Shown here in pieces: positions 1 through 24,789 of a DNA stretch of 24,789 nt. The notes beneath the pieces were generated by a model. That model saw only the letters and a list, made by a program, of their open reading frames with translations. It did not search any database and had not been told where the DNA came from. Position 1 is the stretch's first letter. Every line of letters starts with the position of its first letter. Source of the stretch: a virus. Location: IMG/VR virus record IMGVR_UViG_3300046007_006906, positions 1-24,789 of that record. One strand, given 5' to 3'. Position numbers and translations under genes: made by a program.

Positions 1-2
1 TC

Positions 3-227
3 ATGTCCGACGATGATACACCAAAAATGGACTTGAAAAAATTCAAACCCAAAAAGCCCAAGCTGGCAGTGCCTGAAGAGTTTTTGGACAATGCCAAAAG
101 CTACGACGACAAGTTAGTGCTGGTGAAGTATTTGAGTGAGAAAGAAAAAAACCGGGTAGTGCTGATGTTCAAGAAAATGATAGCGCAAGGCATGGCAGAA
201 AGCAACCGTCGCAAAGGATTGAAATAA
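3..227 (+). CDS. Small charged hypothetical protein (possibly 5'-truncated)
   Basis: The frame encodes 74 residues from an ATG two bases inside the window, so it could be a whole small gene or the tail of a longer one. The first third is lysine and proline rich (KKFKPKKPKL); the remainder looks helical and charged and ends in a basic tail (NRRKGLK). No domain is recognised. The next gene begins directly after its stop, which suggests co-transcription with the two small genes downstream. The protein is probably cytoplasmic; no function can be given. Confidence 0.6.
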   Translation: MSDDDTPKMDLKKFKPKKPKLAVPEEFLDNAKSYDDKLVLVKYLSEKEKNRVVLMFKKMIAQGMAESNRRKGLK

Positions 228-644
228 ATGGCTACATGGACTGTATCAACCGCAGAAAAGAAATCAGTGGAAGAACACGAACTATGGCAAAAGGATGACA
301 TGGTTATTCGTGTGATCAACGGATATCGTTGGGGTACTTGGACTGTGGAAACCGAAGACGATAGTCCACCTGAACTGGATCAAACCGAAGGTCCTGGTGC
401 TGATGCTGTGAACATGTATGACTGTGGTTATGACACAGAACTTGTGAGTCTTGACGATGGCTGGTATGGAGACATCATCTGGCCCGACGACATGCCTGAA
501 GAAGAACGCGATCGACTACAAGAGATCTGGGACGAAGACTGGTCGGCCGGTTGGGAAGAAGAAGGTTGGTCACAATACGACACTGAATGCTGGGTTCGCG
601 GTCCTATTGATATCAAAGATCAAGCAGATACTACTGAGAATTAA
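228..644 (+). CDS. Acidic, Trp-rich hypothetical protein
   Basis: This 138-residue protein is strongly acidic and tryptophan rich, with runs such as WPDDMPEEERDRLQEIWDED and a C-terminal half of W/E/D repeats. No enzyme motif or membrane segment is visible. The ATG follows the preceding stop with no gap, and AAGG lies about 10 nt upstream. Small acidic proteins of this style occur in T4-like phages of aquatic bacteria, where some mimic DNA or bind host enzymes, but nothing here allows such a role to be assigned. It sits in a run of three same-strand small genes. Confidence 0.75.
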   Translation: MATWTVSTAEKKSVEEHELWQKDDMVIRVINGYRWGTWTVETEDDSPPELDQTEGPGADAVNMYDCGYDTELVSLDDGWYGDIIWPDDMPEEERDRLQEIWDEDWSAGWEEEGWSQYDTECWVRGPIDIKDQADTTEN

Positions 645-649
645 ACAAA

Positions 650-883
650 ATGAACAAGGAACAAGCTCGCGATTTAACGCAAAGTATAATTCAACGTGCT
701 CAGACCATGCGCAGTTTCAAGGTGAAGCTGCGTGTGGATGATGGCTGGTTACCACAAGGTCCAGTGCCTTACAACATACACATCAAAGACGGCGTGGCCA
801 CTCTTACAGTGGTGGCCGACAGCATGGAGTCAGCTCGCAATCAAGCAGCTGAATACATGAAGAGCGACGATTGGTGCGACTAA
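650..883 (+). CDS. Small hypothetical protein
   Basis: A 77-residue protein that starts 5 nt after the preceding stop. An N-terminal helix-like stretch (residues 1-20) is followed by alternating beta-like segments (FKVKLRVDDGW, YNIHIKDGVATLTVVADS) and a final helix with SARNQAAEYM, a compact alpha/beta layout. No known family is recognised. It is the last gene of the opening cluster; a late-promoter-like motif and a sigma70-like promoter follow before queD. Confidence 0.7.
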   Translation: MNKEQARDLTQSIIQRAQTMRSFKVKLRVDDGWLPQGPVPYNIHIKDGVATLTVVADSMESARNQAAEYMKSDDWCD

Positions 884-888
884 ATATC

Positions 889-954
889 AGTCTCAACAGC
901 GGCCTTCCTGGCTCTTCATCCCGCTTTACAAATTCTGCAGGCCTATGCTAAAAT
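889..954 (+). promoter_or_regulatory. Promoter region upstream of queD-like gene
   Basis: A sigma70-type promoter is visible: -35 TTTACA at 925-930, an 18-nt spacer, and -10 TAAAAT at 949-954 preceded by TG one base away (extended -10). A T4-late-like ACTAAATA lies at 889-896. The queD ATG at 974 has AGGAG at 963-967. Whether the TAAATA element is functional is uncertain; the sigma70 pair is the stronger call. Confidence 0.5.
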
Positions 955-973
955 CTTAACATAGGAGAATACA

Positions 974-1477
974 ATGTCTTTAGCAACAAGAGTTTACAAA
1001 TACACAAGTACAAAAGAATATCACGATGCATTTCCATGTGCGTATCGTCAATGGCGTGCTGATAGTCATTGCAATCTAATTCACGGCTATAGTTTTAGCA
1101 TGAAGTTTTATTTTGGCACAGACGATTTGGATGTACGTAACTGGGCGGCAGATTATGGTGGTCTCAAAGAACTGAAATCAGTGTTAGAGGATCAGTTTGA
1201 TCATACCTTGATTGTGGCACAAGATGATCCCGAAATGGAGACATTCCAATTGTTGAAAGAACGAAACATGGCCAAGATCGTTGTTCTGCCACGACTGGGG
1301 TGTGAAGGGCTTGCTGACATGTTGTACAAGTATGTGAACGGTGTTTACATTCCTGAGATGTGGGGGCCAGGTGAGGCTGAACGTCTGTGGTGCTACAGAG
1401 TAGAAGTACGAGAAACACAAGCCAACATGGCTTTTAGAGAAGGACATAGAGAGTGGAACGAGGATCTATTTGCATGA
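974..1477 (+). CDS. queD: QueD-like 6-carboxy-tetrahydropterin synthase (PTPS family)
   Basis: The 167-residue protein carries the QueD/PTPS signature. Cys33 and His37 (CNLIHG) match the catalytic Cys and a zinc His of QueD, FDHTLI matches the catalytic Asp-His pair, and VRET near the C-terminus matches the substrate-binding Glu. In the family it makes 6-carboxy-tetrahydropterin for preQ0/queuosine synthesis. Oddly, two of the usual three zinc histidines are Tyr: FPCAYRQ (Tyr24) where E. coli has AAHRL, and HGY (Tyr39) where it has HGH. I recall HGYS-type versions in other T4-like phages, so this may be a subfamily rather than a dead enzyme. queE lies about 4 kb downstream; queC and folE are not in the window. 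Its TGA overlaps the next start. Confidence 0.8.
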   Translation: MSLATRVYKYTSTKEYHDAFPCAYRQWRADSHCNLIHGYSFSMKFYFGTDDLDVRNWAADYGGLKELKSVLEDQFDHTLIVAQDDPEMETFQLLKERNMAKIVVLPRLGCEGLADMLYKYVNGVYIPEMWGPGEAERLWCYRVEVRETQANMAFREGHREWNEDLFA

Positions 1478-1770
1478 ACACACAAGTTCAAGAAGCATTG
1501 GATATATTGCAAGAAGAATGTGCCGAGGTCATTGTTGAAGTCAGCAAGTGTCGCAGATTTGGTTTGAACTCTATACATTACAGTCGCGGCATTCCACATC
1601 GCACAATGTTGGAACGTGAAATTGGTGACGTAATGGCCATGATTGATATATTGATAGATCAAGGCATAGTTGATCCAGATGCACTAGACACAGCCAAGAA
1701 ACTCAAACGTCAAAAGCTACAACAATGGTCAAACATTTTTTCAACACACAGGGATTCTATAGATGACTAA
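1474..1770 (+). CDS. MazG-like NTP pyrophosphohydrolase
   Basis: A 98-residue all-helical protein with the MazG signature: EECAE (the EExxE element) about 15 residues in and EREIGD (ExxD) in the second half, the acidic residues that bind Mg2+ in this family. Family members cleave (d)NTPs to NMPs plus pyrophosphate; phage versions have been proposed to affect nucleotide pools or ppGpp. The ATG at 1474 overlaps the queD stop (ATGA), which favours it over an upstream start at 1453. The gene ends inside the next one. A second, more HisE-like member lies at 9942-10295. Confidence 0.75.
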   Translation: MNTQVQEALDILQEECAEVIVEVSKCRRFGLNSIHYSRGIPHRTMLEREIGDVMAMIDILIDQGIVDPDALDTAKKLKRQKLQQWSNIFSTHRDSIDD

Positions 1771-2650
1771 GCAATACAAAATAGCAATCTTGCTGCCCAC
1801 TCGTGGCCGAACTGACCTCTTGGATCGCAGCATATTCAGCCTGATTGACAACTGTTCCAATTTGGATCAGGTGCAGTTCATGCTGGGGTTTGATCGTGAT
1901 GATACAGTGGGCCTGGATCATTTCCGCAACAGCCTCAAGACCAAGCTTGATCAACGCGGTGTTCACTATCGAGCTGTGCAGTTTGCACCCATGGGCTATG
2001 TGAATATCAATCGTTACGGTAATGAACTGGCCCAGCGAGCCGATGCTGACTGGTACATGTTTTTCAATGATGATGCTGTGATGGAAACTCAAAACTGGGA
2101 CGATGTAATTGCCCAGCGCACTGGCGAGTTCAAATTGTTGGCAGTACACACCCATAACGACCATCCCTACAGCATTTTCCCTATTGTACCTGCTGTGTGG
2201 ATGGAACTGCTGGGTCATCTCAGTCCACATCAAATGATTGACGCATGGTTGAGTCAATGTGCATATATGTTAGACATCTGGGAAAGAATTGATGTCACTG
2301 TCAATCATGATCGACATGATCTTACTGGCAACAACAAAGACAGCACCTTCAAAGGTAGAATTGCTCTGGAAGGCAAGCCACATGATCCCAATGACTTTCA
2401 CCATATCAGTTGGACTCAAAAAAGACTCAACGAGTGTGAACGGCTGTCGCGACACATGGTAGAGATCGGCATGGACATTGATTGGTGGACTCGTGTGAAG
2501 TCTGGTGAACAAGATCCCTGGGCCAAACTCAAAGTCAACGATGTCAATGGGCAGATGGTGCAGTACAAAATGAAGATTGATCCTGCCAAGGGCGAGCTCA
2601 GTTACGAGTACGAGAACAAATCCCGTGAAAAAGTATCACAGCCGGGTTGA
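1763..2650 (+). CDS. GT-A fold glycosyltransferase
   Basis: This 295-residue protein opens with IAILLPTRGR followed by a helix (LLDRSIFSL), typical of the nucleotide-binding start of family-2-like glycosyltransferases. An acidic metal/sugar-nucleotide motif appears as FFNDDAVM around residue 93. There is no signal peptide or membrane segment, so it probably acts in the cytoplasm on nucleotide-sugar donors. It overlaps the MazG-like gene by 8 nt and the cupin gene by about 26 nt, and heads a run of sugar genes (cupin, epimerase, gmd). The substrate cannot be read from sequence; modification of host surface glycan or of phage DNA/protein is possible. Confidence 0.7.
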   Translation: MTKQYKIAILLPTRGRTDLLDRSIFSLIDNCSNLDQVQFMLGFDRDDTVGLDHFRNSLKTKLDQRGVHYRAVQFAPMGYVNINRYGNELAQRADADWYMFFNDDAVMETQNWDDVIAQRTGEFKLLAVHTHNDHPYSIFPIVPAVWMELLGHLSPHQMIDAWLSQCAYMLDIWERIDVTVNHDRHDLTGNNKDSTFKGRIALEGKPHDPNDFHHISWTQKRLNECERLSRHMVEIGMDIDWWTRVKSGEQDPWAKLKVNDVNGQMVQYKMKIDPAKGELSYEYENKSREKVSQPG

Positions 2651-3023
2651 CCCCACGCTGTTGTTGGCCACGGTCATGAACTCAGACGTTGATGTTCGCA
2701 CCGATGCTGCTGGCACAGATGAAATTCTACAGGCCGCAGCAATACCGCTAGCACCAGGACGTCAGCTTAGACCGCACAGACATCTAGCAACACCGCGCAA
2801 CACTGTTGGTACACAAGAAGCATGGGTGGTCATGCGTGGTGTGATTCGCGCCGAGCTTTATGACATTGATGGTTCGCATTGCGACACAATAATGCTGGGC
2901 GGTGGTGACTGCATGATACTGTATCGCGGTGCTCACGGGTTTGAGGTCTTGGAATCTGCTGTGATATATGAAATCAAAAACGGACCTTATCTTGGTCGTG
3001 AAATGGACAGCGAACCCATATGA
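2625..3023 (+). CDS. Cupin-fold protein of polysaccharide loci (WbuC-like)
   Basis: About 132 residues from a GTG at 2625, which overlaps the preceding gene by 26 nt. A TTG at 2577 or an ATG at 2676 are alternatives, and none has a clear Shine-Dalgarno. The body is a single cupin barrel: PHRHL gives the metal-binding His pair, GTQEAWVVMRG is the conserved centre, and GDCMILYRGAHGFEV carries the second motif. Related small cupins sit in bacterial O-antigen and capsule clusters, where they act on sugar nucleotides or have no proven role. The stop overlaps the start of the epimerase gene (ATGA), consistent with one operon. Confidence 0.7.
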   Translation: MKKYHSRVDPTLLLATVMNSDVDVRTDAAGTDEILQAAAIPLAPGRQLRPHRHLATPRNTVGTQEAWVVMRGVIRAELYDIDGSHCDTIMLGGGDCMILYRGAHGFEVLESAVIYEIKNGPYLGREMDSEPI

Positions 3024-3898
3024 AAATTCTAGTCACAGGTCATCGTGGTTTCATCGGCAGTCACGTGGCTCACAGGCTTGAACAGCAAGGGCATGAAGTG
3101 GTACGCCCAGACGGCGTTGATTTGACGCAACGTCAGCAGGTTCAGTTTTTGCCCGCAGTTGATGTTGTCATGCATTTTGCTGCTGTCAATCAACCGCAGG
3201 CATTTGCCACACGACCATTTGATGTACTGACCACAAACATTTTGTCAACTCAATATCTGATTGAACGCTATCAAGGCAATGTAAAGAGATTCGTGCTGGC
3301 CAGTACCAGCGAAGTCTATGCTGGCAGTCGTGACTATTTCTCAGTGCCCATGCCCACACCGGAATCAGTTCCGCTGTGTATAGACAATCCACAAGATCCT
3401 CGTAGCTGTTACGGTGGCAGCAAGTTGACCAATGAACTACAGATACAGGCCATGCATCATCAAACCGGCACTGACTTTACTGTTGTTAGGTATCACAACA
3501 TCTATGGACCCGGTCAGCGCAATCAATTCATTCCTGATTTTATTGCTCGCGTGGTTGAGAAGCAAGACACCACGCTCATGACCGGTGACAGCACCAGAAC
3601 CTATCTCTATATAGATGATGCTGTGCAAGCCACCATTGACATAGTACAAAGCGATGATTGCTGCAACCAAACCATCAATATTGGCGGGGGTCAATCCTAT
3701 ACCATACGTGAAGTAGCCCAGACCATTCTGCGCACTCTTGGCAGTGATCTTGAGCTGCAAGAAATCACCGGTGGGGTAGCCAAACACCGACAGGGCGATG
3801 TGTCATTGGCCCAACACTTGTTCAATTTTCATCCCACTGTGAGTCTTGAAGAAGGAATTGGACGAGTGGTTGCAAAATATTTTGACAAATCGCAATAG
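3020..3898 (+). CDS. NAD-dependent epimerase/dehydratase (extended SDR)
   Basis: A 292-residue extended short-chain dehydrogenase. The Rossmann loop is TGHRGFIGSH at residues 6-15, DVVMHFAA follows, the Ser is in LASTSEVY, and the catalytic YxxxK is CYGGSK. RYHNIYGPGQR and a late TYLYIDDAV segment match UDP-sugar epimerase/dehydratase relatives. It would convert a nucleotide sugar (UDP-, GDP- or dTDP-linked) in the cytoplasm using bound NAD; the exact sugar is unknown. It overlaps the cupin by 4 nt. A consensus promoter for gmd begins inside its last codons. Confidence 0.85.
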   Translation: MKILVTGHRGFIGSHVAHRLEQQGHEVVRPDGVDLTQRQQVQFLPAVDVVMHFAAVNQPQAFATRPFDVLTTNILSTQYLIERYQGNVKRFVLASTSEVYAGSRDYFSVPMPTPESVPLCIDNPQDPRSCYGGSKLTNELQIQAMHHQTGTDFTVVRYHNIYGPGQRNQFIPDFIARVVEKQDTTLMTGDSTRTYLYIDDAVQATIDIVQSDDCCNQTINIGGGQSYTIREVAQTILRTLGSDLELQEITGGVAKHRQGDVSLAQHLFNFHPTVSLEEGIGRVVAKYFDKSQ

Positions 3899-3910
3899 CA
3901 TCTATATAAT
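3882..3910 (+). promoter_or_regulatory. Perfect sigma70 promoter upstream of gmd
   Basis: TTGACA at 3882-3887 and TATAAT at 3905-3910 are separated by exactly 17 nt, a full consensus match at both hexamers. The -35 lies within the last codons of the epimerase gene. Transcription would start near 3917, leaving a short leader with AAGGA before the gmd ATG at 3934. Confidence 0.85.
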
Positions 3911-3933
3911 ACAATCAACACTCAAGGACATTC

Positions 3934-4911
3934 ATGAAAACAGCATTCATTACCGGCATTGCCGGACAAGACGGCAGCTATCTTGCCGAGCACCTGGTAG
4001 AACAGGGCTACAGAGTCACAGGCATCATTCGCCGAAACAGCACAGTAGAACACCAAAAGAATCGCATTGCCGATCTACCTATAGAAGTTGAGTATGGTGA
4101 TCTCACAGATCAAAGCAGCCTGGAACGTGCTTTGCGTATCTATCAGCCTGACGAAATCTACAATCTAGCAGCACAGAGTCATGTGCGTATCTCCAGCGAC
4201 ATTCCGCAGTTCACGGTACAGACCAATGCCTTGGGTGTGGTCAATATTCTTGAAGCCTACAAAAACGTTGTACCCCATGCCAAATTCTATCAAGCCAGCT
4301 CTAGTGAAATGTTTGGTAGTTCGGTTGATAGTGATGGATATCAGCGTGAAACAACTCCCATGCATCCTGTGAGTCCTTATGGTTGCAGCAAGGTGTTTGC
4401 CTATAACATTGTGCATCACTATCGCAATGCCTATCGACTGCATGCCAGCAACGGCATTCTGTTCAATCATGAAAGTCCACGCCGTGGATCAAACTTTGTC
4501 ACAAACAAAGTTGTGAAAGGTGCCGTGGAAATCAAACTGGGACTGGCTACCAAACTGGAACTTGGCAACATGGACAGCTATCGTGACTGGGGACACAGTT
4601 ATGATTATGTGAGAGCCATGCACTTGATTCTGCAGCAAGATAAACCCAACGACTATGTGGTGGCCACTGGTGTCACACGATCTGTGCGTGACATGTGCGA
4701 CTACGTGTTCAAGAAGCTGGAATTGAATTATCAAGATCACGTGGTGCAGAATCCCAAATATCTGAGGCCAGAAGAGCTTCCTTATCTCCGCGGTGACAAC
4801 ACCAAGATCACAACTGAACTGGGTTGGAAGCCAAGCTACACATTTGAACAGCTCATGGATGAAATGATTGATCACTGGATCGCAGTGTACAACTCCACAC
4901 ATGGCAAATAG
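3934..4911 (+). CDS. gmd: GDP-mannose 4,6-dehydratase
   Basis: A 325-residue SDR enzyme with the GMD hallmarks: GIAGQDGSYLAEHL at the N-terminus (NADP loop), ASSSEMFG, SPYGCSKVFAYNI containing the YxxxK pair, and FNHESPRRG. It would convert GDP-D-mannose to GDP-4-keto-6-deoxymannose, precursor of GDP-fucose, rhamnose and perosamine. It is somewhat shorter than the E. coli enzyme (about 370 residues). It has its own consensus promoter and AAGGA ribosome site. It follows an epimerase-like SDR and precedes an SGNH hydrolase, so the block may make and place a deoxysugar. No GDP-fucose synthase is recognised. Confidence 0.93.
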   Translation: MKTAFITGIAGQDGSYLAEHLVEQGYRVTGIIRRNSTVEHQKNRIADLPIEVEYGDLTDQSSLERALRIYQPDEIYNLAAQSHVRISSDIPQFTVQTNALGVVNILEAYKNVVPHAKFYQASSSEMFGSSVDSDGYQRETTPMHPVSPYGCSKVFAYNIVHHYRNAYRLHASNGILFNHESPRRGSNFVTNKVVKGAVEIKLGLATKLELGNMDSYRDWGHSYDYVRAMHLILQQDKPNDYVVATGVTRSVRDMCDYVFKKLELNYQDHVVQNPKYLRPEELPYLRGDNTKITTELGWKPSYTFEQLMDEMIDHWIAVYNSTHGK

Positions 4912-5647
4912 GCTTTTCACATTTGGCTGTAGTTTTACCAACTACAAGTATTGGACCTGGGCCACTATCTTGTCGCATCAGTACAGTGAATTTGAAAACT
5001 GGGGACAGGCCGGTGCTGGCAATCAGTTCATATTTCAGTCCTTCATGGAAGCTGATCAGCGGCACGGCTTTGGTGCTGGCGACACTGTGATAGTGTGTTG
5101 GACCGATGTCATGCGCGAAGACCGATATGTGCAAGGTCGAGGCTGGTTGACACTGGGCAATGTGGCCTGGGCTGACAAAATTTACACCAAGGAGTTCATT
5201 GACAGCGGAGTGTGCGAGCATGGCTTCTTGTTGAGAGACTTGAACTCAATCAAGGCAGTGAGAGACATGTTGCTTGATCGTCCTGGCGTGACTTGGAAGT
5301 TTTTGTGCATGGTTCCTATAGACCGTGTGAGCGACATGAATCAAGACCGTATTGACAATCCCAAAATGCTTGAACTGTATCAAGATGTAATTCAAAGTCT
5401 TGGCACAAGTTATATAGAAGTCTTGGGAGAAAATTACTGGAATAAAGATCAGCATCTAAGACTGCGCCACAGTGTGGATAGAGTTGACTATCACCCCACC
5501 ACACAGGAACATCTGCGTTATCTTGATGCAGTATTGCCAGGTTGGGTGACAGATCAAGATGTGCGTAATAAAATAGCAAACAATCCCATAGTGTTTGAAT
5601 CAGGTCTAAACGGTTCAAGCGCAGTGAATAGATTTAGAGGTCATTAA
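4901..5647 (+). CDS. SGNH/GDSL-like hydrolase
   Basis: The 248-residue protein from the ATG at 4901 (overlapping the end of gmd by 11 nt) has the block layout of SGNH hydrolases. The candidate nucleophile Ser11 lies in FGCSFT, Asn41 in GAGNQ, and the C-terminal DYHPTTQEH supplies the Asp-x-His element. Family members are esterases or O-acetyl transferases/hydrolases acting on sugars and lipids. No signal peptide is seen, so a cytoplasmic role on a glycan precursor is likely. A longer start at 4868 would add 11 residues and overlap gmd more. A second protein of this style is at 7803-8537. The stop overlaps the queE start (TAATG). Confidence 0.65.
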   Translation: MANRLFTFGCSFTNYKYWTWATILSHQYSEFENWGQAGAGNQFIFQSFMEADQRHGFGAGDTVIVCWTDVMREDRYVQGRGWLTLGNVAWADKIYTKEFIDSGVCEHGFLLRDLNSIKAVRDMLLDRPGVTWKFLCMVPIDRVSDMNQDRIDNPKMLELYQDVIQSLGTSYIEVLGENYWNKDQHLRLRHSVDRVDYHPTTQEHLRYLDAVLPGWVTDQDVRNKIANNPIVFESGLNGSSAVNRFRGH

Positions 5648-6492
5648 TGAAAATCAAAGTCAGTGAAATATTTTACAGCGCTCAGGGCGAAGGACGATAT
5701 GTTGGAGTTCCCAGCATATTTCTGCGCACGTTTGGTTGCAACTTTACCTGCAGTGGTTTTGGTTGCGCTCCTGGAGAACGCAGTGTTGAGGCCGATGATG
5801 TTGCCAAACAAGTAGAACTGTATCGGACGTTTGAAGAACTGCCGCTGGTGTCTACTGGTTGCGACAGTTATGCATCCTGGCATCCTGCCTTTCGACATCT
5901 CAGTCGCAGCTACACAGTGGAAGAACTGTCTAATGCCATGGAACAACTGTTGCCCAACAACACATGGCTACAGCCCAATCAGATGCCAGTGCATTTGGTT
6001 ATCACAGGCGGAGAACCCTTGCTGGGATGGCAACGTGCCTATCCGGAACTCTTGAGCTATCTACACGAGCGTGGTCTAAGGCATGTGACTTTTGAAACCA
6101 ATGGCACACAAGACCTTACACCAGAGTTTAGGAAATACATTTATGACTGGCATGGCGAGATCACATTCAGTGTGAGTCCCAAGCTGAGTGTGAGTGGCGA
6201 GAAGTGGGAGGATGCCATACGTCCAGACACAGTGTTTGAATACGAGAATCATGGCGTGACCTATCTCAAGTTTGTGGTTGACAAGCCGGAAGACTTTGAC
6301 GAAGTAGATCGTGCTGTGGCCGAATATCGTTCACGTGAATTTGCAGGTCCAGTGTTTGTGATGCCCGTGGGCGGTACAGTGTCAGTGTACGACAGCAATA
6401 GATTCAATGTGGCCAATGAAGCGTTGAAACGTGGTTATTGGTATAGTCCCAGATTGCATGTGGATCTCTGGGGAAATGGGTGGGGTCGATGA
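5647..6492 (+). CDS. queE: QueE-like 7-carboxy-7-deazaguanine synthase (radical SAM)
   Basis: This 281-residue radical SAM enzyme has QueE features: EIFYSAQGEGRYVGVPSIFLR at the start, ITGGEPLL, FETNGT, and SVSPKLS. QueE turns 6-carboxy-tetrahydropterin (the QueD product) into CDG, the first 7-deazaguanine. The iron-sulfur motif is unusual: Cys31 and Cys35 lie in CNFTC, but the third ligand seems to be Cys72 in GCDSYASW, which corresponds to the usual CDTxYA. About 36 residues are therefore inserted between the second and third Cys, and another Cys (40) lies inside the insert. I recall the same arrangement in other aquatic phages. It overlaps the DUF2061 gene by 4 nt. Confidence 0.85.
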   Translation: MKIKVSEIFYSAQGEGRYVGVPSIFLRTFGCNFTCSGFGCAPGERSVEADDVAKQVELYRTFEELPLVSTGCDSYASWHPAFRHLSRSYTVEELSNAMEQLLPNNTWLQPNQMPVHLVITGGEPLLGWQRAYPELLSYLHERGLRHVTFETNGTQDLTPEFRKYIYDWHGEITFSVSPKLSVSGEKWEDAIRPDTVFEYENHGVTYLKFVVDKPEDFDEVDRAVAEYRSREFAGPVFVMPVGGTVSVYDSNRFNVANEALKRGYWYSPRLHVDLWGNGWGR

Positions 6493-6695
6493 CCGAAACT
6501 CGTGCAAGAACGCTGACACGGATGTTGACCTACAGATTGACAGCCTGGTTGTTTACTATATTTTGGACTTATCTGTTCACTGGCAATCTAGGCAGTGCCA
6601 CAGGCTTTGCCACAGCTCTGCATGTTCTTCTCAGCATTGACTATTACGTTCACGAACGTGTGTGGTTGAAAATCAAGTGGGGCAGACTTGACTGA
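6489..6695 (+). CDS. DUF2061-like small membrane protein
   Basis: A 68-residue protein from the ATG at 6489 (ATGA overlap with queE). The layout matches DUF2061: a basic start (TRARTLTRMLTYR), a hydrophobic segment (LTAWLFTIFWTYLFTG), a second one (FATALHVLLSIDYYV), and the closing HERVWLKIKWG motif. Two membrane helices in the inner membrane are expected. The family's function is unknown, though members are common in aquatic bacteria and phages. Coupling to queE suggests only co-expression. Confidence 0.75.
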   Translation: MTETRARTLTRMLTYRLTAWLFTIFWTYLFTGNLGSATGFATALHVLLSIDYYVHERVWLKIKWGRLD

Positions 6696-6718
6696 TGTAC
6701 ATTGATGGAGTTTTTGAA

Positions 6719-7126
6719 ATGTTTGATTGGTTGAAAAAACGCATGGCGTCCGAGCCATCAAAACCGCAGGTGCGCAATGAACCTGCAGAGCCTCGCAAGT
6801 CCGTGGCCAAAAAGAAAACTGAAAAAGAATTGGCCACCGAACGCGGAGAACCCTATGTGGCAGTGTTGAACATGGATGTGGATCTTGATAACTTGCACCA
6901 GGGTGCGTTTGAGTTGGACTGGAACGAAATATTTGTGGCCAGATTGATCAAGGCTGGTTACATGATGAAGCCCGAAGACACTGATGCTGAAATTGTGGAT
7001 AGGTGGTTTCAAAACGTATGCAGACACGTGGTACTGGAAACCTACGAGCAAGAAGAAGCCATGCGCAATTCTGGAATCTATGTACGCACCCGTGATGTAG
7101 GCAATGGTCGCAGCGAAGTCAGCTGA
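6719..7126 (+). CDS. Conserved phage hypothetical protein
   Basis: 135 residues from the ATG at 6719, chosen because GGAG lies 8 nt upstream; the ATG at 6695 overlaps the previous stop and is an alternative. The N-terminus (FDWLKKRM) and a basic linker rich in K/E/P (about residues 10-45) precede a compact domain with YVAVLNMDVDLDNLHQGAFE, LDWNEIFVARLIKAGY and VDRWFQNVCRHVV. I recall similar unnamed proteins in T4-like cyanophages. No catalytic motif is visible. Confidence 0.7.
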   Translation: MFDWLKKRMASEPSKPQVRNEPAEPRKSVAKKKTEKELATERGEPYVAVLNMDVDLDNLHQGAFELDWNEIFVARLIKAGYMMKPEDTDAEIVDRWFQNVCRHVVLETYEQEEAMRNSGIYVRTRDVGNGRSEVS

Positions 7127-7129
7127 TCA

Positions 7130-7333
7130 ATGAAAATGTTGCCTTGCCCATTCTGCGGCAACGAAGTCAGTCAACAAGATCTGTGGCACGACACCATCTA
7201 TCCACAAACCAGAGATAGGTCAATTTGGTCAATCAACTGCGCAGAAGAAGTGGGAGGCTGCGGGGCTCAGATACTGGGCACATCGCCTGATGATTGTATT
7301 GAACGCTGGAACACAAGGACAAAATCAAAATGA
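7130..7333 (+). CDS. Lar-like restriction alleviation / zinc-ribbon protein
   Basis: A 67-residue protein with the Lar family pattern: LPCPFCGNEV at the N-terminus, CAEEVGGCGAQ in the middle, and IERWNTR at the end. The four cysteines (two CxxC-like pairs) probably bind zinc. Lar of the Rac prophage eases type I restriction of incoming DNA, but most small proteins with this pattern are uncharacterised, so anti-restriction is a family-based guess. It ends in an ATGA overlap with the cytidylyltransferase. Confidence 0.7.
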   Translation: MKMLPCPFCGNEVSQQDLWHDTIYPQTRDRSIWSINCAEEVGGCGAQILGTSPDDCIERWNTRTKSK

Positions 7334-7806
7334 TTTTTAGCAAAATAAAAGAACTCAAATCACAAGGATTGAAAATAGGAATCACATTCAGCACCTTTGA
7401 CATGCTGCATGCAGGCCATGTTGCTATGTTGGCAGAGGCCAAGAACCACTGCGATTATCTTATTGCCGGACTGCAAACTGATCCCACAATTGATCGTCCG
7501 GACACAAAAAACAAACCTGTGCAAAGCATTGTAGAGCGTCAGATTCAGTTGTCAGCATGCCGTTATGTTGATGAAGTTGTTGTGTATCAGACCGAACAGG
7601 ATCTAGTGGATTTGCTTTTGATTCTTCCACTAGATGTGCGTATACTGGGTGTTGAGTATGCAGGTAAATCTTTTACCGGTGACGGAGAATGCCATGCTCG
7701 TGGAATTGAACTAGTATTCAATGGTAGAGATCATAGTTTCAGTTCTAGTAGTTTGCGCAAGCGAGTGGCACAGGCCGAAACTGTCAAGGCGCTGACTCAA
7801 AAATGA
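7330..7806 (+). CDS. Cytidylyltransferase-like nucleotidyltransferase
   Basis: A 158-residue nucleotidyltransferase. GITFSTFDMLHAGHV near residue 18 contains the HxGH signature that binds the CTP/ATP phosphates, and FSSSSLRKRV near the end is the second nucleotide-binding motif. Relatives include glycerol-3-phosphate cytidylyltransferase (TagD) and the ADP-heptose synthase domain of RfaE/HldE. It would activate a phosphorylated polyol or sugar by joining it to a nucleotide, which fits the surrounding sugar genes. A possible ribosome site AAGGA lies about 9 nt before the ATG. It overlaps the following SGNH gene by 4 nt. Confidence 0.8.
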   Translation: MIFSKIKELKSQGLKIGITFSTFDMLHAGHVAMLAEAKNHCDYLIAGLQTDPTIDRPDTKNKPVQSIVERQIQLSACRYVDEVVVYQTEQDLVDLLLILPLDVRILGVEYAGKSFTGDGECHARGIELVFNGRDHSFSSSSLRKRVAQAETVKALTQK

Positions 7807-8537
7807 AACTTTACATCAATGGATGTAGCCATACTGCTGCCGCTGAAGCAGTGCTGCCACATGCATTCGCCGAAGATGACGGCGATTATCAGCATCTTGG
7901 TCGTAGACCACATCCTGAAAACTTCAAACACAGTTGGGCGACACACGTGTCTCAACAGCTCAAGACTGAACTGATCTGTGACGCAGAAAGTGCAGCCAGC
8001 AACGATCGCATTTTGAGAACCACACGACAGTGGATGGCTGACCACAGTCATGATTTGGCAGACACTGTTGTGATCATACAGTGGACTACATGGGAGCGTG
8101 AGGAGTGGTTACACGAGGGCATCTGGTATCAGGTCAATGCCAGTGGCATAGATTCAGTACCCCCTGAATTGCAAAATCGCTATCGCGAGTTTGTGGCTTC
8201 AGTAGATTGGTATACCAAGACACGCCAAGCTCATGAAAAAATCTGGGCACTGCATCAAGACCTAGTGAGTTTGGGCGTACGCCATGTGTTTTTCAACGGA
8301 CAGAGTACCTTTAGCGAACTCAGTTTGGATGAACAACACGATTGGGGTGTGAACTTTATTGAACCCTATAGTATTCAACACAGTTATGCGGCCATTCTTC
8401 GTGAAAATGGTTATGAATTTGCTAATCCTCACACCTACCATTTTGGTGCCGCTGCTCATTGCTTTTGGGCTCAATATGTGCTACAATACCTAGACACTCA
8501 CAACATTCTGGGACACCATGCGATATCTCTTGATTGA
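7803..8537 (+). CDS. SGNH-like hydrolase, second copy
   Basis: The 244-residue protein starts with LYINGCSHTAA, placing Ser9 in a GCSxT block like that of the gene at 4901-5647. SNDRI provides the Asn block and a C-terminal YHFGAAAHCFWAQYV provides the His. No signal peptide is seen. It is probably an esterase or acyl hydrolase acting on a glycan or lipid-linked substrate. It sits between a cytidylyltransferase and the exonuclease gene, overlapping the latter by 20 nt. Overall identity to the other SGNH-like protein looks low beyond the motif blocks. Confidence 0.6.
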   Translation: MKLYINGCSHTAAAEAVLPHAFAEDDGDYQHLGRRPHPENFKHSWATHVSQQLKTELICDAESAASNDRILRTTRQWMADHSHDLADTVVIIQWTTWEREEWLHEGIWYQVNASGIDSVPPELQNRYREFVASVDWYTKTRQAHEKIWALHQDLVSLGVRHVFFNGQSTFSELSLDEQHDWGVNFIEPYSIQHSYAAILRENGYEFANPHTYHFGAAAHCFWAQYVLQYLDTHNILGHHAISLD

Positions 8538-9537
8538 CACTGCCAACATGTTCTTTCGTGCTAGACACAGCGCACATCGAGCCAGTGATACTTGGACCCG
8601 ACTGGGTTTTGCCTTGCATGTGACCTTGATGGCTGCAAACAAAGTGGTACGCAAGTTCAACGCTGACCACGTGGTGTTTGCGTTGGAAGGACGTAGCTGG
8701 CGAAAGGACTTTTACGAGCCCTACAAGAAAAATCGTGCCGTGGCTCGAGCTGCCATGACCGAAGCCGAAGCCGAAGAAGATCAACTGTTTTGGCAAACCT
8801 ATGACGAACTGTGTCAGTATCTTGCCACCCGCACCAATTGCAGCGTGATACGACACGAAACAGCCGAAGCCGATGACATCATTGCTCGCTGGATCGCACT
8901 GCATCCTGGCGATCATCACACCATTGTCAGCAGCGACACAGACTTTGTGCAACTACTGGCTGAAAACGTCAATCAATACAACGGTATCACTGACGAACTA
9001 ATCACGCTGGAGGGTGTGTTTGATGCCAAGGGCAATGCTGTGATTGACAAGAAAACAAAAACAGCCAAGGCCATACCTGATCCCAAATGGTTGCTGTTTG
9101 AGAAATGCATGCGCGGCGACAGCAGCGACAATGTGTTCTCAGCGTTTCCTGGCGTGAGAACCAAGGGCACAAAAAACAAAGTAGGGCTTCAAGAAGCCTA
9201 TGAGGACCGAATCAAACGCGGTTATGCCTGGAACAATCTCATGCTTCAACGTTGGACTGATCATGAAGGCAAAGAACACCGTGTGCTGGATGATTACGAA
9301 CGCAATCGCACCTTGATTGATCTAACAGCACAGCCAGACACTATCAAGGCCGCAGTGGATCAGGCCATCCGGGCGCAAGTCAGTCATAGAGATGTGGGCC
9401 AGGTAGGCGCACACTTTTTAAAATTCTGTGGCAAGTACGATCTTGTCAAACTCAGCGAAGCAGCCGATTCAGTTGGACGCTGGCTGAATGAAACATACCA
9501 AGGAGTTCTTGATGATAGTTGCCAAACCCATAGTTGA
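8518..9537 (+). CDS. 5'-3' exonuclease / flap endonuclease (T4 RNase H-like)
   Basis: A 339-residue FEN-family nuclease. Motifs in order are LLIDTANMFFRAR (first metal Asp), FYEPYKKNR (helical arch start), EADDIIARW and SSDTDFVQL (metal acidic cluster), and GDSSDNVFSAFPG (helix-hairpin-helix region). In T4 the counterpart removes RNA primers from lagging-strand fragments and works with DNA polymerase and the single-strand binding protein. Its presence supports phage identity. It overlaps the SGNH gene, and the next gene begins within its 3' end. Confidence 0.9.
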   Translation: MRYLLIDTANMFFRARHSAHRASDTWTRLGFALHVTLMAANKVVRKFNADHVVFALEGRSWRKDFYEPYKKNRAVARAAMTEAEAEEDQLFWQTYDELCQYLATRTNCSVIRHETAEADDIIARWIALHPGDHHTIVSSDTDFVQLLAENVNQYNGITDELITLEGVFDAKGNAVIDKKTKTAKAIPDPKWLLFEKCMRGDSSDNVFSAFPGVRTKGTKNKVGLQEAYEDRIKRGYAWNNLMLQRWTDHEGKEHRVLDDYERNRTLIDLTAQPDTIKAAVDQAIRAQVSHRDVGQVGAHFLKFCGKYDLVKLSEAADSVGRWLNETYQGVLDDSCQTHS

Positions 9538-9958
9538 AAAACAGTATTGGATCTTGAAAAAAGACAACGCCAAGGTAGGCATGATTGAAGCCACCGGCGA
9601 TGAATACACCGTGAAAATTCAAGGTCAGGTCTCACGTTACAAAACCATAAAAATGGCTGGCAAGGCCGCAAACATACAGTTTGAAAAATTGCCTCGATCC
9701 AAGTCTACACCCAGCAATCAGGTATATGGATTTGCTGTGTCAGGTCGTGTGTTTAATCCAGTCTGGGACGTCAAACATCGCATACCATTGTTCACTCGCG
9801 AAAGCAAAAGCAAGAGTTGGTATGCTGCTGGTTGGTACAGTGTACAACAGCATCGACGCTGGCGAGTGGTAGAGAATCCCAAACTCATTACCTTGCAGAG
9901 ATACAAATGGCAAGGTCCGTATCATACCAAGAAAGAAGCAGATGAATCCATTTCGTGA
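9512..9958 (+). CDS. Conserved phage hypothetical protein
   Basis: 148 residues from the ATG at 9512, which has AAGGAG 6 nt upstream; an ATG at 9488 is less likely. The protein is basic, with a beta-rich first half (YWILKKDNAKVGMIEATGDE, YTVKIQGQVSRYKTIKMAG) and a second half holding VYGFAVSGRVFNPVWDVK and WYAAGWYSV. No known catalytic motif is seen; similar unnamed proteins occur in T4-like phages of aquatic bacteria. It overlaps the exonuclease gene upstream and the MazG-like gene downstream. Confidence 0.7.
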   Translation: MIVAKPIVEKQYWILKKDNAKVGMIEATGDEYTVKIQGQVSRYKTIKMAGKAANIQFEKLPRSKSTPSNQVYGFAVSGRVFNPVWDVKHRIPLFTRESKSKSWYAAGWYSVQQHRRWRVVENPKLITLQRYKWQGPYHTKKEADESIS

Positions 9959-10295
9959 TCAAGAAAAGTTTATGCGAGCTTGCGACCAAACCGTGGGCGA
10001 GTTCAATGAAAAACAATATCAGATGTACTGCAATCTCATTGCCGAAGAATTTGATGAACTTGTGGCCAGCAAAACCAAGGTTGATGATCTAGATGCCCTG
10101 ATTGACATCTTGGTTGTCACAATTGGCGCTATCCATAGTCTTGGTGTTGATGCTGAAGGTGCCTGGCGAGAAGTCATGAATTCAAACTTTGCCAAGATTG
10201 ATCGAGAAACCGGCAAAGTGCGCAAACGCGAAGATGGCAAGGTGCTGAAGCCACTGGGCTGGACAGCGCCCAATCTTGAGCCTTACGTGAAATAA
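9942..10295 (+). CDS. MazG/HisE-like pyrophosphohydrolase
   Basis: A 117-residue all-alpha NTP pyrophosphohydrolase relative. IAEEFDEL supplies the EExxE-type metal site and DDLDALIDILVVTIG the second acidic helix. The tail (AKIDRETGKVRKREDGKVLKP) matches phage phosphoribosyl-ATP pyrophosphatase-like proteins. It probably hydrolyses a nucleotide triphosphate to the monophosphate. It differs clearly from the MazG-like protein at 1474-1770, so the window holds two types. Confidence 0.75.
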   Translation: MNPFRDQEKFMRACDQTVGEFNEKQYQMYCNLIAEEFDELVASKTKVDDLDALIDILVVTIGAIHSLGVDAEGAWREVMNSNFAKIDRETGKVRKREDGKVLKPLGWTAPNLEPYVK

Positions 10296-10296
10296 C

Positions 10297-10512
10297 ATGA
10301 GTCTGCACATCAACCGATTCATTGACAATCTCAAAGCTCACGAAGCTCGTGGGCAAAAAGATTTCCACATGAGCATGCGTGATGCCAAAGATCTGCATGC
10401 TGATATCACCAAACTGCTGTTGGCACTGCAAGAACTTGCGCAACAGCGTCAACAAGCACGTGACGAAATCGTAACTGTTGAATTGAGCGGCGGCAGTTTC
10501 AAATCTGACTAG
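10297..10512 (+). CDS. Small helical hypothetical protein
   Basis: 71 residues starting 1 nt after the previous stop. The sequence is largely helical, with heptad-like leucines in ADITKLLLALQELAQQRQQA that could form a coiled coil, then a short tail (VELSGGSFKSD). No enzyme motif. I recall similar short coiled proteins in T4-like phages; function unknown. Confidence 0.65.
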   Translation: MSLHINRFIDNLKAHEARGQKDFHMSMRDAKDLHADITKLLLALQELAQQRQQARDEIVTVELSGGSFKSD

Positions 10513-10519
10513 ATTATGA

Positions 10520-10537
10520 CATAAATAATCATAGGAG
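10520..10537 (+). promoter_or_regulatory. T4-late-like promoter motif and ribosome site
   Basis: CATAAATA at 10520-10527 differs from the T4 late consensus TATAAATA at one base. GGAG at 10534-10537 follows, 6 nt before the ATG at 10544. The motif lies in a 28-nt intergenic gap, where a promoter is plausible. Confidence 0.45.
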
Positions 10538-10543
10538 ATAATG

Positions 10544-10840
10544 ATGTCTAGACCCAAGCCCACAGTGTTGATCGAACACACCAACAAGCAGACCTATAAG
10601 ACCGAACAGGTCTTGGCGAGCGAAGGTGTATGGGCAGTGTTCTACGACAACAAGCCAATCAATCTCAAGACCAGCAATCTCTTGACACAATACCCCGGAC
10701 CCAAATACAAAAAGGTCAGCTTTAGCAATCCAGGACATGCTCGTAATCTTGCTCGCAAACTCAACACACAATTTCGCACAGACAAATTCACTGTGGTATT
10801 GTTGACACAGGGTGCGCAAGTTTACCCTGATGCTGGATAG
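10544..10840 (+). CDS. Small basic hypothetical protein
   Basis: 98 residues from the ATG at 10544, preferred to the adjacent ATG at 10541 because of its spacing from GGAG. Predicted beta strands in the first half (VLIEHTNKQTYKTEQV, VWAVFYDNKPINLK) are followed by a lysine- and arginine-rich helix (HARNLARKLNTQF) and FTVVLLTQGAQVY. It has a candidate late promoter upstream and overlaps the following gene. Unknown function. Confidence 0.65.
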   Translation: MSRPKPTVLIEHTNKQTYKTEQVLASEGVWAVFYDNKPINLKTSNLLTQYPGPKYKKVSFSNPGHARNLARKLNTQFRTDKFTVVLLTQGAQVYPDAG

Positions 10841-11195
10841 ATATCAACTCACTCAACAGGTGTGGCTACGCCTTCCTGAAGACATTAGACCATCGCTGAA
10901 ACAGGCCATGAAAACCTGGTGGCGTGATGTAAGGTTAGGTCATACCGGAATGCGATTGACTGATCAGGGCCATGAATCATTTCAGCAAGCCGGCTTGGTT
11001 AGTTACAGTTTTGATGCGCCTGATGTGTACTATCCCGGACGACTGCTGTTGTTGAATCAAAAATTGAATTGTGCTTACTACGTACGAGCACGTCATCAAC
11101 AAACACGATTGACCCTGTATGGTGAAGAAATGGCCATAGTGTGTGCTCTATACAATGACTGGCCAAAATTTGTGCAATACCTACAGAAACTCTAA
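10830..11195 (+). CDS. Conserved phage hypothetical protein
   Basis: 121 residues from the ATG at 10830, which overlaps the previous stop; an upstream GTG at 10812 is an alternative. The region VWLRLPEDIRPSLKQAMKTW is followed by MRLTDQGHESFQQAGLVSY and a beta-rich end. No recognised catalytic residues. Its stop overlaps by 4 nt the stop of the minus-strand gene at 11192-12304, so the two are convergent with no terminator between them. Confidence 0.65.
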   Translation: MLDRYQLTQQVWLRLPEDIRPSLKQAMKTWWRDVRLGHTGMRLTDQGHESFQQAGLVSYSFDAPDVYYPGRLLLLNQKLNCAYYVRARHQQTRLTLYGEEMAIVCALYNDWPKFVQYLQKL

Positions 11196-12304
11196 CCCCA
11201 ACGTTGCCTTGTTTCGTCAGGATCGTGATTGTGTTTGCTTTTGTTACCAATTAGCTCTCCCAGTAGTTGATAGTCAGCTAGACATCTAAATCTAAATCCC
11301 TCGGCAATCATCAAAAGATACCGTTGTTCACGTTCACTGTATTGTTTGATCTTGTTGACCATGTTGTTCAAAAATACATTTTGCTCAATCAATCTAATGT
11401 TGTGTTGAAATCTATCATGATTGCGTTCAATGAAATCTTTGGCTGCTGTAAAATCTCGCAAAAGATCTAGATTTTTTTGCACAGCATAGTAGGCACGATC
11501 ATAGGGATCACTCATGCTTTCGTAGCTGTGGTCTATGATATCATCAAACACATCAAAGCCAAGATCGCGCAGCGATTGCGGAATGCGCCAACCACCTACC
11601 CAAATTGGCAAAGTGCCACCGTACATGGACATGATGGTTTTTTCAGTTTTCAATGTCTCGCGCTCATAGAAACTGGGTTCGGTGATTAGGCTTACACAGC
11701 TGGGTTCAAAAATGTTTTGTTTCAGCAGGTTGACATAGTTTTCAAAATTTTTCACTGACCCATACTGCAATCCGCGTCCCAGGAGACGTTCTGTGCCAAC
11801 ACTGAGATAGTGTCCTGGGATGTCAACTTCGGTCTCCAGGATGATTTTTTTGTACTCTGCGTTGCTGGTTCGACGAGCCATGGTGTCACGACTGATTTGT
11901 ATGTCTTGCCAGCACAGAGTGTAACAATAATTCTCCAGTTTGAAATGTTTGATCAACAGCAACAAGAACTCTCGATTGTGTCTGGGTTTGTTGATCATGA
12001 AATTGAAGTTGAAAGTTTTATTGCTCCAGTCTGGCACTATGTTGGCCGAGGCAAATTCTTTGCTTTCAGCTGACAACAAGATTGGCAAATACAAAGTATT
12101 GTAGGCACTGAGTTCGTCTTCGTGATTCATATGGTCAAACACCACCAAGTGCTCACGAGGATCACAGGCGCTGTTTTCCAGCAGAGTCTTGACATGAAAG
12201 CACTGTTGTTCCTCATCATAGTGATGATCGCTCACATAGATGATCTCGGGTTTGGTCAGTATTTCGCCGCCGTAGCGATATGTAGGTCCAAAAATTTCTA
12301 TCAT
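11192..12304 (-). CDS. Glycosyltransferase-like protein, paralogue A
   Basis: The 370-residue protein has a C-terminal region that in phages is usually annotated as glycosyltransferase-like: SLITEPSFYERETLKTEKT, then PIWVGGW, then LRDLGFDVFDDIIDHSYE near residue 265. The order E-K-T, a small hydrophobic strand and G-F-D-V resembles the donor-binding half of GT10 (FucT-like) enzymes; this is inference from pattern only. FNFMINKPRHNR in the middle fits a GT-B N-terminal domain. A paralogue lies at 15029-16024. A divergent late-type promoter sits just upstream; no Shine-Dalgarno is evident. Confidence 0.6.
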   Translation of the reverse strand: MIEIFGPTYRYGGEILTKPEIIYVSDHHYDEEQQCFHVKTLLENSACDPREHLVVFDHMNHEDELSAYNTLYLPILLSAESKEFASANIVPDWSNKTFNFNFMINKPRHNREFLLLLIKHFKLENYCYTLCWQDIQISRDTMARRTSNAEYKKIILETEVDIPGHYLSVGTERLLGRGLQYGSVKNFENYVNLLKQNIFEPSCVSLITEPSFYERETLKTEKTIMSMYGGTLPIWVGGWRIPQSLRDLGFDVFDDIIDHSYESMSDPYDRAYYAVQKNLDLLRDFTAAKDFIERNHDRFQHNIRLIEQNVFLNNMVNKIKQYSEREQRYLLMIAEGFRFRCLADYQLLGELIGNKSKHNHDPDETRQRWG

Positions 12305-12332
12305 ATAAATATTTTATACGCCGTTATTTATG
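12304..12332. promoter_or_regulatory. Divergent T4-late-type promoter pair
   Basis: The exact T4 late consensus TATAAATA occurs on the plus strand at 12304-12311, 18 nt before the ATG at 12330. On the minus strand CATAAATA reads from 12332 to 12325, 20 nt before the minus ATG at 12304. The two motifs face apart and share about 29 nt. Each start codon lies at the edge of the other gene's motif, so both leaders would be very short. Confidence 0.6.
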
Positions 12333-13040
12333 TACTGGAACAATCCTCTAATTTCACTTTGCTGGCTCGGCTCACAGGATCCTGTGGCAGAAATGCACCA
12401 CACAGGCACACATTGCCTGTTTTGGAATCCCTGTTTTGATTTTCGATCCGTACACACAGAGTACACACTGATTGATTTTTGCCACAGGCTCAATTCCATG
12501 CTTGACGCCTGGGGAGTGGCTGCTCTTGATCAAGACAACCGTGTGCTGCCTGGCAATCAATATGCTTTCACCAACATGGTCAAGTTCAACATCTGGGTGG
12601 CAGATTTACGACAGCGTGGTAATATCAAGCCTTGGTTGATTCAGGATCAGGGCAATGGCAGTTACTCAGCAGGCACTGGTGACAGTAGGTTAAAGTGTTT
12701 GGAAGTCATCCCTGAAATCACACACGTTGAAGCATTCATCAGTACTCGGTCCGACAGGGCACATCTTTACCAAGATCTAGAACCAGTGACCACGCTTGAT
12801 CAATTTGCTCGTTTGTGCCAGGCCCAGGACAACGACAGATTCATGTTCAGAATGACTGACAGTGCTGCGCCCTACGGTGTGTACTGGTACGAACATCAGA
12901 ACTCACGCACTCAATCAGTCACACCCAGCGACGACGAAGCATTGATGATGTTGAGAAATTACCTAAATCAAAATCCCAATACCAGAGCCAGTACAGACTG
13001 GTTTGGTACTGCCATTGACTGGGATAGTTACAGACTGTAG
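12330..13040 (+). CDS. ParB/sulfiredoxin-like domain protein A
   Basis: A 236-residue protein of no named family. The centre reads IKPWLIQDQGNGSY, then GTGDSRLKCLEVIP, then VEAFIST, the spacing of the ParB/sulfiredoxin fold (K-P-hydrophobics, Y, G-[DE]-x-R, V-x-hydrophobic). In ParB proteins that Arg motif binds CTP or phosphate; other members are nucleases, kinases or regulators. The C-terminal 90 residues (RFMFRMTDSAAPYGVYW...) are unclassified. The protein at 17592-18242 has the same order of elements. Expression is probably late from TATAAATA. The 3' end overlaps the convergent 2OG oxygenase gene by 13 nt. The domain call is tentative. Confidence 0.5.
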   Translation: MYWNNPLISLCWLGSQDPVAEMHHTGTHCLFWNPCFDFRSVHTEYTLIDFCHRLNSMLDAWGVAALDQDNRVLPGNQYAFTNMVKFNIWVADLRQRGNIKPWLIQDQGNGSYSAGTGDSRLKCLEVIPEITHVEAFISTRSDRAHLYQDLEPVTTLDQFARLCQAQDNDRFMFRMTDSAAPYGVYWYEHQNSRTQSVTPSDDEALMMLRNYLNQNPNTRASTDWFGTAIDWDSYRL

Positions 13041-13582
13041 GTCCAATAATTGATCTGCAGACATCTGCGCACCTGTTCAAACGTGGTGCGTGGGTAGCTG
13101 TGTATGGTATCAGCTGCCGGTACAAAAAAGAAACAACGATTGTCTTTGCTTTCTACCCGGGATCCATCCGACAATGCTGTGCCCGGATACAGTTGTTCAT
13201 GATCAGTGTAAATCAACGCAGTGAGTCGTTTTTCGGGTTGATCTGGATGTAGGTCAAGATAAAATTCTCCAATGTCGCTGACCACTTCCACACGCGGAAA
13301 CAATTTACTGTAATCAAGTCCGGTAAAATGTTCGAAGTATTGTCGATAAAAACCGTGATGTAGACTTTGCCAAAGCGCATAAAGATTGGGGTACACATCA
13401 CTGTGTTCGTGATTGATAAACAGGCGACCGCTGCCAACACGTCGACCAGGAATGTTTTGCGTGACATTGTGTTGCACAGACTTGAGTTCGCGCAAACAGT
13501 CTGCGGTTAGAAAATCATCCACGATCCAGTGACACCAGGGATCAAGTTTTTTCGCAGTAGTGGAGAAAAGTCTGTTGTGCAA
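13028..13582 (-). CDS. 2OG-Fe(II) oxygenase-like protein
   Basis: The C-terminal half shows the 2OG-Fe(II) dioxygenase pattern: FYLDLHPDQPEK with HxD, then TIHSYP as the distal His, then RRCLQINYWT whose Arg would bind 2-oxoglutarate. Such phage enzymes hydroxylate proteins, sugars or nucleobases; the substrate is unknown. The start is uncertain. ATGs at 13666, 13657 and 13651 would overlap the upstream asparagine synthetase gene by about 110-125 nt, so the TTG at 13582 (184 residues, 41-nt overlap) is listed. It is the last gene of a minus-strand operon. Confidence 0.6.
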   Translation of the reverse strand: MHNRLFSTTAKKLDPWCHWIVDDFLTADCLRELKSVQHNVTQNIPGRRVGSGRLFINHEHSDVYPNLYALWQSLHHGFYRQYFEHFTGLDYSKLFPRVEVVSDIGEFYLDLHPDQPEKRLTALIYTDHEQLYPGTALSDGSRVESKDNRCFFFVPAADTIHSYPRTTFEQVRRCLQINYWTYSL

Positions 13583-15029
13583 TTTGAATCCAATCTTGAT
13601 GGCGATCCCCAGTTGACTGAATTTCAACCGGTAACCATGCAGCACTGTCATTGGCATGACCTGCAAAACCCATTTTGGGCAAAATTTCTTTGTTGGGACG
13701 GCCGCGGCGCCATAGGTGTTTGAGCACAGGTTTGGACTCAGCAGCTACCTTGAGATGCCAAGGCAAATTCAGTGCAAACTTCATGACATGTTGGTGCATG
13801 AACGGGTTGCGTACTTCTATGCCCCAGGCACCGGCAATGCGATCTTGACCAGGTGCATCCATGCCCACGACCTGATACCAATAATCCATTAACAGTGTGG
13901 CCTGCCTGGCGTCACCGTGATAGCTGTCCAGGCACTGTGACCACAATTGGTCATGGTCGTTGCTGCTGTAGGGACTGTGGCTGCCGTGACTGTCATACAC
14001 AAGGTCACGATAGACATCATAGCCACCAAACAATTCATCAGCACCCAGTCCGGTAAAAAGCACTCGAGTGCCACAGGCCTTGGCCACTGCCCATTTACCC
14101 ACAAAACTCCATGACTGTGCTGGCATGCGTGTGTTGGACACAAGCTCTTGATACAATTGAGCCCACTGTTTGGGACCAATGTCAATCATGGTCAGCTTGA
14201 TGAGTTGACTGGACGACAGATATTCACGGGCACAAGTGACCACAGGATCCTTGCCTGTCATGTTGATGGCCACAAGTTCAAGATCAGGCATGGCATCTAG
14301 AATCACAGTGCTGTCAACCCCGGCACTGTAACTGAGTGAAGCAGCACAGTTGGGTTGGATTTCGCGGCACACTTGACGCCATATGCTATCAAATTCTTCC
14401 TGTGCTTGTGCTGGAGTCATGTGGTTGGGCCTGATCCAGGACCACACAGAATCTATGGTGATCTGAGCCACACCGTCGCGATAGAGTTGGCCTGGTGTTA
14501 TTCTCTCAATGCCATGCCAAGGCGTTTTACTCAGCAGAGTCCAGCACTTGTTGGCATAGAGCACCGAGTCAACACGTGGTTGTATGTAGGCTAGAATTGC
14601 AGTGACTTCGCTGGACACAATCAAGATATCTTGATCCTGATACTGATACAGCACACGTTCACCTTGCGGATCAGTAGCATAGGTAAATGATCCGCTGTTG
14701 TACAACGCCCAGGCCCAGGGTCCGGTGAAATCTCTAAAGCGATACAAATCGTCGCGAGCAGCCTGGTATGCCACATCAATGTCACTAGCAGCAGGTCCAA
14801 ACTGTTGGTAGTTGTAGATTTCGCCGTTGAAGGCAAAGAAGTCGTCGCGATGAGTGTGATAGAAACTGTCACTGCCTGTGATGTGCAACACTGTTTGCGC
14901 AATGAATGTGCGATCAGTGTAGTGATATCTGGAAAAATCAGGACCGCGTGATTTTATGGTTTCCAGTGCCTCAAGATGTTTGGTCAATGCAATTGGCTGT
15001 TTGCTACGGACCAACAGTATTCCACACAT
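13542..15029 (-). CDS. asnB: Asparagine synthetase (glutamine-hydrolysing)
   Basis: 495 residues starting at MCGILLV, the required N-terminal Cys of class II glutamine amidotransferases. The longer frame back to 15209 would bury this Cys and overlap the upstream gene by 180 nt. The amidotransferase half has SRGPD and FNGEIYNY. The synthetase half has the ATP-pyrophosphatase loop SYSAGVDST (the family usually has SGGxDS, so one Gly is Ala), LFTGLGADELFGGY, and EVRNPFMHQH. It makes asparagine, or amidates another carboxylate; homologues in capsule and O-antigen loci are thought to amidate sugars, which fits the glycosyltransferase-like gene directly upstream (TAATG overlap). Confidence 0.88.
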   Translation of the reverse strand: MCGILLVRSKQPIALTKHLEALETIKSRGPDFSRYHYTDRTFIAQTVLHITGSDSFYHTHRDDFFAFNGEIYNYQQFGPAASDIDVAYQAARDDLYRFRDFTGPWAWALYNSGSFTYATDPQGERVLYQYQDQDILIVSSEVTAILAYIQPRVDSVLYANKCWTLLSKTPWHGIERITPGQLYRDGVAQITIDSVWSWIRPNHMTPAQAQEEFDSIWRQVCREIQPNCAASLSYSAGVDSTVILDAMPDLELVAINMTGKDPVVTCAREYLSSSQLIKLTMIDIGPKQWAQLYQELVSNTRMPAQSWSFVGKWAVAKACGTRVLFTGLGADELFGGYDVYRDLVYDSHGSHSPYSSNDHDQLWSQCLDSYHGDARQATLLMDYWYQVVGMDAPGQDRIAGAWGIEVRNPFMHQHVMKFALNLPWHLKVAAESKPVLKHLWRRGRPNKEILPKMGFAGHANDSAAWLPVEIQSTGDRHQDWIQIAQQTFLHYCEKT

Positions 15030-16024
15030 TATGCAGTGACCTCTTGATAGTGCAGCCACCACTGAGCCAGGTCGTGTGGCCATTGCCGTTTCATGGTGGC
15101 CAGCAGTTGTTGATTGTGTTGGGCTGCTGCCTCCACACGTGATTTTTGTATCACACTTTGAGCTGTGCGTTGAGCGCATTGACCAAATTTGGCAATCTTG
15201 GCGTTCCAATCAGTTTCCTGATCATAGCTGTGATCCACTACATCGTCTAGAACATCAAATCCTAGATTACGAAGAAATTTCACTGATCCGCGTCCAGCAT
15301 ATATCATCCAGGGTGCGGGTGTTTGCACAGCACGCCAGGTTTTTTCACTTAAAGCCACGATGTCAGGTCCAGCATAGGTTTCAACAACAATGTTTACCTG
15401 CACTGATGCATGCACCTGTTCCAGAGTTAGATTATGATTGCGCACAGGCATGATATTGGCCCAGTAATCAAACCGGGCATGATCAACCTCCTCGCGGTAC
15501 TTGAGGAAATTTTCTCTCAGTTGGTCAGGGCCAACGTTGCGGTGATCGTGCAGCAGGCAATTGACATTTACCAAATCTCGTTCAATGTCCGCGATCTCAC
15601 ACAGCAACCGGATACGCAATGGATCAATGCGATTCACACAGAAACCAAATCTGTGGGTGGGCTGCCAGTCCCGGATACTGGGCTCATAGGCAAATGTACC
15701 AAAGAAACTGTCGGGCAGTCGCACTATCTCATAGGGAACCTCGGCCCAGCACCAGTTATCGGTGATCACTGTGGTGTCAGCAGCAAACAATGCAGCAGTG
15801 GATTGGCTAGTGTCACCGCAGGTGAAAAAATCGTCTACCAGGCACTGAATGATCTGGCGCGACCCGCGTGTCCAAATTTTGTGCAAAGGGTGATGTCCAG
15901 TGTAACCTTGCTGCTGCATGTACTGAGCCATGCGTTCCATGAGTGCATTTTCCTGATCAATACAGCAAGTTTTTTGGAAAATCTCTCCCTGATATACATC
16001 TTTGAAACTGATTGTCATTGCCAT
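15029..16024 (-). CDS. Glycosyltransferase-like protein, paralogue B
   Basis: 331 residues; M1 and M3 are both possible starts. The C-terminal region has VNIVVETYAGPDIVALSEKT, WMIYAGRG and LRNLGFDVLDDVVDHSYDQE, clearly related to the protein at 11192-12304 (EKT, LRDLGFDVFDDIIDHSYE). The order fits a GT-B-like donor domain, here inferred. The N-terminal part differs between the copies, suggesting different acceptors. A TATAAT-type -10 lies about 30 nt upstream on the minus strand. It is coupled to asnB by a TAATG overlap. Confidence 0.6.
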   Translation of the reverse strand: MAMTISFKDVYQGEIFQKTCCIDQENALMERMAQYMQQQGYTGHHPLHKIWTRGSRQIIQCLVDDFFTCGDTSQSTAALFAADTTVITDNWCWAEVPYEIVRLPDSFFGTFAYEPSIRDWQPTHRFGFCVNRIDPLRIRLLCEIADIERDLVNVNCLLHDHRNVGPDQLRENFLKYREEVDHARFDYWANIMPVRNHNLTLEQVHASVQVNIVVETYAGPDIVALSEKTWRAVQTPAPWMIYAGRGSVKFLRNLGFDVLDDVVDHSYDQETDWNAKIAKFGQCAQRTAQSVIQKSRVEAAAQHNQQLLATMKRQWPHDLAQWWLHYQEVTA

Positions 16025-16053
16025 ACTTATTGCTTGAAATTCACAACTGTGCT

Positions 16054-16080
16054 ATTATATTCAGAGTGCCAAATTGTTAC
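16054..16080 (-). promoter_or_regulatory. Candidate promoter for minus-strand asnB operon
   Basis: On the minus strand a perfect -10 TATAAT reads from 16059 to 16054, about 30 nt before the ATG at 16024. The best -35 is GTAACA 15 nt upstream (4 of 6 matches), so only the -10 is convincing. The region between 16024 and 16128 separates divergent transcription units. Confidence 0.4.
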
Positions 16081-16127
16081 CAGCTGTTTGATCTGGAGTA
16101 AATTATAGTACCAAACAGGGAGGACAT

Positions 16128-16277
16128 ATGGTAAAAAAAGCAACAACCAGCACATCAGGCAAGGCGCATGTCAGCACTCCAAAACGCACCTGCCAGGGCG
16201 GACGTAGACCCAAGACATCAAGCATGAACAAAGGTCTGCGTCGCAGTTACAAACGCAATCGAGGACAAGGAAGATGA
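16128..16277 (+). CDS. Very basic 49-residue protein
   Basis: The ATG at 16128 has AGGGAGGA just upstream, the strongest ribosome site in this part of the window. The product (MVKKATTSTSGKAHVSTPKR, then PKTSSMNKGLRRSYKRNRGQGR minus a few linking residues) is about one third Lys/Arg and ends RGQGR. Similar short K/R/S/T-rich proteins are familiar to me from marine T4-like phages, unnamed. It may bind nucleic acid, by composition only. The stop overlaps the phosphoribosyltransferase start (ATGA). Confidence 0.7.
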   Translation: MVKKATTSTSGKAHVSTPKRTCQGGRRPKTSSMNKGLRRSYKRNRGQGR

Positions 16278-16822
16278 AAAAACTCAAGCTGGATTACGAT
16301 CAGTATGTTGGTTTGGTCAACAACATCTGTCGTGAAATCGCCAACAGCACGTGGCGGCCCGATTACGTGGTGGGAATCACACGTGGTGGGCTGCTGCCTG
16401 CGGTGATGATCAGTCACTATTTGAATGTACCTTGCGAAACTCTCAAGGTCAGTCTGCGTGACGGTGGTGAGAGCGAAAGCAATCTCTGGATGGCAGAAGA
16501 TGCTTTTGGTTACGTGCCCAAAGATCAACGTGGCGAGTCAGTCACTGAAACTGATCCAGCCTTGAGAAAAAACATCCTGTTGGTGGACGACATCAACGAC
16601 AGTGGAGCCACACTGAATTGGATCATAAACGATTGGCCGCGAGGTTGTCTGCCCGAACATTCAGCCTGGCGTGCGATTTGGGGTCGCAACGTGAGGACCG
16701 CGGTTGTGATTGATAATCTCGCCAGTGAAACCAACATGCCAATTTCCTATTCAGGCCGCGCCATTGACAAAAGCAAAGACGATGTCTGGGTTGAGTTTCC
16801 CTACGAACAGTGGTGGCTATGA
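16274..16822 (+). CDS. Phosphoribosyltransferase
   Basis: A 182-residue PRTase. VVGITRGGLLPAVMIS near residue 33 is the N-terminal motif of HPRT/XPRT-type enzymes, and ILLVDDINDSGATL near residue 96 is the PRPP-binding loop. It would join a purine base to PRPP (salvage), or act as a nucleotide regulator; the hood region does not show the base. It is coupled to the genes on both sides by ATGA overlaps. Confidence 0.85.
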   Translation: MKKLKLDYDQYVGLVNNICREIANSTWRPDYVVGITRGGLLPAVMISHYLNVPCETLKVSLRDGGESESNLWMAEDAFGYVPKDQRGESVTETDPALRKNILLVDDINDSGATLNWIINDWPRGCLPEHSAWRAIWGRNVRTAVVIDNLASETNMPISYSGRAIDKSKDDVWVEFPYEQWWL

Positions 16823-17049
16823 TTGAACTGCGATGGATGCGACGCGGCACTGGCCGGCAAATCATTGACCGTTACGGACTGGACGCCAACGAAGTAGAAA
16901 CTGTGTTGCAATATCGTCAAAAAGTTGACACCACTGTGCGAGCTGGTATGTGGAGCGACCAGGACAAGTTGAAAACAGCACATTGGGAATGGTCCGACTG
17001 GCAGGATGTACCCACAGTGGATCAGGCCTCAGGCCGTGTCAGTAAATAA
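16819..17049 (+). CDS. Small phage hypothetical protein
   Basis: 76 residues from the ATG at 16819, which overlaps the preceding stop; GTG starts at 16810 and 16813 are less likely. It opens with IELRWMRRG, has a helical centre (ANEVETVLQYRQKVDTTVRA) and a Trp-rich segment (HWEWSDWQDVP). I recall this pattern, unnamed, in cyanophage genomes. No motif reveals a function. Confidence 0.65.
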   Translation: MIELRWMRRGTGRQIIDRYGLDANEVETVLQYRQKVDTTVRAGMWSDQDKLKTAHWEWSDWQDVPTVDQASGRVSK

Positions 17050-17071
17050 AGCACAAACAAAAAGGAACCGC

Positions 17072-17488
17072 ATGGAATTTTTACCAGTTTTAGAATTGAT
17101 TGATCGTCTGTGCATTGCACGAGTAAAATATGAACGTACCGCAGGATCTAACCAAGACGAGTTGGATTGGTACGAAGCTAGATACAAAGAACTTGTGAAA
17201 CAGTTGAACTCAGATCAAATCACGCAGTTGCACAGTGACATCGCAGAAATCACACGCATACACAATACCATTTGGGATCTAGAGTGGCAGCTGAAATCCG
17301 GCGTAGAGCAGCAGTTGAGTCTGGAAGAAATCGGTCGCAGAGCCATTGCCATTCGCGACAACAACAACCGTAGAATCCAATACAAAAACAGCATCGCTGC
17401 TTTGTTTGGTCTAAAGATGCGTGAAATCAAGACTGACCATCTCAGTGACCAAGAACGATTGTTTGACAAAAATACTGAATTGTCTTAA
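17072..17488 (+). CDS. Helical hypothetical protein
   Basis: 138 residues from the ATG at 17072, preferred to an upstream start at 17006 because AAGGA precedes it and the previous gene ends at 17049. The protein is all helical: LELIDRLCIARVKYERT, NQDELDWYEARYKELVKQL, IHNTIWDLEWQL and RRAIAIRDNNNRRIQYKNSI. The IW-LEW and N-NNRR elements loosely recall DUF4254-type proteins found near glycan genes, but that is a weak resemblance. The tRNA promoter -35 lies within its last codons. Confidence 0.65.
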   Translation: MEFLPVLELIDRLCIARVKYERTAGSNQDELDWYEARYKELVKQLNSDQITQLHSDIAEITRIHNTIWDLEWQLKSGVEQQLSLEEIGRRAIAIRDNNNRRIQYKNSIAALFGLKMREIKTDHLSDQERLFDKNTELS

Positions 17489-17491
17489 AAT
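17463..17491 (+). promoter_or_regulatory. Sigma70 promoter for tRNA(CAT)
   Basis: TTGACA at 17463-17468 and TAAAAT at 17486-17491 are separated by 17 nt. The predicted start is within a few bases of the mature tRNA 5' end at 17500. The -35 overlaps the end of the preceding coding region. Confidence 0.75.
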
Positions 17492-17499
17492 GCAGTTCT

Positions 17500-17576
17500 G
17501 GGCCGGAAGCATTTTAGGTATATGCGTCCGACTCATAATCGGGGGATAGAGAGTTCGAATCTCTCCCGGCCCACCA
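17500..17576 (+). tRNA. tRNA with CAT anticodon, probably tRNA-Ile2
   Basis: The cloverleaf was traced by hand: acceptor GGGCCGG (17500-17506) with CCGGCCC (17566-17572); D stem GCAT/ATGC; anticodon stem TCCGA/TCGGG with loop CTCATAA, so anticodon CAT at 17534-17536; a 5-nt variable loop; T stem GAGAG/CTCTC with loop TTCGAAT; discriminator A and an encoded CCA. CAT could be Met or lysidine-modified Ile2. Acceptor pairs C4-G69 and C5-G68 resemble E. coli tRNA-Ile2 rather than elongator Met, favouring Ile2 (AUA codons). Position 8 is A instead of the usual T. Confidence 0.9.
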
Positions 17577-17591
17577 TTAAAAAGCAATCTC

Positions 17592-18242
17592 ATGCAAGAC
17601 CACATTGACTTTGACAACTATCAAGTTTGGTGGCATTCTGGTATCACAATTGACCGCTTGATACCGGGTCAGACCTATCAGCAGGCCTGTGACAGGCTCA
17701 ACGACGTTCTTGAACAACAAGGCAATATAATATCACAGTGGCAAGACCGGGGCGATTGTAATACTGCGGCCCGACTGATCAGAGCCAACTGGATTTTTCA
17801 TTGTCTGGATCACCATCCCATACGCAAACCTTTGTTGGTTGAGCCCAGGCTTTCGCACTACTCAGTGTTGTGTGGAGACACACGCATGATGGCTGTTCAG
17901 CAACGAAAACATCACGGGCCAGTTTCTTGTGTGGCAATTCAACACCAAGATACGATAGACCGCGATTGGACTAACTGGGTCAAGATACACGATGATGACC
18001 ATTTGTTGTTAGTGTGTGGCATGAATGCTACCAGTGGCCGGGTGGTGTTTGGATTTAACCCCAATGGGCTGCCCTGGTTGGAAATTGGTGATCATACCAC
18101 ACACTGGCACCTGCATGATCAACAGGAACGCGAAGATATCATGCAGGATTTCTTAAATAGTCAAGGCAGTGATTTTAGATTTGACGCTACCTGGATCACC
18201 AAAAGGTTACCAGGTCTTGACAAATATTATGCACTGTGCTAA
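17592..18242 (+). CDS. ParB/sulfiredoxin-like domain protein B
   Basis: A 216-residue protein with a central segment reading IRKPLLVEPRLSHYSVLCGD, then TRMMAVQQRKHHGPVSCVAI. KP-hydrophobics, Y-hydrophobics, G-D-T-R-x-x-A and a following V-x-x-I strand are the order seen in ParB/Srx-type domains, and in the protein at 12330-13040. The N-terminal 60 residues are helical (QACDRLNDVLEQQGN). The C-terminal part has GRVVFGFNPNGLPW and FDATWITKRL. The domain call is inference. It lies between the two tRNA genes, and the tRNA-Arg promoter starts inside it. Confidence 0.55.
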   Translation: MQDHIDFDNYQVWWHSGITIDRLIPGQTYQQACDRLNDVLEQQGNIISQWQDRGDCNTAARLIRANWIFHCLDHHPIRKPLLVEPRLSHYSVLCGDTRMMAVQQRKHHGPVSCVAIQHQDTIDRDWTNWVKIHDDDHLLLVCGMNATSGRVVFGFNPNGLPWLEIGDHTTHWHLHDQQEREDIMQDFLNSQGSDFRFDATWITKRLPGLDKYYALC

Positions 18243-18245
18243 CAT
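18217..18245 (+). promoter_or_regulatory. Sigma70-like promoter for tRNA-Arg
   Basis: TTGACA at 18217-18222, a 17-nt spacer, then TAACAT at 18240-18245 with TG at 18237-18238 (extended -10). The -10 itself matches only 4 of 6 bases. The predicted start lies about 10 nt before the tRNA. Confidence 0.55.
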
Positions 18246-18262
18246 ACTGAAATGATTAATTG

Positions 18263-18337
18263 CTGGCGTTCGTTCAACGGATAGGACATGGGTCTTCTAA
18301 ACCCAGAATGGGGGTTCGATTCCCTCACGCCGGACCA
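18263..18337 (+). tRNA. tRNA-Arg (TCT)
   Basis: Acceptor CTGGCGT (18263-18269) pairs with ACGCCGG (18327-18333) with one G-T pair; D stem GTTC/GGAC; anticodon stem TGGGT/ACCCA around CTTCTAA, so anticodon TCT at 18296-18298; T stem GGGGG/CCCTC with loop TTCGATT; discriminator A and encoded CCA to 18337. It reads AGA arginine codons, which T4-like phages often supply for themselves. A C at position 1 is slightly unusual. Confidence 0.9.
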
Positions 18338-18354
18338 ACTTTTCAAGGACTGTC

Positions 18355-18693
18355 ATGGAACCTGTGATCAAAGACATAGTAGGCAACCATATCAATCTAG
18401 GCAGCACTGTGATAGTTGCGCACAATGGTCGAATCATTTTGGGCCGAGTGATCAAATTACACACGGACACAGAGCAGGTCACTATTGAGCCTGTGCATTC
18501 TGACACCGGTGGCCGAAGAGAGGCTCCCAGCATGAAACCGTTTCGTAGATACGATTACAATGTGTTTGTGGTCAACGAAGACGAACATTTCATGGCAGCA
18601 CTAAAAGGCTATACTACGATTCAAGATCAAGACATGGAGCAGAATCGCAAATTATGGCATGGTGAGGTTGAACTTGAAGACATCGTGCTCTAA
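18355..18693 (+). CDS. Hypothetical protein with SH3-like N-terminus
   Basis: 112 residues beginning 17 nt after the tRNA-Arg gene; AAGGA lies upstream of the ATG. LGSTVIVAHNGRIILGRVI, at residues 15-33, has the Gly-rich strand pattern of small SH3/KOW-like barrels, a common nucleic-acid or protein binding fold, and the rest is charged. No stronger assignment can be made. It overlaps the next gene by about 20-35 nt. Confidence 0.65.
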   Translation: MEPVIKDIVGNHINLGSTVIVAHNGRIILGRVIKLHTDTEQVTIEPVHSDTGGRREAPSMKPFRRYDYNVFVVNEDEHFMAALKGYTTIQDQDMEQNRKLWHGEVELEDIVL

Positions 18694-19210
18694 CACACTC
18701 AGTAGCAGCCCTGACCGTGGCACCTTTCAATTGAAAAAACTGGAAGAACGTGCGGAACAGGGCAACACAACGCAGCAGCATGTGGAAGAGATGACCAATC
18801 TGTTCAGCACCTGGGCCGAGCAGCGGCGTGAGCAGGAAGCCAAACCGGAGTGGCGCGAAAACAATCTAGAGTGGGATCTTCGCAGCACAGACTGGATCTT
18901 GGTCAAGGCTCGCAGCAGTGATGTGTACGCCCAAAATCTTTATGCAGCTCTGTGCAACAACAGTTTTCAACGCAACGAAGTTTGGCCACTGTTGAAAGAT
19001 CAAACCTGGGGTTGCAGTTGGCGACATGCTGGCGGCATCATAGCCGACATGCTGGGTGCCGGAGACTACATTGACTGGTACTGTTCAGGCATCATGGATC
19101 TAGGTGCGCCTGACAATGGTTTTGTACCAGAAATGGTTGTGACTGATGAAATTCGAGAAGATCTGTTTCGCCTTGGTTGGATCGTGGTTGAACCGTCAGA
19201 TGACAGCTAA
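18659..19210 (+). CDS. Conserved phage hypothetical protein
   Basis: Up to 183 residues. The ATG at 18659 is used; a TTG at 18674 with GTGAGG 6 nt ahead is a possible true start. The N-terminal third is a charged helix (FQLKKLEERAEQGN, FSTWAEQRREQEAKPEW). The rest is a globular domain with DWILVKARSSDVYAQNLYAA, CSWRHAGGIIADML and DYIDWYCSGI. I recall this domain, unnamed, in T4-like cyanophage genomes. The conserved His/Cys/Asp residues are suggestive of an enzyme but fit no family I know. Confidence 0.7.
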   Translation: MVRLNLKTSCSNTLSSSPDRGTFQLKKLEERAEQGNTTQQHVEEMTNLFSTWAEQRREQEAKPEWRENNLEWDLRSTDWILVKARSSDVYAQNLYAALCNNSFQRNEVWPLLKDQTWGCSWRHAGGIIADMLGAGDYIDWYCSGIMDLGAPDNGFVPEMVVTDEIREDLFRLGWIVVEPSDDS

Positions 19211-19228
19211 ATATGTCACCACGTGAGG
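19206..19228 (+). promoter_or_regulatory. Late-like motif and ribosome site before thioredoxin
   Basis: GCTAAATA at 19206-19213 is a weak match to the T4 late consensus and overlaps the preceding stop. GAGG lies near 19225-19228, 7 nt before the ATG at 19236. Confidence 0.35.
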
Positions 19229-19235
19229 TAATGAT

Positions 19236-19487
19236 ATGAAAATTTTGAAATTCTATGCAGATTGGTGTGCGCCCTGTCGATCACTCAGTGACACAGTTGA
19301 ATCAGTGCGTGATCAAATTGCTCTAGCAGTGGACGAGATCAACATTGACACTGACAGTGCTCGTGCTGTGCAATACAATGTGAGAGCAGTGCCCACAATG
19401 ATCATTGTGGACGACAGCGACACAGAAATTAGACGCCACAGCGGGCACATGACCGCTGATGAATTGTTGCGTTTTGTACGAGTATGA
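19236..19487 (+). CDS. Thioredoxin-like protein
   Basis: 83 residues with the thioredoxin active site in FYADWCAPCRSL (CAPC in place of the usual CGPC) and the cis-proline in YNVRAVPTMIIV. It is shorter than E. coli thioredoxin (about 108), as phage forms often are. It would reduce disulfides in the cytoplasm, for example of a ribonucleotide reductase, though none is in the window. A short membrane ORF begins at its stop. Confidence 0.85.
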   Translation: MKILKFYADWCAPCRSLSDTVESVRDQIALAVDEINIDTDSARAVQYNVRAVPTMIIVDDSDTEIRRHSGHMTADELLRFVRV

Positions 19488-19579
19488 TCGAGGGCATGAT
19501 GAGTTATAAAATTGGCGAAGCAATATATTGGGGTCTGGTAGCAGTGTTTATTGCTACTGTAGTGATACTGACTCTGTAA
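19484..19579 (+). CDS. 31-residue single-pass membrane protein
   Basis: The ATG at 19484 overlaps the thioredoxin stop (ATGA). The product is MIEGMMSYKIGEAIYW followed by a hydrophobic run (GLVAVFIATVVILTL) to the stop, so one membrane helix is expected. Alternative ATGs at 19496 and 19499 would shorten it to 27 or 26 residues. It is too short for homology-based naming; coupling and composition support it, but it may not be expressed. Confidence 0.45.
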   Translation: MIEGMMSYKIGEAIYWGLVAVFIATVVILTL

Positions 19580-19878
19580 GTTATTGTTGTATGAAGTAGA
19601 ATGAAAGGTGTTCTGGACGCGGGTTCGACTCCCGCCTGGTCCACCAAAAGCATATTCTTTGAGGTCTTGGTCGTTACCTGCGTAGCAAAAACGACGACAG
19701 AATGTGCTTTTGATGGGCCAGACATGGTTTCGACAGGGTGACGAGTAAGGATATGGACAACACGGTAGGCGATGACCGTAAATCAAGCAAAACCAATAAC
19801 TGCAAACGCAGCTAACGACGAGGTTTTCGCTCTTGCAGCGTGATCTCCGGGGTTGACTACCTTGTAACCCAACAGTCT
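19580..19878 (+). ncRNA. ssrA: Circularly permuted (two-piece) tmRNA
   Basis: The gene order is reversed relative to a normal tmRNA. First comes the acceptor piece: T arm GCGGG/CCCGC with loop TTCGACT (19619-19635), then CTGGTCC, A and CCA (ending 19646). After 68 nt comes the coding piece: GGGCCAG (19715-19721) pairs with CTGGTCC as a 7-bp acceptor stem, then the GGTTTCGACAGGG region. The tag frame at 19802-19843 encodes ANAANDEVFALAA then TGA, an ALAA-type degradation tag recognised by ClpXP. The intervening segment can fold (AAAGCATATTCT with AGAATGTGCTTT; GTCGTT with AACGAC), bringing both processing sites together. The outer ends are approximate and helix 2 could not be traced with confidence. 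Permuted genes are known in alphaproteobacteria, some cyanobacteria and some betaproteobacteria. Confidence 0.9.
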
Positions 19879-19904
19879 AAATGGCACCTTCGGGTGCCAT
19901 TTTC
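19879..19904 (+). terminator. Rho-independent terminator after tmRNA
   Basis: A 10-bp perfect stem, AAATGGCACC with GGTGCCATTT, around the stable tetraloop TTCG, followed by a short T run and C. It closes the tmRNA transcript. Confidence 0.85.
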
Positions 19905-19905
19905 G

Positions 19906-19913
19906 CTTAAATA
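19906..19913 (+). promoter_or_regulatory. Late-like promoter motif
   Basis: CTTAAATA lies directly after the tmRNA terminator and 20 nt before the ATG at 19934. It matches the T4 late consensus at 6 of 8 bases. Confidence 0.35.
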
Positions 19914-19933
19914 CTGGGTATATCAAAGTCACA

Positions 19934-20566
19934 ATGCCCACCATAGCTCTATTCATGCACCAACCGTACTGTAACGTACAGAGCGGCAACGGTATCATGC
20001 AGGCTCTTTATCCCCAGTACAGATTCAAAATTTTTCCCCGTCAAGAAATTGAAGCTGATTTTTTTGACGATGTGGACATTGTGTGCTTTCCGGGCGGCAC
20101 TGGCGACAGTGACAGCTTTGACAGTGTGATGCGACATAACCGCAGACTGGTCATGCGTTACCTGCGCCAGGGCGGCAGATATCTTGGCATCTGCATGGGT
20201 GCATACTGGGCAGATCAAGACTACTTCAACATCATGAACGGTGTTCGTGTGGTGCAGTACATCAAGCAGCCGGGCACAGACACTCGTAGACCACATGCCA
20301 AGCACATGCCCATATGGTGGGACAACACTGCCACTGGTATGTATTTTTACGACGGATGTACTTTCAGTGCCGGCAACTACACCACAGTGGCAAGATATGC
20401 CACAGGCTGGCCCATGGCCATTATTCAAGGTCGCGTGGGACTGATAGGATGTCATCCCGAAGCGCAACGATTTTGGTATGATGAATACTCTTGGCTGCAG
20501 CGACATTGGTCGGGCGGTCAGCAACATCTGTTGCAGCAATTTGTACAAACGCTCATGGAGGCATAG
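19934..20566 (+). CDS. Class I amidotransferase-like (BPL_N-type) protein
   Basis: 210 residues with a DJ-1/GATase1 fold. CFPGGTGDSDSF near residue 52 is followed by the nucleophile elbow LGICMGAYWA (Cys near residue 86) and a late GCHPEAQRFWY supplying His and Glu. The order and the YWADQDYF tail of the elbow resemble the biotin-protein-ligase N-terminal (BPL_N) group, whose function is unknown. It lacks an acceptor domain, so it may hydrolyse a small amide or act as a subunit. It is the first gene after the tmRNA terminator and is followed immediately by a small exported protein. Confidence 0.7.
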   Translation: MPTIALFMHQPYCNVQSGNGIMQALYPQYRFKIFPRQEIEADFFDDVDIVCFPGGTGDSDSFDSVMRHNRRLVMRYLRQGGRYLGICMGAYWADQDYFNIMNGVRVVQYIKQPGTDTRRPHAKHMPIWWDNTATGMYFYDGCTFSAGNYTTVARYATGWPMAIIQGRVGLIGCHPEAQRFWYDEYSWLQRHWSGGQQHLLQQFVQTLMEA

Positions 20567-20749
20567 ATGTATTCATTGATAGTGGTTTTTATACTGGGAC
20601 TCAATCCCGCTTACAGCCGAGTGATTGGTTCTGCTGAGTTTCGTTATGCCACAATTGAACAATGTCGCGAAGCTGAACATCATGTAGAGCACAACTGGCG
20701 CATGGAAGGCCACAGAGTGGTGGCCAGTTGTGTGTTCAAACCTCGTTGA
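20567..20749 (+). CDS. Small exported protein with two cysteines (A)
   Basis: 60 residues directly after the previous stop. MYSLIVVFILGLNPAYS looks like a signal or anchor segment, and the remainder (ATIEQCREAEHHVEHNWRME, then VVASCVFKPR) has two Cys about 20 residues apart that could form a disulfide in the periplasm. A protein of the same build lies at 24192-24362 in the same phosphate region. Function unknown. Confidence 0.6.
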   Translation: MYSLIVVFILGLNPAYSRVIGSAEFRYATIEQCREAEHHVEHNWRMEGHRVVASCVFKPR

Positions 20750-20792
20750 TTTGGCAAAATATATTACAAAAAATTGGCATTTTTAATGACTT

Positions 20793-20828
20793 TGTAACAC
20801 GCATGTAACATACCTGTGTTTAAATAAT
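20793..20828 (+). promoter_or_regulatory. PhoB-like box and promoter for pstS
   Basis: TGTAACA occurs twice, at 20793-20799 and 20804-20810, with an 11-nt period (7-mer plus 4 nt), the layout of a PhoB half-site pair. Ten bases later TAAATAAT (20821-20828) offers a -10. TTTAAATA at 20819-20826 also resembles a T4 late motif. The same arrangement occurs at 23402-23437. Confidence 0.7.
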
Positions 20829-20862
20829 TGTGCAGGACACAATTATTTTCTAGGAGGAATAC

Positions 20863-21888
20863 GTGCGTAAATTACTTGCAATGACTCTGCTGGCAGCAGC
20901 AGGTCTGGTGTCAGCAGCAGAATTCACCGGCGCTGGTGCTACATTTCCATTTCCAATCTACAGCAAGTGGGCCGAAGCATACAAAGCCCAAACCGGAATT
21001 GGTCTTAATTATCAAAGCATCGGCTCCGGCGGCGGCATCCGTCAAATCAAGGCCAAGACAGTGGACTTTGGCGCCAGCGACATGCCCTTGAAAAAAGACG
21101 AGCTTGACAAAGAAGGTTTGGTACAGTTTCCCGCTATCATAGGTGGCGTAGTGCCTGTGTTCAATCTTGATGGTGTTGACACCAACAAGTTGAAACTCAC
21201 CCCAGATGTTGTTGCTAATATTCATTTAGGCAAGATTACCAAGTGGAATGACAAGGCAATCACAGAACTTAACCCAGGAGTCGCGCTTCCTGCCGTCAAC
21301 ATCACCGTTGTTCATCGTGCAGATGGTTCAGGAACCACATTTATTTGGACCAACTTCTTGGGCAAGGCCAATGCTGACTTCCAAAAGACAGTGGGTGAAG
21401 GTTCAGCTGTTAAGTGGCCAACCGGTGTAGGCGGTAAGGGCAACGAAGGTGTTGCAGCACAGGTTCAGCGTATCAAAGGTGCCTTTGGTTATGTAGAATA
21501 TGCCTATGCCAAGCGTAACAAGATTCCTTATGCTGTGTTAAAGAATCGTGATGGCAACTTTGTGTCACCTGACGACTCAACATTCAAGGCAGCAGCAGCC
21601 AATGCTGACTGGGCCAATGCTCCTGGCTTCTATCAACTGTTGACTTGGCAACCAGGCCGAGATGCTTGGCCAGCCACAGGCGCCAGCTTCATTCTCATGC
21701 ACAAGCAACAGGCAGATGCACTGACAGGTCGTGCAGTTCTCAAGTTCTTTGACTGGTCATACAAGAACGGTGGTCAAATGGCCACTGAATTAGAATATGT
21801 TCACATGCCGGCCGACGTGATCAAACTGGTGCAGGACAACTGGAAGAAAGAGTTCCGTGGCCCTGACGGTAACCCAATCTGGAAGTAA
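20863..21888 (+). CDS. pstS: Phosphate ABC transporter substrate-binding protein PstS
   Basis: 341 residues from a GTG with AGGAGG 5 nt upstream. A signal peptide (RKLLAMTLLAAAGLVSA, cut near residue 18-19) precedes the PstS start FTGAGATFPFPIYSKW. Phosphate-binding loops are YQSIGSGGGIRQI, DFGASDMPL and HRADGSGTTFIW. It captures phosphate in the periplasm and hands it to the host PstCAB permease, none of which is encoded here. PstS in T4-like cyanophages is under host PhoB control, and a PhoB-like box lies upstream of this copy too. The transcript ends at a hairpin that also holds the porin promoter. Confidence 0.96.
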   Translation: MRKLLAMTLLAAAGLVSAAEFTGAGATFPFPIYSKWAEAYKAQTGIGLNYQSIGSGGGIRQIKAKTVDFGASDMPLKKDELDKEGLVQFPAIIGGVVPVFNLDGVDTNKLKLTPDVVANIHLGKITKWNDKAITELNPGVALPAVNITVVHRADGSGTTFIWTNFLGKANADFQKTVGEGSAVKWPTGVGGKGNEGVAAQVQRIKGAFGYVEYAYAKRNKIPYAVLKNRDGNFVSPDDSTFKAAAANADWANAPGFYQLLTWQPGRDAWPATGASFILMHKQQADALTGRAVLKFFDWSYKNGGQMATELEYVHMPADVIKLVQDNWKKEFRGPDGNPIWK

Positions 21889-21893
21889 TCAAC

Positions 21894-21922
21894 TTGACAA
21901 CCGTTGGCATTTTCCATATAAT
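21894..21922 (+). promoter_or_regulatory. Perfect sigma70 promoter for porin
   Basis: TTGACA at 21894-21899 and TATAAT at 21917-21922 with a 17-nt spacer: full consensus. The spacer and -10 lie inside the pstS terminator hairpin. Transcription would start near 21929; GAGGA at about 21940-21944 precedes the ATG at 21949. Confidence 0.85.
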
Positions 21923-21938
21923 GCCAACGGTTATTTTA
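21899..21938 (+). terminator. Terminator hairpin of pstS
   Basis: A 13-bp perfect inverted repeat, AACCGTTGGCATT (21899-21911) and AATGCCAACGGTT (21920-21932), with an 8-nt loop, followed by ATTTTA. The T tract is interrupted, so termination may be partial. It overlaps the porin promoter. Confidence 0.65.
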
Positions 21939-21948
21939 TGAGGACACA

Positions 21949-23355
21949 ATGAAAACAATTACCAAATTAGCATTGGCCATTACCTTGGCCATGGCTGCTC
22001 CTGCTTATGCAGATGAATACATTGACACGCTGAACATCCTGCGGGACAAAGGTGTGTTGACTCAAAAAGAGTATGATGCCAAGATCCAAGCCTATGAAGA
22101 AAAAGCGGAGAACAAACGATTCGCAAATCAAAGGATTGACAAAGACGTCAGCGACTCAGTCAAGTACAGACAAGCTCGAGCCAACGACGGATCAGTCACA
22201 GAAAACGGACTGGGACTCAAGTCTAAAGATGGCAACAACACCGCACAATTTACAGGTCGAATTCACATGGACTATCGTCAGTACGACCCCGTTTATGGTG
22301 CAGGTCAAACCACGGATTCGTACCAGAACCTAGCCGAAGTTCGTCGCGCTAGATTTGGTGTGCGTGGTCAATTTGCCAAGGATTTCAAGTATCAATTGCT
22401 TGCCAACTTTGGTAATGATGTCGGTGCTTCATCAACATCAACTACCATGGACGAGATGTGGGTCAATTACGCTGCCAATCCTGAAATGCAATTTCAGCTT
22501 GGCTTGTTCAAGATGCCATTCAGCCTAGAACAGTTGACCAGTTCAAACAATCTAGACTTCATGGAACGCAGCCTAGTTGGTCAAAATGACAGTGAATTAA
22601 TTCCTGCAAAAGAAACCGGTTTCATGGTTCATGGCGTACCCAAACCTGGTTTCACATATCAACTGGCAGCCAGCCGCGGTCGTGGCAACAAAGATGCTGT
22701 CAATGACAACTTTGACTACATTGGTCGTGTCACAACCAACATTGCCGAACTTGCGGGCAACAAAGAAGTCATAGCACACATAGGCGCGGCATACAGTGTG
22801 GGCACAATCAAGGGCGGTGTCACTCCAGCCAGTGGTCGTACCGAAGCTAGAACACAAAGTGCATGGTTCACAGGTCCTGCACTCAGTGGCAACACTGAAA
22901 GAACTCGTGCTGGTGCTGAACTAGCACTGGCATACCAGGCCGCCAAAGTGCAAGGTGAATACTTTGACTTCACATATGACCCTGCCACAGGCAGCAATCA
23001 AAAAATCCGCGGTTATTATGTTCAGGCAGTGTACAATCTCACCGGCGAAAACCATGTGTACAAAGATGGCGTGTTCAATTGGGTCAAGCCCAACAATGCC
23101 ATCGACAAAGGTGGACGCGGCGCATGGCAAGTTGGCATTCGTGCCAGCGAGTTTGACGCCAGCGATATCACTGTTGCCACAGGTAAAAGCAATCGTGCCA
23201 CAGCAATGACATACGGTCTAACTTGGTTTGCCACAGACAACCTACGTTTCATGGTAAACTATGTTGACACCAAGTTTGATTCCCTGGTAGGGAGCTCAGG
23301 CAGTCGTGTGAACGGCGATCGTGCAGTGATGTTTAGAAGCCAATTGAGTTTCTAA
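21949..23355 (+). CDS. Outer-membrane phosphate-selective porin (OprO/OprP type)
   Basis: 468 residues. A signal peptide (MKTITKLALAITLAMAAPAYA) is followed by a short helical region (YIDTLNILRDKGVLTQKEYDAK and a Lys/Glu coiled stretch to about residue 65). A beta-barrel follows, with alternating strands such as AQFTGRIHMDYRQY and RRARFGVRGQF, ending in the terminal aromatic FRSQLSF that the BAM machinery recognises. The pattern LGLFKMPFSLEQLTSSNNLDFMERS matches the OprO/OprP family, which channels phosphate or polyphosphate. It would let phosphate enter the periplasm for PstS. It has its own consensus promoter and a clean terminator. Phage-encoded porins are rare. Phosphate specificity is inferred from family and context. 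Confidence 0.9.
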   Translation: MKTITKLALAITLAMAAPAYADEYIDTLNILRDKGVLTQKEYDAKIQAYEEKAENKRFANQRIDKDVSDSVKYRQARANDGSVTENGLGLKSKDGNNTAQFTGRIHMDYRQYDPVYGAGQTTDSYQNLAEVRRARFGVRGQFAKDFKYQLLANFGNDVGASSTSTTMDEMWVNYAANPEMQFQLGLFKMPFSLEQLTSSNNLDFMERSLVGQNDSELIPAKETGFMVHGVPKPGFTYQLAASRGRGNKDAVNDNFDYIGRVTTNIAELAGNKEVIAHIGAAYSVGTIKGGVTPASGRTEARTQSAWFTGPALSGNTERTRAGAELALAYQAAKVQGEYFDFTYDPATGSNQKIRGYYVQAVYNLTGENHVYKDGVFNWVKPNNAIDKGGRGAWQVGIRASEFDASDITVATGKSNRATAMTYGLTWFATDNLRFMVNYVDTKFDSLVGSSGSRVNGDRAVMFRSQLSF

Positions 23356-23370
23356 GTCGCACTGACTCAA

Positions 23371-23395
23371 AAAAAGGCACTGCGGTGCCTTTTTT
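23371..23395 (+). terminator. Rho-independent terminator after porin
   Basis: A 10-bp stem AAAAAGGCAC/GTGCCTTTTT around the loop TGCG, ending in a run of T. It separates the porin unit from the next Pho box. Confidence 0.9.
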
Positions 23396-23401
23396 CATGG
23401 C

Positions 23402-23437
23402 TGTAACAAAACGGTAACACGGGTTCTCTTAAATAAT
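23402..23437 (+). promoter_or_regulatory. PhoB-like box and promoter for plcP-like gene
   Basis: TGTAACA at 23402-23408 and GGTAACA at 23413-23419 are 11 nt apart, then 10 nt to TAAATAAT at 23430-23437. This repeats the pstS promoter geometry. CTTAAATA at 23428-23435 overlaps and resembles a late motif. The ATG at 23441 leaves almost no leader if the -10 is used, which raises the possibility of leaderless translation. Confidence 0.65.
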
Positions 23438-23440
23438 GTT

Positions 23441-24271
23441 ATGTCTAGAGACTATCGCAGTATTTTTATCAGTGATGTTCATCTTGGAACCAAAGACTGC
23501 AAGGCCGACGCCTTGAATAATTTTTTAAAAAATCACACCTGCGAATACCTTTACCTAGTGGGCGACATCATTGACGGTTGGAAAATCAAACAAAACAAGT
23601 GGCGGTGGAAGCAGAGTCATACCAATGTGGTACGAAGAATACTGGGACACGCCAAGCGTGACACCAGGGTGATATATGTCTTGGGCAACCATGATGAATT
23701 CTTGAGACCGTTTTTGCAGTACAATTTAAACTTTGGTCGAGTAGAACTTCACAATCAAATTGAGCACATTGGTGCTGATGGCAAACATTATCTAGTGGTA
23801 CATGGAGACCTGTTCGATGGTATCACCAGACTGGCTCCCTGGCTGAATTTTTTGGGAGATCGGGCTTATGATTTTATCCTATCAGTTAATAATAGATTTA
23901 ATTGGTTCCTACATAGAATGGGTTTTGGTTATTGGAGCCTATCTGGTTTCCTTAAGCACAAGGTAAAACGAGCCGTGGACTTTGTGTTTCAATTTGAACG
24001 TAATCTTGCGGGTTACTGTAAGAAACGCGGCTTTGATGGTGTGATCTGTGGACACATACATCACGCAGAGATCAAGCAGATTGACGGAGTCACATACATG
24101 AATGACGGCGACTGGGTAGAAAGCTGTACTGCACTGGTCGAAAACCACAACGGCGAGTGGTCAGTAGTGACATGGACACGGGAGAAGGATCATGTGGTTG
24201 ATGATATTGATAGCAGTCCACACAAACGATCCACGAGACATACCGGCTCGAGTGACCTTGCAATTTCCTGA
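23441..24271 (+). CDS. plcP: PlcP-type metallophosphoesterase (phospholipase C candidate)
   Basis: A 276-residue calcineurin-like phosphoesterase: SDVHLG (Asp12, His14), GDIIDGW (Asp42), GNHDE (Asn83, His84), HGD (His121), and GHIHH (His205, His207), the full two-metal site. GNHDE replaces the GNRD of E. coli LpxH. The central WLNFLGDRAYDF, FGYWSLSGFLKHKVK and GDWVESC segments match my memory of the alphaproteobacterial PlcP group often annotated as UDP-2,3-diacylglucosamine hydrolase. PlcP removes head groups from membrane phospholipids during phosphate starvation, freeing phosphate and leaving diacylglycerol. A PhoB-like box upstream and a glycosyltransferase downstream fit that role. Other substrates are possible. 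Confidence 0.75.
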   Translation: MSRDYRSIFISDVHLGTKDCKADALNNFLKNHTCEYLYLVGDIIDGWKIKQNKWRWKQSHTNVVRRILGHAKRDTRVIYVLGNHDEFLRPFLQYNLNFGRVELHNQIEHIGADGKHYLVVHGDLFDGITRLAPWLNFLGDRAYDFILSVNNRFNWFLHRMGFGYWSLSGFLKHKVKRAVDFVFQFERNLAGYCKKRGFDGVICGHIHHAEIKQIDGVTYMNDGDWVESCTALVENHNGEWSVVTWTREKDHVVDDIDSSPHKRSTRHTGSSDLAIS

Positions 24272-24362
24272 TCAGGCCACGTGCGAACACAGCAGACAGA
24301 CCATGCAATACTGGACAAAGTTTGAATCGTTTAGAATTGAAGGCAAATGCATACAAAAATGA
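24192..24362 (+). CDS. Small exported protein with two cysteines (B)
   Basis: 56 residues. It overlaps the phosphoesterase gene by 80 nt in another frame but has a ribosome site (GAAGGA) just before the ATG. The hydrophobic start MWLMILIAV is followed by QATCEHSRQTMQYW and FRIEGKC, so two Cys about 22 residues apart, like the protein at 20567-20749. The stop overlaps the glycosyltransferase start. The length of overlap lowers confidence. Confidence 0.5.
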   Translation: MWLMILIAVHTNDPRDIPARVTLQFPDQATCEHSRQTMQYWTKFESFRIEGKCIQK

Positions 24363-24789
24363 CCACGCTGGGTGACAAACTCACAATAGTTGTGCCCTGT
24401 AAAAACGAAGAAAATTACATTGGTCACATGCTCACAGCACTGCGATCACAAAAAATCAGCGACACCAAAATTATCATTGCAGACAGTTCCACAGACAACA
24501 CCCGCACCGTGATTGCTGCCAACAGCCAATTTCTCAACATCACCATTGTGGATGGCGGGACCGTGTCGCAGGCACGCAACACCGGTGCGGCCAAGGTTAC
24601 CACTCCTTACATTCTGTTCCTTGACGCTGATGTACTGTTTAGAGACAACTGGGTAATCCGCGATGCAGTGGAGGCCATGGAAACACAGAGTCTTGATCTA
24701 GTCACTGCCAAGATATATTGCTACAGCGATGACTGGCGAGCTGAATTTGGCTTCGGTATGTTCAATGCTGTGAATTCAGTGCTGAGTAG
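24359..24789 (+). CDS. Family-2 glycosyltransferase (3' end outside window)
   Basis: The frame opens at the ATG at 24359 (ATGA overlap with the small gene) and is still open at the window end, giving 143 residues. It is a classic GT2: LTIVVPCKNEENYIGHML at the start, IIIADSSTDNTRTV, VSQARNTGAAKV and the metal-binding ILFLDADVLF (DAD). Next to a PlcP-type phospholipase C, it could glycosylate the diacylglycerol that PlcP releases, making a phosphorus-free glycolipid, as the plcP-agt pair does in marine bacteria. Acceptor and sugar are not visible, and the membrane-anchoring C-terminus lies outside. Confidence 0.8.
   Translation, partial: MTTLGDKLTIVVPCKNEENYIGHMLTALRSQKISDTKIIIADSSTDNTRTVIAANSQFLNITIVDGGTVSQARNTGAAKVTTPYILFLDADVLFRDNWVIRDAVEAMETQSLDLVTAKIYCYSDDWRAEFGFGMFNAVNSVLS

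Follow-up and report, generated by a model that had tools for sequence, protein, structure and literature searches.

An intact, probably functional circularly permuted tmRNA of the beta type with an extended tag on a phage record

The window analysed here is a linear IMG/VR record of 24,789 bases, taken as a whole, and it carries an intact circularly permuted tmRNA gene at positions 19585-19902 of the plus strand, as found by ARAGORN and two Rfam models. A tmRNA releases ribosomes that have become stuck and marks their incomplete protein for degradation. Going by the sequence, we consider it very probable that this gene encodes a functional phage tmRNA of the beta type which acts in trans-translation during infection. 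The gene is real and intact and is probably functional; from it we infer the behaviour of RNA and protein that is described below.

Detection and parts of the gene

ARAGORN makes one call in the window, a permuted tmRNA at 19554-19934 with the tag ANAANDEVFALAA. The Rfam model RF01850 (beta_tmRNA) matches 19534-19905 with 134 bits (E=4e-41; the curated cut-off is 84 bits), and this score above the cut-off extends across the full model (positions 1-331), as expected of the beta type. The model RF04321 (tmRNA_permuted, cut-off 47 bits) matches 19585-19843 with 130.6 bits (E=1e-25). Furthermore, the 326-nt tmRNA folds better than 100 of 100 shuffled sequences (z = -3.3). The original prediction had described a permuted tmRNA with this tag at 19580-19904 on viral DNA, and had proposed ARAGORN and the permuted covariance models as a check. 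Both kinds of search match, the coordinates were accurate, and the window is indeed an IMG/VR virus record.

The T arm, the 3' strand of the acceptor stem and the CCA end are encoded before the GGGCCAG 5' half and the tag; this order, which had been read from the letters, is confirmed by ARAGORN, by the Rfam alignments and by the sequence itself. The helix P2 joins the two pieces, a pseudoknot lies upstream of the tag, and the tag frame opens at a GCA resume codon and ends in a stop after a hydrophobic AA end. The parts and neighbours of the gene are as follows.

17500-17576 (+): tRNA-Met (CAT), near the tmRNA; ARAGORN and Rfam
18263-18337 (+): tRNA-Arg (TCT), near the tmRNA; ARAGORN and Rfam
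19236-19487 (+): small thioredoxin, upstream neighbour; PF00085, 58 bits
19585-19646 (+): acceptor piece (tRNA-like 3' part), including the 5' side of P2; 5' end approximate; ARAGORN, RF01850 and RF04321 alignments, sequence
19586-19590 (+): 5' strand of the inter-piece helix P2, GUUGU; pairs with 19757-19761
19619-19635 (+): T arm; sequence
19636-19642 (+): acceptor 3' strand, CTGGTCC; sequence
19643-19646 (+): encoded ACCA, with CCA at 19644-19646; sequence
19647-19714 (+): intervening spacer, removal expected; helix, from the fold and from pairing across viral spacers
19715-19721 (+): acceptor 5' strand, GGGCCAG; 7/7 paired with 19636-19642, including G3.U70
19757-19761 (+): 3' strand of P2, ACAAC; covariation in viral copies
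19763-19778 (+): pseudoknot-1 stem, CGGU (19763-19766) with ACCG (19775-19778); paired in the RF01850 and RF04321 alignments, with variants in relatives
19802-19843 (+): tag frame ANAANDEVFALAA and stop TGA, resume codon GCA at 19802; ARAGORN and codon-position differences
19879-19902 (+): 3' hairpin AAATGGCACC-TTCG-GGTGCCATTT, 10 bp, 100% complementary; part of the beta model
19934-20566 (+): glutamine-amidotransferase-like (BPL_N) protein, downstream neighbour; domain match, kept in the viral relative L111

The 3' hairpin is a probable end of the RNA or intrinsic terminator, and was not called by the terminator-prediction rule that we applied to the window. The order of the tmRNA and the BPL_N-like gene is conserved in L111 (77% identity).

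Pairing in the viral copies

The seven base pairs of the acceptor stem between the pieces had been predicted to be complete, and so they are, with 7/7 pairs in the window, one of them the G3.U70 wobble. This pair is the alanine identity pair, which is read by AlaRS. The stem is equally complete in 83/85 distinct viral copies, with changes on both sides at pairs 4, 5 and 6; G3.U70 is present in 83/85 and ACCA is encoded in 83/85. The exceptions appear to be parsing slips, and one of them, L194, pairs normally on direct reading. For P2 we counted the 43 distinct viral copies in which both sides can be read: the second pair is T-A in 20, C-G in 20 and mismatched in 3. The stem of pseudoknot 1 occurs in the relatives as CGGU/ACCG, CAGU/ACUG and GGGU/ACCC.

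A helix within the spacer, linking both processing sites, had been foreseen as well. It is present as 12 pairs, including one G-U, between 19647-19658 and 19699-19710, within an inverted repeat with 23-nt arms (87% complementary), and it prolongs the acceptor stem, from which a 4x4 internal loop (ACCA/UGAU) separates it. The register of the helix is fixed: positions 2-11 are paired in 68-77 of 77 distinct viral spacers, with many standard pair types. Strands from the same spacer score 10.4 as opposed to 6.5 for mismatched partners, and none of 5000 permutations reached the observed mean. Enzymes of tRNA processing cleave permuted precursors, and the two resulting pieces are held by pairing (PMC11915505); in the permuted tmRNA of Hodgkinia the removal of a self-complementary spacer was seen directly by RNA-seq (PMC6581868). 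The spacer helix in the window is therefore an expected feature rather than a new one.

The acceptor stem, P2, pseudoknot 1 and the spacer helix are thus maintained by compensatory changes in related viral contigs. This bears on the idea that the phage carries a functionless copy of a host ssrA gene, in decay or picked up by accident. Phages sometimes do carry ssrA pieces from integration sites (PMC9004378), but the gene is complete and the covariation across a divergent phage clade largely refutes this explanation. Moreover, the phage copies form a group of their own, remote from the sampled beta copies, and a search for the tmRNA in a plasmid collection gave no match. We regard a decayed copy as extremely improbable.

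The extended tag and the proposed function

The tag of the clade comprises 13 residues, ANAANDEV(F/Y)ALAA. The ANAANDE tag was found with the tmRNA 5' anchor in 17 viral contigs, and with the exact ATGGTTTCGAC 5' anchor in none of 84,980 species genomes of bacteria and archaea. Among 10 distinct relatives, the only residue change in the tag is F/Y at position 9, and the differences at codon positions 1/2/3, taken over all pairs, are 0/21/168; since the search pattern already included residues 1-7, the independent evidence consists of residues 8-13 and the synonymous codon choice. Selection seems to act on both the RNA and the tag peptide. Since the pairing is compensatory in related viral contigs and the tag varies at third positions, the gene looks functional and under selection. 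What appears to be new here, modestly, is a phage clade with its own extended tag, which did not turn up in any bacterial genome searched.

At the start of the tag, four codons, GCAAACGCAGCT (window 19802-19813), are invariant in 10/10 distinct relatives, third positions included, and later third positions vary. This suggests an RNA-level constraint that may be connected with the additional ANA. Around the resume codon, CUGC-AAAC-GCAG could form a small hairpin. Elsewhere among the viral permuted tmRNAs we see very long predicted tags of 23-33 residues, such as ANADTFDFSAMSFTGNTVRGAANESRFALAA and AKASTGEVTVSGKNVKFSARTVKAESFAV (L005, L012, L015, L019, L025, L039, L101, L181 and others), most of which recur in several contigs.

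The phage RNA could also be an inhibitor or decoy that mainly titrates host SmpB or charged alanine and turns host rescue off. Such a role has been suggested for the tag-less tmRNA of mycobacteriophage DS6A, and an RNA of this sort, with a tRNA-like domain, inhibits tmRNA (PMC4131195, PMC11915505). We looked at 19 related phage records (the 17 with the ANAANDE tag, L116 and L132), each of which carries exactly one permuted tmRNA above the cut-off. SmpB was found on none of these 19 incomplete records, which would fit a decoy, and the control search finds SmpB in 10 bacteria. However, the whole tag frame, its stop and the pseudoknot are kept and are under coding selection; a decoy is disfavoured because it would need neither tag frame nor pseudoknot, and we consider it quite improbable.

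Most likely, the phage keeps a working tmRNA, like its tRNAs, so that ribosomes continue to be recycled when the transcription and DNA of the host break down. Taking the known tmRNA pathway as a guide, we infer how transcription, processing, charging and tagging would serve the phage. A single precursor would be transcribed that contains the acceptor piece, the spacer and the coding piece. Host RNase P would cut before 19715 and 3' processing would reach the encoded CCA at 19644-19646, whereby the spacer would be lost; the spacer helix would keep both cut sites together, and the two pieces would remain joined via the acceptor stem and P2. The RNA would be charged by host AlaRS through G3.U70 and, with host SmpB and EF-Tu, would enter ribosomes stalled on broken mRNAs during infection. 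Ala-ANAANDEVFALAA would then be added and the ribosome released, and the tagged fragment would be passed via its LAA end to a host ClpXP-like protease.

The chief rival to this standard role is a changed fate of tagged proteins, brought about by the extended tag. The extension ANA+ANDEVFALAA could alter the choice of adaptor or protease (e.g. SspB-like binding), so that host quality control is re-tuned or the amino acids of host proteins are recycled. Both the length and the sequence of the tag are conserved within the phage clade, which fits this explanation, as does the absence of ANAANDE from the genomes named above, although that search demanded the exact anchor. Recycling has also been proposed for phage Melnitz (PMC9004378). 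On the other hand, the degron end is unchanged, because the C-terminal ANDEVFALAA is an ordinary tag that occurs alone in other phages. We consider an altered fate unlikely.

Phage, host and known systems

The genes of the window include QueD/QueE-like genes, nucleotide-sugar epimerases, a 5'-3' exonuclease, a MazG-like gene, a thioredoxin, a PstS-like gene and a phosphate-selective porin. When the whole window was compared with 50,697 phage records for near-identical sequence, no match resulted. On four long records that share the tag (85-223 kb) there is a T4-type gene for the capsid protein gp23 (about 330 bits), and the window may come from a T4-type phage as well. This class is taken from the tag-sharing relatives because the window is only a 24.8-kb linear fragment, and gp23 was not seen among those of its proteins that were scanned. 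A permuted tmRNA is present in 11/20 records that share the window exonuclease; a gp23 search on 11 records sharing this exonuclease gave no match, and the control search likewise gave none.

The window has numerous genes for metabolism and the envelope (porin O/P, PstS, glycosyltransferases) and few for the virion, which could suggest that it is a fragment of a bacterial chromosome and that the tmRNA is the bacterium's own. Against this, the window is an IMG/VR virus record with PHROG matches to QueD/QueE, a MazG-like protein, a phage exonuclease and a virion protein, the tag clade sits on records with gp23, and a search of genome_contigs did not turn up the ANAANDE tag. A chromosomal origin is therefore very improbable in our estimate.

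Two further features of the window may be mentioned. At 20863-24271 (+) lies a likely phosphate-scavenging cassette, in which a metallophosphoesterase accompanies a PstS-like binding protein (PHROG 5385, 212 bits) and a porin O/P selective for phosphate (PF07396, 165 bits); an outer-membrane phosphate porin borne by a phage looks unusual. At 13542-15209 (-), among glycan and queuosine-pathway genes, there is a protein resembling asparagine synthase that also contains a glutamine amidotransferase domain (PF00733, 68 bits; PHROG 16728, function not assigned).

Permuted tmRNAs had been called very unusual on phage genomes, a claim that is not supported. In the literature, 53 of 133 unique phage tmRNAs are two-piece, and 50 of these 53 come from marine or aquatic phages (PMC9004378); in the tmRNA database, 79 unique sequences are from phages and 11,946 genes are permuted (PMC11915505). 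With one strict pattern (T arm, CCA, 50-80 nt, ATGGTTTCGAC), IMG/VR yields 109 stretches, nearly all of which contain a permuted tmRNA according to ARAGORN. On the IMG/VR records of L162 (G602), L184 (G603) and L186 (G615) there are also second RF04321 matches, which are weak and do not reach the cut-off; these could stem from copies that have diverged or are fragmentary, or could be due to chance. Bacillus phage G was considered as a permuted relative and rejected: only the T arm matched, and the tmRNA there is standard, not permuted.

Beta-type permuted tmRNAs are also present, mostly unannotated, in the cultured Stenotrophomonas phages Mendera, Marzo and DLP_6 and in Xanthomonas phage XacN1. 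Stenotrophomonas and Xanthomonas are Gammaproteobacteria, and their own tmRNA is one-piece. A permuted tmRNA is unannotated in the public records of Xanthomonas phage X1 (L277), DLP_6 (L278), XacN1 (L279), QDWS359 (L281), Rb1 (L282) and Mendera (L276); in QDWS359 the region is annotated as a hypothetical protein on the opposite strand. A "Betaproteobacter-class" tmRNA was noted in the Marzo paper (PMC8928761).

In a tree built from 124 distinct mature sequences, copies with the ANAANDE tag cluster together and adjoin phage copies with tags of the ANDEVYALAA type, far from the sampled betaproteobacterial genes. This tree is a rough picture, since the alphaproteobacterial copies (L216-L244) were left out and the gene is short. 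The original prediction had taken the gene order as a hint at the host lineage. The permuted order and the beta type are weak evidence of the host, because the beta type occurs in phages of Gammaproteobacteria and the viral copies form a separate group. It is conceivable, if doubtful, that beta-type permuted tmRNAs are an old phage-borne lineage that crosses host classes, including hosts with a one-piece tmRNA, and that the 13-residue tag steers tagged proteins differently from the host tag.

In summary, a well-supported clade is added to the small published set of phage tmRNAs, and the permuted form and beta type prove to be no safe guide to the host. With its conserved, distinct tag, it is a testable question whether a phage tmRNA replaces that of the host or alters the fate of tagged proteins.

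Compared with known systems, the tmRNA in the window shares with the Rfam families beta_tmRNA, for the two-piece form in Betaproteobacteria, and tmRNA_permuted, which covers every permuted form, the gene order, the T arm, the 7-bp acceptor stem with G3.U70, P2, pseudoknot 1, the tag frame, the 3' hairpin and the spacer helix. It differs from the sampled beta bacteria in its 13-aa tag with the extra ANA, where ANDExxALAA (10 aa) is usual, in its location on a phage, and in an RF01850 score below that of the best bacterial members (up to 331 bits). Among the named bacteria in genome_contigs, only Advenella (Alcaligenaceae) shows this pattern of T arm, CCA, spacer and 5' half; its ssrA is likewise permuted with a spacer, but has the tag ANDESYALAA and lies far from the phage copies in the tree. 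Methylophilales phage Melnitz and the pelagimyophages are aquatic phages that also have permuted tmRNAs; the tmRNA of Melnitz, however, groups with the alphaproteobacterial type, and a glutamine riboswitch is predicted to overlap it (PMC9004378), whereas that of the window is beta-type and Rfam reports no riboswitch family in the window. Further parallels are Mendera, Marzo, DLP_6 and XacN1, of which Mendera and Marzo are described as T4-like: their permuted tmRNAs are beta-type as well, but carry other tags (VAANDDSYTVRIAA, ANDDSFAPMAIAA, ANANTFDYALAA), and their identity to the window tmRNA is about 69-80% over parts only (Mendera, Marzo, DLP_6) or 83% over a 60-nt piece (XacN1).
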